From Burkholderia stagnalis (GTDB taxonomy: Bacteria > Pseudomonadota > Gammaproteobacteria > Burkholderiales > Burkholderiaceae): a DNA stretch of 64,000 nt. Numbering within the stretch: the first letter of the stretch is position 1; every line of letters starts with the position of its first letter. The position numbers and the translations under genes were made by a program. This document shows positions 1-64,000 of this stretch, in pieces. The notes below the pieces were generated by a model. That model was not told the DNA's origin and did no database searches. It saw nothing but the letters and a program-made list of their open reading frames with translations. The stretch covers positions 62,001 through 126,000 of the forward strand of contig NZ_CADESW010000009.1 of assembly GCF_902830275.1 (NCBI RefSeq), read 5' to 3'.

Positions 1-869
1 GCCGCCAGCGCGCCGACGATCAGCGCGGCGCCGAACATCGGCCAGAACAGGTCGGGCCACGGCGAGCCGGCCGGCAGCGCGGCGCGCGCGATCACCGGCA
101 GGAACGTCGCCGTGATGATGTAGCCGAAGCCCGGCGCCCCGTACAGCACAACGAGCCACGCCGCGTCCGCGCGATGGCCGTGCGTGGCGGCTGCCGGCCG
201 GGCGACGGCCGCGGCATGCGGCGCGGCGCCGGACGACGGCCCGCCCGCCGTCGACGTCACGGCAAACGTGCGCCAGATCACGGCCGACAGCACGGCCGAC
301 AACGCCGCGAAGCCCAGCCAGCCCGGCGCCGCCGGATGGCCGGCCAGCGCGCTGCCGATCAGCCCCGTCAGCACGATGCCGACGCCGGGCCCCGTATAGA
401 TCACCCCGCTCCACTGCGGCGCATGGAGCTCGGCAAGCCGACGCAACCCCCATTGCGACACGAACACGAACGTCCACGCGCTGACGACGCCGGCGACGAA
501 GCGCACCGCAAGCCACACCGGCAGCAGATGGCCGACGCCCATCGCGGCGGTGAGCAGCACGGTCGCCGCGAGCCCGAAGCGGACCATCCGCGCGGGCGCG
601 ACGCGCAACGCCGCGCAACTGACCGCGCCGACGAAGTAACCCGCGTAGTTCGCCGACGCGAGCCAGCTGCCGGCCTTCAGGCCGATCGAGCCGTCGGCGA
701 GCATCAGCGGCAACAGCGGCGTGAACGCGAAGCGGCCGACGCCGAGCGCCACCGCGAGCCCGATCATGCAGGCGAGCGCGGCGGTGCGGGCGCGACGGCC
801 GGCGTCGCGTGCCGGGCGCACGTGCGCGGCGGCGAACAGGGTTTCGGAATGCGGGTCGGAACGTGACAT
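1..869 (-). CDS. YbfB/YjiJ-family MFS transporter (C-terminus cut off by window edge)
   Basis: The frame from ATG at 869 stays open to base 1, giving about 289 residues of an incomplete protein. It begins with a polar stretch and then a chain of hydrophobic helices. The first helix carries the GVGRFAFTPLLPLM motif near residues 35-50, which is typical of the YbfB/YjiJ branch of the major facilitator superfamily. A histidine- and alanine-rich cytoplasmic loop separates the two halves. It is an inner-membrane secondary transporter. The substrate cannot be read from sequence, although relatives are usually called exporters of small metabolites. It is divergent from the LysR gene at 979, with 109 bases between the starts, so that regulator probably controls it. 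Roughly the last 100 residues lie outside the window. Confidence 0.85.
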   Translation of the reverse strand, partial: MSRSDPHSETLFAAAHVRPARDAGRRARTAALACMIGLAVALGVGRFAFTPLLPLMLADGSIGLKAGSWLASANYAGYFVGAVSCAALRVAPARMVRFGLAATVLLTAAMGVGHLLPVWLAVRFVAGVVSAWTFVFVSQWGLRRLAELHAPQWSGVIYTGPGVGIVLTGLIGSALAGHPAAPGWLGFAALSAVLSAVIWRTFAVTSTAGGPSSGAAPHAAAVARPAAATHGHRADAAWLVVLYGAPGFGYIITATFLPVIARAALPAGSPWPDLFWPMFGAALIVGALA

Positions 870-978
870 GGCGGCTGCGCGACGGTCGAAACGGAGACTG
901 GAATGCTTCGATCCTAGCTTGACCAAGCGTTCTCGAAAAATGAATAATCAAGAATCCATTCATCACCTGGAGAGAATC

Positions 979-1890
979 ATGGATCTGGCGGCACTGGCGA
1001 TTTTCCGGGCCGTCGTCCGCGAGAACGGCGTGACGCGCGCGGCGGCGAAACTCAATCGCGTGCAGTCGAACGTCACGACGCGGATCAAGCAGCTCGAGGA
1101 AGAATTGGGCGCGGCGCTGTTCGTGCGCGACGGCCGGCGGCTCGTGCTGACGCCGGCCGGCGAGACGCTGCTGCCGTATGCGGAGCGCCTGCTCGCGCTC
1201 GCCGACGAGGCGCGCCACGCGGTGCGCGAGGACCGGCCGCGCGGCCGGCTGCGGCTCGGCACGATGGAGAGCACGGCCGCGAGCCGGCTGCCCGCCGTGC
1301 TCGCCCGCTATCACCATGCGTGGCCCGACGTGTCGCTCGAACTCGTGACGGGCACGACGGGCTGGCTGATCGAGAAGGTGCGCGAATTCGAGGTCGACGC
1401 GGCGCTGTTCGCACGCCCGCCCACGCCGGACGCGCTGCCCGACACGCTCGACACGGTGCCCGTGTTCCGCGAAGACCTGCTGCTGCTGACCCCGCGCGGC
1501 CATCCGCCCGTGCGCACGCCGCGCGACGTGATCCTGCCGACGCTGGTCGCGTTCGAGCGCGGCTGCTCGTACCGCAAATACGCCGAGCAATGGTATGCGG
1601 CGCACGGGACGAAGCCGGCCCGCGTGCTCGAGCTCGGCTCGTACCATGCGATCGTCGCGTGCGTCGCGGCCGGTGCGGGCGTCGCGGTCGCGCCGCGTTC
1701 GGTGCTCGATCTGCAGCCCGAGACCGGCACCGTCGCCGCGCATGCGATTCCCGAACTCGCGGGCATCGACACGCTGCTCGCGTGGCGGCGAGGCTATGCG
1801 TCGGCGGCGCTCGCCGCGCTGCGCGACGCGCTCGAGGAGGCGGCGCGGCCGGCCGGCGCGACCGGCGCGCGGGTGGCGCTGCCGGCCTGA
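979..1890 (+). CDS. LysR-family transcriptional regulator
   Basis: 303 residues, the usual LysR length. Residues 1-60 form the winged helix-turn-helix (AAAKLNRVQSNVTTRIKQLE), followed by the linker helix and an effector-binding domain from about residue 90 to 295. The ATG at 979 was chosen because GGAGAG lies 5 bases upstream and the HTH begins immediately after it; an upstream extension of the frame is arginine-rich and not protein-like. The divergent neighbour is the MFS transporter. By the common LysR arrangement the protein probably binds the 109-base intergenic region and controls the transporter in response to an unknown small ligand. A strong hairpin at 1939-1974 ends the transcript. 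Confidence 0.9.
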   Translation: MDLAALAIFRAVVRENGVTRAAAKLNRVQSNVTTRIKQLEEELGAALFVRDGRRLVLTPAGETLLPYAERLLALADEARHAVREDRPRGRLRLGTMESTAASRLPAVLARYHHAWPDVSLELVTGTTGWLIEKVREFEVDAALFARPPTPDALPDTLDTVPVFREDLLLLTPRGHPPVRTPRDVILPTLVAFERGCSYRKYAEQWYAAHGTKPARVLELGSYHAIVACVAAGAGVAVAPRSVLDLQPETGTVAAHAIPELAGIDTLLAWRRGYASAALAALRDALEEAARPAGATGARVALPA

Positions 1891-1938
1891 GGCGACCGGG
1901 AACCGCCCGTCTCGCCCTGCCCGCTCGCCGTAAACGCA

Positions 1939-1974
1939 AGACGGCCCGACCGGCTAGTGCCGATCGGGCCGTCT
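1939..1974. terminator. Hairpin terminator between convergent LysR gene and alaS
   Basis: A perfect 11-bp inverted repeat, AGACGGCCCGA (1939-1949) with TCGGGCCGTCT (1964-1974), is extended inward by three more pairs after one mismatch. There is no clear U tract. Its position between convergent stops suggests a bidirectional terminator. Confidence 0.7.
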
Positions 1975-2033
1975 CGTGCGATCCCGTCAAAGGCAGCGCG
2001 CCGCCCGCTCGGGCGCCGCGCCGCTCACGACGC

Positions 2034-4658
2034 TCACAGCCGCTCTTCCACCCAGCCCTTGACGCCCGCGAGCGCCGCCGGCAGGTTCGCCGGCTCGGTG
2101 CCGCCCGCCTGCGCCATGTCCGGACGGCCGCCGCCCTTGCCGCCCACCTGCTGCGCGACGAAGTTCACGAGCTCGCCGGCCTTGACCTTCTTGCTCGCGT
2201 CCGCCGTGACGCCCGCGATCAGGCTGACCTTGCCGCCTTCGACCGCCGCCAGCACGATCGCCGCGCTCTTCAGCTTGTCCTTCAGCTTGTCGACCGTTTC
2301 GCGCAGCGTCTTCGCGTCCGCGCCGTCGAGCGTCGCGGCCAGCACGTGCACGCCGGCGATCTCGACCGCCTGCTGCGCGAGCTCGTCGCCCTGGCTCGAC
2401 GCGAGCTTCGATTTCAGCGCCGCCAGTTCCTTCTCGAGCGACTTCACCTGATCCTGCACCTGCGCGATGCGCTGCGTCAGCTCCGACGGCTGCGCCTTCA
2501 GCGCGGCCGCCGCTTCGTTCACGCGCGCATCGAGTTCCTGCACGAAGCGCACCGCGTTGTCGCCGGTGATCGCCTCGACGCGGCGGATGCCGGCCGCGAC
2601 GCCGCCTTCCACGACGATCTTGAACAGGCCGATGTCGCCGGTGCGATGCACGTGCGTGCCGCCGCACAATTCGCGCGAGAAACCGAGATCGAGCACGCGC
2701 ACTTCGTCGCCGTACTTCTCGCCGAACAGCGCCATCGCGCCGCCCTTCACCGCTTCGTCGTACGGCATCACGCGCACGATGCCCGGCGCGTTCGCGAGGA
2801 TTTCATCGTTGACGATCTGCTCGACGCGGCGGATCTCGTCGTCGGTCAGCGGCGCGTTGTGCGCGAAGTCGAAGCGGGTTTTTTCCGCATCGACGAGCGA
2901 ACCCTTCTGCTGCACGTGCGCGCCGAGCACTTCGCGCAGCGCCTTGTGCATCAGGTGGGTGGCCGAGTGGTTGCGCTGGGTGCGCGCGCGGCGGTGCGCG
3001 TCGATCTCGGCGCGCAGCACGTCGCCCACCTTCAGCGTGCCCTGTTCGAGCGTGCCGTGGTGGCCGATCACGTCGGCCTGCACCTTCAGCGTGTCGGCCA
3101 CCGCGAAGCGCGTCGACGCATTCGCGAGCACGCCCTGGTCGCCGACCTGGCCGCCCGATTCCGCGTAGAACGGCGTGTGGTCGAGCACGACGACCGCATC
3201 CTGGCCGGCCTTCACTTCATTGACCGACGAACCGTCGACGTACAGCGCGACGACCTTCGCGTCGTCGAACGCGATCTCTTCGTAGCCGTGGAAGGTCGTC
3301 TTCGCGCCCGTGTATTCGAGGCCCTGCGCGGCCTTGAACTTGCCGGCCGCGCGTGCCTGCTCGCGCTGGCGCGCCATCGCATCGTCGAATGCCGGCTCGT
3401 CGACCGTCATCCCGCGCTCGCGGCACACGTCGGCCGTGAGGTCCAGCGGGAAACCGTAGGTATCGTGCAGCTTGAACGCGAGTTCGCCGTCGAGCACCTT
3501 GCCGCCCTTCGCCTCGACGTCGGCCAGCGCGGCCTCGAGGATCGACATCCCGTGCTCGATCGTCTCGAAGAAGCGCTCTTCCTCCTGGCGCAGCACGTCG
3601 GTCACGCGCTGTTCCGCTTCCTTCAGCTCCGGATACGCGACGCCCATCTCGGCGACGAGGTCGGCCACCAGCTTGTGGAAGAACGAACCCTTGCGGCCGA
3701 GCTTGTAGCCGTGGCGGATCGCGCGGCGCACGATGCGGCGCAGCACGTAGCCGCGGCCTTCGTTGCCGGGGATCACGCCGTCGACGATCAGGAACGAGCA
3801 TGCGCGGATGTGATCGGCGATCACCTTCAGCGAGTTGTTGGTGAGGTCGCTGATCCCGGTCACGCGCGCGGCGGCCTTGATCAGGTTCTGGAACAGGTCG
3901 ATCTCGTAGTTGCTGTGCACGTGCTGCAGCACCGCGGCGAGACGCTCGAGGCCCATGCCCGTATCGACCGACTGCTTCGGCAGGCGCGTCATGTTGCCCT
4001 GCGCGTCGCGGTTGAACTGCATGAACACGAGGTTCCAGATCTCGATGTAGCGATCGCCGTCTTCTTCAGGCGACCCCGGCGGGCCACCCCACACGTCCGG
4101 GCCATGATCGTAGAAGATTTCCGTGCACGGGCCGCACGGGCCCGTGTCGCCCATCGTCCAGAAGTTGTCGGACGCGTAGCGCGCGCCCTTGTTGTCGCCG
4201 ATGCGGATGATCCGCTCGGTCGGCACGCCGACTTCCTTCGCCCAGATGTCGTACGCCTCGTCGTCTTCCTGGTAGACGGTGACCCACAGCTTTTCCTTCG
4301 GCAGCTGGTAGACCGTGGTCAGCAGCTCCCACGCGAACTTGATCGCGTCGTGCTTGAAGTAGTCGCCGAACGAGAAGTTGCCGAGCATCTCGAAGAACGT
4401 GTGGTGGCGCGCCGTGTAGCCGACGTTCTCGAGGTCGTTGTGCTTGCCGCCCGCGCGCACGCTGCGCTGCGCCGTCGTGGCGCGCGAATACGGGCGCGGG
4501 TCCGTGCCGAGAAAGACGTCCTTGAACTGGACCATGCCCGAATTCGTGAACATCAGCGTGGGGTCGTTACCGGGCACGAGGCTCGACGAGCGGACGATCG
4601 TGTGGCCCTTCGATTCGAAGAATTTGAGGAATTTCTCGCGGATTTCGGCAGCTTTCAT
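2034..4658 (-). CDS. alaS: Alanyl-tRNA synthetase
   Basis: 874 residues, the normal length for proteobacterial AlaRS. It charges tRNA-Ala with alanine and hydrolyses mischarged Ser/Gly-tRNA-Ala. The class II catalytic core occupies roughly residues 1-250 (start [19 protein letters not shown], then the [14 protein letters not shown] region). The editing domain around residues 560-720 has HSATHLMH and the distal [13 protein letters not shown] zinc/editing motif. A C-terminal coiled coil and C-Ala domain ending in [13 protein letters not shown] follow. The open frame extends 75 codons further upstream, but that stretch is arginine-rich and AlaRS proteins start at MKAAEIR, so the ATG at 4658 is chosen. 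Single gene; a divergent CoA-transferase lies upstream. Confidence 0.98.
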
Positions 4659-4906
4659 GGCGTGCGGGGAATGTCTGGCTGAGACGGCTTCAAACGCCGG
4701 CGCGTCCTCGCGGACGCGCGGCGGCAAAGATCGTAAACGGCTGATTATACGATACAGACCGCCGCCCCAGACGGCCGCCTCGCGCAGGCGGCCCGCTCGC
4801 GCGGACGACCGCGCGGGGCCACCGGCGCGGCCGATTCGCCGTAAGATGCTCGGCATGCCACGCGCCTTGCGCGGCAAGGCCAAGCCAAAAAGGAGACGAA
4901 TCGACG

Positions 4907-6127
4907 ATGGGTGCCCTGAGCCATATCCGCGTGCTGGACTTGACCCGCGTGCTCGCGGGCCCGTGGTGCGCGCAGACGCTTGCCGATTTCGGCGCCGACG
5001 TGATCAAGGTCGAGCGCCCCGGCGCCGGCGACGACACGCGCCACTGGGGGCCGCCCTACCTGAAGGACGCGAATGGCGCGGATACCGCCGAGGCCGCTTA
5101 CTATCTCGCCGCGAACCGCAACAAGCGCTCGGTCACCGTCGACATCGCGACCCCCGAGGGCCAGCAGATCGTGCGCGAGCTCGCCGCGCAGAGCGACGTG
5201 GTGCTCGAGAACTACAAGGCCGGGCAGTTGAAGAAGTACGGGCTCGACTACGACGCGCTGCGCGCGGTCAAGCCGGACATCGTCTACTGCTCGGTCACGG
5301 GCTTCGGCCAGACCGGCCCGTACGCGCACCGCGCGGGCTACGACTTCATCATCCAGGGCATCGGCGGCTTCATGAGCATCACCGGCGAGCGCGACGGCGA
5401 GCCCGGCGGCGGCCCGCAGAAGGCCGGCGTCGCGATCTCCGACCTCGCGACCGGGCTCTATTCGACGATCGCGGTGCTCGCCGCGCTCGCGCACCGCGAC
5501 CGCACGGGCGAAGGCCAGTACATCGACATGGCGCTGCTCGACGTGCAGGTCGCGCTGCTCGCGAACATGAACACCAACTTCCTCGCGAGCGGCAAGCCGC
5601 CGGTGCGCTGGGGCAACGCGCATCCGAACATCGTGCCGTACCAGACGTTCCAGACGAGCGACGGCTGGATCATCGTCGCGGTCGGCAACGACGGCCAGTT
5701 CCGCAAGTTCGTCGAGGCCGGCGGCCGCGCCGAGCTTGCCGACGACGAGCGCTTCGCGACCAACCCCGCGCGCGTGCGCCACCGCGAGACGCTGGTGCCG
5801 ATCATCGCGGAGATGGTGAAGACGCGCGGCAAGCAGGCGTGGATCGACGCGCTCGAGGCGGCCGGCGTGCCGTGCGGGCCGATCAACGACCTCGACGAGG
5901 TGTTCGAGAACGAGCAGGTGGTCGCGCGCGGGATGCAGGTCGAGCTGCCTCACCCGTGCGGCGCGAACGTGAAGCTCGTGCGCAATCCGATCCGGATGAG
6001 CCGCACGCCGCCCGAGGCGCGCAGCGCGCCGCCGCTGCTCGGCGAGCAGACCGACGACGTGCTGCGCGAGCTGCTCGGCTACGACGACGCGCGGATCGCG
6101 GCGCTGAAGGCGAAGCAGGCGATCTGA
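4907..6127 (+). CDS. CaiB/BaiF family CoA-transferase (family III)
   Basis: 406 residues, matching family III CoA-transferases, which move CoA between carboxylic acids through an aspartyl-CoA thioester. The N-terminal half starts with [20 protein letters not shown], characteristic of the family. [19 protein letters not shown] at 130-148 is the CoA-binding region. [12 protein letters not shown] places D179 at the position of the catalytic aspartate, by analogy with formyl-CoA transferase D169. The C-terminal region [13 protein letters not shown] is also conserved. AAGGAGACG precedes the ATG at a good distance. It stands alone, divergent from alaS. Many Burkholderia paralogues exist and the acid substrate cannot be assigned; a dicarboxylate such as glutarate or succinate is one possibility. 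Confidence 0.92.
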
Positions 6128-6142
6128 CGACGCGCCGGGCGA

Positions 6143-6706
6143 TTACCGCCCGGCGTGGCCGCCCGCCATCGCGTCGAGCCACGCGCGCGCGGCGGGCCAG
6201 TCGCCGAGCCCGCTGTCCGCGTTGATGTGGCCGCGCGGGCCGATATCGTGGAAATCGCTGCCCCACGCATCCGCGCAGGCGCGCGCGAATGCCGGCGTGC
6301 CGTACGGATCGTCGCGGCTCGCGACGACGCGGGTCGGAAACGGCAGCCGCTCGCGCGGCACCGGGCCGAAGCCGTGCGCGTCGGCCGGAAACGCGGGCCC
6401 GGCCGGATCGGGCAATGCAACGAGCAACGCGCCGCTGACCTTCGCGAGCGCGGCCGGACGCGCATAGCGCGTCGCCCACCACGCGACGGTCAGCGTGCCG
6501 AGGCTGTGCGCGGCGAACGTCACCGGGCCGCGCGCCGCGTCGACCGCGCGGTCGAGCGCGAGACACCAGCCGTTGCGGAACGCGCGATCCCAGTCGGGCA
6601 TCGCGATGCGCACGAAACGCGGGTCGCCGCGTTCCCAGCGGCTTTGCCAGTGCAGCGGGCCGGAGTTGCCGTAGCCCGGCAGCACGAAGATGGAAGGTTG
6701 GGTCAT
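6143..6706 (-). CDS. RBBP9/YdeN-family serine alpha/beta-hydrolase
   Basis: 187 residues. MTQPSIFVLPGYGNSGPLHWQ at the start is typical of the RBBP9/YdeN (Ser_hydrolase) family. FAAHSLGTLT near residues 70-80 contains the nucleophile serine in an HSLG elbow. SRDDPYGTPAF supplies the probable acidic residue and GPRGHINADSG the catalytic histidine with the family glycine-histidine motif. It is a small cytoplasmic hydrolase acting on unknown ester substrates. The frame is open far upstream, but similarity begins at this ATG, so start 6706 is used. It converges on the CoA-transferase gene with 15 bases between the stops. Confidence 0.87.
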   Translation of the reverse strand: MTQPSIFVLPGYGNSGPLHWQSRWERGDPRFVRIAMPDWDRAFRNGWCLALDRAVDAARGPVTFAAHSLGTLTVAWWATRYARPAALAKVSGALLVALPDPAGPAFPADAHGFGPVPRERLPFPTRVVASRDDPYGTPAFARACADAWGSDFHDIGPRGHINADSGLGDWPAARAWLDAMAGGHAGR

Positions 6707-6840
6707 GCAGGTTTCCGTCGACGCTTGGATGTGAGTGTGGTCAGTCGACGGAGTGTCGCACATCCGTTCCCTCCCTGATGCCTGTCGATGGTGGAATCGT
6801 CGGAAGGATGTGCGATGCGGCGGCTGCCCGCCGCCGGAGG

Positions 6841-7050
6841 TCAGCGCACGCCGGCGCCGACCAGGCCGCCTGCCGCGGCGCCCGCGACCGTGCCGACCGG
6901 GCCGCCCGTGATCAGGTAGCCGAGCGCGCCGCCGGCGGCCGCGCCGATGCCGGCATTGCGCTGCGTGTGCGTCATCGCGCACGCGCCGAGTTGCGACAGC
7001 GCCGCGACGATTACCGCGGTGCGAACGAGAAAGATGGTCTGCTTCTTCAT
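6841..7050 (-). CDS. Small glycine-zipper lipoprotein (OsmB-like)
   Basis: 69 residues from ATG at 7050, preceded by GGGAGGA about 11 bases upstream. MKKQTIFLVRTAVIVAAL is a signal peptide ending in the lipobox LGAC, so the mature protein should be a lipid-anchored 45-50-mer. The rest is a glycine zipper (GIGAAAGGALGYLITGGPVGTVAGAAAGG), the pattern of OsmB and other Gly-zipper_2TM proteins, which insert in or associate with membranes. The role is unknown; relatives are often stress or osmotic-shock induced. An in-frame start 16 codons upstream would add a non-signal-like tail and is less likely. Confidence 0.8.
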   Translation of the reverse strand: MKKQTIFLVRTAVIVAALSQLGACAMTHTQRNAGIGAAAGGALGYLITGGPVGTVAGAAAGGLVGAGVR

Positions 7051-7301
7051 GATTGTTGGCGTCCTCCCGTCGCGCGGAACGTGCACGACGGCTTTCAAAT
7101 GAGTGACCCATCATAGAAAGCATCGAATGCCGGCAGCAATCCGATTTACGTCGTGTTACAGCAGACACACCCTCGAGATATTGCATCCGGTGCGATTCCG
7201 GCGCGCCGCCGCCGCGCGAGCCGCCCGGGCCGGACCCCGCTCAGGTAGAATTGCAGGATTAAACCGGCGCGGCGCGCGCCGACCAAACCTGACCATTCCG
7301 C

Positions 7302-9011
7302 ATGAGCACCGAACGCAACGACGCCCCCGCGGCTTCCAACTTCATCCGCAACATCATCGACGACGACAACCGCACCGGCAAATGGGGCGGCCGCGTCGAG
7401 ACGCGCTTCCCGCCCGAGCCGAACGGCTATCTGCACATCGGCCACGCGAAGAGCATCTGCCTGAACTTCAGCGTCGCCCGCGACTACGGCGGCGTGTGCC
7501 ACCTGCGCTTCGACGACACCAACCCGGAAAAGGAAAGCATCGAGTACGTCGATTCGATCGTCGATTCGGTGCGCTGGCTCGGCTTCGACTGGCGCAAGGA
7601 CGCGGTCGACCACCAGTACTTCGCCAGCGACTACTACGACAAGCTCTATGAATTCGCCGAACTGCTGATCAAGCGCGGCAAGGCGTACGTCGACAGCCAG
7701 AGCGCGGAGGAAATGCGCGCGAACCGCGGCTCGCTGACCGAAGGCGGCAAGCCGTCGCCGTTCCGCGACCGTTCGCCCGAGGAAAACCTCGACCTGTTCC
7801 GCCGGATGAAGGCCGGCGAGTTCAAGGAAGGCGAGCATGTGCTGCGCGCGAAGATCGACATGGCTTCGCCGAACATGAACATGCGCGACCCGGTGATCTA
7901 CCGGATCCGCTTCGCGCACCACTACCGCACCGGCGACGCGTGGTGCGTGTATCCGATGTACGACTACACGCACTGCATCTCGGATGCGCTCGAAGGCATC
8001 ACGCATTCGCTGTGCACGCTCGAGTTCGAGGATCACCGCCCGCTGTACGACTGGGTGCTCAACGAGCTGGCCGACGCCGGCGAGTTCACCCGGCCGCTGC
8101 CGCAACAGATCGAATTCTCGCGGCTGAACCTCACCTACGCGATCACCAGCAAGCGCAAGCTGCTGCAGCTCGTCACCGAAGGCCACGTCGACGGCTGGGA
8201 CGACCCGCGGATGCCGACCATCGTCGGCGTGCGCCGCCGCGGCTTCACGCCGGAGAGCATCCAGCTGTTCTGCGAGCGGATCGGCGTGACCAAGGTCGAT
8301 TCGTGGATCGACATGAGCGTGTTCGAAGGCGCGCTGCGCGACGACCTCGACGACAAGGCGCCGCGCTCGGTCGCGGTGCTCGACCCGCTGAAGCTCGTGA
8401 TCGACAACTATCCGGAAGACCTCGAGGAAGCGTGCACGGCGCCCGTGCACCCGCACCACCCCGACCGCGGCGTGCGCACGTTCCCGATCTCGCGCGAGCT
8501 GTGGATCGAGCGCGAGGATTTCGTCGAGAATCCGCCGAAGGGCTATTTCCGCCTGTTCCCGGGCAACAAGGTGCGCCTGCGCTACGGCTACGTGATCGAA
8601 TGCACGGGCTTCGACAAGGATGCGGACGGCAACGTGACGGCCGTGCACTGCAACTACTTCCCGGACAGCAAGTCGGGCACCGAAGGCGCGAACAACTACA
8701 AGGTGAAGGGCAACATCCACTGGGTCAGCGCGAAGCACGCGCAGCCGGCCGAAGTGCGGATCTACGATCGCCTGTTCAAGGAGCCGCATCCGGACGCGGG
8801 CGGCGCGAACTTCCTCGACGCGCTGAACCCCGATTCGAAGAAGATCACGCACGCGTACGTGGAGCCGGGCGCCGGCGACGTCGCGCCGGAAACCCGCCTG
8901 CAGTTCGAGCGTCACGGCTACTTCGTGGCCGACCGCGTCGATTCGAAGCCGGGCAAGCCCGTGTTCAACCGGATCGTCGGGCTGCGCGACAGCTGGGGCA
9001 AGCCGGCCTGA
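7302..9011 (+). CDS. glnS: Glutaminyl-tRNA synthetase
   Basis: 569 residues, the normal GlnRS length in beta-proteobacteria. This class I enzyme charges tRNA-Gln. [22 protein letters not shown] near residues 40-60 holds the HIGH signature, and [12 protein letters not shown] near residues 280-290 matches the KMSKR-type loop in its GlnRS form (SKRKL). The anticodon-binding beta-barrel domains occupy the C-terminal third. The start at 7302 fits the family N-terminus ([10 protein letters not shown]). A single gene, it ends at an excellent terminator at 9034-9063. Presence of GlnRS fits beta-proteobacteria. Confidence 0.98.
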
Positions 9012-9033
9012 CGGCGCCTGGCGTGCGATGACA

Positions 9034-9063
9034 AAAAAACCCGGCTCGAAAGCCGGGTTTTTT
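9034..9063. terminator. Bidirectional rho-independent terminator (glnS / NUDIX gene)
   Basis: Arms at 9034-9046 and 9051-9063 pair perfectly over 13 bases (six A, then CCCGGCT, against AGCCGGG and six T) around a CGAA tetraloop. A run of T on each strand makes it usable by both convergent genes. Confidence 0.95.
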
Positions 9064-9081
9064 CTTTTCCTGCCACCGCGC

Positions 9082-9552
9082 TCACGCGCGCGGCAGCCGC
9101 CGATGCAAATCCGCGAGCGGCAAAATCGTGCGGAACAGCCGCGCGAGGCTGCGGCTCGCGAACGTGTCGATGTCGCCGGGTTCGGTCCATCGATACGCAT
9201 CCATCTCGGGAATCATCGTCCCGTCGCGCCGGCTCGGGAACAGCGACGTGCACACGCACCGGGCGGGATCCACTTCGTCGTCCGCGACGCGCACCGCGAA
9301 CAGGTGCAGATCCTTGTCGTGGCGATACACGAAGCGGCCGAGATCGACGAGCCGCCCGGGCGCGAACGCGATGCCCGTTTCCTCGAGCAGTTCGCGCAGC
9401 GCGGCCTGCAGCGGCGATTCGCCCGGCTCGCCCTGCCCTTTCGGGATGTCCCAGTGCGTCGTGTCGGTCGCATGCGCGAGAAACACGCGCCCGGCCCCGT
9501 CGAGGATCACGACGCCGCACGACACCGTGCGCGGCGCGCCGCCCTGCTTCAT
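9082..9552 (-). CDS. NUDIX hydrolase
   Basis: 156 residues from ATG at 9552; an in-frame GTG at 9585 would add 11 residues and overlap the upstream gene. A complete NUDIX box (G-x5-E-x7-RELLEETG) starts in GQGEPGESPLQAAL near residue 40. The family cleaves nucleoside diphosphates linked to another group; this version resembles MutT-like NTP or diadenosine polyphosphate hydrolases (HWDIPKGQGEPGE), but the substrate is not fixed by sequence. It follows the secreted 17-kDa-like gene by 11 bases and may be co-transcribed with it. It ends at the shared terminator with glnS. Confidence 0.88.
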   Translation of the reverse strand: MKQGGAPRTVSCGVVILDGAGRVFLAHATDTTHWDIPKGQGEPGESPLQAALRELLEETGIAFAPGRLVDLGRFVYRHDKDLHLFAVRVADDEVDPARCVCTSLFPSRRDGTMIPEMDAYRWTEPGDIDTFASRSLARLFRTILPLADLHRRLPRA

Positions 9553-9563
9553 CGCACGCGTGC

Positions 9564-9950
9564 TCAGCGCTTCTGCAGCTGCCACTTGCCCGCGGCGGTC
9601 TTGCAGTAGACGGGCTTGAGCGTCATCGTCTGGCCCTTCGCGGAAATTTCGGCGGCGATTTCACGGCAGGTCTTGCCGTCGGTCTCGGACGTGGACGGCG
9701 TGAGCTTCGCGTCGATCTGCGTGCCCCTGCCGCTGCTCTGCCACGTCGTGGCCTCGCCGTCCTTGCCTTCGTCGCGCACCTGCGCAACGGCCTTCGACAG
9801 CGACGCGCGGTCGGCTTTGCTGAAGTAGCTGAGCGGCGTGTCGGTCAGGAAGTTCAGGTTGTTCTGCGCATGGGCGGGCAGCATCGCGGCGGCACACGCG
9901 GCGCCGGCCAGCAGTCGCGCGACGAGGGAAAGGGATGCACGCATCGACAT
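9564..9950 (-). CDS. Secreted 17-kDa surface-antigen-like protein (RT0821/Lpp0805 type)
   Basis: 128 residues from ATG at 9950, with AAGGAG six bases upstream. A Sec signal peptide runs to about residue 28 (LLAGAACAAAMLPAHA, cleavage before QNN). The mature part ends in GKTCREIAAEISAKGQTMTLKPVYCKTAAGKWQLQ. This pattern of two cysteines flanking a short beta-hairpin and a terminal GKW is that of the 17-kDa surface-antigen family. It is probably a small periplasmic or outer-membrane-associated protein with one disulphide. The function is not known. The assignment rests on the C-terminal pattern and is moderately sure. Confidence 0.72.
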   Translation of the reverse strand: MSMRASLSLVARLLAGAACAAAMLPAHAQNNLNFLTDTPLSYFSKADRASLSKAVAQVRDEGKDGEATTWQSSGRGTQIDAKLTPSTSETDGKTCREIAAEISAKGQTMTLKPVYCKTAAGKWQLQKR

Positions 9951-10065
9951 GTTGTTCTCCTTGGCTGATCGATAAAACCGCGCGGCGCGACCCTCGTCGC
10001 CCCGCGCGTCAGCCAGCGAGGATAGCATGCGCCCTCCGCCCCGCGCCCTCCACCCTGCGCGCCGC

Positions 10066-11415
10066 TCAGCGGCCCGCCTGCGTCGGCGTCGCCTGATAGC
10101 CGTCGGTCAGCGTGCCCAGGAACGCGATCACGTCCCTGATCTCCGCCGCGTTCAGCGCCGGCCGGTCGCCCGGCTTGCGGTCGAACGGCGGCTCGCGGTT
10201 GATGTTGGTCCAGTAGCGCTGCGGCAGGTCGTCGAACTTCTGCACCTTGCCGTGCACGACCGGATAGAACTTCTCCGGATGGATGTCGCGCTCGACGTAG
10301 AAGCGCATCACGTCCTCGAGCGTGTGGTACACGCCGTTGTGGAAGAAGGTCTTGCGCGTCGCGACGTTGCGCAGCGACGGCGTGCGGAACAGCCCGCAGA
10401 ATCCGTCGCGGCCCTTCAGGTCGGTGCGCTCCGGCCCGCACGCGCCGAGATCGTGGAAACGCGGGTCGCGGTTCACCGGCAGCGCGCGGTTGCGCGGCAC
10501 GCCGATCGCGATCAGCCCGAAATCGCTGAACTGCGGCGGGCCGCCTTCGAGCGTGCGCTGGCTCAGGTGGCAGCTCGCGCAGTTGCCCTTCTGCTCGTCG
10601 TTGAACAGCTTCAGCCCGCGCAGCTCGGCGGGCGTCAATTGCGCCTTGCCGGCCAGGTACGCGTCGTACTTGCTCGTGTACGGATCGAACAGCGCCGGCT
10701 GCTGCTGGAACGCGTCGAGCGCGCGCAGCACCGCGTCGAAGGTCGCCTTGTCGTCGGCCAGCACGGCGTCGCCGAACGCGTGGCGGAACGCGTCCGCATA
10801 CGGCGCCGCGCGCACCGCGCGCGCGACCTTGGCCGGCGAGCTGCTCATCTCGAACGGCGACGTCAGCGGAATGCGCGCCTGCGCGTCGCGCGTGTCGACG
10901 CGGCCGTCCCACGTGAGGCCGCCCGTCGGCCCCGCGTCGACGCTCTCGTCGCCTTCGTCCGGCGAATCGTGAAAGTGCTCGCTGAACGGCGGAATGCCGC
11001 GCAGGTATTTCAGCGACGGCACCGCGCGGAACCCGGGGCGATGCATGTCGTCGCCGCCGAGCTGCACGTCCAGCGCATTCGGCGGCCCGAACGCGTGCTC
11101 GGCGCTGTGGCACGACGCGCACGCGAGCTTGCCGGAGCCCGACAGCGACGGATCGAAGAACAACTGCTTGCCGAGCGCCGTCATCTGCTTCACGCCCTCG
11201 AACACCTGCGCGCGCGTCTGCGGCTGGCTGGCCGCCGCCACCGCGGGCGCGGCGCTCGCAGGCGGCGCCGCCTGCGCGGCCGGCACGACCTGCGCGCTCG
11301 CGCCGGGCCGCGCATCGCAGCCGGCGAGCGCCGCGAGCCCGGCGGCCAGCGCGAGCGCCGCCGCGGCATGGATCAACGATCGCGCGGACGCGAAGGGCTT
11401 CGGGTTGCTGTGCAT
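10066..11415 (-). CDS. Di-haem cytochrome c peroxidase / MauG-family lipoprotein
   Basis: 449 residues. The N-terminus is a signal peptide with lipobox LAGC (C33), so the protein is probably a periplasm-facing lipoprotein. An alanine/proline linker runs to about residue 65. Two haem c sites follow, CASCH at 99-103 and CASCH at 279-283, the spacing of bacterial di-haem cytochrome c peroxidases and MauG relatives. The family reduces hydrogen peroxide with electrons from periplasmic cytochromes or cupredoxins; MauG-like members oxidise protein substrates. Which applies here cannot be decided. It is divergent from the AcpA-like phosphatase at 11646. No strong ribosome binding site is seen before 11415. 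Confidence 0.9.
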   Translation of the reverse strand: MHSNPKPFASARSLIHAAAALALAAGLAALAGCDARPGASAQVVPAAQAAPPASAAPAVAAASQPQTRAQVFEGVKQMTALGKQLFFDPSLSGSGKLACASCHSAEHAFGPPNALDVQLGGDDMHRPGFRAVPSLKYLRGIPPFSEHFHDSPDEGDESVDAGPTGGLTWDGRVDTRDAQARIPLTSPFEMSSSPAKVARAVRAAPYADAFRHAFGDAVLADDKATFDAVLRALDAFQQQPALFDPYTSKYDAYLAGKAQLTPAELRGLKLFNDEQKGNCASCHLSQRTLEGGPPQFSDFGLIAIGVPRNRALPVNRDPRFHDLGACGPERTDLKGRDGFCGLFRTPSLRNVATRKTFFHNGVYHTLEDVMRFYVERDIHPEKFYPVVHGKVQKFDDLPQRYWTNINREPPFDRKPGDRPALNAAEIRDVIAFLGTLTDGYQATPTQAGR

Positions 11416-11645
11416 CGTCGTTCTTCTTGTAGCGGTGGGAAACCGGCCGGAGCTTATGTCAGTTGCGTGACCGTTGCGTGACGATCCATCGACAGTGAAT
11501 TGAAAGCGCCCCTACACCCGCCTGTCAAATCGGTTCCAGATAATGCGCGCAGCTTTCGGCGCAAGACGGCCGCGGTTCGAACCGCCCGCGCCGGTTCCAT
11601 CGCCACCCTGTTCCCACACGCGACGACAAAGAGAGAGAACGACGC

Positions 11646-13232
11646 ATGAAGAAGCACGCCTGGATTCGCTACACGCCGATTGCCCTCGCGGCAGCACTCA
11701 GCCTGACCGCCTGCGGCGGCGACGACGTCACGCAGCAGGGCCTGTCGTCCGTCAAGAACGTGGTCGTGATCTACGCGGAAAACCGCAGCTTCGACAACCT
11801 GTACGGCAGCTTCCCGGGCGCGAACGGCATCCAGAACGTGACGGCCGCGAACTCGGTGCAGAAGGATCGCGACGGCTCGACGATGGCGACGCTGCCGAAG
11901 ATCTGGGGCGGCCTCACCGCGACCGGCATCACGCCGGCCGTGACGGAAGCGATGACGGCGAACCTGCCGAACGCGCCGTTCGCGATCGACGACCCGAACG
12001 GGTTCAACCAGTCGATGAGCATCGCGACGCGGGACATCGTGCACCGCTTCTACCAGGACCAGATGCAGATCAACGGCGGCAAGAACGACATGTACGCCGC
12101 GTGGACCGACGCGGGCGGCCTGACGATGGGCCGCTACGCGGCCGATCCGTCCAAGCTGCCGCTGTGGAAGATCGCGCAGCAGTACGTGCTCGCCGACAAC
12201 TTCTTCATGGGCGCGTTCGGCGGCTCGTTCCTGAACCACCAGTACCTGATCTGCGCGTGCGCGCCGCTCTACGCGAACGCGAACACGAGCCCGGCGGCGG
12301 GCAAGATCGCGGTGCTGAACGCGGACGGCAAGTCGCTGAAGGTCGCGACGAACTCGCCGGCGTCCGCGTTGAGCGGCCCGCCGAAGTTCGTCAACGACGG
12401 CGCGCTCACGCCGGACTTCTACGCGGTCAACACGATGCAGCCGCCGTACCAGCCGAGCGGCAACAAGGCGGCCACGGGCGGCGACCCGCTGCTCGCCGAT
12501 CCGGCCAACGCGTCGACGATGCCGCCGCAGACGGCGACCAACATCGGCGACCTGCTGACCAACGCGAACGTGTCGTGGGCGTGGTACGGCGGCGCGTGGG
12601 GCCAGGCGCTGCAGGCGAGCCAGAACAACACGTCGAACGTGATCTACGGCGCGGACCTGTCGACGCCGAATTTCCAGCCGCACCACCAGCCGTTCAACTA
12701 CTTCGCGAACCAGGCGCCGGGCAGCGCGAGCCGCGCGCAGCACTTGCTCGACGGCGGCGCGAACGGCGCCGAGTTCATCAAGGCGATCGACGCCGGCACG
12801 CTGCCGCAGGTCGCGTTCTACAAGCCGCAGGGCAACCTGAACGAGCACCCGGGCTACACGGACGTGACGTCGGGCGACCAGCACATCGCCGACGTGATCG
12901 CGCACCTGCAGGCGAGCCCGCAATGGAAGAACATGGTCGTGGTCGTCACCTACGACGAAAACGGCGGCTTCTGGGATCACGCCGCGCCGCCGAGCGGCGA
13001 TCGCTGGGGCCCGGGCACGCGCATTCCGGCGCTGATCGTGTCGCCGTTCGCGAAGAAGGGCTTCGTCGATCACACGCAGTACGACACGGGCTCGATCCTG
13101 CGCTTCATCACCCGCCGCTATTCGCTGCCGCGCCTCGCGGGCCTGCAGCAGCGCGACGACGCGCTGAAGACGAACGGCGCGCAGCCGATGGGCGACCTGA
13201 CGAACGCGCTGCAGCTGTCGCCGAACCTGTAA
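11646..13232 (+). CDS. AcpA-like acid phosphatase / phosphoesterase lipoprotein
   Basis: 528 residues, phosphoesterase family (PLC/AcpA). A signal peptide ends in LTAC with lipobox cysteine C23, so the protein is likely lipid-anchored in the envelope. VVVIYAENRSFDNLYGSFPGA near residues 37-57 carries the metal-binding glutamate and asparagine. FMGAFGGSFLNHQYLICAC near 195-210 contains the serine expected to be the nucleophile, by analogy with Francisella AcpA. VVTYDENGGFWDHAAPP near 435-450 gives further metal ligands. AcpA enzymes hydrolyse a broad set of phosphomonoesters; phospholipase C activity has also been assigned within the family. The G-to-S position favours the phosphatase reading. 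A hairpin terminator follows at 13289-13311. Confidence 0.88.
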   Translation: MKKHAWIRYTPIALAAALSLTACGGDDVTQQGLSSVKNVVVIYAENRSFDNLYGSFPGANGIQNVTAANSVQKDRDGSTMATLPKIWGGLTATGITPAVTEAMTANLPNAPFAIDDPNGFNQSMSIATRDIVHRFYQDQMQINGGKNDMYAAWTDAGGLTMGRYAADPSKLPLWKIAQQYVLADNFFMGAFGGSFLNHQYLICACAPLYANANTSPAAGKIAVLNADGKSLKVATNSPASALSGPPKFVNDGALTPDFYAVNTMQPPYQPSGNKAATGGDPLLADPANASTMPPQTATNIGDLLTNANVSWAWYGGAWGQALQASQNNTSNVIYGADLSTPNFQPHHQPFNYFANQAPGSASRAQHLLDGGANGAEFIKAIDAGTLPQVAFYKPQGNLNEHPGYTDVTSGDQHIADVIAHLQASPQWKNMVVVVTYDENGGFWDHAAPPSGDRWGPGTRIPALIVSPFAKKGFVDHTQYDTGSILRFITRRYSLPRLAGLQQRDDALKTNGAQPMGDLTNALQLSPNL

Positions 13233-13288
13233 CGGGCCGCACGGCCGGCGCGCGCCGCCGGTCGTGCCGGATCCGTTGCGCACGCAAC

Positions 13289-13311
13289 AAGGGCGGCCTC
13301 GGCCGCCCTTT
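13289..13311. terminator. Terminator between the AcpA-like gene and the end of the bcs operon
   Basis: AAGGGCGGCC (13289-13298) pairs with GGCCGCCCTT (13301-13310) and is followed by TTGC. It lies between the convergent stops at 13232 and 13341 and probably serves both transcripts. Confidence 0.8.
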
Positions 13312-13340
13312 GCTGTTTGCACGGCGCACTGCGCGCGCCG

Positions 13341-13532
13341 CTACGCCTTCAACCCCATCAGCTTCGCAAGCACCGGCCACCGCTCGAGCGCGTCGACATA
13401 CGCGCGGCGCGCCTGCTCGTCGACGTAGCGATCCGGATCGAGCGCCGGCAGATGGTGCGCGAGCCCGATCACGTCGTTGGGTTGCGACAGGCGATCGCCG
13501 CCGTCGGATGAAATTACTTTTCGTCGATCCAT
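13341..13532 (-). CDS. bcsR: Cellulose biosynthesis protein BcsR
   Basis: 63 residues, against 62 in E. coli BcsR. The region NDVIGLAHHLPALDPDRYVDE and the ending ALERWPVLAKLMG correspond to the BcsR pattern (ND-ALKQAF-LP-IDY followed by ALKRWPLLAEF). BcsR works with BcsQ at the pole-proximal cellulose synthase complex and is needed for assembly and BcsE function in enterobacteria. The gene starts at ATG 13532, overlapping the end of bcsG by 19 bases, and is the last gene of the operon; in enterobacteria bcsR is first. No strong ribosome binding site is seen, which suggests translational coupling to bcsG. It is easily missed because the overlapping frame stays open far upstream. Confidence 0.82.
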   Translation of the reverse strand: MDRRKVISSDGGDRLSQPNDVIGLAHHLPALDPDRYVDEQARRAYVDALERWPVLAKLMGLKA

Positions 13533-15076
13533 ACGCCATCCGGAGTCTTGACCGCGTAGCCCGCGGCCGTCTGAATCATCACCGTGCCCTCGTTCTCGCC
13601 GACCATCCGCGTGCGCGGCAGATCGGCCGCATATTGCGCGAGCGTCACGCCCGGCTTGAACGGGCTGTTCGATACGAGGTTCGACAGCAGCTGCGCGAGC
13701 GCGAGGAAGCTCGACGGCTGGTCGATCACGGTCGTCGTGCCGTGGTTGCCGGAGAAGCCGACGAGCCGCACGCCCACCGGCACGTTCACGACGCGCGGCG
13801 TCGGGATCTCGCGCAGCCCGGCCACCTGGTTCTTGTCGCCGCGCAGCGCCGCGCCGTGCTCCGGCACGAACACGATCACCGCGCGCCGGCCCGACGACGC
13901 GATCAGGTCGGCCAGCCGGTCGACGTCGTTCATCAGCCGGGTCGCGCGCTGCGGATACGAGTCGATGCTCGTCAGCGCGCTGCCGACCACGCGGTTGCCG
14001 TCGTGCATGCTGATCGTGTTGTAGTACAGCGCGACCGGGCCCGGCACCGACGCGCGCTGCGTGTACCAGTTCGCGAGCGTCGCGTAGTCGTCCTTGATCG
14101 CCGAGCCGTCGAACGCGTGCATCGCGACCGGCGCGGCGTCGTTCGACACCAGCGGCGCATTGGGCACGCCGAGGTTGTCGTGGATCACCTGCAGGAAGTT
14201 GTCGAAGTGGCCGTCGTGGTTCAGCAGCGACTGCGCGGTGTAGCCCGCGCGCGCGAGCTGCGAGAACAGGTAGCACTGCTGCGGCGCGGTCTGGTACAGG
14301 TCGGCGTGCGCCTCCTGCCCGCAGCTCGCGCGCAGCACGCGGATCGCGGCCGGGCCGCTGTAGCTCGCGGCCGAGCTGAAGTTCGTGAACAGGTAGTCGA
14401 AGTGGCTCAGCATCGGATGGTTGCGCACCTTCGCCGCGTCGAGGTCGTCCCACGCGAGCGAGCACACATGCAGCACGATCACGTCGAACTGCGTCGCCGG
14501 ATCGTTGCCGAGCCGGCCGAACGCGACCTGCCGCTGCGACTCCTGCGCGCGGAACGCGGCGAGCGCGGCGTTGTGGTCCTCCGGCTGGCCGGCACGCGCC
14601 GCGCCGTCGCCGCCCGCCTGCGATTGCGCCTGCGCATTCGCCGCGATGCGCGCGACCACCCCGCTGCCGGCCTGCCACACCGGCAGCACGACGAGCGCGA
14701 CCAGCACGAAGGTCGCCACGCGCAGCCAGCGGTTCACGACGAAGTAGACGATCAGCACGCCGGCCACCGTCAGCAGCAGCATCGGCGGCAGCACGCGCGG
14801 CAGGATCTCCATCCAGTAGTCGAAGCGGAACGTGCTCATCTCGCGCAGCGCGTCGGCGAGCCGCGCGAGCGGCGGCGCGTGCGCTTCGCGCGCGAGCAGC
14901 GGCACGGCGAGCGCGAGCCCCGCGAGATGGCGCACGATGCGCCAGCCGCGCCGCCGCACGCGCGCGCTCGCGGCAAGCGCGACGGCGAGCGCGAGGTTCG
15001 CGAGCCAGATCGGCTGCAGCTTGCCCGTCGCGAACAGCGCGAACTTCAGGATGAAATACAGATTCCAGAACGTCAT
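13514..15076 (-). CDS. bcsG: Cellulose phosphoethanolamine transferase BcsG
   Basis: 520 residues. The N-terminal third holds four or five membrane helices after MTFWNLYFILKFALFATGKLQPIW. The periplasmic domain is alkaline-phosphatase-like. VIVLHVCSLAWDDLD near residue 180 carries the zinc-ligand cysteine corresponding to E. coli C243. SSAASYSGPAAIRVLRASCGQ contains the serine region of the nucleophile, and FVPEHGAALRGDK has the Glu-His metal ligands. The enzyme transfers phosphoethanolamine from phosphatidylethanolamine to nascent cellulose. GGAG lies 8 bases before the ATG, 14 bases after the bcsA stop. With bcsE and bcsF it marks the class II cellulose operon. Confidence 0.93.
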   Translation of the reverse strand: MTFWNLYFILKFALFATGKLQPIWLANLALAVALAASARVRRRGWRIVRHLAGLALAVPLLAREAHAPPLARLADALREMSTFRFDYWMEILPRVLPPMLLLTVAGVLIVYFVVNRWLRVATFVLVALVVLPVWQAGSGVVARIAANAQAQSQAGGDGAARAGQPEDHNAALAAFRAQESQRQVAFGRLGNDPATQFDVIVLHVCSLAWDDLDAAKVRNHPMLSHFDYLFTNFSSAASYSGPAAIRVLRASCGQEAHADLYQTAPQQCYLFSQLARAGYTAQSLLNHDGHFDNFLQVIHDNLGVPNAPLVSNDAAPVAMHAFDGSAIKDDYATLANWYTQRASVPGPVALYYNTISMHDGNRVVGSALTSIDSYPQRATRLMNDVDRLADLIASSGRRAVIVFVPEHGAALRGDKNQVAGLREIPTPRVVNVPVGVRLVGFSGNHGTTTVIDQPSSFLALAQLLSNLVSNSPFKPGVTLAQYAADLPRTRMVGENEGTVMIQTAAGYAVKTPDGVWIDEK

Positions 15077-15090
15077 CGAAACAACTCCAG

Positions 15091-17628
15091 TCAGTCGCGC
15101 GCGCGATCGAGCGCGAGCATCGCCTGCACGCTGCGCGACACGCCCTTCAGCAGGCGCACGTAACCCTCGACGCCCACCCGCAGCACTTCCTTCAGGCCGC
15201 GCAGCGGCGTATCGGTGCGCTCGCCTTCATGCCAGTCGAGCCACGCATCCGCGCGCCCGAACGTGCACTGCACGAGCTGGCGCTCCTGTTCGAGCGTCAG
15301 CGCGTCGAAGCTCACGCCGATGTGCGCGGGCGTCACGCGGCACACGCGCACCGGGAACGGAAACGGCCGGTCGCCGCGCGTCACGCAGACGGTCAGCGTG
15401 TCGCCCACCGCGAGCGTCAGGCCCGGCACCGCCTCGAGCCCGAGGCCGCCGGCCGAGTAGTCGCTGGTGAAGCAGGCGGCCGTCGTGCCGTCGGCGAGCA
15501 GCAGCGTCGCCGGCACGCGCATCGCGATCCGGTGCGTGACGCGCACCTGCTTCGCCTCGCGCGCGACGGCCAGCGCCGCGCCGAGCATCGCGAGGTTGTA
15601 GAAGGTCCAGCCCATCGTGATCATGATCGTCGACGCCTCGTCGCCCTGGTCCACCACCAGCCGCGTGATGCCGGCGAGGATTGCGATCACGTTCACCGCG
15701 AACAGCACGAGATACGGCTTCGACGTCGACCAGTCGACGTAGCCCTCTTCGATCTTGCCGCCCTTGTCGGTCACGTTGAACTTGCCGTGCTTCGGGCTCA
15801 GGAACGCGACGGTGGTCGGCAGCGCGATGTACCACGCGAGCACCGATTCGTAGACTTCCGCCCAGAACGAATGGCGGTAGCGCCCCTGCATCCGCGAGTT
15901 CGCGATGTTCGCGAGCACGAGGTACGGCACCACGTAGCTCGCGAGCGCGACCGCCGACGCGTTGATGAAGTACAGGTGGAAGAACAGGTACGCGAGCGGC
16001 ATCGTCAGGAAGATCAGCCGCGGCACGCCGTAGAAGAAGTGCAGCATCGCGTTGCCGTAGCAGATCCGCTGCACGAGGCCGAGCCCGGGCCCGAGGAACG
16101 GGTTGTCGATGCGGAAGATCTGCGCCATCCCGCGCGCCCAGCGCGTGCGCTGCTTCACGTGGCCGGCGAGGCTTTCGGTCGCCAGGCCCGCCGCCTGCAC
16201 GGTCGGCAGGTACGCGGACGTATAGCCGCGGCGGTGCAGCTTGAGCGCGGTGTGCGCATCCTCGGTCACGGTCTCGACCGCGACGCCGCCGACTTCCTCG
16301 AGCGCGCTGCGCTTCAGGATCGCGCACGAGCCGCAGAAGAACGTCGCGTTCCACAGGTCGTTGCCCGCCTGCACGAGCCCGTAGAACAGGTTGCCCTCGT
16401 TCGGCACCTCGCGGAACGTGCCGAGGTTGCGCTCGAACGGATCGGGCGAGAAGAAATGGTGCGGCGTCTGCACCAGCGCGCACTTCGGGTCGCGCAGGAA
16501 CTCGCCCATCGTCGTCTGCAGGAACGAGCGGGTCGGCACGTGGTCGCAGTCGAAGATCGCGATGTACTCGCCGTGCGTCTTCGGCAGCGCGCGGTTGATG
16601 TTGCCGGCCTTCGCATGGCGGTTGTCGTCGCGCGTCAGGTAGTCGATGCCGGCCTCGCGCGCGAATGCCTCGAACTCGGCGCGCTTGCCGTCGTCGAGCA
16701 GGTACACGCGCAGCTTCGCGCTCGGCCAGTCCATGCTCTGCGCGGCGAACACGGTCGGCTTCACGACCGACAGCGGCTCGTTGTAGGTCGGGATGTAGAC
16801 GTCGACCGTCGGCCACAGGTCGGTGTCGTCCGGCAGCGGCACGACCGGGCGGTCGAGCGGCCACGCGGTCTGCACGAAGCCGAGCAGCAGGATCAGCCAC
16901 GTGTACGCTTCGGCCGCGAACAGCAGGTAGCCCGCGAACGCCTCCAGCGGGCTGCGGAAATCGAGTGTCTGCGTCGCGCGCCACCACACGTAGCGCACCA
17001 TCGCGAGCAGCGCCAGCGATGCGAGCGCGAGCGTCGGCATGTGGCCCGGCAGGCGGCGGATGCCGAGCGCGAGCACCGCGACGATCAGGAAGAACGCGAA
17101 CTGCGCGCCGGGCATCAGCGGCGACATGCCGGCCGTCGCCCACAGCAGCGCGCCGCCGGCGAGCAGCAGCGGCGCGAGCCAGCGGCGATGGCCGACCCGC
17201 TGCGCGCGCGCGTCGATCCAGCCGCCCCAGCGGTCCCACGGCAGGCGCGCGAGCGCCGCGTTGACGCGCCGCCCGATCGCGCGCACGAACACGTAGGCGG
17301 GCACCACCGTCTTGTCGAACCACGCGAGCGGGTCACGCGCCGGCCGCTCGCCGGCGCCCGCGCGCGGCGCGCGCACGAACGCCCGCCACAGCCATTCGCG
17401 CGGGCTCAGCGGCTGCAGCACGCCCCACTCGGCGGCGAGCCGCAGGAACACCGCGCGCGCGCGCTTGCGCACCGGGTCGGGCTGCCCGGGCGGCGGCGCG
17501 TGGAAGAACAGCCGCACGAGCCAGTCGAGCAGCGTGCGTTCCGCGGGCAGCCCGATGCCGCGCGCGAGCCAGTCGGCCGCGCGGCGGCCGAGTGCGCGCA
17601 CGGCGGCGGCGAACCCGGCGGGCGTCAT
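15091..17628 (-). CDS. bcsA: Cellulose synthase catalytic subunit BcsA with PilZ domain
   Basis: 845 residues, family GT2. An N-terminal extension of about 150 residues precedes the membrane helices (150-250). The glycosyltransferase core shows YIPTYNEP (278-285), LDDGK (311-315), the DCD motif (360-362), TED (455-457, catalytic base) and QRTRW (493-497). More helices follow (520-680). The C-terminal PilZ domain has RVTHR at 696-700 and DYSAGGLG at 723-730, the paired c-di-GMP contacts. It polymerises UDP-glucose and extrudes the chain through the inner membrane with BcsB. The ATG overlaps the bcsQ stop as ATGA. A further 14 codons of open frame upstream are ignored because they lie inside bcsQ. 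Confidence 0.97.
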   Translation of the reverse strand: MTPAGFAAAVRALGRRAADWLARGIGLPAERTLLDWLVRLFFHAPPPGQPDPVRKRARAVFLRLAAEWGVLQPLSPREWLWRAFVRAPRAGAGERPARDPLAWFDKTVVPAYVFVRAIGRRVNAALARLPWDRWGGWIDARAQRVGHRRWLAPLLLAGGALLWATAGMSPLMPGAQFAFFLIVAVLALGIRRLPGHMPTLALASLALLAMVRYVWWRATQTLDFRSPLEAFAGYLLFAAEAYTWLILLLGFVQTAWPLDRPVVPLPDDTDLWPTVDVYIPTYNEPLSVVKPTVFAAQSMDWPSAKLRVYLLDDGKRAEFEAFAREAGIDYLTRDDNRHAKAGNINRALPKTHGEYIAIFDCDHVPTRSFLQTTMGEFLRDPKCALVQTPHHFFSPDPFERNLGTFREVPNEGNLFYGLVQAGNDLWNATFFCGSCAILKRSALEEVGGVAVETVTEDAHTALKLHRRGYTSAYLPTVQAAGLATESLAGHVKQRTRWARGMAQIFRIDNPFLGPGLGLVQRICYGNAMLHFFYGVPRLIFLTMPLAYLFFHLYFINASAVALASYVVPYLVLANIANSRMQGRYRHSFWAEVYESVLAWYIALPTTVAFLSPKHGKFNVTDKGGKIEEGYVDWSTSKPYLVLFAVNVIAILAGITRLVVDQGDEASTIMITMGWTFYNLAMLGAALAVAREAKQVRVTHRIAMRVPATLLLADGTTAACFTSDYSAGGLGLEAVPGLTLAVGDTLTVCVTRGDRPFPFPVRVCRVTPAHIGVSFDALTLEQERQLVQCTFGRADAWLDWHEGERTDTPLRGLKEVLRVGVEGYVRLLKGVSRSVQAMLALDRARD

Positions 17629-18404
17629 CGCCGGTCTCCCGAGCGGCCGGCGCCGGCAGCGTCGAGCCACGCGTCGACCCAGTTCGCGACGCCGTGCAGG
17701 TCATGCGACACCTGCGAGTACGGCGCGTCGTCGAAGATCCAGCTGCCGCGCGCGAGCGACTCGGGCACCGCGGCGTCGACGTGGATCCGCTGGTCGAGGA
17801 TCACGCCCGGGCCCGCGACCTCGCGCAGCATCGCGAGCGCGTCGCGCTGCATGTCGCGGGCCGGATTCAGCCGGTTGACGACGATCTGCAGCGCGCCGCG
17901 GCCCGCCCGCAGCACGTCGAGGCGCGCGGCGACGGTCGCGCACGCCGCCGGCTCCGGCGGCACGACGACGAGCGTCAGGTCCGCGCTGCGGATCGCGTGC
18001 TCGGCGTGCAGCGACGGATAGCGCGACGCGTCGATCAGCGCGACGCCTTCGGCCGGCAGCGCGATCTCGCCGAGCGCGCGGGCGAGCCACGACGGCTCGG
18101 CGGCGAGCCGCGCGTCGCACGCGGCGGCCTGCGCCGCGTCGACGCGCCCGTACGGGACGAACAGCACGCCGTCGGCGTTGCGCCACGTGTGCGCGTGCCA
18201 CGGCTCGGGTGCGCCGAGCAGGGTCTGCGCGAGCCCGGCCTCGGACAACGCGTCGAGGCCGAGGTGCGCGCCCAGCAGGTTCTGCGGATCGAATTCGACG
18301 GCGACGGCCGGCCGGCCGCGGCGCGCGAGCAGCACGGCGAGCGCGGCAGCCAGCGTCGTGCGCCCGGCGCCGCCGCTCGTCGACGTGACGGCGATCGTCT
18401 TCAT
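17625..18404 (-). CDS. bcsQ: Cellulose biosynthesis ParA/MinD-like protein BcsQ
   Basis: 259 residues. MKTIAVTSTSGGAGRTTLAAALAVLLARRGRPAVAVEFDPQN is the start of a MinD/ParA-type fold, and FDPQNLLGAHLG matches the BcsQ pattern. The Walker A is degenerate: SGGAGRTT has neither the deviant signature lysine nor the usual P-loop lysine, which is an arginine here. E. coli BcsQ (RGGVGTTT) is also degenerate. The protein organises the synthase complex with BcsR and BcsE. It overlaps bcsF upstream and bcsA downstream by ATGA, so the three are translationally coupled. Confidence 0.9.
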   Translation of the reverse strand: MKTIAVTSTSGGAGRTTLAAALAVLLARRGRPAVAVEFDPQNLLGAHLGLDALSEAGLAQTLLGAPEPWHAHTWRNADGVLFVPYGRVDAAQAAACDARLAAEPSWLARALGEIALPAEGVALIDASRYPSLHAEHAIRSADLTLVVVPPEPAACATVAARLDVLRAGRGALQIVVNRLNPARDMQRDALAMLREVAGPGVILDQRIHVDAAVPESLARGSWIFDDAPYSQVSHDLHGVANWVDAWLDAAGAGRSGDRR

Positions 18405-18622
18405 CGCGCCTCCTCGCGGCCGGCGTCGGCGGCATCGGCGGCGTCGGGCAACAGGCGCCCGCGCAGCGCGACCGGCACGATCGCGCACGGCACCGCGTCG
18501 TGACGGTCGATCCGGCGCGGCGCACGGAAGCCGCGGCCGAGGCCGAGGTGCTGGGCGACGAGCCAGACCGGCACCGCGATCGCGATGCCGACGACAAAAC
18601 CGATGACGATGTCGGCAATCAT
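18401..18622 (-). CDS. bcsF: Cellulose biosynthesis protein BcsF (small membrane protein)
   Basis: 73 residues. One membrane helix (IADIVIGFVVGIAIAVPVWL, residues 2-21) is followed by a basic region (LGRGFRAPRRIDR) and a hydrophilic tail. E. coli BcsF has 63 residues with the same layout: an acidic start with I-S-D-I, one helix, then RR-rich cytosol. It sits directly after bcsE with an ATGA overlap and overlaps bcsQ in the same way. Known role in enterobacteria: inner-membrane partner that recruits BcsE to the synthase. The name rests mainly on position and topology because little primary sequence is conserved. Confidence 0.75.
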   Translation of the reverse strand: MIADIVIGFVVGIAIAVPVWLVAQHLGLGRGFRAPRRIDRHDAVPCAIVPVALRGRLLPDAADAADAGREEAR

Positions 18623-20550
18623 GGGGCCTCCGGCTTGCGCAGCGGCATCGCGCTGCGCGTGGCGCCGCGCGCACGCGCGGCGGCGGTGATCGGGCCGGCC
18701 GGGGCCGGGGCTTCGGCGGGTGCGTCGGGCGGCGGCGCGATGTCTTGCGGCTCGGCTTGCGACCCGGCTTGCGGCGGCGTGGCGGCGGCATGGGCCGCCT
18801 CCGCGCCCGCATCGGCCGTCTCCGCCTGCGCGCCGCTCGCCGGATGCACGGCCGCGAACAGGTCGCTGTAGTCGGCGATCGGCGCGCGGCGGTTCTCCGC
18901 CTTCAGCTTGTTCAGTTCCGCGGCGATGCTGCCGTTGCCGAGGCTCACGATGCGGTCGGACAGCGTCTCGACCGGCACGTCGAAGATCCGCTTGAGCGCC
19001 TCGTCCGCATCGGCCGGCTCGCACGCGAACAGGAACACGTACAGGTGCTCGGCGTCGGCCGTCACCACGTCGCCCGCGCGGCGCGGCAGGCAGTGGCGCA
19101 GCGCGTCCACGTGCGCGACGCCGGGCAGCAGCGTCATCTTCACGAGCGTGTGCGGCAGCGCGAGCACCGCGCCGCGATCGAGCACCGCGCGGATCCGCAG
19201 GCAGAACGCGCCGACCGGCAGGTAGCCGAGCACCGTGTCGCCGAGCGCGGCGGCCAGCGCGACGCGGTAGTCGGCCGCGACCGGCCGCGCCTGCAGCTGG
19301 CCGTGCAGCGAATGCACCGCGGCCTGCAGCCGCGAAAACGGCAGGTCGCGCCCGACGACGCTGTTCGCGCCGACGCTCAGCACCAGCATCTCGAACTGGT
19401 GGCGCAGCACCTCGCCGCGCTCGACGATCGCGATCTTCAGCGCGCCGCCGCACTGCCGCCGCAGCGTATGGACGGCCGCACACAGCGCCTCGAGCTGCGC
19501 ATGGGTGCGGAACGCGAGCACGGCGGTCGCCGCCTGCGCCTTCGCGCAGGCCGCCACCACCGCGGCGTTGTCGTCGACGATCTCCCAGTGGGGCGGCACG
19601 AAGCGCTCGCCGTCGACCACCGCGCGGCTGACGACCACCCGGTCCTCGTCGCTCGCGAGCTTCATCTGGCGCGGCTGCACGACCGTGTCGGCATCGAAGA
19701 TCGCCGACAGGCGGCCGCTCGGCGCGAAGCGCAGCGGCCGCACCTCGCCCGCGGCGAGCGTGTCGCCCGCACGCCAGAAATCGACGACCCACAGCAGCTC
19801 GCCGTGCGTGCGCTGCAGCTGCGACACGCCCGCGCAGACGCTGTGGAAACCGCTGCGCCGGGTGCGGCGCGCGTCGCGCACGAGCGGCGGATCGTCGGTG
19901 TGCGGGTCGGCGGCGTCCTCGGTCCCGTCCTCGGGGTCCATCAGCAGCACGACCGCGATCCGGTGCATCCGGCACCAGTCCGCGAACGCGCGCCCTTCTT
20001 CCGCGAGCGCAGCCGGGTCGTGCCAGCTGAACCAGCGCTCCGCGCCTTCGACGAAGTACAGCGAGCGGGCGCGGAAGCCGAAACGCTGCATCGCGCGGAA
20101 CCCGCCCATCAGCCGCGCGAACGGGCCCGGCTCGGCGCGCGCGGCATCCGCGTGCGCCGGATCGGACGCGCCAGCCGGCGGCATCGCCAGCACGTTCAGG
20201 TTGCGCGGCCAGCCGGGCGCGAGCGCGCCGCCCGCGAAGCCGCGCTCGCCCATCTGCGCGGCGATGTTCGCGGCGTCGCGCGCGAGCACGACGGTCACGT
20301 CGCGGGTGCGCGCCTGGCGCGCGCTTTCCCATATGAGCGCGTCGCTCGCGCTCGTGCGCGCGGCCGCGTAGATCGCATACAGGCCGCCCGGTTCGAGCTG
20401 CGTCCACTCGTCCGGCAGCCCGTCGATCGCGAGCCGGCTCAGCGCCGCCACGCGGCCGTCGGCCGGGCCCATGCGCAGCAGCGCGCGCAGGCGGCCGAAC
20501 ACGCCGGCGGCGCCGAACGCGGGACGGGTGGCTTCGAATTCGGTGTTCAC
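18619..20550 (-). CDS. bcsE: Cellulose biosynthesis c-di-GMP-binding protein BcsE
   Basis: 643 residues from a GTG at 20550, with AAGGAAG upstream and 27 bases after the bcsC stop. The N-terminal region, residues 30-200, resembles the degenerate ATPase-like domain of BcsE (EPGGLYAIYAAARTS, then VVLARD). The GIL domain near residues 380-520 contains RAGD at 491-494, matching the RxGD c-di-GMP-binding motif. The last 80 residues are low-complexity Ala/Pro. BcsE enhances cellulose output and binds BcsF and the BcsRQ complex. It is longer than E. coli BcsE (523) because of this tail and a charged insert near 180-210. Confidence 0.88.
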   Translation of the reverse strand: MNTEFEATRPAFGAAGVFGRLRALLRMGPADGRVAALSRLAIDGLPDEWTQLEPGGLYAIYAAARTSASDALIWESARQARTRDVTVVLARDAANIAAQMGERGFAGGALAPGWPRNLNVLAMPPAGASDPAHADAARAEPGPFARLMGGFRAMQRFGFRARSLYFVEGAERWFSWHDPAALAEEGRAFADWCRMHRIAVVLLMDPEDGTEDAADPHTDDPPLVRDARRTRRSGFHSVCAGVSQLQRTHGELLWVVDFWRAGDTLAAGEVRPLRFAPSGRLSAIFDADTVVQPRQMKLASDEDRVVVSRAVVDGERFVPPHWEIVDDNAAVVAACAKAQAATAVLAFRTHAQLEALCAAVHTLRRQCGGALKIAIVERGEVLRHQFEMLVLSVGANSVVGRDLPFSRLQAAVHSLHGQLQARPVAADYRVALAAALGDTVLGYLPVGAFCLRIRAVLDRGAVLALPHTLVKMTLLPGVAHVDALRHCLPRRAGDVVTADAEHLYVFLFACEPADADEALKRIFDVPVETLSDRIVSLGNGSIAAELNKLKAENRRAPIADYSDLFAAVHPASGAQAETADAGAEAAHAAATPPQAGSQAEPQDIAPPPDAPAEAPAPAGPITAAARARGATRSAMPLRKPEAP

Positions 20551-20577
20551 GCTAGGGCTTCCTTTTCACGCATCACG

Positions 20578-23500
20578 CTAGTAATCCGAGTACAACCGCA
20601 CCGGCGTCGGCGTGACGAGGCCGGTGCGCGGCTCGCGCGCGTCGAACGCATAGCGCAGGTACAGCAGCCCCGAGCTCGGCGCGTAATCGTGCGAGCGGTC
20701 GATGCGCAGCTGCGCGCCGATGCTCAGGTGCGGGTTCATCCGGTACTCGACGATCCCGTTGACGCCATACGAGAACGACACGCCGCGCGTCGAGCTGCCG
20801 CCGTACACAAGCCGCGCGAGTTCGTCCGCGGACCGCGCGTTCGCGCCGGCCGGCAGGCCGACCGGGAAATACGGCGAATCGCGCTCGTAGCTGTTCGATA
20901 CGCCGGTCGTCACGGTCAGGTCCCACGACAGCGCATCGCGCCGCCCCGCCCACTCGATCGGCACGCCGAGCGACAGGTAGCGCTGCGGGCTGTAGTAACC
21001 GCCCTGCCCGTACGTGTAGTAGCGCAGGTTCTGCGCGTAATGCCACGCGTTGCCGACGAGGCCGGTGCTCACCCGCATCGTCGCGCGCTCGTACACGGGC
21101 ACCGTGAAGCCGGTGCGCAGCGTCACCGCCGTGTTGCGCTCGACGCTGCGCCCGCTCAGCACGCCCGCACCGAGTTCCGCGAACACGTTGGTGCGGCCGA
21201 GGTCGACCGACGCGCGCAGGTTCACGCCGTCGCGGCGCACGCCGCCCCACACCGCACCGGTCCACGGGTCGCGCATGCCCGCATACGACAGCTCGCTGCT
21301 CGTTTCCGGCCGCCGCGACGCGCTCACCGAGAAGCTCGCGGGGCCCGCGTCGAACCGGTAGCGCACGCCGCCGACCACGTAGTGCACCGGAAAACCGAGC
21401 GGCGACGTGCCGACGTCGAAGCGCCACGCGTCCGTGCGATAACCCGTGCCGAGCGCGACGCCCGTTGCCGACTGGCGCAGCGAACCGGGCGGGTTCGCGC
21501 TCGGCGCGTTCAGCCCCGGATAGGTCGCGAACGTGTTGAGCGCGTAGGCGTTCGGGTTGCTCGTGTCGAGCGTGCCGGCGTCGAGGCGCACCGTGTCGAC
21601 CTGCAGGAACGCGTGCCCGTCGTAGCGCACCGGCACCTGCATGTAGATCGGCACCTGCTGCGCACGGTATGCGGACACGCCGTTGTCGCCCGACTTGTAC
21701 GCGGGCAGCCAGCCGATCTCGATCTCCGGGTCGCGGCGCTGCTCGAGGCTCGCGAACGCGGCCTGCGCGGGCGTGCGGCCGTCGCGGCGCGGGCGCACGC
21801 CGGTCGCGCGCTCCTGTGCCAGCGACGTCTCGTACAGCGATGCCGCGTCGTCATAGCGCCCCTGCGCCTCGGCCACGCGCCCCGCCGCAACCGTCACGTC
21901 GGGGCGCTCCGGCCAGGCTGCCTGCAGGCGGCCGGTGATCTCCGCCGCGTCGTCCGCACGGCGCAGCGCGGTGAGGCGGCGCACCGCCGACAGCTGCGTA
22001 TCGACGTCGTCGGCCGGCGCGTGCGCGAGCACGCGCTGCACCCGCGCCAGCGCCGCCGCGCGATCACCGCTGTCCTCGTCGATCCGCGCGAGCGCGAGCT
22101 GCGCATCCGCGTCGTCGGGCGTGCGCGCGACGATCGGCGCGAGCGCATCGCGCGCCGCGTCGTAACGGCCCTGCGCGCGTTCCAGATCGGCCACTTCGAG
22201 CGCAAGGCGCTTGTCCGCGTGGCCGGCCGGGCTCGTGCTCGCGAGCAGGCGGCGCGCCTGCGCATAGTCCTGCCGCGCGATCGCGTCGTCGGTGCGGCGC
22301 AGGATCAGCCGCAGCGACTGGTCCTCGAGCCGTGCGGCCTGCGCGGCCGTCAGCGACGGGTCGCGGCGGATCGTGTCGAGCCACGCGGCGAGCGCGTCGT
22401 CGCGCCCCGCGCTGCCGAGCAGGTCGCCGTAGCGCAGCCGCACGCTCGCGTCGGCCTCCTGCGGATGCGCGGCCATCCAGTCGCGCAGCGGCACGAGGCC
22501 GCGCTCGGGCTCGCCCGCGTCGATCCACTGCGCGCCGATCGCGGCCAGCATGTCGGGATCGTCCGGCGCAGCGGCCTGCGCACGCGCGAGCGCCGCGTCG
22601 AACGCGTCGCGTTCGCCCCGCCCGAGCGCGCCGCGCGCATCGGCAAGCGCGCGCTGCGCCTCGAGCTTGCGCGCCAGCGCGCGCATGCCGTCCGAGCGCT
22701 GCGCGTCGGCCACCGGCGCGAGCGCGTCCTGCGCGCCCGCGAAATCGTCGAGCGAATGGCGGTACAGCGCCGTCGCGTAGCGCATCTCCGGCGTGCCGGC
22801 CTGCGCGAGCCCGTCGTCCATCACCGTGCGGCCGAGCTGCGGCAGGCCCATGTCGCGATACAGGCGCGCGAGCGCGAAACGGGTCCATGGCGCGTCGGGC
22901 GCCGCGCGCACCGCGGCCTCGTAGCGCTGCGCGGCCGGCCCGCGTTCGCCCTTGTCGGCCAGCGCGCGCGCCTGCTGCGCGAGCAGGTCGGCGCGCAGGC
23001 CGTCGAGCGCGCGCCGGTCGTCGCGGCCCGTGACGCGGCCTTGCACGGCATCGAGCAGCGGGCCGATCTGGTCCGCGCGGCCGGTGCTCTCGTACAGCGT
23101 CGCGGTGCTGCGCACGGCGGACAGGCTCGGCGCGCGGGCCGCCAGCAGCCCGCGCAACAGCGGCTCCGCGCGCGCCCAGTCGCGCTGCGCGAGCAGCGCG
23201 TCGGCCAGTTGCAGCTTCGCGTCCGGGTTGTCCGGCTGCATCGCGAGCGCGGCGCGCGCCGTGCGCTCCGCGTCCTGCGGGCGCCCGGCGGCGGCCGCCG
23301 CCCGGCCCTGCGCGAGCAGGCCCCAGAACTGCGCGGTGCGCGCGAGGCTGTCCCATTTGCCGCGCTGGTCCGGCGCGAGCGACGCGGCCCGCGCGAACAG
23401 CGCGCGCGCGTCGTCGTGACGCCCCTCGCGCAGGCGCAGCAGGCCGAGCCCGCCGAGCGCATCTGCGTCGCCTGCGCGCGTGCGCGCGGCCTGCGCGAGC

Positions 23501-24423
23501 AGCGGGTCGGCCGCGGCCAGATCGCCGCGCGCCAGCGCCTGCAGCCCGCGCTGCTGCGCGATGTAGTTCGGGTCGCGCTCGAGGCGGCGCTGCGCGTCGC
23601 GCTGCTGCTCCATCGACGCGACCTTGTCGCGGAATTCGGTATCGTCCGGCACCAGCGCGAGGTACGCGCGCATCGAGTCGAGGTAGGCCGGATCGGTGTC
23701 GGCCGACTGCAGCACGCGCCGCCACACGGCCATCGCCTCGGTGCGATCGGTATCGGGGCGCCGTGCGAGCGCCCACGCCAGCCGGTTCGCTTCCGCGCGC
23801 GTCGCGCTGCGCTGGTTCAGCAGCTTCGCGAGCCCGAGCGCCGCGTCGGCGTCGTCCGGATCGGCCGCGACCGCGCGGCGCAGCGCCGCGATCGCCGCGT
23901 CGGGGCCGCCCGGCCCGTTCGCGACGATCTGGTAATACTCGGCGCCGAGCGCGCCCGACGGCGCGCCGTTCGGGAACAGCGCGACGATGCGCCGCGCGGC
24001 GTCCGCCGAGCGGCCGGTGCGCGCGAGCAGGCGGATCCGCGCCATCTCCTGGCGGCCGCTCGTCGCGACGCGGTATTCGTCGGCGGCGCGGCGCGTGTCG
24101 GCCGCGCCGGGCGCGCGCGCCTGCAGGCGCGCGAGCGCCGCCTGCGCGCCGGTGGCGTCGCCGACGCGCAGCAGCACGCGCACCTGCTCGGCCAGCAGCG
24201 CGGGATTGTCGGGCGCGATCAGCAGCCCCTTGCTGATCGCGTCGCGCGCGAGATCGTCGCGGTGCTTGACGCCCCACATGCGCGCGGTCGCCAGCAGCCG
24301 CTGCGCGTCGCTGACGTTGCCGGCAGCCGGCGCGGGCGCGGCCGGCGCCGCCGCGCAGACCGACGACGCGAGCCACGCGAGTCCGGCCACGCGCGGCGCG
24401 GCGCGTTTCAGCGGGCGGCGCAT
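20578..24423 (-). CDS. bcsC: Cellulose export outer-membrane protein BcsC
   Basis: 1281 residues. A signal peptide covers residues 1-27. About 900 residues of TPR-type helical repeats follow (many A-x2-LA-L and W-A-LA motifs), forming the periplasmic scaffold. The last ~320 residues (from about EIEIGWLPAYKSGDNG) make the BCSC_C beta-barrel ending in VRLYSDY. BcsC conducts cellulose across the outer membrane. The ATG at 24423 follows GGAGGA seven bases upstream, and its first 16 bases overlap the end of bcsZ. The frame is open 197 codons upstream, but that part is the shadow of bcsZ. The gene gives several long false open frames on the other strand. Confidence 0.96.
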   Translation of the reverse strand: MRRPLKRAAPRVAGLAWLASSVCAAAPAAPAPAAGNVSDAQRLLATARMWGVKHRDDLARDAISKGLLIAPDNPALLAEQVRVLLRVGDATGAQAALARLQARAPGAADTRRAADEYRVATSGRQEMARIRLLARTGRSADAARRIVALFPNGAPSGALGAEYYQIVANGPGGPDAAIAALRRAVAADPDDADAALGLAKLLNQRSATRAEANRLAWALARRPDTDRTEAMAVWRRVLQSADTDPAYLDSMRAYLALVPDDTEFRDKVASMEQQRDAQRRLERDPNYIAQQRGLQALARGDLAAADPLLAQAARTRAGDADALGGLGLLRLREGRHDDARALFARAASLAPDQRGKWDSLARTAQFWGLLAQGRAAAAAGRPQDAERTARAALAMQPDNPDAKLQLADALLAQRDWARAEPLLRGLLAARAPSLSAVRSTATLYESTGRADQIGPLLDAVQGRVTGRDDRRALDGLRADLLAQQARALADKGERGPAAQRYEAAVRAAPDAPWTRFALARLYRDMGLPQLGRTVMDDGLAQAGTPEMRYATALYRHSLDDFAGAQDALAPVADAQRSDGMRALARKLEAQRALADARGALGRGERDAFDAALARAQAAAPDDPDMLAAIGAQWIDAGEPERGLVPLRDWMAAHPQEADASVRLRYGDLLGSAGRDDALAAWLDTIRRDPSLTAAQAARLEDQSLRLILRRTDDAIARQDYAQARRLLASTSPAGHADKRLALEVADLERAQGRYDAARDALAPIVARTPDDADAQLALARIDEDSGDRAAALARVQRVLAHAPADDVDTQLSAVRRLTALRRADDAAEITGRLQAAWPERPDVTVAAGRVAEAQGRYDDAASLYETSLAQERATGVRPRRDGRTPAQAAFASLEQRRDPEIEIGWLPAYKSGDNGVSAYRAQQVPIYMQVPVRYDGHAFLQVDTVRLDAGTLDTSNPNAYALNTFATYPGLNAPSANPPGSLRQSATGVALGTGYRTDAWRFDVGTSPLGFPVHYVVGGVRYRFDAGPASFSVSASRRPETSSELSYAGMRDPWTGAVWGGVRRDGVNLRASVDLGRTNVFAELGAGVLSGRSVERNTAVTLRTGFTVPVYERATMRVSTGLVGNAWHYAQNLRYYTYGQGGYYSPQRYLSLGVPIEWAGRRDALSWDLTVTTGVSNSYERDSPYFPVGLPAGANARSADELARLVYGGSSTRGVSFSYGVNGIVEYRMNPHLSIGAQLRIDRSHDYAPSSGLLYLRYAFDAREPRTGLVTPTPVRLYSDY

Positions 24424-25628
24424 GGGCGGCTCCTCCAGCGCACGTCCAGCGTGCCGTCCGCGCCGAACCGGTAGCGCGCATCGCGCCAGCCAAGGCCGAA
24501 CAGCGTCAGCACGCTCGAGTAGTAGCCGGGCGGCGACTGGCGCGCGAGCGTATCGACGCGCGCCGCCTGGGCGTCCGCGAGCGCGCGCTGGCCGCGCGCG
24601 TCGAGGAACGGCACGGCCGCCGCCGAGAAGCCGCCGTTGCCGTCGTTCGGGCCGGCTGCGCCCGTCGTCGTGTCGACCTTCTCCGGCGGCGCGCCGTGCG
24701 CGGCGATGTGCTCGGCAAACGGCGCGAAGCGCGCGAGCAGCGGTGCCGCGAGCGGATCGGCCGGGTCGAGCATGCCGGCCCACAAGTACACGCGAATCGC
24801 GTTGTACGCGCTTTCGGCGTGGGTGGCCGCATCGGGTGCGAAGCCCGCGCCCGCGCGGTACAGCGCCCAGTCGGGCGAGAACCCCTTCGGCGCGGTGTCG
24901 AGCAGCACGCGCGCGGTGCTCGCCGCGAGCGACGCCCAGCGGCGATCGTCCGGCAGCCGCGCGCCGAGGCCGCGGATCACCTGCGGCGGCGAATAGCTCG
25001 GGTTCACGCGCCACTGGTCGTTCGCGAGCCGGAAGCCGACCGGCCCCGGCAGCAGCGTGAGGCCGAGGCCCGGCACGCTGGCCGTCTCGTCGTCGAGCAC
25101 GCGCTTCGCGAGCAGCGCGCCGCGCGCGGTGTAGCTGCGCTCATGCCACAGACGGCCCGCTTCGACGAGCGTGTACGCGATCCACAGGTCGGCGTCCGAC
25201 GCGGCGTTCGCATCGAGCACGCGCCACGCGCCGTCCGCCGCGCGGCCCCACAGCCACGCGGGCAGGCGCGCGGTGAGGTCGCCCTGCGCGAGATTGTTCT
25301 CGGTCCAGCCGAGGATCGTGTCGAACGCGCGCCGGTCGTTCGCGACGAGCGCGAAGAACAGCCCGTACGCCTGCCCTTCGGAGACGGTGCGCGAGTCGGC
25401 CGAGCCGACGTCGATCACCCGGCCGTCGGCCGACACGAAATCGCGCTTGAACGCATCCCAGCGCGGCCACGCGGCGCCGCAGGCCGCGCCGGCGGCGTCC
25501 TGGCCCGTGGCGGGCGCGCCCGCCGCCGCGCCCGCTGCCGACGCAGCCAGCGCGAATGTCAATGCGAGCGCCATGCCGGCGCGGCGCGCCGGCCGGCTCA
25601 CCCGCCGCCCTGCCGTTGCCTGCACCAT
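24408..25628 (-). CDS. bcsZ: Periplasmic endo-1,4-glucanase BcsZ (GH8)
   Basis: 406 residues, slightly longer than E. coli BcsZ (368) because of a longer N-terminal signal region (residues 1-40). GH8 motifs: SEGQAYGLFFAL with E84 as probable proton donor and DADLWIAY with D147, matching E. coli E55 and D116. FRLANDQWRVNPSYSPPQVIRGLG and ESAYNAIRVYLWAG are further family blocks. It trims or edits nascent cellulose in the periplasm and affects yield and crystallinity. It starts three bases after the bcsB stop and overlaps bcsC, so it is tightly coupled in the operon. Confidence 0.95.
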   Translation of the reverse strand: MVQATAGRRVSRPARRAGMALALTFALAASAAGAAAGAPATGQDAAGAACGAAWPRWDAFKRDFVSADGRVIDVGSADSRTVSEGQAYGLFFALVANDRRAFDTILGWTENNLAQGDLTARLPAWLWGRAADGAWRVLDANAASDADLWIAYTLVEAGRLWHERSYTARGALLAKRVLDDETASVPGLGLTLLPGPVGFRLANDQWRVNPSYSPPQVIRGLGARLPDDRRWASLAASTARVLLDTAPKGFSPDWALYRAGAGFAPDAATHAESAYNAIRVYLWAGMLDPADPLAAPLLARFAPFAEHIAAHGAPPEKVDTTTGAAGPNDGNGGFSAAAVPFLDARGQRALADAQAARVDTLARQSPPGYYSSVLTLFGLGWRDARYRFGADGTLDVRWRSRPCAAR

Positions 25629-25631
25629 CCG

Positions 25632-27938
25632 TCACATCCCCCGTCGCCGCGCGGCAATCCTTTGCAGCACGCTGAACGCGCCGAGCGCGAGCAGCAGACC
25701 GGCGACGACGCCCACCGCGCCGAGCACGACAGGATGCCGCGCCGCCACCGTCCAGAGCCGCGCGTACCACGGCACGAAGCCGACCACGTACGGGTCGCCC
25801 ACGCGCATGCTGTCGACCGACCCCGGCCGCACCAGCGCGAGGTCGCCTTGCAGCTGCGACACGAGCCCCGCGTTCTCGAACACGTCGAGCACGCTGCCGA
25901 GGCGCGCCGGGTCGGTCGCGCTCAGCGCGACGACGCTGCGGCCGCGGCTGCCCGGCAGCTCGAAGCCGAGCAGCGCCGCGAGCGAGCCGGTCTGTTCGAT
26001 GCGCGCGCTGCCTTCGGCCATGCCGACGCCGTTGCGCCAGCGCTCCTTCACCGTGAACGCGACCCGCGTGCCGCCCGCGCCGCCCTGCTCGCCGAACGAC
26101 AGCGGCAGCGCGTCGCGCCAGTGCCCGAGCAGCGGCAGCGACGGCGCGCCGTCGATCACGAGCAGATCCTTGTTGCCCGCCAGCGCGGCAACCTCGCCCG
26201 GCCGCACGACCTGCACGCGCAGCGCCGGGAAGCCGGTCCACTGCCCCATGTGGCCGAGCATCGTGAGGTAAGCCTCGAGCTCCTGCGGCGACGGCCGCCC
26301 GGCGACCACGACCGCGGTCTGCGACAAGTCCGCGAAGCGCGTGAACGGGAAGCCGCTGTTCGCGAAGTACGCGAGGTTCGGCAACTGCGCGTAGTGGACG
26401 AAGTGCGAGAAGTCGATCGTCGAATCGGGGTCGATCGCCGCGCGCTGCGGCTCGGTCGCGGTGCTCGAGCACAGGCCCGTCTTCTGCGAATCGAGCGTGA
26501 AGCGGAACTGCAGCTGGTTGCCGCTGCCGACGCGGAACGCCGGGATGTCGACGTCGCTCGTCACGCGCCCTTCCGGCACCGACAGCAGCGGCAGCTGCAT
26601 GCGCCCGCGCGCGTCCTCGGCGTGGGACGGCCCGAGCCGGTACGACTTCACGAGCTGATCGTTGATCTCGACCGCGAGCGTCGAATTGTCCTGCACGGTC
26701 GGCGCCGTGTAGCGGTAGCGCAGCGTGATCGGCACGCCCGAGCCGTTCCACGAATGCAGGTCGGCCGGCACCCGCAGGTTCAGCCGGATCGCGTCCGGCG
26801 AGGTGCCGCGCACCTCGAGCTCGCGCGGGTCGCCGACCAGTTCGCGGAACGCGATCGGCCGGTCGACCGGCAGCCAGCGCGGCGCGTCGTACGGCTTGCG
26901 CGGCGCGCCGAGGTCGACGCGCGCGACCGTCGCCGACGGCCCCGACAGCGCCGCGCGGCCGAGCACCAGCGCCGCGACCGCGTCGTCGACTTCGGCCGCC
27001 GAGCGGCCGGTGACGACCAGCACCTTGCGCTCGGGCGCGGCCGGGTTGTCGGCGACCGCCAGCGTCGGGCCGGTGACGGACGGCAGCGCGAGGCCCGGCG
27101 GCAGCGCCGTGACGGGGCCGATCAGCACCGCGTTGTCGTTGGCCGGCAGCGCGGATGACACCGGGAAGCGCGCGTGGCGATAATCCGCGAGCGCGCCGAA
27201 CCACGACGCGAGCACGCCCGCGCTCCTGAGCGTCGCCGTGTCGGGCGACGCGGGCAGCACGAACGGCAGGCGCAGCAGCCCGTTGTCGCGGCGATCGAAG
27301 AACGGCGCGGGCAGCAGCGCGAGATCGTTCGGCAGCCGCACCGGCGACTCGTCGAGGATCAGCTCGCTGGTCGGGCTCACGTCCGCCCACAGCGCCGAAT
27401 TCATCGGGTCTTCGCAGTGGTCGAGCGTGTAGTGCGCGATCAGGCGCAGGCCGATCTGGTTGAAATCGGAGAAATAGCGGGGATCGATCGGGATGTCCTG
27501 CGTGACCATCTTGCCCGCGCGCGGCGCGTCGAACGGCACGGTCGCGACCACCTCGCCGTTCACCGACACCTTCAGGTGCGACATCGGGAACACCAGCGAC
27601 GGCGAATACGCGTAGGTCAGGCGCAGCCGCGCGCCGGTCACCACGCGGTCGAGCCGCACGCCGGCGTGAATGGTGCGCGCGTCGTCCGCGCCGCGCAGGC
27701 GCAGCGGGTCGAACGCGCCGAGCGTCGCGAACGGCAGGCGCACGCTGGTCGCGCCCCGGCCGGCGGACGGCGGCGCGCTCGCGGCATCCGCGGGCGCGGC
27801 GGAGAGCGCCGAAGCCGGGGTCGGAACCATGGCCGGCGCCGGGCCGGGCGGCGTCTGCGTGGCAGCCGGCAGGCAGGCGGCATAGAACGTGCCGGCCGCG
27901 GCCGCGATCGAGACGAGAAACGACGCGGCCGGCTTCAT
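25632..27938 (-). CDS. bcsB: Cellulose synthase subunit BcsB
   Basis: 768 residues, typical for BcsB. A signal peptide covers residues 1-28, and an Ala/Pro linker runs to about 65. The periplasmic beta-jelly-roll and flavodoxin-like domains follow, with the family blocks AGKMVTQDIPIDPRYFSDFNQIG and HCEDPMNSALWADVS. A single C-terminal helix (VVLGAVGVVAGLLLALGAFSVL) anchors it beside BcsA. GGAG lies six bases before the ATG at 27938; the 68 codons of open frame upstream are arginine-rich and not counted. It is the first gene of the operon, so the promoter should lie between here and the divergent GGDEF gene. Confidence 0.95.
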   Translation of the reverse strand: MKPAASFLVSIAAAAGTFYAACLPAATQTPPGPAPAMVPTPASALSAAPADAASAPPSAGRGATSVRLPFATLGAFDPLRLRGADDARTIHAGVRLDRVVTGARLRLTYAYSPSLVFPMSHLKVSVNGEVVATVPFDAPRAGKMVTQDIPIDPRYFSDFNQIGLRLIAHYTLDHCEDPMNSALWADVSPTSELILDESPVRLPNDLALLPAPFFDRRDNGLLRLPFVLPASPDTATLRSAGVLASWFGALADYRHARFPVSSALPANDNAVLIGPVTALPPGLALPSVTGPTLAVADNPAAPERKVLVVTGRSAAEVDDAVAALVLGRAALSGPSATVARVDLGAPRKPYDAPRWLPVDRPIAFRELVGDPRELEVRGTSPDAIRLNLRVPADLHSWNGSGVPITLRYRYTAPTVQDNSTLAVEINDQLVKSYRLGPSHAEDARGRMQLPLLSVPEGRVTSDVDIPAFRVGSGNQLQFRFTLDSQKTGLCSSTATEPQRAAIDPDSTIDFSHFVHYAQLPNLAYFANSGFPFTRFADLSQTAVVVAGRPSPQELEAYLTMLGHMGQWTGFPALRVQVVRPGEVAALAGNKDLLVIDGAPSLPLLGHWRDALPLSFGEQGGAGGTRVAFTVKERWRNGVGMAEGSARIEQTGSLAALLGFELPGSRGRSVVALSATDPARLGSVLDVFENAGLVSQLQGDLALVRPGSVDSMRVGDPYVVGFVPWYARLWTVAARHPVVLGAVGVVAGLLLALGAFSVLQRIAARRRGM

Positions 27939-28448
27939 CGGCCGCTCCGTTTCATCTGATGGTCGACGGTGTCGAAGGCGACGCATGCCGCGCCGCCGGG
28001 CAGGCGAATGCACATCCCCAATGCTTCCCCTCTCGTATACAGGTCTGATTGCCTTGAGAAACAGCGCGAACGGTTGAAAGCGGCGCCCTCGCGCCGCCGC
28101 GCCGCGCGCCTGGCACCGGCGCGCGCACTCCCCTTTCGTCACACTATCTCAAAAATAGATTAAAACGTACCCCAATTCGAACGTACAAGGCGGAAAGGCC
28201 ATGAATCCGGTCAGAAATGCCGGCGCAGCGCGCTGGGGGTACGAATTGCGCCGTTGTCACCGGATTGGTCGACCGGCACAATGCCGGGCGCATGCATCCT
28301 GTCGGCGCCATCCCGGCGCGCCGATCCGACAAACGGATGTCGGCGGCGATCCCGTTGCAGGCCGCCGGCCGCGCGCGTCCGCGTGAGCGGCGCGTATGCT
28401 ACCGCATTCTGCCGTGCTTGGCCGCGCTTTCTTTGTGGAAAACCTGAA
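27939..28448. promoter_or_regulatory. Divergent control region between bcsB and the diguanylate cyclase gene
   Basis: About 510 bases without a convincing gene. The centre (28141-28190) is AT-rich against its surroundings. ACGTAC occurs at 28165-28170 and again at 28181-28186. CGTACCCCAATT (28166-28177) has an inverted partner, GGGGTACGAATT (28236-28247). These are plausible regulator sites, but no named consensus was recognised. The bcs promoter and probably the cyclase promoter should be here. Confidence 0.5.
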
Positions 28449-29477
28449 TTGAATCAATCCGTCGCCATTGCCACGCCCGCCCCGGAAACCCTGCTGCGCA
28501 TCATCGCCGCGCAAACCGAGATCGCGAAGCTCGGGCTCGATCTCGGCAGCGTGATGGCCTACGTGGCCGAACAGGTGCCGTGCCTGACCGGCGCGGCCGG
28601 CGCGGCGGTCGAGCTCGCCGAAGGCGACGACATGGTGTACCGCGCCGCGTCGGGCACCGCCGCCGGGATGCTCGGGCTGCGGCTGCGGCGCTCGGGCAGC
28701 CTGTCGGGCCGGTGCGTGACGCAGGGCGAGCTGCTGCGCTGCACCGATTCGGAAACCGACCCGCGCGTCGATCGCGACGCCTGCCGCCGGGTCGGGCTGC
28801 GCTCGATGCTCGTGATGCCGCTCACCCACCTCGATACGACGGTCGGCGTGCTGAAGGTGATGTCGCCCGCCGTCGACGGGTTCACGCCGGCCGATGCCGG
28901 CACGCTGCGGCTGATGGCCGAGCTGATCGCGGCCGCGATGTTCCACGCGGCGCGCAACGAGGCGAACGAGCTGTACCTGCGCGCGACGCACGACGCGCTC
29001 ACCGGCCTGCCCAACCGCGCGCTGTTCTACGACCGCCTGCGCCAGTCGATGCACGCGGCGCTGCGCGGCCATGCCCGGCTCGGCATTCTGAACATCGACA
29101 TGGACGGCCTGAAGCCGATCAACGACGTGCACGGCCATCGCGCGGGCGACGCCGCGCTGCGCGAGGCCGCGACGCGGATGATGGGCGCCGTGCGGCGCTC
29201 GGACACGGTCGCGCGGCTCGGCGGCGACGAGTTCGGCGTGATCCTGCCGAACATCCGCACCCGCGCCGACGCGCAAACGCAAAGCGAACGGCTCGCGCAG
29301 ACGGTCGGCGCGCCGTTCGAGTTCGAGGGGCGGCCGCTCGCGCTCGGCGTAAGCGTCGGGATCGCGATGCTGCCCGACGACGGCACCGAGATGAACGCGC
29401 TGATCGAACACGCGGACCAGGCGATGTACGAGGTCAAGCGGTCGCGGCGCAGCGCGCGCGAGGACGTGACTGCGTAA
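28449..29477 (+). CDS. GAF-GGDEF diguanylate cyclase
   Basis: 342 residues if read from TTG at 28449; the frame continues upstream but that part is not protein-like, so the start is uncertain. A GAF sensor domain covers about residues 25-165 (CLTGAAGAAVELAEGDD, LVMPLTHLDTTVGVLKV). The catalytic domain follows with HDALTGLPNRALFYDRL, then GGDEF intact at 258-262. R249-x-x-D252 sits five residues before GGDEF, the classic inhibitory I-site. The enzyme should make c-di-GMP from two GTP with product feedback. It is soluble (no membrane segments) and divergent from bcs, whose BcsA and BcsE bind c-di-GMP, so local control of cellulose is a reasonable inference. Confidence 0.9.
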   Translation: MNQSVAIATPAPETLLRIIAAQTEIAKLGLDLGSVMAYVAEQVPCLTGAAGAAVELAEGDDMVYRAASGTAAGMLGLRLRRSGSLSGRCVTQGELLRCTDSETDPRVDRDACRRVGLRSMLVMPLTHLDTTVGVLKVMSPAVDGFTPADAGTLRLMAELIAAAMFHAARNEANELYLRATHDALTGLPNRALFYDRLRQSMHAALRGHARLGILNIDMDGLKPINDVHGHRAGDAALREAATRMMGAVRRSDTVARLGGDEFGVILPNIRTRADAQTQSERLAQTVGAPFEFEGRPLALGVSVGIAMLPDDGTEMNALIEHADQAMYEVKRSRRSAREDVTA

Positions 29478-29480
29478 CTG

Positions 29481-29576
29481 CGTGACGGTGTGACGGTGTG
29501 ACGGTGTGACGGTGTGACGGCGTGACAGCGTGACGGCGTGACGGCGTGACGGCGTGACGGCGTGACGGCGTGACGG
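29481..29576. repeat. Tandem repeat, 12 units of 8 bp (YGTGACGG)
   Basis: Twelve contiguous octamers. The first is CGTGACGG, the next four are TGTGACGG, the sixth is CGTGACAG, and the last six are CGTGACGG. The array begins four bases after the stop of the GGDEF gene and ends before the convergent stop at 29614, so it is intergenic. Neighbouring units are nearly identical, which suggests slippage or recent expansion. Confidence 0.97.
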
Positions 29577-29613
29577 CGTCGAGGGTACGACACCCGTTGC
29601 CGCCGGCCGCTCT

Positions 29614-30069
29614 TCAGAACCCCGACATCGCGATCGCGGCCCCGACGATCGCCCACTGGATCACCGCGATCAGCACCCCGGCCCGGCACAGGCCGATCGC
29701 GCCGCGCACGCGCGCATCGAGCGCCCGGCCCGCCTTCGCGGCATCGATCCAGCCGAGGTCGGCCAGCGCGCGGTCGAGCGCCGCGAGCGCATCGCCGGCG
29801 CCGTCCGGCGCCGTTGCCGTGGCCGCATGCGCGAGCGCCGCAAACAGCCGGCGGTCGATCGCGATACGCACCGCATACCACAGCGCCGCGACACCCGACG
29901 CGGTGCTGACGGCCGCGAGCAGCGCCCGCGCGAGTGGCGCGGCCATCCAGCCCGCTGCGACCCACCACCCCGCGCCCGCCGCCGCGAACGCGGCCACGAT
30001 CGCCCACGCGCCCGCATCGAGCGCGCCACGGGCCGCGGCAATCCGGTACGGCGCAGACGGGTCGCGCAT
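29614..30069 (-). CDS. Uncharacterised 151-residue membrane protein at the end of the lipid cluster
   Basis: 151 residues. Hydrophobic segments occur at about 20-42 (AWAIVAAFAAAGAGWWVAAGW), 45-68 (ARALLAAVSTASGVAALWYAV) and 128-150 (GVLIAVIQWAIVGAAIAM), with a soluble stretch of about 55 residues between the second and third (LADLGWIDAAKAGRALDARVRGAIGLCRAG). No family recognised. It starts inside the stop codon of the PAP2-phosphatase gene (TGATG), so the two are translationally coupled and probably act together. This argues for a role in the same lipid pathway, perhaps as a partner of the phosphatase. It has no counterpart that I recall in the E. coli ynb cluster. Confidence 0.75.
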   Translation of the reverse strand: MRDPSAPYRIAAARGALDAGAWAIVAAFAAAGAGWWVAAGWMAAPLARALLAAVSTASGVAALWYAVRIAIDRRLFAALAHAATATAPDGAGDALAALDRALADLGWIDAAKAGRALDARVRGAIGLCRAGVLIAVIQWAIVGAAIAMSGF

Positions 30070-31475
30070 CACGCGTCCCCCGCCGCGCGGCGGTCGATCC
30101 AGTGCTGCAGCACCGCGACGCCTTCGTCCGACCACACCGCGCGCGGCCGGGCCGCCCGCACCGCCGCGAGCGCGTCGCGCGCATCGGTCAGCCCGCGCCG
30201 CAGCGCCAGCCACGCGGCCGCGCACAGCACGCTGCGGCCGTAGCCGAGCGCGCAGCAGACCAGCACGTCGCGGCCCTCGCCGTGCAGGCGCTCGAGCGCC
30301 GCGACGGCCTGCTGCAACTGCAGCGCGGTCGGCGCGACGAGGTCGAGCTGCGGCACGCTCACATACGCGAGCGATGCATCGGCCGCGGCCCAGCGCGGCA
30401 TCTCGGCGGTCAGGTCGACGAGCCCGGTGAACCCGTGCTTCCGGAGTTCGCGGGCGCTCGGCGCGCGGCCGATCGACACGCGTTCGTCGATGCGCGCGGG
30501 CGCCGGGTTGCGGAACGTCCATGCGCGCGAATTGACGAACGCGCCGGCGATCGTCGGCGCGAACAGCAGCCGCATGAACGGCGCAAACCGGCCGTCGGCG
30601 CGCTTCTGGAATGCGGACGGCGCGCCGCGCCGGTAGATCCATGCGACGCACGCCAGCGCCAGCGCGCCCCACCCCGCCGCCAGCGCCCAGCCAGCCGCAT
30701 GCGGAATGCATGCGAGCGCGACGAGCGCCGCGATGCCGGCGCCGAGCGCATAGCGGCGCGCGAGCGCGCGGCCGGCCACGGACGGCGCCGCATCGGCGCC
30801 CGGCAGCCGGCCCGCCGCGTCGCGCAACGGGAACAGGAACAACGCGAGACAGCCGACCGCCGCGCCGGTCGGCACGTCGATCACGTGATGCTGATAGGTC
30901 GTCAGCACCGACACGCCGATCGTCGCGAACCACACATGCAGCACCGCGCGCGCCAGCGTGCCGCGCAGGTGCTTCGCGTAGACGGCCCACAGCACGACGA
31001 GCAGCCCGATATGCAGCGACGGCGCCTGGTTGAACGGCTTGTCGAAACCCATCAGCAGCGTGAACAGCGCGCCTGCCACGCCGCCCGCGTCGGGCCGCTC
31101 GAAGCCGAAGCGCAGCGGCCACGCGACGAAGCACGCGACCGAGATCAGCTGCACGGTCAGCAGGCGCTTCACGTGATCGAGCAGATCGTCGCGACGGGCC
31201 CAGAACAGGAACGACAGCGCATACAGCAGGTCGATCGACCAGTACGGCACGATCGTCCACGGCACGAACGGAATCGCATGCTCCCAGCCGAACGCGAAGG
31301 TCGGCACCGCGTCGCGGCGCGCGGCGAGCCAGTTCGCGAAGCCATAGGTCGAGAAGAACACCGCGCCCATCGCCGCGAGCCAGCCGACGCGCAGCGCGAG
31401 CGACGCGTCGCGCGCGCCGGCCGCGGCCGGGGCCTGGGCGGCCAGGCCGCGCGCGCGGCCGCCGAGCTCGCCCAT
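30069..31475 (-). CDS. PAP2-like membrane domain fused to dual-specificity phosphatase (YnbD-like)
   Basis: 468 residues. Residues 30-280 hold about eight membrane helices with a PAP2/sphingomyelin-synthase-like active site: PSLH at 152-155 and HHVID at 196-200. The form PSLH plus HHxxD is closer to IPC/sphingomyelin synthases than to classical PAP2 (SGH/SRxxxxxH). The C-terminal 150 residues are a tyrosine/dual-specificity phosphatase with C408-ALGYG-R414, the CX5R loop, and D354 as a candidate general acid. The layout is that of E. coli YnbD (430 residues, function unproven). It should act on a lipid headgroup at the membrane. Its start overlaps the hydrolase-methyltransferase stop (TGATG). 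Confidence 0.85.
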   Translation of the reverse strand: MGELGGRARGLAAQAPAAAGARDASLALRVGWLAAMGAVFFSTYGFANWLAARRDAVPTFAFGWEHAIPFVPWTIVPYWSIDLLYALSFLFWARRDDLLDHVKRLLTVQLISVACFVAWPLRFGFERPDAGGVAGALFTLLMGFDKPFNQAPSLHIGLLVVLWAVYAKHLRGTLARAVLHVWFATIGVSVLTTYQHHVIDVPTGAAVGCLALFLFPLRDAAGRLPGADAAPSVAGRALARRYALGAGIAALVALACIPHAAGWALAAGWGALALACVAWIYRRGAPSAFQKRADGRFAPFMRLLFAPTIAGAFVNSRAWTFRNPAPARIDERVSIGRAPSARELRKHGFTGLVDLTAEMPRWAAADASLAYVSVPQLDLVAPTALQLQQAVAALERLHGEGRDVLVCCALGYGRSVLCAAAWLALRRGLTDARDALAAVRAARPRAVWSDEGVAVLQHWIDRRAAGDA

Positions 31476-33241
31476 CACGCGTCGACCCGCTGCGCGAGGC
31501 TCACCGTGAAGATCCCCATCGCGTCGATCCGCTGGTCGAGCTTGCGGAACCCCGCGCGCGCGACGAGTTCGTCCATCTCGGCCTGCGAACGGCGGCGCAT
31601 CACCCAGGTCGCGTCGCCGCGATGGTTGTTCAGCGCGCGCGCGATGAATTCGAGCTGCGGATGCCACGGCTGCCCCGTATAGACGAGATAGCCGCCCGGC
31701 GGCACCGCCTGCGCGAGCCCGCGCAGCGAGCGCTCGATCAGCGCGTTCTCGCCGAACAGCTCGTACAGGCCCGACACGATCGCGAGCGTCGGCTGCGGCG
31801 CGAGCGCCGCCAGCGACGCGTCGTCGAACGCGTCGCCGCGCTCGAAGCGCGCGATCGCTTCGAGGCCGCGCTGCGCGATCAGCGCGCGCCCCGCCTCGAC
31901 GTTCGGCGGGCTGTAGTCGCGCAGCGTGATGTCGTCGGGCGCGGCGCCGTCGCGCTCGGCCGCCGACGCGATCGCGTCGAGCACATAGCGGCCGTGCCCG
32001 GCCGCGATGTCGACGATCCGCACCGGCTCGCTGGCGCCGCGCAGCCGCGCGATCGCCGCGCCGATCAGTTCCTGCAGATGAATCTTGCGCTGGCGGATGC
32101 CGGCCCAGCCCGGCGAATCGAGGTAGGTGCGGTCGATCAGCCGGCCGATGCCGAGCCGGCCTTGCGCATCGTTGCGATACACGTAGTCGAGCGTCGAGCC
32201 CGAATCGAAGCCGAGCTTCAGGCCGAGCGCGATGCCGTCCGACAGCGCGCCGCCCGCCTTCAGCCCCGCGCGCGTGATCGCCCAGTACGCGCGTGCGAGC
32301 GGATTCGCGGGCGGCCGCGCGAGCGCCGCGTATTCGTCATGGAACGCGCCGCGCCGGTCGGCGTCGGCGAGCGACACGCGTGGGCTCGGCGTGTCGAATT
32401 CGCGCAGCACGAACGCGCGCAGCGGCGCGAGCGCCTGCGCGCGGTCGCGCTCGCCGAGCGTGTCGTGATAGAAGCCCGGCAGCACGATGCGCTCCTTGCG
32501 CGCCGAGCCGAGCCGCTCGTAGAAGCGGTCCTGCGGGCCGCGATGGACCACCCAGTCCGCGCCGGAAATCAGCAGTTGCGTCGGCACGGTGATCGCCGCC
32601 GCGTCCGCGACGATCCGCTGCGCGGTGTCGTGCAGGTCGAGCAGCATGTTGACCGCGATCGGCCGCGTGATCAGCGGATCGGCCGCGTAGCTCGCGATGC
32701 GCTCGGGGTCGTGCGTGAGGAATTTAGGCTTCACGTAGCTGTTCACGTAGAACAGCCCGCGCAGCTTGTGCATCAGCCGCAGGCCGGGCCGCGCGAACGG
32801 CACGTAGAGCTTGATGTGGAACGCCGGCGACGCGACCGCCAGGCAGCGGATCGGCGGCGCGTAGTCGTGCGCCCAGGTTGCCGCGAGCACCGCGCCGACG
32901 CTCTGGCCGACGACGGCCATGTCCTCGATCGCGATGCCATGCGTGTCGCGGATGTGCTCGACGAAGGTCTGCAGGTCGCGCACCGACGCGGCCGCGCTCG
33001 GGCTGTAGCCGCGCGCGCCGGGCGAGCGGCCGTGGCCGCGCGCGTCCCACGCGAAGAACGCGAACTCGGGCAGGTCGAGCTCGTCGACGAGGTGCGCGAC
33101 GCGCGCCGAATGCTCGTGGCCGCGATGCAGCAGCACGATCGCGCCGCGGCAGCGCTCGCCCGTCGCGGGCCAGTGACGGTAGAACAGCGGTTCGCCGTCG
33201 TGCGTGGTGAATTCCGCCTCGCGGGCGATGCGTGTGCTCAT
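31475..33241 (-). CDS. Alpha/beta-hydrolase fused to class I SAM methyltransferase (YnbC-like)
   Basis: 588 residues; E. coli YnbC is 585. Residues 1-285 form a monoglyceride-lipase-like alpha/beta-hydrolase: AWDARGHGRSPGARGYS, then nucleophile S114 in GQSVG (112-116), with D229 (SGADWVV) and H259 (GFYHDTLGE) completing the likely triad. Residues 340-588 are a Rossmann methyltransferase with IVDIAAGHGRY at 409-419 and NNHRGDATWVMRRRSQAEMDELVARAGF near the end. One polypeptide could thus cleave an acyl ester and methylate a product. Both activities are inferred from motifs only. GAGAGAGAG precedes the ATG. It lies between the CDP-alcohol transferase and the PAP2-phosphatase. Confidence 0.87.
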   Translation of the reverse strand: MSTRIAREAEFTTHDGEPLFYRHWPATGERCRGAIVLLHRGHEHSARVAHLVDELDLPEFAFFAWDARGHGRSPGARGYSPSAAASVRDLQTFVEHIRDTHGIAIEDMAVVGQSVGAVLAATWAHDYAPPIRCLAVASPAFHIKLYVPFARPGLRLMHKLRGLFYVNSYVKPKFLTHDPERIASYAADPLITRPIAVNMLLDLHDTAQRIVADAAAITVPTQLLISGADWVVHRGPQDRFYERLGSARKERIVLPGFYHDTLGERDRAQALAPLRAFVLREFDTPSPRVSLADADRRGAFHDEYAALARPPANPLARAYWAITRAGLKAGGALSDGIALGLKLGFDSGSTLDYVYRNDAQGRLGIGRLIDRTYLDSPGWAGIRQRKIHLQELIGAAIARLRGASEPVRIVDIAAGHGRYVLDAIASAAERDGAAPDDITLRDYSPPNVEAGRALIAQRGLEAIARFERGDAFDDASLAALAPQPTLAIVSGLYELFGENALIERSLRGLAQAVPPGGYLVYTGQPWHPQLEFIARALNNHRGDATWVMRRRSQAEMDELVARAGFRKLDQRIDAMGIFTVSLAQRVDA

Positions 33242-33276
33242 GCGCTCTCTCTCGGTTCGTTATTCGAAGCAACAAC

Positions 33277-33299
33277 GCGACGCCGCCCTCCGGCGTCGC
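33277..33299 (-). promoter_or_regulatory. Intra-operon hairpin between CDP-alcohol transferase and hydrolase-methyltransferase genes
   Basis: GCGACGCCG (33277-33285) pairs with CGGCGTCGC (33291-33299) over a five-base loop. On the minus strand it lies just after the first gene stop and is followed by GTTGTTGC, not a true U run. It may be a weak terminator or an mRNA-stability hairpin that sets different levels of the two genes. Confidence 0.4.
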
Positions 33300-33303
33300 C
33301 CGC

Positions 33304-33909
33304 TCAACCGCCCGCTTCGGCGATGCCGGCCCGCACGCGCCGCACGACGGTCACGGCCGACAGCACGATCAGCAGCCGCCACAGCCATGCGGCGAGGCCG
33401 CCGGCCGGCAGGCCGACGCCGATCCACAGCGCGAACGCGCCGAGTGCGAACGCGCGGTCGCTCTTGCCGAACGGGCCGTCGTAGCGGCGGCTCGCGCCGA
33501 CGAGCGGGCCGATCAGGCCTGCGCATTCGACGATCACCGCCAGCAGCGCGAACAGCCACACGTCCGCCTGCGAGAACGCAGACACCGCGAGGAACGGCAG
33601 CACCAGCGCGACGTCCGACACGACGTCGCCGAGCTCGTTCAGGTACGCGCCGAGCGTGCTCTTCTGGCCGTGCTCGCGCGCGAGCATGCCGTCGATCGCG
33701 TTGAGCGCCATGCGCACGAACAGCCATACGGGGATCAGCAGGAACAGCGCCGGCGCGAACGCGCCGAGCCCGGCCAGCGCGCCGACGACGATCGAGCCGC
33801 CGGCCGCGAACAGCGTGACCTGGTTCGCGGTGACGCCGCGTTCGACGAGGGAATTCGCGAGCGGTCGCAGGCGGTTCTGGAATTTGGGTTTGAGTGCGTA
33901 CAGGCTCAT
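33304..33909 (-). CDS. CDP-alcohol phosphotransferase family protein (YnbA-like)
   Basis: 201 residues from ATG at 33909; a GTG five codons upstream is possible, but MSLYALKPKFQ matches the expected family start. Six hydrophobic helices. The family signature D-x2-D-G-x2-AR-x8-G-x3-D-x3-D reads N70-A-I-D73-G-M-L-AR-...-G87-AYL-N91-ELG-D95. Two of the four acidic positions are therefore asparagine. Normal members join a CDP-linked lipid or alcohol to a hydroxyl acceptor with release of CMP. As the first gene of the minus-strand half of the module it presumably makes the lipid that the downstream enzymes modify. Substrates are unknown. Confidence 0.84.
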   Translation of the reverse strand: MSLYALKPKFQNRLRPLANSLVERGVTANQVTLFAAGGSIVVGALAGLGAFAPALFLLIPVWLFVRMALNAIDGMLAREHGQKSTLGAYLNELGDVVSDVALVLPFLAVSAFSQADVWLFALLAVIVECAGLIGPLVGASRRYDGPFGKSDRAFALGAFALWIGVGLPAGGLAAWLWRLLIVLSAVTVVRRVRAGIAEAGG

Positions 33910-34320
33910 CGTTTTAATTGGCACCGCTTGGGGTTCGTCTCCGCGGGCGGCCCCCGGTGCGGAAACGGTCGACTACTGGACGGGCATAATCGTCGCCGAG
34001 CAGCCCCCGGGCGTCAAGCGCGCGGCCGGCGCGGCGATCTGGCGTTTTTCCGGGAAACTCGCGATAATCCGCTGGCCCGAATGCAATGCAACATGGTTGC
34101 AAATCGTATTCGCGCACTCGTGCAATAGCGATCACTCCCGCCGGCAATCGTGCAACCCGCCGATTATCGCGGACCAGCGACAGGCACTCACTCATTTGAA
34201 AAAATTTAAACATGGGCCGTCCGATGCGCATCGCGCCGCATCGGCATTCCGGGATGCCGTCCGTCACGCGTGCGCCGCGCGGCGGGCGTGCGAACCGCAA
34301 CGACAGGAGGCGCGCCGCCG
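33910..34320. promoter_or_regulatory. Divergent intergenic region of the lipid cluster
   Basis: 411 bases with no convincing gene. Both halves of the lipid module are transcribed away from it. A short AT-rich tract at 34192-34212 (TTGAAAAAATTTAAAC) stands out against the GC-rich surroundings and could be promoter DNA. AGGAGG at 34305-34310 is the ribosome binding site of the acyltransferase gene. Confidence 0.5.
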
Positions 34321-34950
34321 ATGAACATCCTGCATGCATGGCAGCGCGACTTCCTGCTGACGATCGTGCGGCTCGTCGCCGGCGCCTATCCGGTCTGGCA
34401 CCAGGCGCCGCCGAGCCCGACGCAGAAGATCTACTTCTCGAACCATACGAGCCACATCGACACGCTCGCGATCCTCGCGGCGCTGCCGCGCGACGTGCGC
34501 GCGGTGGTGCGGCCGGTGGCCGCGCGCGACTACTGGGACAGCAGCGACATGAAGCGCCACATCGCGCAGAAGCTGCTGAACGTCGTGCTGATCGACCGCC
34601 ACCGCGAGACTGGCGGCGACCCGCTCGACCCCGTGCGCGACGCGCTCGCGCAGGGCCATTCGATCATCATCTTCCCCGAAGGCACGCGCAGCGCCGAGGC
34701 GCTGCCGCAACCGTTCAAGAGCGGGCTGTTCCATCTCGCGAGCGAATTCCCGAACGTCGCGCTCGCGCCCGTCTACCTGGAGAACCTGCAGCGGATCATG
34801 CCGAAAGGCGCGATCTGGCCGGTGCCGCTGATCTGCAAGGTGCACTTCGGCGCGAACGAGGCGCGCGGCGACCAGGAAGACAAGGCGTCGTTCCTCGCGC
34901 GCATGCGCGACGCGATCGTCGCGCTCGCGCCGCACCGGCCGGCAGGCTGA
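34321..34950 (+). CDS. PlsC-like lysophospholipid acyltransferase
   Basis: 209 residues from ATG at 34321, ten bases after AGGAGG. NHTSHIDTLAI (residues 41-51) contains the HX4D catalytic motif and FPEGTRSAEALPQPFKSGLFHLA the EGTR substrate-phosphate motif, both diagnostic for glycerolphosphate acyltransferases. PVYLENLQRIMPKG near the C-terminus is the block IV proline region. The enzyme should transfer an acyl chain to a lysophospholipid such as 1-acyl-glycerol-3-phosphate, giving phosphatidic acid, the substrate of the CdsA-like enzyme encoded 40 bases downstream. It is shorter than housekeeping PlsC (about 240-260) and has no obvious membrane helix. Confidence 0.88.
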   Translation: MNILHAWQRDFLLTIVRLVAGAYPVWHQAPPSPTQKIYFSNHTSHIDTLAILAALPRDVRAVVRPVAARDYWDSSDMKRHIAQKLLNVVLIDRHRETGGDPLDPVRDALAQGHSIIIFPEGTRSAEALPQPFKSGLFHLASEFPNVALAPVYLENLQRIMPKGAIWPVPLICKVHFGANEARGDQEDKASFLARMRDAIVALAPHRPAG

Positions 34951-34990
34951 GCGCGGCGCGCCCCCTCTTCATCCGGACAACCACATCCAC

Positions 34991-35920
34991 ATGCGAACAC
35001 TTTTCTGGGAACTGGTCGCGGGCGTCACCGCGCTGCTGAGCGTCGCGACCGTGATCGGCGCGATCCTCGGCGCGCGCAGCGGCGGCACGAGCGCGACGAT
35101 CGTCAACCTGAACCAGCGCATCCGTGCATGGTGGGCCATGATCGCGGTGATGGTGATCGCGATCGGCCTCGGCAACAACGTCACCTACCTCGTGTTCGCG
35201 GTGCTGTCGTATCTCACGCTGCGCGAATTCATCACGCTCACGCCGACCACCGCGAGCGATCACACGACGCTGTTCATCGCGTTCTTCGTCGCGATCCCGG
35301 TGCAGTACCTGCTGCTCGGGATCAACTGGTACGGCATGTATTCGATCTTCGTGCCGGTGCACCTGTTCTTCGCGATGTCGCTCGTGTCGGCGCTCACGCA
35401 GGACACGCGCGAATTCCTGAGCCGCAACGCGAAGATCAACTGGGCGCTGATGGTGTGCGTCTATGGGCTGAGCCATGCGCCCGCCGTGCTGATCCTCGAC
35501 ATTCCGCGTTACACCGGGCAGAACGCGCTGCTGCTGTTCTTCTTCCTCGTCGTCGTGCAGATCAGCGACGTGCTGCAGTACGTGGTCGGCAAGCTGTTCG
35601 GACGCCGCAAGATCGCGCCGCGCCTGTCGCCGTCGAAGACGATCGAGGGCTTCGTCGGCGGCGGCCTGCTCGCGACGCTGTGCGGCGCGTCGCTGTATCG
35701 CGTGACGCCGTTCAGCTTCGGCGCCGCGTTCGGCATCTCGCTCGCGATCGTGGTCGCCGGCTTCGTCGGCGGGCTCGTGCTGTCGGCCGTCAAGCGCTCG
35801 CTCGGCACCAAGGACTGGGGCTCGATGATCGCCGGCCACGGCGGGATGCTCGACCGCGTCGATTCGATCTGCTTCGCCGCGCCGGTGTTCTTCCACCTCG
35901 TCCGCTATCTGTACGTGTGA
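34991..35920 (+). CDS. CdsA-like phosphatidate cytidylyltransferase (YnbB-like)
   Basis: 309 residues with about eight membrane helices. The CDS signature is complete near the C-terminus: SAVKRSLGTKDWGSMIAG followed by HGGMLDRVDS. Upstream, ISDVLQYVVGKLFGRRKIAPRLSPSKTIEGFVGG is the other conserved block (SPKKT-type). It converts phosphatidic acid and CTP to CDP-diacylglycerol at the inner membrane. It is likely a second CdsA dedicated to this cluster, since the essential cdsA of Burkholderia normally sits with frr, uppS and dxr. It would feed CDP-diacylglycerol to the divergently encoded CDP-alcohol transferase. No good ribosome binding site is visible 5-12 bases upstream. Confidence 0.9.
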   Translation: MRTLFWELVAGVTALLSVATVIGAILGARSGGTSATIVNLNQRIRAWWAMIAVMVIAIGLGNNVTYLVFAVLSYLTLREFITLTPTTASDHTTLFIAFFVAIPVQYLLLGINWYGMYSIFVPVHLFFAMSLVSALTQDTREFLSRNAKINWALMVCVYGLSHAPAVLILDIPRYTGQNALLLFFFLVVVQISDVLQYVVGKLFGRRKIAPRLSPSKTIEGFVGGGLLATLCGASLYRVTPFSFGAAFGISLAIVVAGFVGGLVLSAVKRSLGTKDWGSMIAGHGGMLDRVDSICFAAPVFFHLVRYLYV

Positions 35921-35983
35921 CGCGGCGGCGGCAGGCGCCGCCGTTGCCGCCCGCGCGCCGCGTTCATGCCGGCGCGCGGCGCC

Positions 35984-36796
35984 TCAATACCCTTCCCGCA
36001 GCGCCTTCGGCACCACGTAGCGCCCGCGCGCGTCGTCGAACTTCACCGTGTAACGCGCATGGATCGCGCGGCTGCCGCGCGTGCCGGTTTCGGTCACCGT
36101 CAGCGGATACACGGCGCCGGTGGCCGTCGTGTCGGGCGCGATCTCGAAGCGGCGTGCCTCGCAGCGCGCCTGCGCATTCGCGCATTCGGACGACTCGGCA
36201 TTGTCGAGCGCTTCGTTGATGCGCGGCGCCGCCAACACCAGCGCATTGCCGTGCGGCAGCCAGATCGCGCGGAGGCTTTGCGTGTAGCCTTGCCGCGTGT
36301 CGCTGTCGCCGATGACGAAACCGAACAGGCGCGGCCCGAGCCGCTGAATGCTCACGGTGCCCGGCGCGCCGCGCTTGCCGGACGCGATGTCCGTCTTCGT
36401 CAGCACCGGTTCGAGCCCCTTGCCGTCCGGCGACGGGCGCAGCACGTACAGGTCGATCGTGCCCGGCGTGGCGTCCGAATCCATGCCCGGCATGCCGTCC
36501 TGCACGCTCGCGGCGGTCTCGCCGCACATCGCGAGCAGGTAGCGCGGGCCGTCCGGCGTGGCGACGCGCAGCGTTCCGCACGGCTGGTAGATGGCGTCGT
36601 CCGGGTCCTGCTGCCAGCCCTTGCGATCGGCGCGCCACGCGCCGTAGTGATCGCGGATGAACGCATGCAGCAGGCGGTCGGCAGGCGCGGAGCGCGCCGG
36701 CAGCGCGGCGAACAGCGCGCAGGCGGTAATCGTCAGCAGGCGGCCGACGGAACGGTCAGGGTGTTTCAACGGGACAGGCGTGGTCGTTTTTGTCAT
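35984..36796 (-). CDS. Secreted protein of unknown function
   Basis: 270 residues. A hydrophobic segment (VGRLLTITACALFAALPARSA, residues 17-37) looks like a cleavable Sec signal. The mature part has four cysteines (PCGTLR, MCGET, ECANAQARCEARR), which could form two disulphides, and ends in beta-rich sequence. No family recognised. It lies alone between the lipid cluster (convergent) and the DUF1269 gene, with no visible ribosome binding site before the only reasonable ATG. Codon use is normal for the region, so it is likely a real gene. Confidence 0.7.
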   Translation of the reverse strand: MTKTTTPVPLKHPDRSVGRLLTITACALFAALPARSAPADRLLHAFIRDHYGAWRADRKGWQQDPDDAIYQPCGTLRVATPDGPRYLLAMCGETAASVQDGMPGMDSDATPGTIDLYVLRPSPDGKGLEPVLTKTDIASGKRGAPGTVSIQRLGPRLFGFVIGDSDTRQGYTQSLRAIWLPHGNALVLAAPRINEALDNAESSECANAQARCEARRFEIAPDTTATGAVYPLTVTETGTRGSRAIHARYTVKFDDARGRYVVPKALREGY

Positions 36797-36986
36797 GTCG
36801 TCGCGCAGCGCAAGCCGGCCGGGAGCCGCCGGCTCGTCGATTTCGGAATCGCGACAGCTTATCAGGAGAAAGCGACAGACCAGCCGGCAGCGTGGTTCCC
36901 GCGCTGCATCGCGGGAACCGAACGAAAAAGCCGTGTGCAGCGCGGAGCGGCGCGCCCGTCACCGTCGCGCCGCCCTCGCCTGCTGC

Positions 36987-37496
36987 TCAAGGAAACGCCG
37001 GAATCGTCGGATCGTGCCCCTTGACGCCCGCGTCCGGGTGATGCTGCTTGATCAGCGCCTCGATTTCGTCGACGCGATCGGTCTTGACGTCCACCATCAA
37101 CAGCAGCTCGCCACCCTCGACCGCGCCCTCGAAGCGCTTGAGCCGTGTATTCGGCACGTTGACGCCGATCATCGTCGAAGTCCACGCGCCGAACCCGGCG
37201 CTGAGCAGCGTGATCAGCACGACGGCGCCCGCGCCGAGCTTCAGCCCCTCCGGCTGGTACAGCAGCGCGGCGAGCCCGACCGCCATCCCCACCAGCCAGC
37301 CGACCAGCGTGCCGCGCCCGAGCGCCGGCAGCAGGTCGCTGCGCTGCGCGAGTGTCGCTTGCGGCAGGTTTTCGGTTTCCACGCCCGGCGCGGCCAGCAC
37401 ATGAACATGCCGCCATTCGACGCGGCGGAGCAATAATTCGTCGATGATCCGCGACGCACTTTTCGCATTGGGCAACAGCACGTAGATTCTTCGCAT
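36987..37496 (-). CDS. DUF1269-type membrane protein
   Basis: 169 residues. The N-terminal 65 residues form a soluble alpha/beta part (MRRIYVLLPNAKSASRIIDELLLRRVEWRHVHVL). Two hydrophobic segments follow (GRGTLVGWLVGMAVGLAALLY and LGAGAVVLITLLSAGFGAWTS), and the C-terminal part ends in LLLMVDVKTDRVDEIEALIKQHHPDAGVKGHDP. This resembles the DUF1269 family, whose members have a glycine-rich transmembrane hairpin and a cytosolic end. Function unknown. GGAGAGG sits a few bases before the ATG. Confidence 0.8.
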   Translation of the reverse strand: MRRIYVLLPNAKSASRIIDELLLRRVEWRHVHVLAAPGVETENLPQATLAQRSDLLPALGRGTLVGWLVGMAVGLAALLYQPEGLKLGAGAVVLITLLSAGFGAWTSTMIGVNVPNTRLKRFEGAVEGGELLLMVDVKTDRVDEIEALIKQHHPDAGVKGHDPTIPAFP

Positions 37497-37710
37497 TTCG
37501 CGCCTCTCCTTCCGGCGAACGCGGACGCCCGCGACACCTGCATCGCGGCACGTGACGCCGGATCATGCGCCGCGACGATCGGAATCTTTCCATATTAGTC
37601 GCTATCCGCGGCGACATACGGGCGGCGAGCCGCCTCGCCATCATCGAAGTGCGTGCCGGAATCCCGGTGGCCGACCACGGGGACGAACCGGCGTCCGCCG
37701 GCCCGCTGCG

Positions 37711-38304
37711 TCATTGCGCGTCGGTCGTGCCGGCGTCGATCGACAGCGCCTCGCCGATCGCATAGAAGTTGCCGCCCGCGATGTAGTGCAGGCTGCGCAA
37801 TGCCGGGTCGGCCTGCTCGAAATGCCAGTGGCCGTCGCTGAACACGCGCGTGTCGGACCACGCGCCGACGACCTCGCCGATGAACAGGTCGTAGGTCTGC
37901 TGGTTGTGCGGCTCCGGAATCAGCTTGCACGCGAGCCAGCCCGAGCAGCCGGCGACGAACGGCAGGTCGTGCCCTTCGACGTCGAACAGCGCGACGCCGG
38001 CTTCGCGCAGCTTGTCCGGCCGGTCGGCGAGGCTGTGGCTGCCGACCGCATGCGTGAGCGCCAGCTGCGCGGCGGTCGGGATCTGGATCACGAACGTGCC
38101 GCTGCGCTCGACGAGTTCGCGGGTCTTCGCGGACTTGTCGAGCACGACCGTCAGCTTCGGCGGCATGAAGTCGAGCGCGCAGGCCCACGCGGCGGCCATC
38201 ACGTTGTCGGTGCCGCCGTGACGCGCCGACACGAGCACGGTCGGGCCGTGATTGAGGAGACGGTAGGCCTTCTTCAGCTCCACCGGAGCGATATGACTGT
38301 CCAT
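37711..38304 (-). CDS. Flavin reductase-like domain protein
   Basis: 197 residues covering a single flavin reductase-like (split-barrel) domain. Typical blocks: GPTVLVSARHGGTDNVMAAAWACALDFMPPKLTVVLDKSAKTREL (FMN-binding half), FVIQIPTAAQL, then LACKLIPEPHNQQTYDLFIGEVV. Such proteins bind FMN and either reduce flavin with NAD(P)H or act as small FMN oxidoreductases; the substrate is unknown. Soluble and cytoplasmic. A single gene; the iron-uptake cluster lies further upstream on the same strand, but the 167-base gap argues against one operon. Confidence 0.85.
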   Translation of the reverse strand: MDSHIAPVELKKAYRLLNHGPTVLVSARHGGTDNVMAAAWACALDFMPPKLTVVLDKSAKTRELVERSGTFVIQIPTAAQLALTHAVGSHSLADRPDKLREAGVALFDVEGHDLPFVAGCSGWLACKLIPEPHNQQTYDLFIGEVVGAWSDTRVFSDGHWHFEQADPALRSLHYIAGGNFYAIGEALSIDAGTTDAQ

Positions 38305-38471
38305 TCAGTTCTCTCGACACGATTCTGCAAACGCCCGCATTCTCGCATCGACGGGCAGCGACGGATCGAATCCACCTGCTCGCTTCGCGTGTATCGGCGC
38401 CGCCTTCCGCATCGCGTCCCGCCGTTCGCGCGGCGGCCGGCCGACACGCCGCGCACTCGCCTGCACGGCCG

Positions 38472-39254
38472 TCAGCGCCGCCCCGCCGCCCAATCGACTG
38501 CCGCCTCGAACAACGCGAGCCCGGCCGGCGACAGGTTCACGAACGTGTCGTTGTCGAGGAAGAACATCACGCGTCGCGCCGGCGCGAGCGCTTCGTAGTC
38601 CATCGTCGCGCCCTTCTCGTACGCGAAGATCGCGGCCTTGTCCGGCTGCCCGTACACGGTCGCGATGATGCTCGCGCCGAGCCCCGGCTTGCCCCAGCTC
38701 ATCGGCGCCTGCTTGCCGTACACGTTCGTCGCGCCCGCCGGCAACCCCGCCGCGATCGGGTGCGGCGCGTTGACGAGCCACACGTAGCGCTCCTTGCCCG
38801 TCTCGCCGAAGTCGACCTCGTGGCGCTTGCCGGTCATCGCGAGATCGTCGAGCAGGTCGTTCTCCCAAGTGACGAGCGGCTTGTCGAGCGTGCGCCAGCC
38901 CGCCGCGACGTTCTTCGCCGACACGGTCGACGAGATGATCACGAGGTCCGCATCGCGCGCCGCATCGGGCGCCGCGGCCTGGTCGACGAAGCGCACCGCG
39001 TAGCCGCGCGTGCTCAGGTGCGCGCCGATCCGTTCGTCGACCTTCAGGTTCGGGCCTCCGGTCTGCACGAGCATCGCGACGCGCGTGGCCGGCGCGGGCT
39101 GCGCGCGCTGCACGTTCTGTTCGGCGGCCGATGCGGGCGACACGCCGGCAACGCCCGCCGCGATCGCAATCGCCGAACCGGCGAGCGCGCGCAATGCGCC
39201 GCGCCGCGTCAACGCCGCCGCGCGGTGCGTCAGGTGCTTCATGTTTCCGTTCAT
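38472..39254 (-). CDS. Exported protein of unknown function, probable Tat substrate
   Basis: 260 residues from ATG at 39254 with GGAG eight bases upstream; an in-frame ATG at 39242 is an alternative. ALTRRGALRALAGSAIAIAAGVAGVSPASAA looks like a twin-arginine signal. The mature part alternates beta strands and helices (RVAMLVQTGGPNLKVDERIGAHLSTRGYAVRFVDQ, then DADLVIISSTV). This gives the look of a class-I-amidotransferase-like or flavodoxin-like fold, but no catalytic triad is recognised and no cofactor motif is evident. It lies 59 bases downstream of the TonB-receptor gene on the same strand and could be part of the same iron-regulated transcript. Function not assigned. Confidence 0.7.
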   Translation of the reverse strand: MNGNMKHLTHRAAALTRRGALRALAGSAIAIAAGVAGVSPASAAEQNVQRAQPAPATRVAMLVQTGGPNLKVDERIGAHLSTRGYAVRFVDQAAAPDAARDADLVIISSTVSAKNVAAGWRTLDKPLVTWENDLLDDLAMTGKRHEVDFGETGKERYVWLVNAPHPIAAGLPAGATNVYGKQAPMSWGKPGLGASIIATVYGQPDKAAIFAYEKGATMDYEALAPARRVMFFLDNDTFVNLSPAGLALFEAAVDWAAGRR

Positions 39255-39313
39255 TCCATGATCTCCGAGGCCGCGCGACGCTTCGCGCGGCAAATGATGC
39301 GACGACGGGTGCG

Positions 39314-41905
39314 TCAGAACTGCAGCGTCGTCAGCAGCGACACCTGCCGCGCATCGCCGAGCGCGACGAAATAGCGGTTCGCGCTCGACGGGTAGTACGT
39401 GCGATTGAAGAGGTTCTTCACGTTGAGCTGCAGCGACAGCTTCTGCTTGCCGATGCGCGTGTCGTAGGTTGCGAACGCATCGGCAAGCACGTACGACGGC
39501 AGCGTGAAGCTGTTCGCCGAATCGCCGGGCCGTGCGCCGACGTAGCGCGCGGCCGCGCCGATCCGCAGGTCGTCGCCGCCCGCCAGCGTGCCGACGTCGT
39601 AGACGGCCGCGATCGACCCCGTATGGCGCGCGACGTTCCAGAGCCGGTTGCCCGCATACAGCGGATCCTCGATCGTCTTCGCGTCGATGTACGCGTAGCT
39701 CGCGATCACGTTCCAGCGTTCGCCGATCTTGCCCGACACGTCGAGCTCGACGCCGCGCGAGCGCGCCTTGCCGGACGTGCGCCAGTCGGTGAGCTTGGTC
39801 GTGTCGTTGAACTGCGACACGAGCACGTTCTTCTTGTCGATGTTGAACAACGCGAGCGAGCCTGTGAGACCGCCCGGCAGGTCGAGCTTGCCGCCCACTT
39901 CCCATGCGGTCGCCTCCTCGGGCGGCGTCGCGCCGTCGATCACGAAGCCGGATGCCATCGGCGCGATCGACGACGACGGTTTCAGCGACTGCGAGTAGCT
40001 GCCGTACAGCGAGAACGCGTCGTTCCACTTGTAGACGACGCCCGCGCGCGGCAGCCATTTCGAGCCGCTCAGGTCGGTGTTCGCCTTGAACGGCCGGCCG
40101 CGCCCCGCAACCTGGTTGTACGTGATGAAGCGCAGGCCGCCCGACACGATCCACTTGTCGGTCACGTGGATGCTGTCCTGGAAGAACACGGACGCGTCGT
40201 GCAGCGTGTCGGTCTGGTCGCTGTCGCTCGCGGACACGGTGCTCGACGGCGGCAGCAGCCCGTACACCGGATCCACGTAGCTGAACGGCGTCTTCACGGC
40301 CTGCCGCAGCATGTCCTTGCGGTAGATGCGGCGGTACTCGCTGTCGACGCCGAACTGCAGGTCGTGGCGCATCCCCGCGAGCCGCAGCTTGCCGTTCACG
40401 TACGCGATCCCGTAGCTGTCGGTGCTGAGCGAGCCGTGCGTCGCGTCGTTGCTGCGCGTCAGCGTGCCCTGCGCGGGGTTCACGCCGGTGATGCGGATCT
40501 GGTTCGCGTCATAGGTTTCGCGGTTGTAGCTGTAGCCGAAGTGCGCCTTCCAGTCGGCGTTGATCTGGTGGTCGACCGACAGCTGCGCGAGATGCGATTC
40601 GCCGTCCATGCTGTTGAACGGCTCGTCGAGGCGGCGCCGCGCGGGAATGTCGAGCGGCGCGCCAGTGCGCGGGTCGAGCGCGGTGCCGCGATCGAACGGC
40701 GAATGGAATTTCCGGTATTCGTAGGACAGCACCACCTGCGTGTCGCGCCCGTACCATGCCAGCGACGGCGCGATGAAGGTCTGCCGGTATTCGCCGAAGT
40801 TGCGCCAGTACTGCTCGTTCGACTGGTCGACGATCAGCCGGTAGGCGAGCGGCGTGTCGCCGATCGGGCCGGTCGAGTCGAAGGTCGCGCTGCCGCCGTT
40901 CTTGCCGTGGCCGAATGTCGACGCGCCGACCGACACCGCGTTGTAGCGCGTGAGCTGCGGCTGCTTCGCGACGACGTTGACGACGCCGCCCGGATCCATC
41001 AGCCCGTACAGCAGCGCCGTCGGGCCCTTCAGCACTTCGACGCTGTCGACCGCCGCGTTGAACGAGCGGCCCTGCACGATCGGCATCCCGTTGTGCATCA
41101 CCGAGCCGTCGCGGTTGTCGCCGAAGCCGCGCTTCATGATCGTGTCCTGCGTGCCGGCGAGCGTGTTGCCCTGCGTGATGCCGCTCACGTTGCCGAGCGC
41201 ATCGTCGAGATTGCGCGGACGCTGGTCGCGCAGCACCTGCGCGGGCACGATCGCGACAGCCTGCGCGGTGTCGAGCAGCGGGATGTCCGAGCGCAGCACG
41301 CCGGCCTCCTGCGGCGGCCGGTAGCTTTCCGCGCGGATCGCGCTGCTGCGCACCGCGATCGTCGGCAGTTCCGCGCCGGCGCCCGCAGCGGCCGCCGGCT
41401 GCGCGGCCGGCGCGCTGCCGGTGCGCATCAGCGTATAGCCGCCGCCCGGCTGGCGCAGCGCGACGAGCCCGGTGCCCGCGAGCAGGCGGTCGAGCCCGCC
41501 TTCGACGTCGAACCGGCCGTGCAGGCCGCCGCTCGTCCGGCCGGCGGCCAGATCGGCGGGAAACGCAAGCAGGATGCCCGCGTCGCGCCCGAAGCGATTG
41601 AGCGCCGCTTCGAGCGGGCCGGCCGGGATATCGAACGCGCGGCGCGACGCGCGCTGCGCGGCCGCGGATGTCGTGTCGGCGTCGGGGGCGGCCAGCGCGG
41701 GCAGCGGCAGCAGCGCCGACAGCAGGACGGCGCCGGCCAGCCGGTGGGCAAAGCCGCGCGAGGCGGCAGGTGCGGCGGAGATGGCCGCGCGCGGGCGCGG
41801 CGGCAACGCGCGCCGGGAAGCCGGTCGGCGGCGGCGCATCAGACGGGTGGAAGCCATGTTCGGGGTGTCGGTAGGCGATGGTTCGGTGCTGCTCTCATGA
41901 CCCAT
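39314..41905 (-). CDS. TonB-dependent siderophore receptor with STN signalling domain (FpvA/FoxA type)
   Basis: 863 residues from ATG at 41905; ATG at 41857 is equally possible since neither has a clear ribosome binding site. A long basic leader precedes the signal segment (AGAVLLSALLPLPALAAP). The STN domain (about residues 85-150: RRAFDIPAGPLEAALNRFGRDAG) is the part that talks to FecR-type anti-sigma proteins. The plug follows (ALGNVSGITQGNTL, VEVLKGPTALLYGLMDPGGVVNVV), then a 22-strand barrel ending in LLTTLQF with terminal phenylalanine. It imports a ferric siderophore of unknown type. It lies downstream of fecI- and fecR-like genes and behind a Fur box, so it should be induced in low iron by its own ligand. 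Confidence 0.93.
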   Translation of the reverse strand: MGHESSTEPSPTDTPNMASTRLMRRRRPASRRALPPRPRAAISAAPAASRGFAHRLAGAVLLSALLPLPALAAPDADTTSAAAQRASRRAFDIPAGPLEAALNRFGRDAGILLAFPADLAAGRTSGGLHGRFDVEGGLDRLLAGTGLVALRQPGGGYTLMRTGSAPAAQPAAAAGAGAELPTIAVRSSAIRAESYRPPQEAGVLRSDIPLLDTAQAVAIVPAQVLRDQRPRNLDDALGNVSGITQGNTLAGTQDTIMKRGFGDNRDGSVMHNGMPIVQGRSFNAAVDSVEVLKGPTALLYGLMDPGGVVNVVAKQPQLTRYNAVSVGASTFGHGKNGGSATFDSTGPIGDTPLAYRLIVDQSNEQYWRNFGEYRQTFIAPSLAWYGRDTQVVLSYEYRKFHSPFDRGTALDPRTGAPLDIPARRRLDEPFNSMDGESHLAQLSVDHQINADWKAHFGYSYNRETYDANQIRITGVNPAQGTLTRSNDATHGSLSTDSYGIAYVNGKLRLAGMRHDLQFGVDSEYRRIYRKDMLRQAVKTPFSYVDPVYGLLPPSSTVSASDSDQTDTLHDASVFFQDSIHVTDKWIVSGGLRFITYNQVAGRGRPFKANTDLSGSKWLPRAGVVYKWNDAFSLYGSYSQSLKPSSSIAPMASGFVIDGATPPEEATAWEVGGKLDLPGGLTGSLALFNIDKKNVLVSQFNDTTKLTDWRTSGKARSRGVELDVSGKIGERWNVIASYAYIDAKTIEDPLYAGNRLWNVARHTGSIAAVYDVGTLAGGDDLRIGAAARYVGARPGDSANSFTLPSYVLADAFATYDTRIGKQKLSLQLNVKNLFNRTYYPSSANRYFVALGDARQVSLLTTLQF

Positions 41906-41959
41906 GTCACGCGAAACGCGAAAACAGCTCACACAGATGCAGGATTTTTTCAGGGACGC

Positions 41960-42946
41960 TCACGAACCGGCCGGCACGACCGTCGCCCAGTAGCGGGTCA
42001 CGTACGCGACGTCGATCGGCAATGTCGTCTTCAGCGTGTCGAGCACGCGATCGGGATCGTCCAGCGGAAACGTGCCCGACACCCGCAGGTCGGCCACGGC
42101 CGCGTCGCAACGCAGGCTGCCGCGGCGATAGCGGCCGAGTTCGGCAACCAGGTCCGCGAGCCGCATGCGCGACGCGACGATCATCCCGTCGGTCCATGCG
42201 GACGCGTACGCATCGAGCGGCGCGCTCGCGCCGAGCGCATCGCGCGTGAAATCGGCGCCCTCGCCCGCGGCGATCACGCGCGCGCCGCCTGGCGCGCGGC
42301 CGGGCTGCACCCGCACCGCGCCGGCGAACACCTCGATGCGGCTCGCGCCATCGCGCTGCCGCACCGAGAAACGCGTGCCGAGCGGACGAAGCTCGCCGTC
42401 GTCGGTCGCGACCACGAGCGCACGCGCGAGCCCGCGATCGTCGTGGCCGCTCGTCACCATGATCGTGCCGTGCAGCAAGCGCAGGCGCCGTTCGCGATCG
42501 TCGAAGCGCACGTCGAGCGCCGTGTCGGTGTCGAGCACGACGACCGTGCGATCGGCGAGCGTCACCGTGCGCCGTTCGCCGACCGTCGTGCGCAGGTCGG
42601 CCTGCCGGACAGCCCAGCGCCGTGACGGTTCGGCCATCCACGCCGCGCCGCCCGCGAACAGCAGCACCGCGAGCGCCTTCACGGCCGCGCGGCGGCGGCC
42701 CGAGCGCGGCGGCAGCAGCGCCGCGCGCGCGGCCCGCGTGTCGAGGCCGTCGGCGAGCCGGCTCAGCCTGCCGTGCACGGCTTCGATGTGGCGCCACGCG
42801 GCGTCGTGGCTCGGATCCGCCGCGCGCCAGCGCGCGAGCTCGGCCGCGAACGCGGCATCCGTGTTGCCGGCCTGGAGATCGACCCACCACTCGACCGCGC
42901 GCTGCGCGACCTGCGGCGCAATCGCCGGCGTACCCGATGCGGCCAT
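41960..42946 (-). CDS. FecR-family anti-sigma / sigma-activating protein
   Basis: 328 residues. The cytoplasmic N-terminal domain (residues 1-85) contains the paired tryptophans of FecR (AVEWWVDLQAG and AELARWRAADPSHDAAWRHIE). A single membrane helix covers about 88-105 (AAVKALAVLLFAGGAAWM). The periplasmic FecR domain follows (VTLADRTVVVLDTDTALDVRFDD, then LGTRFSVRQRDG). It holds the neighbouring sigma factor in check and releases or activates it when the STN domain of the loaded receptor binds. The gene begins three bases after the sigma-factor stop. Confidence 0.93.
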   Translation of the reverse strand: MAASGTPAIAPQVAQRAVEWWVDLQAGNTDAAFAAELARWRAADPSHDAAWRHIEAVHGRLSRLADGLDTRAARAALLPPRSGRRRAAVKALAVLLFAGGAAWMAEPSRRWAVRQADLRTTVGERRTVTLADRTVVVLDTDTALDVRFDDRERRLRLLHGTIMVTSGHDDRGLARALVVATDDGELRPLGTRFSVRQRDGASRIEVFAGAVRVQPGRAPGGARVIAAGEGADFTRDALGASAPLDAYASAWTDGMIVASRMRLADLVAELGRYRRGSLRCDAAVADLRVSGTFPLDDPDRVLDTLKTTLPIDVAYVTRYWATVVPAGS

Positions 42947-42949
42947 CGG

Positions 42950-43459
42950 TCAGGCCGCCATCGCGAAATAGCACTGCATGCCGGCCTTCACCAGGTAGCG
43001 CTTGACCGTCGCGAGCGACACGCCGAGTTCGGCCGCGATCTCGGCCTGCGCGAGCCCGTCGAGTTGCGACAGCAGGAATGCGCGCTTCGCGGCGAGCGGC
43101 AGGCCGTCGAGCAGCCGGTCGATCTCGAGCAGCGTCTCGAGCACGACCGCGCGCTCCTCCGGCGACGGCGCATGCGCGTCGGGGCGCAGCGCGAGCGCGT
43201 CGAGGTAAGCGCGCTCGAGCTGCTCGCGGCGCCAGTGGTTGTACAGCACGCGCTGCGCGACCGTCGTCAGGAACGCGCGCGGCTCGGCGGCGCCGATCGG
43301 CTCGTCGCGCGCCAGCAGCCGCATGAACGTGTCGTGCGCGAGATCGGCCGCGCGGTGCGCGCAACCCAGCTTCCTGTTCAGCCAGCCACGCAGCCACGCG
43401 TGATGGCCGACGTACAGGGCGTCGATTTCGCGGTACAGAGGGAGCTTGTCAGCGGACAT
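42950..43459 (-). CDS. ECF sigma factor, FecI-like iron-starvation type
   Basis: 169 residues from ATG at 43459; further open frame upstream runs through the promoter and is excluded. Region 2 is LYVGHHAWLRGWLNRKLGCAHRAADLAHDTFMRLLA. Region 4 is ALPLAAKRAFLLSQLDGLAQAEIAAELGVSLATVKRYLVKA, the helix-turn-helix that reads the -35 element. Close to FecI/PvdS-type factors that transcribe TonB-receptor genes. A Fur-box-like sequence sits about 40 bases upstream, so expression should need low iron. It forms a compact operon with the fecR-like gene and the receptor. Confidence 0.93.
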   Translation of the reverse strand: MSADKLPLYREIDALYVGHHAWLRGWLNRKLGCAHRAADLAHDTFMRLLARDEPIGAAEPRAFLTTVAQRVLYNHWRREQLERAYLDALALRPDAHAPSPEERAVVLETLLEIDRLLDGLPLAAKRAFLLSQLDGLAQAEIAAELGVSLATVKRYLVKAGMQCYFAMAA

Positions 43460-44082
43460 GGCCGGGTTCCGGGCGCGGGCGCGCGAGCGCATTCGTAAAT
43501 GAGAATGATTATTATATACAAACACGGAACGCCGCCGGGAGGGTCGCGTCGGCGCTTGTCGCGCACGCGCGAACGATGTGAGCGTTCTACGGGTACGTCA
43601 TCGGACAAGGGGCGATGATGCGCGGCGGCGCGATGTCGATGCCGGCGAGCGGCAGACGGACAAACGAAGCGTTCGGAAAAAAAGAAGCGGCCGAAGCCGC
43701 TTTAAAAAGCGTGGAAACTCGCTACCTCAATCGATGAAGCATACGAGTGGGGCTACGCTAGCACAGTCAATTCCGCCCGATTGATTCAGTTGATTAAATA
43801 ATCATTTACCCGAACCGCGATAATTCGAATCACGGATCGATATGCCGGCTGCCACGCGCAAATTGTGACGGGATCGGTAAAGCCGCTTTAAAAACCTATC
43901 CGCTTATTCGCCGATTGATGCACGTTCATCAATAATTCGAATCCGGAAATGCACGCTTGCGTGGCATGCGCATGTCTTCTTTTCGTCACAACAGAGCATT
44001 TCATTTTTCTCCTTCAATTCCGACTCGGTAGTCTCCTGCCATTGCCGATTCACCATCGAAAGCCATTGCAAAAGGAGATCAA
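43460..44082. other. Long AT-rich intergenic region between the sigma-factor and porin genes
   Basis: 623 bases without a convincing gene. After the Fur box there is a hairpin, AAGCGGC (43685-43691) with GCCGCTT (43696-43702), flanked by A and T runs like a terminator although no annotated gene ends there. A 15-base direct repeat AAGCCGCTTTAAAAA occurs at 43694-43708 and 43880-43894. From about 43720 to 44080 the composition is clearly richer in A+T than the neighbouring genes. The porin promoter must be in this part; a small RNA is possible. Confidence 0.55.
43497..43517. promoter_or_regulatory. Fur box upstream of the fecI-like gene
   Basis: AAATGAGAATGATTATTATA at 43497-43516 (about 20 bases) matches the Fur pattern of repeated hexamers (GATAAT-like; GAGAATGATTATTAT has most positions of the 19-bp box). 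It lies 38-58 bases before the sigma-factor start, as expected for iron repression by Fur. Confidence 0.75.
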
Positions 44083-45243
44083 ATGAAACGCACCGCACTC
44101 TCGCTGGTTTCGCTCGCGTCGCTCGCGGCCGCGCCTGCCGCGCACGCCCAATCGAGCGTCACGCTGTATGGCGTGATCGACACGTCGCTGACCTACGTGA
44201 ATCATGCACAAGGCAAGGACAACCTGTGGGCGCTCGGCAACAGCAGCGCGGGCAACCTGTCCGGCAGCCGCTGGGGGATCAAGGGCAGCGAGGATCTCGG
44301 CGGCGGCCTGACGGCGCTGTTCCAGCTGGAGAACGGCTTCGACCCGAGCAACGGCCGCCAGGGCCAGGGCAACCGCCTGTTCGGCCGGCAGGCGTTCGTC
44401 GGCCTGTCGAGCGACCGCTACGGCACGGTCACGCTCGGCCGCCAGTACGATCCGCTGATCGATCTCGTGCAGGTGATCACCGCCGACAACTATCTCGGCA
44501 GCGCGTTCGCGACGGCCGGCGACGTCGACAACTACGACAACAGCTTCCGCGTCGACAACGCGGTGAAGTACACGTCGCCCGTGTATGCCGGCCTGCAGTT
44601 CTCCGTGATGTACTCGTTCGGCGGCATCGCCGGCAGCACCGGCTCCGGGCAGTCGTACTCGGCGGCGCTCGCGTACAACAACGGCCCGCTGAGCCTCGCG
44701 GGCGGCTACTTCTACGCGGCGAACAGCCCGGCCGCGAACGGCCCGCGCTCGACCTGGACCAGCACGTCGGACGGCACCTTCGACGGCCCCGTCAACAGCG
44801 GCTACTCGACGGCCCACTCGATCGGCATCGCGCGCGTCGCGGGCCAGTACGTGCTCGGCAAGTTCACGTTCGGCGCGAGCTACAGCAACGCGCAGTACCG
44901 CCGCGACGCCAGCTCGCTGTTCGCGTCGAACGAGCACTACAACACCGGCCAGGGCTTCCTGAACTACCAGGCGACCAATGCCCTGCTCGTCGGCGTCGGC
45001 TACAGCTACACGAAGTCGGGCGGCGACACGTCGGCGACCTATCACCAGGTGTCCCTCGGCGGCGACTACAACCTGTCGAAGCGCACCGACGTATACGTGA
45101 CCGCGGCCTACCAGCACGCAAGCGGCGAGACCGGCGACGGCAAGGGCGGCGCGATGGCCGCGCAAGCGTCGATCGGTTCGTACGGCTACGTGGGCACCCG
45201 CTCGCAGACGATGGTCAACCTCGGCCTGCGTCACCGCTTCTGA
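44083..45243 (+). CDS. Outer-membrane porin, Gram-negative trimeric (OmpC/Omp38 type)
   Basis: 386 residues. A signal peptide of 22 residues ends in AHA, and the mature protein begins QSSVTLYGVIDTSLTYVNH, the standard first strand of Burkholderia 16-strand porins. SGSRWGIKGSEDLGGGLTALFQLENGFDPSNG (strands 2-3), GRQAFVGLSSDRYGTVTLGRQYDPLID (loop 3 entrance) and the terminal LGLRHRF with C-terminal phenylalanine are hallmarks. Trimeric general diffusion channel. AAGGAG lies six bases upstream of the ATG. Monocistronic, with a long AT-rich leader region and a GC-rich hairpin just after the stop. Confidence 0.95.
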   Translation: MKRTALSLVSLASLAAAPAAHAQSSVTLYGVIDTSLTYVNHAQGKDNLWALGNSSAGNLSGSRWGIKGSEDLGGGLTALFQLENGFDPSNGRQGQGNRLFGRQAFVGLSSDRYGTVTLGRQYDPLIDLVQVITADNYLGSAFATAGDVDNYDNSFRVDNAVKYTSPVYAGLQFSVMYSFGGIAGSTGSGQSYSAALAYNNGPLSLAGGYFYAANSPAANGPRSTWTSTSDGTFDGPVNSGYSTAHSIGIARVAGQYVLGKFTFGASYSNAQYRRDASSLFASNEHYNTGQGFLNYQATNALLVGVGYSYTKSGGDTSATYHQVSLGGDYNLSKRTDVYVTAAYQHASGETGDGKGGAMAAQASIGSYGYVGTRSQTMVNLGLRHRF

Positions 45244-45251
45244 TCGCGCAC

Positions 45252-45280
45252 GGCCGGCCGCCCGTTCGCGGCGGCCGGCC
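45252..45280 (+). terminator. Hairpin after the porin gene
   Basis: GGCCGGCCGCC (45252-45262) pairs perfectly with GGCGGCCGGCC (45270-45280) over a seven-base loop, nine bases after the porin stop. No U run follows, so it may work as a terminator with Rho or as a 3' stability hairpin. Confidence 0.65.
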
Positions 45281-45629
45281 ATGATTCGCGCGGCGGCGCC
45301 CGCCACCCGCGATGCATGCGCGGCCGATGCCGCGCTTTCGCAACCCGAACCGTTCGCGATCGACGCCAACCGTTCGTCGATTCTTCCGATATGCGATGCG
45401 CGACTGCGTCTGTCGCATCGATTCTCGCGAACAAAACGCGCGCGGCATTACCGCCGCATTCGCGTTCGCGCATGGCCCGGCATCTCGCGCCGGATAAAAC
45501 CCCTTCGACCTGCCCCCGGCCGCGGAATCATCATCGCCGCACCGGAATGAGCCATTCGATCGCGCGCTATGGCACACTTCGCCGTTGCTTTTTTCTTGCA
45601 TAGGCCGCCCGATTTCGCGCCAACCTGCC
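45281..45629. other. Intergenic region between porin and transglycosylase genes
   Basis: About 350 bases. Open frames here are short and arginine-rich, without ribosome binding sites or recognisable domains. I see no gene, repeat or named regulatory site. The promoter of the transglycosylase gene should be in the last 100 bases. Confidence 0.5.
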
Positions 45630-46763
45630 ATGCCGCGTCAGAAAACCCGCTCGCTCAGCACTGAAATGCTGAAAATAGCGCCGATTATTTCGATTTCGTT
45701 CATGATGCACGGCATCGCCCGGGCCGACTGCCTCGACGATGCCGCCGCGTTCCATCACGTCAACGTCAGCCTGCTGCGCGGTATCGCGCAGGTCGAATCC
45801 GGGATGAAGACCAACGCGGTCAATACGAACGCCAACGGCACCACCGACATCGGTCTCATGCAGATCAACAGCTCGTGGCTGCCGACGCTCTCGCGCGAAG
45901 GCATCTCCGAGCAGAGCCTGTACGACCCGTGCACCAACGCCTATGTCGGCGCGTGGATCCTGTCGCAGAACATCCGTCAGCTCGGGCCGACCTGGAACGC
46001 GATCGGCGCGTACAACGCCGCATCGCCCGACAAGCGCCTCGCGTATGCGCGCAAGGTGTACGACGCGATTCAAACCATCCCGGATTCGCCGGATTCCCCC
46101 ATGCCTATCCTTCCGCCGTCCTATACGCCGCCGCAGGCCTACAACCCGTTCGCCAGCCTCAGCGTCTCGGCGCCGCAAGTCACCCGCCCGCGCGCCGCCG
46201 CGCAGGCCGCGTCGGCGCCGGCCGGCCCCGCCGGCGCGTACAACTTCGGCTGGACGGTGAGCGGCGCGGATGCGGCGAAGCCGATCCAGGTGTTCGACGA
46301 CGGCGCCAAGGTCTACGTGCAGTTCAGCGACATGAAGCGCGTGCCGGCGATCTTCGCGGACACGCCGGGCGGGCGCGTGCTGGTGCCGTGGGAACCGCAG
46401 TTTCCGTATGCGGTGATCGCGCGCCCCGCGCAAGCGCTGATCTTCCAGCTCGGGGCCTATGAAGCGCGCGCGCAGCGCGCTGCGGCGGGTTCGCCGTTAC
46501 CGGCCGGCGCGCCGGCGCAGCGGCCGGCGATGGCGGCCGCCGCGAGCGCGCCACCGACGGCGAACAAGCCGGCGGGCGCCGCAAGGAGCACCGCGTCGGC
46601 CGATGCGCTCTGGTATGTGACCAAGCCGTCGGCGGGATCGACGTCGCTGCCCGTGGCTGCGGCTGCACCGGCGCCCGCCACCGCATCGGTGCCTGCACCG
46701 GCGCCCGCGCCGGCACCGGCCGCGCGCGTCAGCACGGACGCGCTCTGGTACATCTCGAAGTAA
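45630..46763 (+). CDS. VirB1-like lytic transglycosylase fused to a VirB9/TrbG-like C-terminal domain
   Basis: 377 residues from ATG at 45630; 15 more codons are open upstream but the signal peptide starts here. Signal segment at about residues 14-31. The SLT domain, residues 34-150, has the catalytic glutamate E56 in GIAQVESGMK, GLMQIN at 75-80 and AIGAYNAASPDKRLAYARKVY, as in VirB1/IpgF proteins that open peptidoglycan. Residues 203-275 read GWTVSGADAAKPIQVFDDGAKVYVQF then VPAIFADTPGGRVLVPW, closely resembling the C-terminal beta-sandwich of VirB9/TrbG/CagX. The tail is Ala/Pro-rich with two copies of a motif, SADALWYVTK (323-332) and STDALWYISK (368-377). No other T4SS gene is nearby. Confidence 0.85.
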   Translation: MPRQKTRSLSTEMLKIAPIISISFMMHGIARADCLDDAAAFHHVNVSLLRGIAQVESGMKTNAVNTNANGTTDIGLMQINSSWLPTLSREGISEQSLYDPCTNAYVGAWILSQNIRQLGPTWNAIGAYNAASPDKRLAYARKVYDAIQTIPDSPDSPMPILPPSYTPPQAYNPFASLSVSAPQVTRPRAAAQAASAPAGPAGAYNFGWTVSGADAAKPIQVFDDGAKVYVQFSDMKRVPAIFADTPGGRVLVPWEPQFPYAVIARPAQALIFQLGAYEARAQRAAAGSPLPAGAPAQRPAMAAAASAPPTANKPAGAARSTASADALWYVTKPSAGSTSLPVAAAAPAPATASVPAPAPAPAPAARVSTDALWYISK

Positions 46764-46772
46764 CGCGCCGCA

Positions 46773-47096
46773 TCAGCCGCGGCGCACCCAGATCACCTTG
46801 CCGTTGCGAATGCCCAGGTTGCGGCGGTCTTCGCGGTAATCCATCGTGCCCGGCAACGACTGGCCGTCGCGTTCGCCGACGCGCCACGGGCAGCCGCCCA
46901 GCTGTGCGATCGCGTCCGCTTCGGTCTGGCCGACCAGCGCGTCGTCCGGCGCCGCGTCGGCCTTGCAGGTAGGGGTCGTGCCGGTGTGCGCGGGATTCGG
47001 CATCGCGCCGCCCTCCGTTTTCTGGTCCGGGTTCGCGCAACCGTAGATAGATGCGCCCGCAACGAGTGCGATGACGAAGGAAATCGTGTTCTTCAA
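46773..47096 (-). CDS. Lipoprotein resembling peptidase-inhibitor family I78
   Basis: 107 residues from TTG at 47096, with GGAG five bases upstream; there is no ATG at a sensible place, and the extra open frame upstream lacks a signal. LKNTISFVIALVAGASIYGC is a lipoprotein signal with lipobox ending at C21 or so. After a short linker, residues 45-107 read DDALVGQTEADAIAQLGG, then the ending TMDYREDRRNLGIRNGKVIWVRRG. That ending matches the I78 pattern (MDYRPDRLNI-D--G-I--V-CG) of small serine-protease inhibitors. The terminal cysteine of typical I78 proteins is replaced by arginine here. It is convergent with the transglycosylase gene, nine bases apart. Confidence 0.72.
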   Translation of the reverse strand: MKNTISFVIALVAGASIYGCANPDQKTEGGAMPNPAHTGTTPTCKADAAPDDALVGQTEADAIAQLGGCPWRVGERDGQSLPGTMDYREDRRNLGIRNGKVIWVRRG

Positions 47097-47240
47097 AGGC
47101 GTCTCCGTGATGGGGCTGGCCGCGGCATGCGGCGAAGCTGCCGGTTCGTCGCGCGCTTTCGCGCGCGCCGGCGTGGCGATCCGCATCCTACCGCAACCCC
47201 GGAATGCGCCCAAGCCGGCGCCGCCGCCCGCCCCGCCCGT

Positions 47241-48020
47241 TCAGAACTTGTAGCTCACACCCGCGCCCCCGAAGTAGTTGGTGCGCGACTGCACGATCGG
47301 GCTGTCGCCGTAGCGGCCGAGCAGCCGCGACACGCCCGCCGTCGCGAGGATCGACCAGTGCTGCGAGATCGCCCGGGTCCAGGCGACCGACATCGACGCG
47401 CTGTCGATCCCGCCGCCGGTCGAGTACTGACGGAACCCGCTGCGCGCGGACTGCACGTCCGTCACGCCGTAGAACGTCTGCATGTAGCGGCCGGCGCCGC
47501 CGTGCACGGTGCCCGTCAGCACGATCTGGTCCTTCGCCGACTTGTACACCGGCACCGCGAGATCGACGTGCCCGGACACCCCGCGCGACGTGTGCGTGAC
47601 GGGCGTGTCGATCGTGACGCTCAACACCGCGCCGCCATAGATCGTCATGCCGGCACGCACGCCGACGAGCACCGAGCCGGGCACCCGGCCCATGCCCTTC
47701 AGATGGCTCGAACCCGGCAGGTCGAAGCGGTTCTCGTCCGCGCGGCCCGGGTCGTAGTCCACCGCCGCCGACACGAACGTGCCGTGCGGCAGGTCGAGCC
47801 GGTAGCCGGCGCCGTCCGACTCGCTGATGAAGAAGCCATTGTCGAAGGTCGCCGAGAACGACGGCCCGACGACGCCCCGGTACTGGCTGCTGCCCGCGTA
47901 GCGCGGCGCGATGCCGGCGCCGAGGCCGATCGAGTATTCGTTTTCCGCGTGGGCGGCAGCGGCGAAGGCGAGGCCGGCGAGCGGCACGCAGTAGCGGTAG
48001 CGGCGAAGGGTTGGGTGCAC
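47241..48020 (-). CDS. MipA/OmpV-family outer-membrane protein
   Basis: 259 residues from GTG at 48020; the start is not certain because no ribosome binding site is evident and the frame is open upstream. Signal peptide CVPLAGLAFAAAAHA. The mature part begins ENEYSIGLGAGIAPRYAGSSQYRGVVGPSFSATFDNGFFIS, the standard first strands of MipA/OmpV proteins, and ends in GGAGVSYKF with terminal phenylalanine. MipA in E. coli scaffolds a transglycosylase-amidase complex; other members are outer-membrane porin-like proteins. It is divergent from the RstA/RstB-type system, which may regulate it. Confidence 0.87.
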   Translation of the reverse strand: MHPTLRRYRYCVPLAGLAFAAAAHAENEYSIGLGAGIAPRYAGSSQYRGVVGPSFSATFDNGFFISESDGAGYRLDLPHGTFVSAAVDYDPGRADENRFDLPGSSHLKGMGRVPGSVLVGVRAGMTIYGGAVLSVTIDTPVTHTSRGVSGHVDLAVPVYKSAKDQIVLTGTVHGGAGRYMQTFYGVTDVQSARSGFRQYSTGGGIDSASMSVAWTRAISQHWSILATAGVSRLLGRYGDSPIVQSRTNYFGGAGVSYKF

Positions 48021-48228
48021 AATAGTCAGATGAAAGTCAGGGAGTCCGAAGTCTAGGGGCCGCCGCGCGCCGAAACTGTCCGGAATCTGAGGGGAATCTG
48101 TGCTCAATTGTGTTTGATTGTTGGCGATTGTGGCGATCGCGCGCGGGTTGCCGGAACGCCGGATAAAATCCCCTGCCCGCCGCCGCGCCGCCGCCTGGTC
48201 GCGCGGCGGCGCGCATTCCGAGGAAACC

Positions 48229-48954
48229 ATGAACGACGATCCGCTCAAATACCGCGTCCTGCTGATCGAGGACGACGACCGGCTGGCGCAGCTGGTCCGC
48301 GAATACCTCGACGGCTACGAATTCACGGTGACCGTCGTGCGGCGCGGCGATCTCGCCGTTGCCGCGGTGCGCGAGCACCAGCCTGCGCTCGTGCTGCTCG
48401 ACCTGATGCTGCCGAATCTCGACGGCATGGAAGTCTGCCGGCGCATTCGCGCATTCTCGAACGTGCCGGTGCTGATCCTGACCGCGCGCGCCGACGTGTA
48501 CGACCAGGTCGCGGGCCTCGAGACCGGCGCCGACGACTACGTGACGAAGCCGATCGAGCCGCGCGTGCTCGTCGCGCGCGCCCGCGCGCTGCTGCGCCGC
48601 GCGCAGCCCGCGCCGCAGGGCGAGACGGCCGCCGCGCCGGAAGCGCTCGTGTTCGGCGAATTGACGATTTCGCCGCCGAACCGCACGGTGACGTGGCGCG
48701 GCGAGCCGGTCGACCTCAAGACCGCCGAATTCAACCTGCTGGTGATCCTCGCGCGCGCGGCCGGCGTCGTGCTGAGCCGCGACGACATCCTGAAGCAGCT
48801 GCGCGGCATCGAGTTCGACGGGCTCGACCGCTCGGTCGATTCCGGCATCTCGAAGCTGCGCCGCCGCTTCGAGGACGCGTCGTCGGAGCCGCACAAGATC
48901 AAGACGATCTGGGGCCGCGGCTACCTGTTCAGCCCTTCCGCGTGGGACGAGTAA
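48229..48954 (+). CDS. OmpR-type response regulator (RstA-like)
   Basis: 241 residues from ATG at 48229 (AGGAAACC upstream). Receiver domain: acidic pocket EDD near residues 14-16, phospho-acceptor D58 in LLDLMLPNLDG, conserved T in LTARA and K in DDYVTKP. The winged-helix DNA-binding domain covers residues 135-235 (LKTAEFNLLVILARAAGVVLSRDDILKQLRG, then KIKTIWGRGYLF). The sensor kinase starts immediately after the stop (TAAATG), so the two are one operon. It is divergent from the MipA-like gene, a plausible target. Confidence 0.94.
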   Translation: MNDDPLKYRVLLIEDDDRLAQLVREYLDGYEFTVTVVRRGDLAVAAVREHQPALVLLDLMLPNLDGMEVCRRIRAFSNVPVLILTARADVYDQVAGLETGADDYVTKPIEPRVLVARARALLRRAQPAPQGETAAAPEALVFGELTISPPNRTVTWRGEPVDLKTAEFNLLVILARAAGVVLSRDDILKQLRGIEFDGLDRSVDSGISKLRRRFEDASSEPHKIKTIWGRGYLFSPSAWDE

Positions 48955-50283
48955 ATGCTGCGTTCGCTGATCAGGCTGTATCTCATCGTGATCGCGTGCG
49001 TGGTGGCGTCGATCCTGTTCATCCAGCTGTCGTTCGACCGGATCTTCTACGAGCGCGGCGCGGAAGCCTCGCGCAATTCGCTGACCACCTATGCATTCGT
49101 GCTCAACGACTATCTCGAACGCCACCCGGGCGCGAAGCGCCAGCTCGCGCTGCGCGAACTGGCGCTGCACGGCAATGAAGGGTTCAACTTCGTCTCGATG
49201 GCCGAAGCCCGCGCGCAGCTCACCGGGGTGCCGCTGCGCGATCTCGAGCGCGGCCTGATCGCGATCAGCTACAACGGCAAGGATTACTACATGCCGCTCG
49301 CGGACGGCTCCGTGCTGCACGCGCGACCGCCCGAACCGCCCGATCTCGACATCCGCATCTACGCGTACCTGCTGCTCGCGCTCGCGACGCTGTTCGCTGT
49401 CGTGACCTGGGTGCATTTCCACTGGCGCGACCTGCGCAAGCTGCAGGCCGCCGCGCGTGCGTTCGGCGCGGGCCGGCTGTCGACGCGCGCGCAACTGTCG
49501 AACAAATCGAGCGTCTACGAGCTGTCGCAGCAGTTCAACGACATGGCGCAGTGCATCGAGGCGTCGATCCAGCAGCAGCGCGAGATGATGCACGGCATCT
49601 CGCACGAGCTGAAGACGCCACTCGCGCGGCTCGAATTCGGCCTCGCGCTGCTGGAAACGCCCGACGACACCGACCGCATGCGCGAGGGCCGCGACGCGCT
49701 GCGCAGCGACGTGCGCGAACTCGACGATCTCGTCACCGAACTGCTGACGATCGGCCGCCTCGAACAGGGGCGCAGCGAACTCGTGCCGATGCGGGTCGCC
49801 GTCGACGAGCTGATTGACAGCGTGGCCGGCAACGTGACGAACGACGTCGCCGACCGCGGGCTCGCGCTCGGCGTGTCGACGCGCGGCGCACCCGCGAGCC
49901 ACGTGTGCGATCCGAAGCTCGTCGCGCGTGCGCTGCTGAACCTGATCCGCAACGGCACGCGCTATGCGGCGAGCACGGTGTCGCTCGCCGCGACGGCCGG
50001 CGCCGACGGCACGCTCGTGCTGACCGTCGACGACGACGGGCCCGGCATTCCGGCCGCCGATCGCGCACGCGTATTCGAGCCGTTCCAGCGGCTCGATTCG
50101 AGCCGCGACCGGCAGACGGGCGGGTTCGGCCTCGGGCTGGCGATCGTGCGCCGCGTCGCGCTCGTGCACGGCGGCGACGTGCGGCTCGAGGATTCGCCGC
50201 TCGGCGGCGCGCGGTTCGTGATGACGTTGCCGGCGCGGGAAGAGCCCGACGCGTTCGCCGGCCTGCCGGTGCCATCCATCTGA
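48955..50283 (+). CDS. Sensor histidine kinase (RstB-like)
   Basis: 442 residues. Two membrane helices, about residues 5-25 and 135-155, flank a 105-residue periplasmic sensor part. A HAMP domain (156-205) follows, then HisKA with phospho-acceptor H217 in MMHGISHELKTPLARLEF. The HATPase domain shows the N box (LVARALLNLIRNGTRYA), DDDGPGIP and GFGLGLAIVRRV. Overall layout and the HFHWRDLRKLQAAARAFGAGRL linker recall RstB. It phosphorylates the regulator encoded just upstream. The signal is unknown; RstB systems respond to magnesium, acid or envelope conditions in enterobacteria. Confidence 0.94.
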   Translation: MLRSLIRLYLIVIACVVASILFIQLSFDRIFYERGAEASRNSLTTYAFVLNDYLERHPGAKRQLALRELALHGNEGFNFVSMAEARAQLTGVPLRDLERGLIAISYNGKDYYMPLADGSVLHARPPEPPDLDIRIYAYLLLALATLFAVVTWVHFHWRDLRKLQAAARAFGAGRLSTRAQLSNKSSVYELSQQFNDMAQCIEASIQQQREMMHGISHELKTPLARLEFGLALLETPDDTDRMREGRDALRSDVRELDDLVTELLTIGRLEQGRSELVPMRVAVDELIDSVAGNVTNDVADRGLALGVSTRGAPASHVCDPKLVARALLNLIRNGTRYAASTVSLAATAGADGTLVLTVDDDGPGIPAADRARVFEPFQRLDSSRDRQTGGFGLGLAIVRRVALVHGGDVRLEDSPLGGARFVMTLPAREEPDAFAGLPVPSI

Positions 50284-50292
50284 GATTTTACG

Positions 50293-50311
50293 GCGGGCAC
50301 CGTGTGCCCGC
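50293..50311. terminator. Hairpin between the kinase gene and the potF remnant
   Basis: GCGGGCAC (50293-50300) pairs with GTGCCCGC (50304-50311) over a three-base loop. It lies ten bases after the kinase stop and just before the convergent end of the potF fragment; no U run on either side. Confidence 0.55.
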
Positions 50312-50312
50312 A

Positions 50313-50525
50313 TCAACGCAACGCGGCCTTGAACTTCGTCCACCAGCGGCCTTGCAGGCGCGTGAGCGCGGGCGGCTCGGCCATCGGCATGAACAGCGTC
50401 TTGCGCACCGCCTCGCCCGGATAGATGGCCGGATTGCCGCGCAGCTTCGCATCGAGGTACGCCGACGCATCCCGGTTTGCGTTCGCGTATCGCTTCGCGT
50501 TGGAAATCCGCGCCACTCCGGGCAC
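50313..50525 (-). pseudogene. 3' remnant of a PotF/SpuD-like polyamine-binding protein gene
   Basis: About 70 codons in one frame encode ARISNAKRYANANRDAS, then GNPAIYPGEAVRKTLF, and end in LQGRWWTKFKAALR. This is the last ~70 residues of a spermidine/putrescine periplasmic binding protein (family pattern: NYV-YAN-NAAS, NP-IYP-, then RL-TRLWTK-K). The roughly 290 residues upstream, including signal and ligand site, are missing. The preceding DNA reads in another frame as the start of aguB, so a deletion has joined the two. No start codon with a ribosome binding site serves the fragment. Confidence 0.82.
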
Positions 50526-50653
50526 ACGACCCCGTTCGCGCCCTGGCGCGCCGCGTCGCGCACGAGCCGCTCGGCCGTCGCCAGGTTGTCTTCGATCGTC
50601 CAGCTGCCCGACGCCATCTGCACGGCGGCGACGGTGATCATCCTCGACGACAT
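50526..50653 (-). pseudogene. aguB: 5' fragment of N-carbamoylputrescine amidase gene (aguB), truncated by deletion
   Basis: ATG at 50653 follows GGAGGA eight bases upstream and is 32 bases after the aguA stop, so translation should still begin. The first ~43 residues (MSSRMITVAAVQMASGSWT, IEDNLATAERLVRDAARQGANGVV) are those of a carbon-nitrogen hydrolase of the AguB type. The catalytic Glu-Lys-Cys residues, which come later, are absent. The frame then runs out of phase over the potF remnant to a stop near 50288, predicting a 121-residue chimera that should be inactive. The exact junction is near 50520-50530. Confidence 0.82.
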
Positions 50654-50685
50654 GGTTTCGTTCCTCCTGCTGGACGCGTCGCCGC

Positions 50686-51720
50686 TCAGGCGCGCGCGGG
50701 CATCACGGCGGGCTGCTGCTGCGTCGAGCAATGAATGCTGCCGCCGCCCATCGACAGCGCGGTGATCGGCAGCAGCTCGACGCGGCGATCCGGGAACGCG
50801 CGCTCGAACACCGCGCGGGCCGCGGCGTCCTGCTCGATGCCGAATGCCGTCGAGATCACCGCGCCGTTCACCAGGATGTCGTTCACGTAACAGTCGCAAT
50901 AGCGCTCCGAGCCGTAGCGGTCGGCGACGATCGGCGACGGCAGGTCGAGCAGCTCGAAACGGCGGCCGGCCGCGTCCGTCGCAAGCGCCAGCGCGCGGCG
51001 GTTCTCCTGCATCACGCGGAAATAGTCGCCCTGCTCGGGGCTCGCCGCCTGGCACAGCATCTTGCCCGGCGCGATGCCGTCGACGTGGCCGTTCGTCTCC
51101 ACTTCGTCCGGATTGCCCGGCAGCCAGACGATCTTCGCCATGCCGAGCATGCGCCGCAGTTCGGCCTCGATCTCCGCCCGATTCATCTGCGGGTTGCGGT
51201 TCGGATGCAGCAGGCAGCTTTCGGTGGTCACGAGCGTGCCCTGCCCGTCCACGTAGAACGCGCTGCCTTCCAGCACCATGTGCGAGTTGAAGATGCGCGC
51301 GCCCGCGGCGCGTGCGATGTCCTGCCCGAGCTGCTGGCAACCGTCGTACGGGTGGTACTTCTCGCCCCAGCTGTTGAAGCGGAACACGGCGGCCGCGAGC
51401 TCGCCGCGCTCGCCCTGCAGGAAGATCGGCCCGCAATCGCGCACCCAGTTGTCTTCGGCGGCAACGGGCAGCACCTCGACGCCGCGGCCGACCATTTCCC
51501 GCGCCGCATCGGCGCAGGCCGCGTGCGCCACCACGATGCAGCGCTGATAACGCGCGATGGTCTGCGCGACCAGTGCGAATTCCCGGCAGACCTGCGGGTA
51601 ATGCTCGCCCCACAATGCCTCGCGATCCTGCAGCACCGGCCAGCCCAGCCAGGTCGCGGCCATCGGTTCCCATTCCGCCGGCATGCGGTAGCCGGCCTGG
51701 CGGGCGTCGAAACGGCTCAT
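50686..51720 (-). CDS. aguA: Agmatine deiminase
   Basis: 344 residues, family PPAD. The enzyme converts agmatine to N-carbamoylputrescine plus ammonia. Motifs: AEDNWVRDCGPIFL (substrate aspartates), VLEGSAFYVDGQGTLVTTESCLLHPNRNP, NGHVDGIA with the catalytic His-Asp, and GGGSIHCSTQQ with the catalytic cysteine near residue 335. ATG at 51720 has GGAG seven bases upstream; extra open frame above it lies in the promoter. The next gene, aguB, is truncated, so the product could not be processed by the local partner. The divergent LysR gene probably regulates it. Confidence 0.95.
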   Translation of the reverse strand: MSRFDARQAGYRMPAEWEPMAATWLGWPVLQDREALWGEHYPQVCREFALVAQTIARYQRCIVVAHAACADAAREMVGRGVEVLPVAAEDNWVRDCGPIFLQGERGELAAAVFRFNSWGEKYHPYDGCQQLGQDIARAAGARIFNSHMVLEGSAFYVDGQGTLVTTESCLLHPNRNPQMNRAEIEAELRRMLGMAKIVWLPGNPDEVETNGHVDGIAPGKMLCQAASPEQGDYFRVMQENRRALALATDAAGRRFELLDLPSPIVADRYGSERYCDCYVNDILVNGAVISTAFGIEQDAAARAVFERAFPDRRVELLPITALSMGGGSIHCSTQQQPAVMPARA

Positions 51721-51821
51721 CGGATGTTCTCCTCGTTGATCGATGACCCATTGTGCTGCCGTTGAAATCTGATGAAAATTGATCTTTCCTGCACCGATCG
51801 ATCGATTTTTTTCATACCTCC

Positions 51822-52739
51822 ATGCCACGCATACCATCGCTGAAGCTGCTGATCGGCTTCGAGGCGGCCGCCCGGCTCGGCAATTTCTCGCGCGCGGCCG
51901 ACGAGCTGCACCTGTCGCAGTCGGCCATCAGCCACCAGATCCAGCAACTCGAGGAACAGCTCGGGCAGCCGCTGTTTCGCCGCGTCGGCCGAGGCGTCGA
52001 GCTGACGGTGGGCGGCGAGGTGCTGCAGCGCAGCGTGCAGCGCTCGCTGGAGACGCTGCGCAGCGGGCTCGGGCGCATCGGCACCTACCTGACGCCCGGC
52101 CTCGTCGTGCTGGTCTGCCCCGCGCCGTTGCTGCACGGCTGGCTGCAGCCTCGCCTCGAGCGGATGCGGCAGGACATCCCCGAGCTGTGCCCGCTGCTGT
52201 CGACCGACGAGACCGCGCGCTACGTCGACGAGATCGACGTCGACATCACGATCGGGCAGCGCCCGCTCATGCAGACGGGGCTGCTCGAAATACCGTTCCT
52301 GCAGGACGAGCGGGTCACCGTGTGCACGCCTGCGCTCGCGGCGCGGCTCGACGCGCTGCCGATCGAGCAGCATCACCTGCATGCGGGGCTCGTGTGCCTC
52401 GAGGAAGACATCGTCCGCGAGGATACGGCGGCCGTGCTTCGCGGCCAGCTCGCCGCGTTCCAGGACAAGACGATCTACGACGATCAGCGCCTCGCGCTCG
52501 ATGCGGCACTGCGCGGGCGCGGCATCGCATGCCTGCCGCGGCGGCTGGCGGACGACAGCATCGAACGGGGCTTGCTGACGATCCTGTCCGGATATCCGCG
52601 GCTGCCCGGAACGTCGTGGTGGATATCGCGGGTGACGCAGGCGCCTCGGTCGCAGACGGTTGCCGACGTGTTCGACTGGCTGTGCCGGCAGGGGGATGGC
52701 GACGATCGTCAGGCCGGCGCGACTGATCGGTCGGCGTGA
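51822..52739 (+). CDS. LysR-family regulator next to the agmatine locus
   Basis: 305 residues. HTH at residues 1-60 (LLIGFEAAARLGNFSRAADELHLSQSAISHQIQQLEEQLG), typical of the GcvA-like subgroup. The effector domain is residues 90-295 (DVDITIGQRPLMQTGLLEIPFLQDE). It is divergent from aguA with 101 bases between the starts, so regulation of agmatine catabolism is likely by position. The intergenic stretch is AT-richer than the genes (TTGATCGATGACCCA, GATTTTTTTC) and should contain both promoters. Confidence 0.88.
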   Translation: MPRIPSLKLLIGFEAAARLGNFSRAADELHLSQSAISHQIQQLEEQLGQPLFRRVGRGVELTVGGEVLQRSVQRSLETLRSGLGRIGTYLTPGLVVLVCPAPLLHGWLQPRLERMRQDIPELCPLLSTDETARYVDEIDVDITIGQRPLMQTGLLEIPFLQDERVTVCTPALAARLDALPIEQHHLHAGLVCLEEDIVREDTAAVLRGQLAAFQDKTIYDDQRLALDAALRGRGIACLPRRLADDSIERGLLTILSGYPRLPGTSWWISRVTQAPRSQTVADVFDWLCRQGDGDDRQAGATDRSA

Positions 52740-52809
52740 GGTATTCCGGCCGGCCGTGAGAAAATCCACGCCATCCGGTTTCTTTCCTCTCCTCGACAAC
52801 AGGATTCGC

Positions 52810-53064
52810 ATGACCACGCACATCACGATCGAATTCACCGACCACGCGGCAGAAGCAGTCGGCGATCAAACCAGCACCAACTTTTCCTACGACCAGGGCG
52901 CGCTTCTGCCGCAACCGGGTGACTTCGTCGAACTCGAAAACCTGCAGCAGACGTTTCTCGTGATCGGCCGGGTGTTTTCGCTCAAGACGAACACGAGCGC
53001 CGTCAAGCTCGTGCTCGACTTGCCGCCGGCGGATGATCAGCAGGGGTTCGGGCTGGAGGAGTGA
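52810..53064 (+). CDS. Small hypothetical protein, 84 residues
   Basis: 84 residues from ATG at 52810 with a modest AGGA upstream. Sequence MTTHITIEFTDHAAEAVGDQ then FVELENLQQTFLVIGRVFSL suggests a small beta-rich soluble protein, acidic at the C-terminus (DDQQGFGLEE). No signal peptide and no known domain. Codon use is that of the neighbouring genes, which supports a real gene. Function unknown. It lies 70 bases after the LysR gene on the same strand. Confidence 0.65.
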   Translation: MTTHITIEFTDHAAEAVGDQTSTNFSYDQGALLPQPGDFVELENLQQTFLVIGRVFSLKTNTSAVKLVLDLPPADDQQGFGLEE

Positions 53065-53078
53065 GTGGAGTTGGGCGC

Positions 53079-53321
53079 GTGACAGCGCCGTTCGATTGGG
53101 TGGCGCGGCGGTCGGCTGCGATGCGGGCGCGCTTTCCGGACCTGACGATCATCCACACCTGCGATACGCGTTGCACGGGCGGGAAGCGAATGCCACTAAC
53201 CGAGCGTGGCCGGGAGCTTGACAAGATCGATGCGCGCATCGCCGTGCGGCAGCCCGCAAAAGCGCTGCAGACAGCGCAATCGGCATCCGAAGCGCGACGA
53301 CGGGAGGGTCGACCGGCTTGA
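53079..53321 (+). CDS. Possible small hypothetical protein
   Basis: 80 residues if read from GTG at 53079, which has GGAG about nine bases upstream; the same frame is also open from GTG 53061, overlapping the previous stop. The product is basic with two cysteines (IIHTCDTRCTGGKRMPLTERGRELDKIDARIAV) and no recognised family. The end (QTAQSASEARRREGRPA) is low complexity. It might be translated with the 84-residue protein, but evidence is limited to frame and position. Confidence 0.4.
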   Translation: MTAPFDWVARRSAAMRARFPDLTIIHTCDTRCTGGKRMPLTERGRELDKIDARIAVRQPAKALQTAQSASEARRREGRPA

Positions 53322-53345
53322 ACTCACCGACGCCCCTGCATTCCT

Positions 53346-53651
53346 CTATGTCGGCGTGTGAATCAGAAATTTCTCGCGATCTTGTCCGGCAATCCAGCGA
53401 GGTGCGCGTCCACGTCCACTCCAGACTGCGCCGGACGCAGGGTCTCGGTATTTCACCAGAGCCGGTGCGCGACGCCTGATCCGACGTGTCTTATTTTGGA
53501 TGTCAGCAAACACATCCTCAGGCTTCAGATCGAACTCGGCGATCATTTTCTGAATTTCCGTTATTGCACTCTGCATTTCATTCCTGCGCGCGAGTTCCGC
53601 CTGAGCTTGAAGTGTACGTATCTTGGCTTTCAGGTCCAGATAGATAGACAT
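53346..53651 (-). CDS. H-NS-like nucleoid-associated protein
   Basis: 101 residues from ATG at 53651 with AAGGA upstream. Residues 1-45 are an oligomerisation coiled coil (MSIYLDLKAKIRTLQAQAELARRNEMQSAITEIQKMI). The C-terminal domain has KYRDPASGAVWSGRGRAPRWIAG, matching the H-NS/BpH3 DNA-binding loop (YRDP-G-TWSGRGR-P-W). It binds AT-rich DNA and typically silences foreign genes. It sits at the edge of an AT-richer, accessory-looking stretch, which fits a local silencer, though Burkholderia chromosomes carry several such genes. Longer open frame upstream is unlikely to be coding. Confidence 0.9.
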   Translation of the reverse strand: MSIYLDLKAKIRTLQAQAELARRNEMQSAITEIQKMIAEFDLKPEDVFADIQNKTRRIRRRAPALVKYRDPASGAVWSGRGRAPRWIAGQDREKFLIHTPT

Positions 53652-53873
53652 CTCGATTCCTTTGAATTGTTCAATGCTTTGAGCGATCGAGAGGCAAGGA
53701 TCGCGAACCGCCTGCGCTGCGAGCTGACGTGTCGCCGATAACAGGCGGAGCCGGCGACAGAGGCAAAGCGTTCTCGTGGGAATAGACCGATCTGCTTGCT
53801 GCGTGATGTCCCGGCCGCGCTCAGCAAAATGCAGCGAAGGTTCGCCCAAGAGGTCAACGAACTCCGGCACCTC

Positions 53874-54905
53874 TCATTGATTTCCCTTCAACTTCAACCA
53901 GACCTTGTTGCGTAGCTGAATCGCCGCGGGCGAGCACATCTTGTACGGCTTGAGCCGATCTTTGTATGCCTCGGGCGTCTTGATCGCGGGGTTGTTCAGC
54001 AAGGCGGAATCGATGTAACGATCCGACCCGGCGATCTCGTTGCTGTACCGCAGCGCGTTCGTCACCAGCGCGATGTTTTCCGGCCGCATCATCCAGTCAA
54101 TGAACTTGTATGCCGAATCGACGTTTCGCGCTTTTGCGGGAACAAGCAGGCTGTCCATGAACAGCCGGACGCCCTCTTTCGGATAAACGAACTTGATGGT
54201 CTGCAGGCGATCCTGTGCGCGCGCAGCGGCGCCGTTCCAGACGTGTTGAACGATGATTTGCCTGGACGCGAGACGATCCACCGTTCCGTCGTTGCTGTAG
54301 GTCTTCACGAAAGGCTTCTGCTTCTGCAACACGTTGAGCACGCGCTTCGCATCGTCAGGACGCTCGGTGCATTCATCCTGTCCCAGATACCAGCTTGCGG
54401 CCATATACAGCTCTTCCTCGACGTCCAGGTCGCCGATCTGGCCGCGCAGCGTCTCGTGAGGCTCGAAGAAGGATTTCCAGCTATCGTCGAGCCGGCCACC
54501 CGGCACGCGTGCGCTATCGTACGCAAACCCGGTCAGTACGACCGTAAAGGGCATCGCGTAATCGCGCTGAGGATCGAATGCCGGATGACGATACTCCGGC
54601 TTGATGTTTGCGATATTCGGCAGCTTGCTCTTGTCGAGCTTGAGCAACAGGCCGGATTTGACGAGCACCGGGACGTAGTAGTCGCCGGCCACCACGACGT
54701 CGTACCCTCCGCCTCCCGCCTGCAGTTTCTGGGTCAGCGCTGCATCGCTCGCATAGGTGTCGAGTGTCGTCTCGATTCCGGTATCCGCCTGGAACTTCTT
54801 GAGCAAATTGACAGGCAGAATGCTCGGCCAGCTTCCGATATGAAGCTCGGCTGCCTGCGTCGTAACCGCGGCGAGAAGCAACATCGCACCGATTGTTTTT
54901 TTCAT
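53874..54905 (-). CDS. Polyamine-type ABC transporter substrate-binding protein (PotD/PotF family)
   Basis: 343 residues. Signal peptide of 18 residues (MKKTIGAMLLLAAVTTQA). The mature protein starts ELHIGSWPSILPVNLLKKFQADTGIETTLDTYASDAALTQKL, the usual first lobe of spermidine/putrescine binding proteins, with YDVVVAGDYYVPVLVKSGLL. WNGAAARAQDRLQTIKFVYPKEG and the ending LRNKVWLKLK are also family blocks. It captures a polyamine or related cation in the periplasm. Its ATG overlaps the preceding permease stop (ATGA). It has about one-third identity-level resemblance by eye to PotF; the ligand is not certain. Confidence 0.88.
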   Translation of the reverse strand: MKKTIGAMLLLAAVTTQAAELHIGSWPSILPVNLLKKFQADTGIETTLDTYASDAALTQKLQAGGGGYDVVVAGDYYVPVLVKSGLLLKLDKSKLPNIANIKPEYRHPAFDPQRDYAMPFTVVLTGFAYDSARVPGGRLDDSWKSFFEPHETLRGQIGDLDVEEELYMAASWYLGQDECTERPDDAKRVLNVLQKQKPFVKTYSNDGTVDRLASRQIIVQHVWNGAAARAQDRLQTIKFVYPKEGVRLFMDSLLVPAKARNVDSAYKFIDWMMRPENIALVTNALRYSNEIAGSDRYIDSALLNNPAIKTPEAYKDRLKPYKMCSPAAIQLRNKVWLKLKGNQ

Positions 54906-55753
54906 GCTGTTCCTATCGCTTGGAGATTCGAGTGATGTATCTCTGACTGCTTGGGCGCGACGCTTCGCTTACCTCGGGCACCGATGATCCAGACCGCCAT
55001 CAGTTGTATCGTTGAAAGGGCGATGATGACGGTCGAAACGGCACTGACCTTTGGCGTGATCCCGATCTTCAGCGCACCGAAGATGTACATCGGCAATGTG
55101 GTCATGCCTGCGCCTGCGAGAAAATAGCTGGTGACGTAATCATTCATCGACGCGACGAACGACAGCAGCGCCCCCGCGACTATGCCCGGCAGGGCCAGGG
55201 GCACGGTGATTTGCCGGAATACGGCCCAAGGCGTGGCCGACAGGTCCGCGGCGGCCTCGAGCAAGGTGCGATCGATCGTCTTGAGCCTGGCTTTGATCGG
55301 CAGGTAAGCAAGCGGCACGCTGAACACCACATGCGCAAACAGAACGGCGCTGAATCCCAGCTCGGTCTCGAACATCGAGAACAGCATCATGGTCGCGATC
55401 GCCAGCACGATTTCAGGTATTGCAAGCGGAAGCGCGATGACAAGTCCTGCCGGGTCGAAACCGTGCCGATCGCTTCTCGACCACCAGGCGACCGCCGCAC
55501 TCGTCGCAAGCGTCGTGGAGAGCACCGTCGACGCCAACGCGAGAAGCAGTGAATTCTTCGCGGCACGGACCAGAGTCGGATCGGACCACGCGTCAACGTA
55601 ACCTCGAATACCGAAGCCGTCCCATATGAGGGCAGACGGGCCGACGTTGAAGCTCATCCCTATCACGGTCAGCATCGGCAGGTAGAGGAACAACAGCACG
55701 ACGAATGCGATCGACCCGGTCAACGGGAACCGGCGCAACTCACGCGAACTCAT
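54902..55753 (-). CDS. ABC transporter permease, PotI/PotC type
   Basis: 283 residues with six hydrophobic helices. The EAA loop for ATPase contact reads EAAADLSATPWAVFRQITVPLALPGI (near residues 180-205), the standard E-A-A-x3-G-like motif with S instead of G. Belongs to the binding-protein-dependent transport (BPD_transp_1) family, second-permease type. The start at 55753 overlaps the previous permease by 14 bases; 26 extra codons upstream are inside that gene. Works with the neighbouring permease and binding protein. Confidence 0.9.
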   Translation of the reverse strand: MSSRELRRFPLTGSIAFVVLLFLYLPMLTVIGMSFNVGPSALIWDGFGIRGYVDAWSDPTLVRAAKNSLLLALASTVLSTTLATSAAVAWWSRSDRHGFDPAGLVIALPLAIPEIVLAIATMMLFSMFETELGFSAVLFAHVVFSVPLAYLPIKARLKTIDRTLLEAAADLSATPWAVFRQITVPLALPGIVAGALLSFVASMNDYVTSYFLAGAGMTTLPMYIFGALKIGITPKVSAVSTVIIALSTIQLMAVWIIGARGKRSVAPKQSEIHHSNLQAIGTA

Positions 55754-56657
55754 GCATGCGCTCCTGTCGTTGAAGGACGGAACCCAGTCGAGACGCAAGC
55801 ATGGCCAGAAGCACAACGGCAAGCAATGCAAACGACATAGCGGCGCCTAAAGGCCAATCCCGTCCGCCGGCGAACTGGAAGTCGATCAGATTGCCGATCA
55901 TGAAGGCATGATTGCCACCGAGCAGACCCGGGATCGTATAGGAACCCAGTGCAGGAACGAAGACGAGCCCTACCCCGGCCATGATGCCCGGACGGCAGCA
56001 CGGTACGACGACATGGACGAGCGCGGCCGGCTTGTGCGCGCCCAGATCGTAGGCAGCTTCGAGCAGCCGCCAGTCGAAATCATCGAGCGCGGCGAAGATC
56101 GGCAGAATCATGAATGGCGTGAACGCATAGACCAGGCCGATCACCGTTGCGAAATCGGTGTAGAGCAGGCCGAGCGGGCCTTGCACGAAACTCGCCCTGG
56201 TCAATATCCGGTTCAGCAAGCCGTTGTCCGCAATGATGATGATCCATCCATACATCTGGACGACGACGCAGGTCCAGAACGGGATCGTAACCAGGATCAA
56301 CAACGCGGCCTTCCACCTCCGGGAGCGCGTCGCCATGAACAGCGCCGTCGGAAATCCGACCGCCAGACACCCCGCGGTGGTCAGCAGGGCCATGGCCACG
56401 GATCGGGCAAAAATGTCGATGTAGCCGTGCTGAAGCACGCGCGAACCATCCCAGTCTCGATCGAATACAACCCGCTCGTATGCCCGAGCAGTGAAATTCC
56501 CCCACGCGACGCCACCGAAATCGAGGGGCGAGCTGAGCGATACCACGGCCAGTACAAGCATGGGCAAAACAACGCCGACGACCATCACGAGCATCGCCGG
56601 GTTGCTTGTCTTTCGCCATGATTTCAGCAAATCGAGCACGGAGACTTGGCGCACCAC
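55740..56657 (-). CDS. ABC transporter permease, PotH/PotB type
   Basis: 305 residues from GTG at 56657 (TTG at 56660 and GTG at 56654 are alternatives; GAGG lies just upstream). Six helices. IPFWTCVVVQMYGWIIIIADNGLLN is the typical PotH/PotB block. The EAA loop is LLEAAYDLGAHKPAALVHVVVPCCRPGI. It is the first gene of a three-gene operon, permease-permease-binding protein, with overlapping junctions. No ATPase gene (PotG/PotA type) precedes or follows it in the window, so the energy-providing subunit must be encoded elsewhere. Confidence 0.9.
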   Translation of the reverse strand: MVRQVSVLDLLKSWRKTSNPAMLVMVVGVVLPMLVLAVVSLSSPLDFGGVAWGNFTARAYERVVFDRDWDGSRVLQHGYIDIFARSVAMALLTTAGCLAVGFPTALFMATRSRRWKAALLILVTIPFWTCVVVQMYGWIIIIADNGLLNRILTRASFVQGPLGLLYTDFATVIGLVYAFTPFMILPIFAALDDFDWRLLEAAYDLGAHKPAALVHVVVPCCRPGIMAGVGLVFVPALGSYTIPGLLGGNHAFMIGNLIDFQFAGGRDWPLGAAMSFALLAVVLLAMLASRLGSVLQRQERMHEFA

Positions 56658-56660
56658 CAA

Positions 56661-57065
56661 TTACCTCAAATCAGTCAATTCGATCAGCAAAAAGCGTACC
56701 AAATCGATCGATTCATTTATAGAGCCGGGATGTGCCGAACGCGCCAATGTGTTATCCCCGGACGCCAATGCCTTATATTTTTTAAATACGATTCAATTAC
56801 AAAAAATGTTTCACCCTTGGAAATTCACGAGATTTTCGGCCACTCGAAGCGCTGCAATGAATTGTCGCCGGTCGTCCGGCCGCACATTGATGCTCAACGG
56901 TGATCCGCGCGGCGACATGCCGCTTCGGCGACTGACCGCTCTACCATGGCGAGGCTCTTACTACTCCAGCGCTTATGATCGTTTGAAAATATGCAAAAAT
57001 CGTGAGACAGTTGCCTGAGTCACACCCGCGCATTTCATATAACGAGGCAAGAGACGATCAAGAAT
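56661..57065. promoter_or_regulatory. AT-rich divergent region between the permease operon and the acetyltransferase gene
   Basis: About 400 bases, clearly richer in A+T than the window average; the tract near 56770-56815 has TTATATTTTTTAAATACG. Open frames across it are short and lack domains or ribosome binding sites. Both flanking transcripts point away, so two promoters are expected. The AT-rich tract is a reasonable target for the H-NS-like protein. No clear -35/-10 pair chosen. Confidence 0.45.
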
Positions 57066-57518
57066 ATGGCCATTACCGAGATGCTGGAATACCGTCGAAT
57101 GACAGAGCGCGACGTCGGGGCTTTTTATGACGTGCGGTTCTCCGTGAGCGAGAATAGAATCCATCCCCACCAAGTCCATCTGCTCAATCGCAACCTGTTG
57201 ATCGAAAAAATCAGGCAGGGAGGCGGTTGGATCTGCGAGTGTCGTGATGAGGCAGTCGGGATCTGCCTGCCGGTCATCACCGATAAGCCGTTCATTACCG
57301 CGTTGTTTGTAAAGCCGTCGTTCCATGGCATGGGCATCGGGCGCGAGTTGCTGGACCGCACGTTGACGTGGATGAAAAACAAGGGAGTGGCACAGGTCAC
57401 GTTGGTGACCGATCCAGGTTCCCGAGCCGACGGCTTCTACCAACGCCTGGGTTGGACGCGCGGCGAGCTGGACGAGTATGGATGCCAGGTCGTGTTTACG
57501 AAGTCGCTGGAGATTTGA
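57066..57518 (+). CDS. GNAT-family N-acetyltransferase
   Basis: 150 residues, one GNAT domain. FITALFVKPSFHGMGIGRELLDRTLTWMKNKGVAQVTLVTDPGSRADGFYQRLGW contains motif A (Q/R-x2-G-x-G/A as HGMGIG) for acetyl-CoA binding and the C-terminal FYQRLGW motif B. It acetylates an amine; being next to a polyamine-type importer, an amine substrate is a guess only. It precedes an AraC-family gene by 18 bases on the same strand, so the two are probably co-transcribed. Third-position G+C is lower than in core genes of this window. Confidence 0.88.
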   Translation: MAITEMLEYRRMTERDVGAFYDVRFSVSENRIHPHQVHLLNRNLLIEKIRQGGGWICECRDEAVGICLPVITDKPFITALFVKPSFHGMGIGRELLDRTLTWMKNKGVAQVTLVTDPGSRADGFYQRLGWTRGELDEYGCQVVFTKSLEI

Positions 57519-57536
57519 GTTAGCCAGGGGTATCGA

Positions 57537-58556
57537 ATGAAGCAGGCAACCGACGTGATTAACCGCACCGCAGCGCAACGTCCGGCGCCGCTTCATACCA
57601 TCTTCATCACGCTCGACTTCATGAAGCGTATGGGGGTCCCCGTCGACGTCTTGCTGAGGGGCACGGGCATTTCTGCCTCGGACATCGAACGACCCAACGC
57701 AATGGTGACACATGCGCAGGAAATGGTGCTGTTTGCCAATGCGCGCGAGGCGACCGGCGACACCGCGATCGGGCTTCATATCGGAAACGCGATCCCGGTG
57801 ACGTCGTACGGCCTGCGAGGTCACGCCATGCTGGTGAGCCCGACGTTGGGTGATGCATTGCGCCTGGGCTTCGAGCATCCGTTGCTCGGGATCAGTTATT
57901 TCAGAATGAGGATGACCGCGATAGGTGATACCACAAGAATTACGGTCGGCGGCTATACATATCGCACCGATCTTCTGGTTGTAAATACCGACATGGTTTT
58001 TACCGCCATTCGCCGGCAGATACACGATTTGATCGGGCGCCATCCGGATTTTACGAGAATCGGGTTCGTTTATCCGGCGCCGCCGCACGCCGAATCCTAT
58101 GCGGCATATTTCAACTGCCCCATCGAATTCGAGTCCAGTGAAAACTACCTCGAATTTGATTTGTCATTGCTCGATACCGTTCTCCCGCTCGCACATCCGA
58201 TCGAGTTCGAAGTAGCAAGGAAAGCGTGCTCCAAGCGTGAATTCGAACTGGCGCACTGGGTTCCATCTGACCTCATCGGGCGAATGCTTGGCCTGATGTA
58301 TGAAAACCCTGCGTGTCAGGACGTCGCCGAGTTTTCCAGAGCGCTCGGGATTTCGCTGCGCAGCCTGCAGCGAAAGCTTCAGGAAATGGGAACGTCGTTC
58401 AGTGCCATGCACAACCTTGTTCGTCAAGATCTGACATCGCAATTTCTCGCCGAAAAGGAATATTCGATCAAGGAGATCGCAGCGCGACTGGGGTACAAAA
58501 ATTCATCCGCCTTCAGCCGGGCGATGAAGCGCTGGTCGAAATGCGCAGCCGAATGA
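57537..58556 (+). CDS. AraC-family transcriptional regulator with Arabinose_bd-type N-terminal domain
   Basis: 339 residues. The N-terminal ~190 residues (FMKRMGVPVDVLLRGTGIS, ATGDTAIGLHIGNAIPVTSYGLRGHAMLVSPTLGDALRLG) match the OruR/ArgR-like, Arabinose_bd-type ligand domain. The C-terminal 100 residues hold two HTH motifs: DVAEFSRALGISLRSLQRKLQEMG and SIKEIAARLGYKNSSAFSRAMKRWS. Members often control uptake or catabolism of amino acids and amines. It may regulate the divergent importer and the acetyltransferase in front of it. Base composition is lower in G+C than typical genes here. Confidence 0.9.
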   Translation: MKQATDVINRTAAQRPAPLHTIFITLDFMKRMGVPVDVLLRGTGISASDIERPNAMVTHAQEMVLFANAREATGDTAIGLHIGNAIPVTSYGLRGHAMLVSPTLGDALRLGFEHPLLGISYFRMRMTAIGDTTRITVGGYTYRTDLLVVNTDMVFTAIRRQIHDLIGRHPDFTRIGFVYPAPPHAESYAAYFNCPIEFESSENYLEFDLSLLDTVLPLAHPIEFEVARKACSKREFELAHWVPSDLIGRMLGLMYENPACQDVAEFSRALGISLRSLQRKLQEMGTSFSAMHNLVRQDLTSQFLAEKEYSIKEIAARLGYKNSSAFSRAMKRWSKCAAE

Positions 58557-58610
58557 TGCATCCGAGTTGATCAATTCGGGTTACTGGGCGGCTACATGGC
58601 GCTGCGATTG

Positions 58611-58652
58611 AAAATCAAGGCGGGGCACAAACAACCGCAAACCGTTGATTTT
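58611..58652 (-). terminator. Possible terminator after tRNA-Arg
   Basis: AAAATCAA (58611-58618) and TTGATTTT (58645-58652) form an 8-bp inverted repeat, with short CCG/CGG pairs further in. On the minus strand it starts two bases after the tRNA CCA end and finishes with TTTTCAA. A terminator for the tRNA transcript is the simplest reading. Confidence 0.5.
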
Positions 58653-58654
58653 GT

Positions 58655-58731
58655 TGGCCCGCCCTACACGATTCGAACGTGTGACCTACGGCTTAGAAGG
58701 CCGTTGCTCTATCCAACTGAGCTAAGGGCGG
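58655..58731 (-). tRNA. tRNA-Arg, anticodon TCT
   Basis: 77 bases including an encoded CCA. Acceptor stem CCGCCCT pairs with AGGGCGG, discriminator G. D arm GCTC...GAGC with AGTTGGATA loop; anticodon arm ACGGC-CTTCTAA-GCCGT with anticodon TCT reading AGA codons; TTCGAAT in the T loop. Very close to E. coli tRNA-Arg(UCU). The 3' end faces the accessory-looking region at lower coordinates. Confidence 0.97.
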
Positions 58732-58794
58732 TCCGGGGAAGAAGACACGGTTCCGACTTGGGGCCGCGCTGATGCAAAAGCTGCAGAAACAAAA

Positions 58795-58818
58795 CGGGCC
58801 CGGTACGAACCGAGCCCG
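58795..58818 (-). terminator. Rho-independent terminator of uppP
   Basis: On the minus strand CGGGCTCGG, loop TTCGTA, CCGGGCCCG form a stem with one mismatch, followed by TTTTGTTTC. It lies 40 bases after the uppP stop at 58858. Confidence 0.8.
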
Positions 58819-58857
58819 AAATTATACCCGAACGCCATCAAACATCGGCAAACAGGT

Positions 58858-59688
58858 TCACACCGGCTGCGGATGGAACATGAACCAGCCGAGACAGAAC
58901 AGCCCCGCGATCACGCAGTACACGCCAAACGACGCGAGCCGCCCGCGCCCTTCGAAATAGCGCATCAGGAAACGCACGCTCAGGTACGCGGCGATCGCGG
59001 TCAGCACGCCGCCGAGCAGCGCATCCGCCAGTTGATCCCGCGCGTGAAACAGCTTCGGCAGTTCGAGCACGCCCGCCGCGAAGATGATCGGCGTGCCGAG
59101 CAGGAACGAGAATTCCGCCGCTTTCTCGGCGGTCAGCCCCGCCGCGTTGCCGGCGATCATCGTCAGGCCGCTGCGCGAAAAACCCGGAATCAGCGCGCCT
59201 ACCTGCGCGAGCCCGACCAGGAAAGCCTGCTTGAAGGTCATCTTCTCGGGCGGCTGATGCGCGCGGCTGCGCTGGATGCGATCGCCGAGCCACAGCAGCA
59301 CGCCGTTGACGATCAGCGCGACCGCGACGATCCGCAGGTCGTGGAACACACGCTCGATGCGCTTCTCGAGCAGCAGGCCGACGATGCCTGTCGGAATCGT
59401 GCCGATGATGAGCGCCCACATCAGGTGCCCTTCGTCGTTCCTGCGGCCGCCGAGCTGCGCGAAGAAACCGCCGATCAGCGCGATCCAGCGCGCGCGGAAA
59501 TACCACAGCAGCGCCAGCGCGGTGCCGAGGTGCAACGCGACGAGGAACGGCAGCAACTGCGGCGCGTGCTTGTCGATATGCATGCCGAACAGCGCCGGCA
59601 CGAGCAACGTATGGCCGAGACTGCTGACGGGAAAGAGTTCGGTCACGCCCTGCAGGACGCTCAGGAATGCCAGAAACCAGAGACTCAC
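58858..59688 (-). CDS. uppP: Undecaprenyl-diphosphatase UppP (BacA family)
   Basis: 276 residues from GTG at 59688, with GAGG ten bases upstream. About eight membrane helices. Catalytic motifs are intact: [15 protein letters not shown] (residues 12-26, with the E-x3-E-like glutamate and SS) and [18 protein letters not shown] (near 168-185). It dephosphorylates undecaprenyl pyrophosphate, recycling the carrier for peptidoglycan and polysaccharide synthesis, and gives bacitracin tolerance. Monocistronic between two terminators. A cell may have paralogues; Burkholderia genomes often have two. Confidence 0.94.
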
Positions 59689-59859
59689 GCGTCGGTCCTC
59701 TTACGGAGATACAGCGGAAAGAAATTCCGGACGACGCGGCGCGCGGCCCGGAAGCGCGCCCCGGATTATGCCGAGCACCCATGACTGCGCCAAGGCATTT
59801 GGCAGGAAATTGCGGGAATGCACACAAACACTTGCATTTTGTAAGCACGAAGAAAGCAA

Positions 59860-59887
59860 AAAGCCCGCCATTTGAATGGCGGGCTTT
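59860..59887. terminator. Bidirectional-looking terminator before the 28-residue peptide gene
   Basis: AAAGCCCGCCATT (59860-59872) pairs perfectly with AATGGCGGGCTTT (59875-59887). On the minus strand it follows the small gene at 59914-60000 and ends in TTTTTGC, so it terminates that transcript. Confidence 0.9.
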
Positions 59888-59913
59888 GCAGATTCGGCAG
59901 ATTTTGCCGCCGG

Positions 59914-60000
59914 TCAGCGGCCGAGCTGGTAGAAAAACAGCACCGTGCTGCCGGTGAACATCCCAAACAGTGCGATACCCATCGCCATCGCCAGATCCAT
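59914..60000 (-). CDS. 28-residue single-span membrane peptide
   Basis: Sequence begins MDLAMAMGIALFGMFTGS and ends TVLFFYQLGR: one hydrophobic helix of about 20 residues with a short polar C-terminus. AGGAG lies five bases before the ATG at 60000, one of the best ribosome binding sites in this part, and a strong terminator follows 27 bases after the stop. So a dedicated small transcript is likely. No named family recognised; such peptides often assist membrane complexes. A regulatory leader peptide is excluded by the terminator just after it and no downstream gene on this strand. Confidence 0.7.
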   Translation of the reverse strand: MDLAMAMGIALFGMFTGSTVLFFYQLGR

Positions 60001-60186
60001 GGCCGCTCCTTGAAGTGTCATGACCCGGTAACACGACCGGTTAAGTGCATTATCAAGACGCTTAACACGCTTCAACACTCGCAATTTCCCCGAGAAGGGT
60101 TTTCCCGGACGTGCCGGCGCCCCGATAATGGAGCGCGCCGCACCGCGGCAGCCTGTTCTCCTCCAACCGTCTACGCCGGATTCGCC

Positions 60187-61098
60187 ATGCCGCTCTTCCA
60201 GCAACACGAGATTCACGAACTTCACGCCGGCCCGTCGCATGTCCGGATCGCGCCGCAATTCGGCGGACGCCTGTTGTCATGGCACGTCGACGGCGAGCCC
60301 GTCATTTTCTGGCCGGACGCCGCCGACTGGAGCCAGCTCGCGCGCGCGCGCGGCGGCAATCCGCTGCTGTTCCCGTTTCTCGGCCGGCACCGCGTCGACG
60401 GCGAAATCGGCCGCTGGCGCGACGCGGCGGGCACGGTTCGCGACCTGCCGATGCACGGCTTCGCACGCGACCTGCCGTTCGCCGCGCAGCCGTCCGCCGA
60501 CGGCACGGCGCTCGCGATGACGCTCGAAGCGAACGACGCGCTGCGCGCGGGCTACCCGTTCGACTTCCGGTTCGAGGCGACCTATCGCCTGGCCGATGCG
60601 CACACGCTCGACGTCGCGCTGACGACGACCAACCGCGGCGCCACGCCGCTGCCCTATTACGCAGGCCATCACTTCTACTTCGCGCTGCCGCACGACGAGC
60701 GCGCGCAGACGACGCTCGAGCTGCCGCCGACGCACCGCCGCGCCCAGCTCGCCGACGGCACGATCAGCGCGCCGGAGCCCGGCGAAGCCCGCTATACGCT
60801 CGACGAAGCACGCATCCACGACCGCTTCCACTGCCTGGACGGCACGCCGTCCGGCCCCGTGCGGATCGTGATGCCGGGCCGCCGCCGCACGATCGACATC
60901 ACGCTCGACGTGCCGGGCTCGATCCCGTGGTACGCGGTCACGACCTGGACGGAAAAACCGGACTCCGACTTCTACTGCGTGGAGCCGTGGCTCGGCCTGC
61001 CCGACGCGATCCACAACGGGCTCGGGCTGCGCATGCTCGCGCCGGGCGCGACCGAGACAGCCGCGCTGCGGATCCACGTCGGCCCGCTCGCGGCCTGA
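60187..61098 (+). CDS. Aldose 1-epimerase family protein
   Basis: 303 residues from ATG at 60187. Beta-sandwich galactose mutarotase-like protein: VRIAPQFGGRLLSWHVDGEPVIFWPD at the start, GGNPLLFPFLGRH (substrate-contact block), PMHGFARDLPF with the conserved histidine, YYAGHHFYFALP with the second histidine, and FYCVEPWLGLPDA with the catalytic glutamate. It interconverts anomers of a sugar or sugar phosphate in the cytoplasm. The substrate is not determined; relatives include hexose-6-phosphate epimerases. The frame is open 105 codons upstream, but family similarity begins here. A single gene. Confidence 0.88.
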   Translation: MPLFQQHEIHELHAGPSHVRIAPQFGGRLLSWHVDGEPVIFWPDAADWSQLARARGGNPLLFPFLGRHRVDGEIGRWRDAAGTVRDLPMHGFARDLPFAAQPSADGTALAMTLEANDALRAGYPFDFRFEATYRLADAHTLDVALTTTNRGATPLPYYAGHHFYFALPHDERAQTTLELPPTHRRAQLADGTISAPEPGEARYTLDEARIHDRFHCLDGTPSGPVRIVMPGRRRTIDITLDVPGSIPWYAVTTWTEKPDSDFYCVEPWLGLPDAIHNGLGLRMLAPGATETAALRIHVGPLAA

Positions 61099-61231
61099 CA
61101 TCGCCTGACGTCGGGCCGGCCGAACGCACGCGCGGCGGCCCCAAAACTGCGGCGCGCGGGTCGAACCCGTTAAAATCCGATGTTTTGTGTCACCTGCCGC
61201 GTCCGCGCGCGGCAGGGTTTTGCGAGGTTCA

Positions 61232-61942
61232 ATGTTCGGAACGACAACGAAACGATTCGTCGCGGCATCGATCGCCGCCCTGCTCGCCGCGTGCGGCTCC
61301 GCGCCGGTCGGCCCCGGCTTCTACCGCGTCGAAAGCGGCGACACGCTCTACAAGATCGCGCGCGCCAACCGCCAGTCGGTGCAGAACATCGCGCGCTGGA
61401 ACCAGCTCTCGAACCCCGATGCGATCGAAGTGGGCCAGGTGCTGCGCGTCGCGCCGCCGGCCGGCACGACGACGGCCGCCACCACCACGGCGCCGTCCGG
61501 CGTCGGCACCGGCAGCGCGGGACGCAGCCGCCCGGCGCCCTCCGCGCCCGCCGAATCGGCCGTGAAGCCGGCCTCGAACATCGCGCTGATCTGGCCGTCC
61601 GCCGGCAATGTGGTCCGCACGTTCGATGGCGGGAAATCCAAGGGCATCGACATCGCGAACGCGGCAGGCACGCCGGTGATCGCGGCCGCGCCGGGCGTCG
61701 TCGTGTATGCGGGGAACGGGCTGCGCGGCTACGGCAACCTGATCATCCTCAAGCACAACGCCGATTACCTGACGGCCTACGCGCACAATCGCGCGCTGCT
61801 CGTGAAGGAAGGCCAGTCGGTCACGCAGGGCCAGACGATCGCCGAGATGGGCAACACCGACAGCGATCGCGTCGCGCTGCATTTCGAGCTGCGCTACGGC
61901 GGACGCTCGATCGATCCGGCGCGCTACCTGCCGGCCCGCTGA
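61232..61942 (+). CDS. LysM-LytM lipoprotein, NlpD/ActS-like amidase activator
   Basis: 236 residues from ATG at 61232 (GAGG upstream). Signal peptide with lipobox LLAAC (about residue 20), so outer- or inner-membrane anchored. LysM domain at about 30-75 (GFYRVESGDTLYKIARANRQSVQNIARWN). A Thr/Pro/Ala linker runs to about 120. The LytM (M23) domain at 125-236 has GIDIANAAGTPV where active enzymes have H-x3-D, and LHFELRYGG near the end, so zinc ligands are incomplete, as in NlpD. Such proteins activate cell-wall amidases during division or stress. It lacks the surE-pcm/rpoS context of classical nlpD, so it is probably the ActS/YgeR-type paralogue. Confidence 0.9.
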   Translation: MFGTTTKRFVAASIAALLAACGSAPVGPGFYRVESGDTLYKIARANRQSVQNIARWNQLSNPDAIEVGQVLRVAPPAGTTTAATTTAPSGVGTGSAGRSRPAPSAPAESAVKPASNIALIWPSAGNVVRTFDGGKSKGIDIANAAGTPVIAAAPGVVVYAGNGLRGYGNLIILKHNADYLTAYAHNRALLVKEGQSVTQGQTIAEMGNTDSDRVALHFELRYGGRSIDPARYLPAR

Positions 61943-61950
61943 CGGCCGAA

Positions 61951-61987
61951 CGACTGCATGCGGCGCAGCGCGCGCCGCGTGCAGTCG
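61951..61987. terminator. Long hairpin after the NlpD-like gene
   Basis: CGACTGCATGCGGCGC (61951-61966) pairs with GCGCCGCGTGCAGTCG (61972-61987): 16 pairs with one G-T wobble and a five-base loop. It lies nine bases after the stop, with no U run. Between convergent genes, it may stop both transcripts. Confidence 0.7.
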
Positions 61988-62012
61988 GGTGTGTATGTCG
62001 GAGGGAAGCGAA

Positions 62013-62138
62013 TCAGCGCTTGCGCGCACGGCCGATCCAGCGGCCGGACAACGGATCGACGCGGCTCGCGAACGCCACCAGTGCGCCGATTCCGATCAGG
62101 CTGAACCCCGCAGCTATCAGAAGCATATCCATGGTCAT
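62013..62138 (-). CDS. Small single-span membrane protein, 41 residues
   Basis: From ATG at 62138 (MTMDMLLIAAGFSLIGIG) to RWIGRARKR: one helix of about 22 residues followed by a basic C-terminus (positive-inside orientation, C-terminus in the cytoplasm). ATG at 62132 is an alternative; no good ribosome binding site before either, which lowers confidence. The frame is open 25 codons further upstream without a signal-like sequence. It is convergent with the NlpD-like gene. No family recognised. Confidence 0.55.
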   Translation of the reverse strand: MTMDMLLIAAGFSLIGIGALVAFASRVDPLSGRWIGRARKR

Positions 62139-62308
62139 TTCAACGATTTGCGATGATCTTATGCGCCATTTCTGAATCGTGCACTGAACCGCCCACCCGC
62201 GATGGGTCGGCATCCTCCCGGAGATCGCTTACATTGATGGTCCGGACGCATGGAAACCGGTGCCTGCCGGCGCCCGGCATCCACGATCCGCCACCACGGA
62301 GACACCCG

Positions 62309-63928
62309 ATGCTGCCCGCCGCCGACCGCTACGACACACTGCTCTCCCGCTTCACGTGGGCCGTTCCGGCCCGCTACAACATCGCCGTCGACGCCTGCGA
62401 CAAATGGGCGGATGGCAGCGGACGGCTCGCATTGATCCACGAAACGGCGCAAGGCGACGTCGCGCGGCTGACGTTCGACGATCTGAAGACTGCTTCTAAT
62501 CGTCTCGCGAACAGCTTCATGCGCGCCGGCGTGCGGCGCGGCGACCGGATCGGCATCTTCCTCGCGCAAGGCCCGGAAACGGCCGTCGCGCATCTTGCCG
62601 CGTACAAGCTCGGCGCGATCGCCGTGCCGCTGTTCACGCTGTTCGGCGCCGACGCGCTCGAATATCGGCTCGCGAACAGCGGCGCGGCGGCGCTCGTCAC
62701 CGATGCGGCCGGCTACGCGAAGATCGCGCCGCTGCGCGCGCAGTTGCCTGCGTTGCGGGCGATCTACTGCATCGGCGCCGACGCGCCCGACGCCGCCGGC
62801 GTGCAGCGCTACGACGCGGCGCTCGCCGCCGAGTCCGCCGATTTCACGCCGGCCGACACGGCAGCCGACGATCCGGCGCTGATCATCTACACGTCCGGCA
62901 CGACCGGCAAACCGAAGGGCGCGCTGCACGCGCACCGTGTACTGCTCGGCCACCTGCCCGGCGTCGAGATGTCGCAGCAATGCTTTCCGCACGACGCGAG
63001 GCTGTTCTGGACGCCTGCCGACTGGGCGTGGATCGGCGGCCTGCTCGACGTGCTGCTGCCGTCGTGGCACCACGGCGTGCCGGTGCTCGCCCGCCGTTTC
63101 GAGAAATTCGACGGCGAGGCGGCGTTCTCGCTGATGGCCCGTCACGGCGTCACCCACGCGTTCCTGCCGCCAACCGCGCTGAAGCTGATGCGCACCGTGC
63201 CGCGGCCGCGCGAGCGCTACGCGCTGTCGCTGAAATCGGTCGCGAGCGGCGGCGAGTCGCTCGGCAGCGAACTGACGGCCTGGGGGCGCGACGCACTCGG
63301 CGTGACGATCAACGAGTTCTACGGCCAGACCGAATGCAACATGGTGCTGTCGTCGTGCGCGGCGCTGTTCGCGCCGCGGCCGGGCGCGATCGGCAAGGCC
63401 GTGCCCGGGCACCAGGTCGCGATCGTCGACGCGCACGGCGCGCCGCTGCCGCCGGGCGTCGAAGGCCGCATCGCGGTGCGCCGCCCCGATCCGGTGATGT
63501 TTCTCGAATACTGGCGCAACCCTGACGCAACCCGCGACAAGTTCGTCGGCGACTACCTGCTGACGGGAGATACCGGCACGCTCGACGCCGACGGCTTCAT
63601 CCGCTTCGTCGGCCGCGACGACGACGTGATCACGAGCGCGGGCTATCGGATCGGGCCGGGCCCGATCGAGGATTGCCTGCTTACCCACCCTGCCGTGCGG
63701 ATGGCGGCCGTCGTCGGCGTGCCTGACGCGACGCGCACCGAGATCGTCAAGGCGTTCGTCGTGCTGAACCCCGGCTACGCCGGCGACGACGCGCTCGTGC
63801 ACGCGCTGCAGGCGCACGTGAAGACGCGCCTCGCCGCGCACGAGTATCCGCGCGCGATCGCGTTCGTCGACGGCCTGCCGATGACGGCGACCGGCAAGAT
63901 CGTGCGGCGCGCGCTGCGCGAAGCGTGA
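62309..63928 (+). CDS. AMP-dependent acyl-CoA synthetase
   Basis: 539 residues from ATG at 62309 with GGAGA seven bases upstream; the 52 codons of open frame above it are not conserved-looking. ANL superfamily: LIIYTSGTTGKPKGALHAH (P-loop, near residues 190-208), INEFYGQTECNMVLSS (A5 region), YLLTGDTGTLDADGFIRFVGRDDDVITSAGYRIGP (A7-A8 hinge) and the ATGKIVRRALRE lysine near the end. It activates a carboxylic acid to acyl-AMP and then acyl-CoA. Resembles the ACSM/medium-chain or acetyl-CoA synthetase-like group; the acid is unknown. Monocistronic within the window. Confidence 0.93.
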   Translation: MLPAADRYDTLLSRFTWAVPARYNIAVDACDKWADGSGRLALIHETAQGDVARLTFDDLKTASNRLANSFMRAGVRRGDRIGIFLAQGPETAVAHLAAYKLGAIAVPLFTLFGADALEYRLANSGAAALVTDAAGYAKIAPLRAQLPALRAIYCIGADAPDAAGVQRYDAALAAESADFTPADTAADDPALIIYTSGTTGKPKGALHAHRVLLGHLPGVEMSQQCFPHDARLFWTPADWAWIGGLLDVLLPSWHHGVPVLARRFEKFDGEAAFSLMARHGVTHAFLPPTALKLMRTVPRPRERYALSLKSVASGGESLGSELTAWGRDALGVTINEFYGQTECNMVLSSCAALFAPRPGAIGKAVPGHQVAIVDAHGAPLPPGVEGRIAVRRPDPVMFLEYWRNPDATRDKFVGDYLLTGDTGTLDADGFIRFVGRDDDVITSAGYRIGPGPIEDCLLTHPAVRMAAVVGVPDATRTEIVKAFVVLNPGYAGDDALVHALQAHVKTRLAAHEYPRAIAFVDGLPMTATGKIVRRALREA

Positions 63929-64000
63929 AGCGCGGCGCGCGTGTCCGGATGGTTTATAGTGGCGCTCACTTGCCGTCTCTACATGAATACGATGTCCTCC

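What the first reader, a model, noticed from the sequence alone, without database searches (positions are those of the whole stretch)
29614..35920. YnbABCD-like lipid module with added acyltransferase and membrane protein
Six genes in two divergent transcripts could form one pathway: PlsC-like acyltransferase (lyso-lipid to phosphatidic acid), CdsA-like enzyme (to CDP-diacylglycerol), CDP-alcohol transferase (headgroup addition), hydrolase-methyltransferase fusion (deacylation and/or methylation), PAP2-phosphatase fusion (headgroup or phosphate removal or exchange) and an orphan membrane protein. Four match E. coli ynbA-D in domain layout, whose product I do not know to be established. TGATG overlaps join the last three minus-strand genes. 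The set predicts a non-standard phospholipid or a methylated headgroup lipid.
Basis: partly seen in the sequence, partly recalled or inferred. Interest (0 to 1): 0.75.

Follow-up and report, generated by a model that had tools for sequence, protein, structure and literature searches.

The report
Six-gene uncharacterised bacterial lipid pathway
Six neighbouring genes, kept together in many distantly related bacteria and partly present in E. coli as ynbABCD, look like a self-contained line for making an undescribed membrane lipid, and the enzyme at its centre lacks two acidic residues that its relatives are said always to have.

Summary
The grouping is not local. All six lie together in 22 of 26 other module-bearing genomes of a phylum sample and in 49 of 80 named loci (Alpha-, Beta-, Gammaproteobacteria, one acidobacterial MAG), mostly in the order ynbA-ynbC-ynbD-orf6-plsC-ynbB. 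The 'orphan' membrane protein (orf6) is a regular member without a Pfam or PDB relative.

New finding: the CDP-alcohol phosphotransferase (YnbA) has a phosphatidylinositol-phosphate-synthase fold, but two of the four signature aspartates (D1, D3) are asparagine in 112 of 112 relatives. A second asparagine-type subfamily (21 of 21) also usually lies beside a YnbB-type CDP-DAG synthase and PlsC.

Best model: PlsC and YnbB make dedicated CDP-diacylglycerol; YnbA joins it to a phosphorylated alcohol; YnbD's cytosolic phosphatase removes the phosphate; YnbD's periplasmic PAP2-type domain and the YnbC lipase-methyltransferase finish the product. De novo inositol is unlikely as headgroup (inositol-phosphate synthase in 0 of 27 genomes). 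Every reaction is inferred; the product is unproven. New variant of a known kind.

The parts
29614..30069 (-). orf6: 151-aa membrane protein, about 3 predicted TM segments; conserved sixth member of the module
   Evidence: TGATG overlap with ynbD; similar ORF between ynbD and plsC; profile hit in 61 of 80 loci; no Pfam family for the window protein and only single-member stray hits among 24 (best E 0.019); no PDB match better than E 1.3; D72, F76, D99, R120 invariant in 24 sequences; hydropathy
30069..31475 (-). YnbD-like: 8-TM PAP2-type domain (catalytic-type H155, H197, D200) fused to a dual-specificity phosphatase (D378, C408-x5-R414)
   Evidence: invariant in 43 sequences; model, pLDDT 88; DSP part near Tk-PTP, PTPMT1 and other DSPs; topology: PAP2 site outside, DSP inside
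31475..33241 (-). YnbC-like: monoacylglycerol-lipase-type hydrolase (S114, D229, H259) fused to Methyltransf_20
   Evidence: invariant in 20; best PDB matches: monoacylglycerol lipases; MT part: weak CFA-synthase match
33304..33909 (-). YnbA-like CDP-alcohol phosphotransferase, NN type: N69..D72-G ... G86...N90-E91..D94...D98; R151, R190 kept (numbers as in alignment A2, which starts at codon 2)
34321..34950 (+). PlsC-type acyltransferase (HTSHID, PEG), preceded by an AGGAGG-like site
34991..35920 (+). YnbB-type CDP-diacylglycerol synthase with the CDS C-terminal signature SAVKRSLGTKDWGSMIAGHGGMLDRVD
   Evidence: a second CDS-family copy elsewhere in the genome

Best explanation
A dedicated phospholipid pathway. 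PlsC makes phosphatidic acid and YnbB turns it into a separate pool of CDP-diacylglycerol. YnbA, which has a phosphatidylinositol-phosphate-synthase fold but asparagines at D1 and D3, moves the phosphatidyl group to a phosphorylated alcohol (not made by inositol-phosphate synthase), giving phosphatidyl-X-phosphate. The cytosolic DSP domain of YnbD removes the terminal phosphate. YnbC, a monoacylglycerol-lipase-like hydrolase plus methyltransferase, trims or exchanges acyl chains and methylates the lipid. The PAP2-type domain of YnbD, facing the periplasm, releases or transfers the headgroup, with orf6 as a membrane partner. Shown here: gene content, conservation, folds of YnbA and of the DSP part, conserved catalytic-type residues, asparagine substitutions, predicted topology. 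Inferred: every reaction and their order. Not known: X and the methylated atom.
For: Six-gene set in 22 of 26 and 49 of 80 loci; plsC-ynbB adjacent on one strand in 84 of 84 loci holding both. No other gene family was found in more than 12 of 112 loci (rough caller). YnbA: best PDB matches by sequence and fold are PIP synthases. PMC4634129 (passages) names two arginines that bind the acceptor's phosphate; R190 aligns with the second in both profile alignments, R151 with the first but one column off; both are invariant in 55 of 55. YnbD DSP: DSPc in 43 of 43; structural neighbours include PTPMT1 with PI(5)P; 43 of 43 match PRK12361, the window protein at 105 bits against a cut-off of 505. Assuming the N-terminus inside, mean K+R is 10.4 in the predicted inner loops (85 residues) and 3.6 in the outer (62 residues), which puts DSP inside and the PAP2 site outside. 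Catalytic-type residues are conserved in YnbC and YnbD and present in PlsC and YnbB. YnbB over-production did not replace CdsA in E. coli (PMC6362211, its data not shown), as a dedicated supply would predict. The Bacteroides inositol-lipid cluster pairs a PIP synthase, a phosphatase, an AUR1-like enzyme and a membrane protein in the same way (PMC9246714 passages).
Against: No product or activity is known. Loss of two metal ligands could mean that YnbA is inactive or catalyses something else. Eight of 80 loci have only ynbA-plsC-ynbB and one more only ynbA-plsC, and their genomes gave no Methyltransf_20 match (0 of 9), so methylation is not obligatory. In PMC6362211 ynbB deletion alone changed neither growth nor MPIase; effects appeared when yeast Tam41p was expressed. 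YnbD did not complement PGP phosphatase loss (PMC7413402). In the Bacteroides cluster the membrane protein was dispensable for inositol lipids. The PAP2 half found no solved relative here, but DSP matches filled the list.
Confidence: 0.45

Rival explanations
1. Lipid turnover or repair module: YnbA is a non-catalytic CDP-DAG binder (pseudo-enzyme), while lipase, phosphatases, PlsC and YnbB recycle damaged or signalling lipids.
For: Two metal-ligand aspartates replaced; lipase and two phosphatase-type domains present; no gene for making a headgroup recurs beside the set.
Against: D2, D4, A and G2 of the motif are kept in 112 of 112 and N is fixed at both other sites; R151 and R190 are invariant in 55 of 55. 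A decayed enzyme would vary. PlsC and YnbB are building enzymes.
Confidence: 0.18
2. Pyrophosphate-linked glycolipid pathway of the MPIase kind: the nucleophile is the phosphate of a sugar-1-phosphate, so sugar-PP-DAG is formed; fewer carboxylates would suit an anionic nucleophile.
For: YnbB over-production raised MPIase in E. coli, whose precursor is GlcNAc-PP-DAG (PMC6362211 passages; review PMC7018664). ynbB was one of five genes with fewer transposon insertions in a strain making only ECA-PG (PMC8609368 passages). The electrostatic argument is my inference.
Against: ynbB deletion left MPIase unchanged. PMC8609368 states that ynbB is not needed for ECA-PG. No such glycan is known to me in most module-bearing groups.
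Confidence: 0.12
3. Inositol-lipid pathway: YnbA is a PIP synthase and X is inositol.
For: Closest curated families are archaetidylinositol- and phosphatidylinositol-phosphate synthases in 55 of 55, though far under their cut-offs (69.7 bits against 180 for the window protein).
Against: Inositol-phosphate synthase PF07994 matched in 0 of 27 module genomes; it rings in 5 of 14 controls, not in E. coli, which has Methyltransf_20. Two signature residues are missing. Uptake of inositol is not excluded.
Confidence: 0.07
4. A chance neighbourhood of unrelated lipid genes.
For: None found.
Against: Same gene order across classes and in an acidobacterial MAG, while flanks differ.
Confidence: 0.02

Closest known systems
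E. coli ynbABCD
   Same: Same four protein families; profiles built here hit all four (L064)
   Different: The E. coli record read has no plsC or orf6 beside them and the order is A-B-C-D. YnbB is partly characterised. No study of a ynbA or ynbC product was seen in the listings (40 of 157 papers shown; 4 of 4; 9 of 9); PMC7413402 says no function was ascribed to YnbD
Bacteroides thetaiotaomicron inositol-lipid cluster BT_1522-1526 (PMC9246714, passages read)
   Same: PIP-synthase enzyme, lipid-phosphate phosphatase, AUR1-like enzyme and a membrane protein in one cluster
   Different: No inositol-phosphate synthase here; the phosphatase is DSP-type, not PgpA-type; dedicated PlsC and CDS and a lipase-methyltransferase are added; the synthase lacks D1 and D3
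Actinobacterial PIP synthases (6h53, 6wm5, 5d92)
   Same: Fold (TM-score 0.67-0.77); R190 and probably R151 match the acceptor-phosphate arginines
   Different: All four signature aspartates there; N-D-N-D here
PTPMT1-type lipid phosphatases
   Different: Fused to an 8-TM PAP2-type domain predicted to face the other side of the membrane

Membership tests
CDP-alcohol phosphotransferases / PIP synthases | Eight signature residues D1xxD2GxxAR...GxxxD3xxxD4 ('absolutely conserved', PMC4634129, passages) | tested here: not met
   D1 and D3 are N in the window protein and in 112 of 112 relatives; R is K or N in 2 of 112. The four other family members found in this genome have all four D
CDP-alcohol phosphotransferases / PIP synthases | Six-TM CDP-AP fold | tested here: met
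   Model pLDDT 95.4; the 18 PDB chains with Foldseek E <= 0.001 are all PIP synthases or other CDP-APs
CDP-alcohol phosphotransferases / PIP synthases | Second arginine of the acceptor-phosphate pair (R195 in the Mycobacterium enzyme) | tested here: met
   R190, invariant in 55, aligned; by sequence alignment only
CDP-alcohol phosphotransferases / PIP synthases | First arginine of the acceptor-phosphate pair (R155) | tested here: inconclusive
   R151, invariant in 55; aligned with it, one column off
CDP-alcohol phosphotransferases / PIP synthases | Transfer from CDP-DAG to (phospho)inositol | not testable with these tools
   No assay; INO1 matched in 0 of 27 genomes
E. coli ynbABCD-type module | Homologues of YnbA, YnbB, YnbC, YnbD together | tested here: met
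E. coli ynbABCD-type module | Contiguous order A-B-C-D on one strand | tested here: not met
   Window: plsC-ynbB divergent from ynbA-C-D-orf6
CDP-DAG synthases (CTP_transf_1) | Family score and C-terminal signature (motif recalled) | tested here: met
   211 bits against 24; motif
Dual-specificity phosphatases (YnbD C-terminus) | DSPc profile and C-x5-R loop (motif recalled) | tested here: met
   45.3 bits against 33.5; C408, R414 invariant in 43
PAP2 / AUR1-type enzymes (YnbD N-terminus) | PAP2 profile over cut-off and fold | tested here: inconclusive
   PAP2_3 23.3 bits against 27 in the window protein; 32 of 43 match PAP2_3 and 34 of 43 PAP2 at E <= 0.01; fold list filled by the DSP domain
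MPIase biosynthesis | Makes GlcNAc-PP-DAG | not testable with these tools
   Only published E. coli data
Bacteroides-type inositol-lipid cluster | Inositol-phosphate synthase present | tested here: not met
   0 of 27 genomes

The most novel reading that the evidence does not exclude
YnbA and a sister subfamily form a separate catalytic class of CDP-alcohol phosphotransferases in which two metal-binding aspartates are fixed as asparagines. Each is coupled to its own PlsC and YnbB-type CDP-DAG synthase. The three-gene unit is an ancient machine for a lipid not yet described, present in E. coli in part; the ynb module is its elaborated form, with lipase-methyltransferase, double phosphatase and orf6.
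Probability: 0.35. Interest if true: 0.85.

Novelty: new variant of a known kind. Interest (0 to 1): 0.62.

Why it matters
If right, many Gram-negative bacteria, in part E. coli, hold a second, separate phospholipid line whose product has escaped notice, and YnbA would show that this enzyme superfamily can work with half of its signature carboxylates. The module gives the uncharacterised ynbA, ynbC and ynbD genes a shared, testable purpose and adds a membrane protein without any family found here.

Tried and rejected
Inositol as headgroup: unlikely as a de novo product (PF07994 in 0 of 27 genomes). Headgroup genes in the flanks: with a rough ORF caller no other gene family occurs in more than 12 of the 112 loci examined. 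One of the two 12-locus clusters is an AAA ATPase seen in Variovorax-, Xenophilus- and Shinella-type loci, the other looks like an antisense artefact. Flanks of reduced clusters showed nothing that I could tie to lipid headgroups. Moraxella L066 has a stand-alone methyltransferase beside patatin-like lipase and SDR genes: noted, not pursued. The PAP2 half of YnbD was not folded alone, so absence of a PAP2 match means nothing. The methyltransferase profile's best PDB match is a cyclopropane-fatty-acid synthase (E 2.3e-5): too generic to use.

Papers: listings (40 of 157 shown; 4 of 4; 2 of 2; 20 of 169; 0 found; 9 of 9; 10 of 132; 12 of 22); in these I saw no report of the asparagine substitutions or of the six-gene module. 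Passages were read of PMC6362211, PMC7413402, PMC7018664, PMC4634129, PMC6506517, PMC9491525, PMC8609368, PMC12871917, PMC12992598 and PMC9246714; of PMC12713373 the abstract and outline only. PMC9491525, PMC12992598 and PMC12713373 did not bear on the question.

Error corrected: one search translated ynbD in a wrong frame; its ynbD rows were discarded and redone with the right frame. Sampling limits: the 80 named loci were chosen by two YnbA patterns, one of which (NA[IL]DGMLA) includes the first asparagine; 21 of the 80 lack that pattern and still have N. They are the 80 best of 584, nearest to a Rhizobium query. The 26 phylum-sample loci were found through PF12147 and are free of that bias. 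The alignments A2-A5 hold parts of the 80 (54, 23, 42 and 19 loci) plus the window. The orf6 profile was built from the window and phylum-sample loci, so only its 61 of 80 in the named set is independent. The tree has only four canonical sequences.
Full report
What is there. The window (contig 9 of an 8.03-Mb genome) holds six genes at 29614-35920. On the minus strand, in reading order: YnbA-like CDP-alcohol phosphotransferase, YnbC-like hydrolase-methyltransferase, YnbD-like PAP2-phosphatase fusion and a small membrane protein (orf6); the last three are joined by two TGATG overlaps. On the plus strand, divergent: PlsC-type acyltransferase and a YnbB/CdsA-type cytidylyltransferase. The genus is probably Burkholderia: the best plasmid-collection hit of YnbA is 88% identical in B. 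ambifaria.

The set is conserved. A Methyltransf_20 search found it in 27 of 398 genomes of the phylum sample, in 12 of 212 genera, and in 49 of 65 genomes of the genus. I read the surroundings of all 26 other hits of the phylum sample. With one profile for each gene, all six lie together in 22 of 26. Of the 71 loci with all six, 53 have the order ynbA-ynbC-ynbD-orf6-plsC-ynbB on one strand, 15 the same with ynbA flipped, and 3 another pattern. Median span is 5.8-5.9 kb. Where plsC and ynbB were not near ynbA they can lie elsewhere: of five genomes searched for YnbB, five have a relative at 49-56% identity besides a weaker second copy, three of them away from ynbA. Flanking genes differ: no other family in more than 12 of 112 loci. 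Chance would put a CDS or PlsC-type gene in about 0.4-1% of such stretches.

Variants. An E. coli ynbABCD record lacks plsC and orf6; an E. coli plasmid has ynbA-ynbB-plsC-ynbC followed by a ynbD fragment; Pseudanabaena has ynbA-ynbB-plsC-methyltransferase without the hydrolase; Fusobacterium has ynbC-ynbA-ynbB; a Rhizobium plasmid has all six. Haemophilus, Avibacterium and others have ynbA-plsC-ynbB (Gallionellales L101, near a contig end: ynbA-plsC), and 0 of these 9 genomes gave a Methyltransf_20 match (completeness not told). So NN-type transferase, PlsC and YnbB look like the core; YnbC, YnbD and orf6 look like additions.

orf6 is not an orphan. A similar protein of about 150 aa stands between ynbD and plsC; the profile finds it in 61 of 80 independent loci. 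It has no Pfam or PDB relative found here. Hydropathy suggests two TM segments near the start and one at the end.

The central enzyme is odd. YnbA matches PIP synthases by profile (6h53, E 4.6e-10; 1.9e-11) and by fold (model pLDDT 95.4, TM-scores 0.67-0.77 to PIP synthases). The literature describes eight absolutely conserved residues including four aspartates, D1 to D3 binding metal and D4 as likely base (PMC4634129 and PMC6506517, passages). In YnbA, D1 and D3 are asparagine in 26 of 26 loci found without using YnbA, in 6 of 6 from plasmids and in 80 of 80 from the YnbA scan, while D2 and D4 are always aspartate. The residue after the second asparagine is E in 111 of 112 (K in the E. coli KE48 record) and the later D98 is kept in 112 of 112. 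The other four members of the family found in the same genome have all four aspartates. Of the two acceptor-phosphate arginines of PIP synthases, R190 matches the second in both alignments; R151 matches the first and is one column off; both are invariant in 55 of 55. This does not look like decay: it is a fixed alternative.

A second asparagine-type family. In Rhizobium-type genome G043 the plsC-ynbB pair lies beside another CDP-alcohol phosphotransferase, also with asparagines at D1 and D3. Searching 398 genomes with it gave 21 close relatives, its own genome included (E <= 1e-33). All 21 have both asparagines; within about 1.5 kb, 19 of 21 have a YnbB-type match (one partial, at a contig end; two on the other strand) and 15 of 21 a PlsC match, some cut by the stretch's end. 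A further copy, in G253, matched only at its two ends. On wider stretches of 20 of the 21, rough gene calls show no further family in more than 3 of 20. In a small tree the asparagine types separate from the four canonical sequences with support 0.997, too few outgroups to prove a single origin.

The other enzymes look active. YnbD keeps H155, H197, D200 of the PAP2 part and D378, C408, R414 of the phosphatase in all 43 sequences aligned. Its model (pLDDT 88) and charge distribution put the PAP2 site outside and the phosphatase inside. The phosphatase is closest to Tk-PTP, PTPMT1 and similar folds. YnbC keeps S114, D229 and H259 in 20 of 20 and resembles monoacylglycerol lipases. PlsC and YnbB of the window have their motifs. 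Catalytic roles of these residues are recalled from the families.

How it most likely works. PlsC and YnbB supply CDP-DAG; YnbA joins it to a phosphorylated alcohol; the DSP domain removes the phosphate; YnbC edits acyl chains and methylates; the PAP2 domain acts on the outer face. The closest worked example is the Bacteroides inositol-lipid cluster (PMC9246714, passages), but inositol-phosphate synthase was matched in 0 of 27 module genomes. Every reaction is inferred. Known facts that fit: E. coli YnbB makes CDP-DAG in vitro but does not replace CdsA. Known facts that do not help: ynbB deletion alone shows little, and YnbD failed to complement two phosphatase defects. One paper reports ynbA up-regulation and says that it is activated by BglJ-RcsB (PMC12871917, passages).

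Verdict. The pathway reading is well supported as a unit; the methylated or non-standard lipid is plausible but unproven. New variant of a known kind, with a credible chance that the asparagine-type transferases are a new catalytic class.

Noticed in passing
L171:5095-5895 (and L174-L194): Second CDP-alcohol phosphotransferase subfamily with asparagines at D1 and D3, in a transferase/PlsC/YnbB neighbourhood; relatives in 137 plasmid records, 103 of them Rhizobium.
   Followed up: partly
window 29465-29579: Tandem array of 14.4 copies of the 8-base unit CGTGACGG between the GGDEF gene and the end of orf6.
   Followed up: no
window 25632-27998 (-) and 28254-29477 (+): Neighbours are a cellulose synthase BcsB subunit and a GAF-GGDEF protein.
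   Followed up: no
L066 (Moraxella osloensis plasmid): Stand-alone Methyltransf_20-like protein beside patatin-like phospholipase, SDR, CDS and PAP2 genes: lipase type seems exchangeable.
   Followed up: no
L063 1314-4653 (E. coli plasmid): Aminotransferase, HAD hydrolase and Gfo/Idh/MocA genes upstream of a plasmid-borne ynb cluster, recalling kanosamine synthesis (recalled, not tested).
   Followed up: no
G253:C33:50914-51174: The second NN-type gene matches only at residues 1-60 and 182-209 of the query, so it looks internally deleted there.
   Followed up: no
G431: One genome of the genus carries two Methyltransf_20 copies, one with a clearly different score.
   Followed up: no
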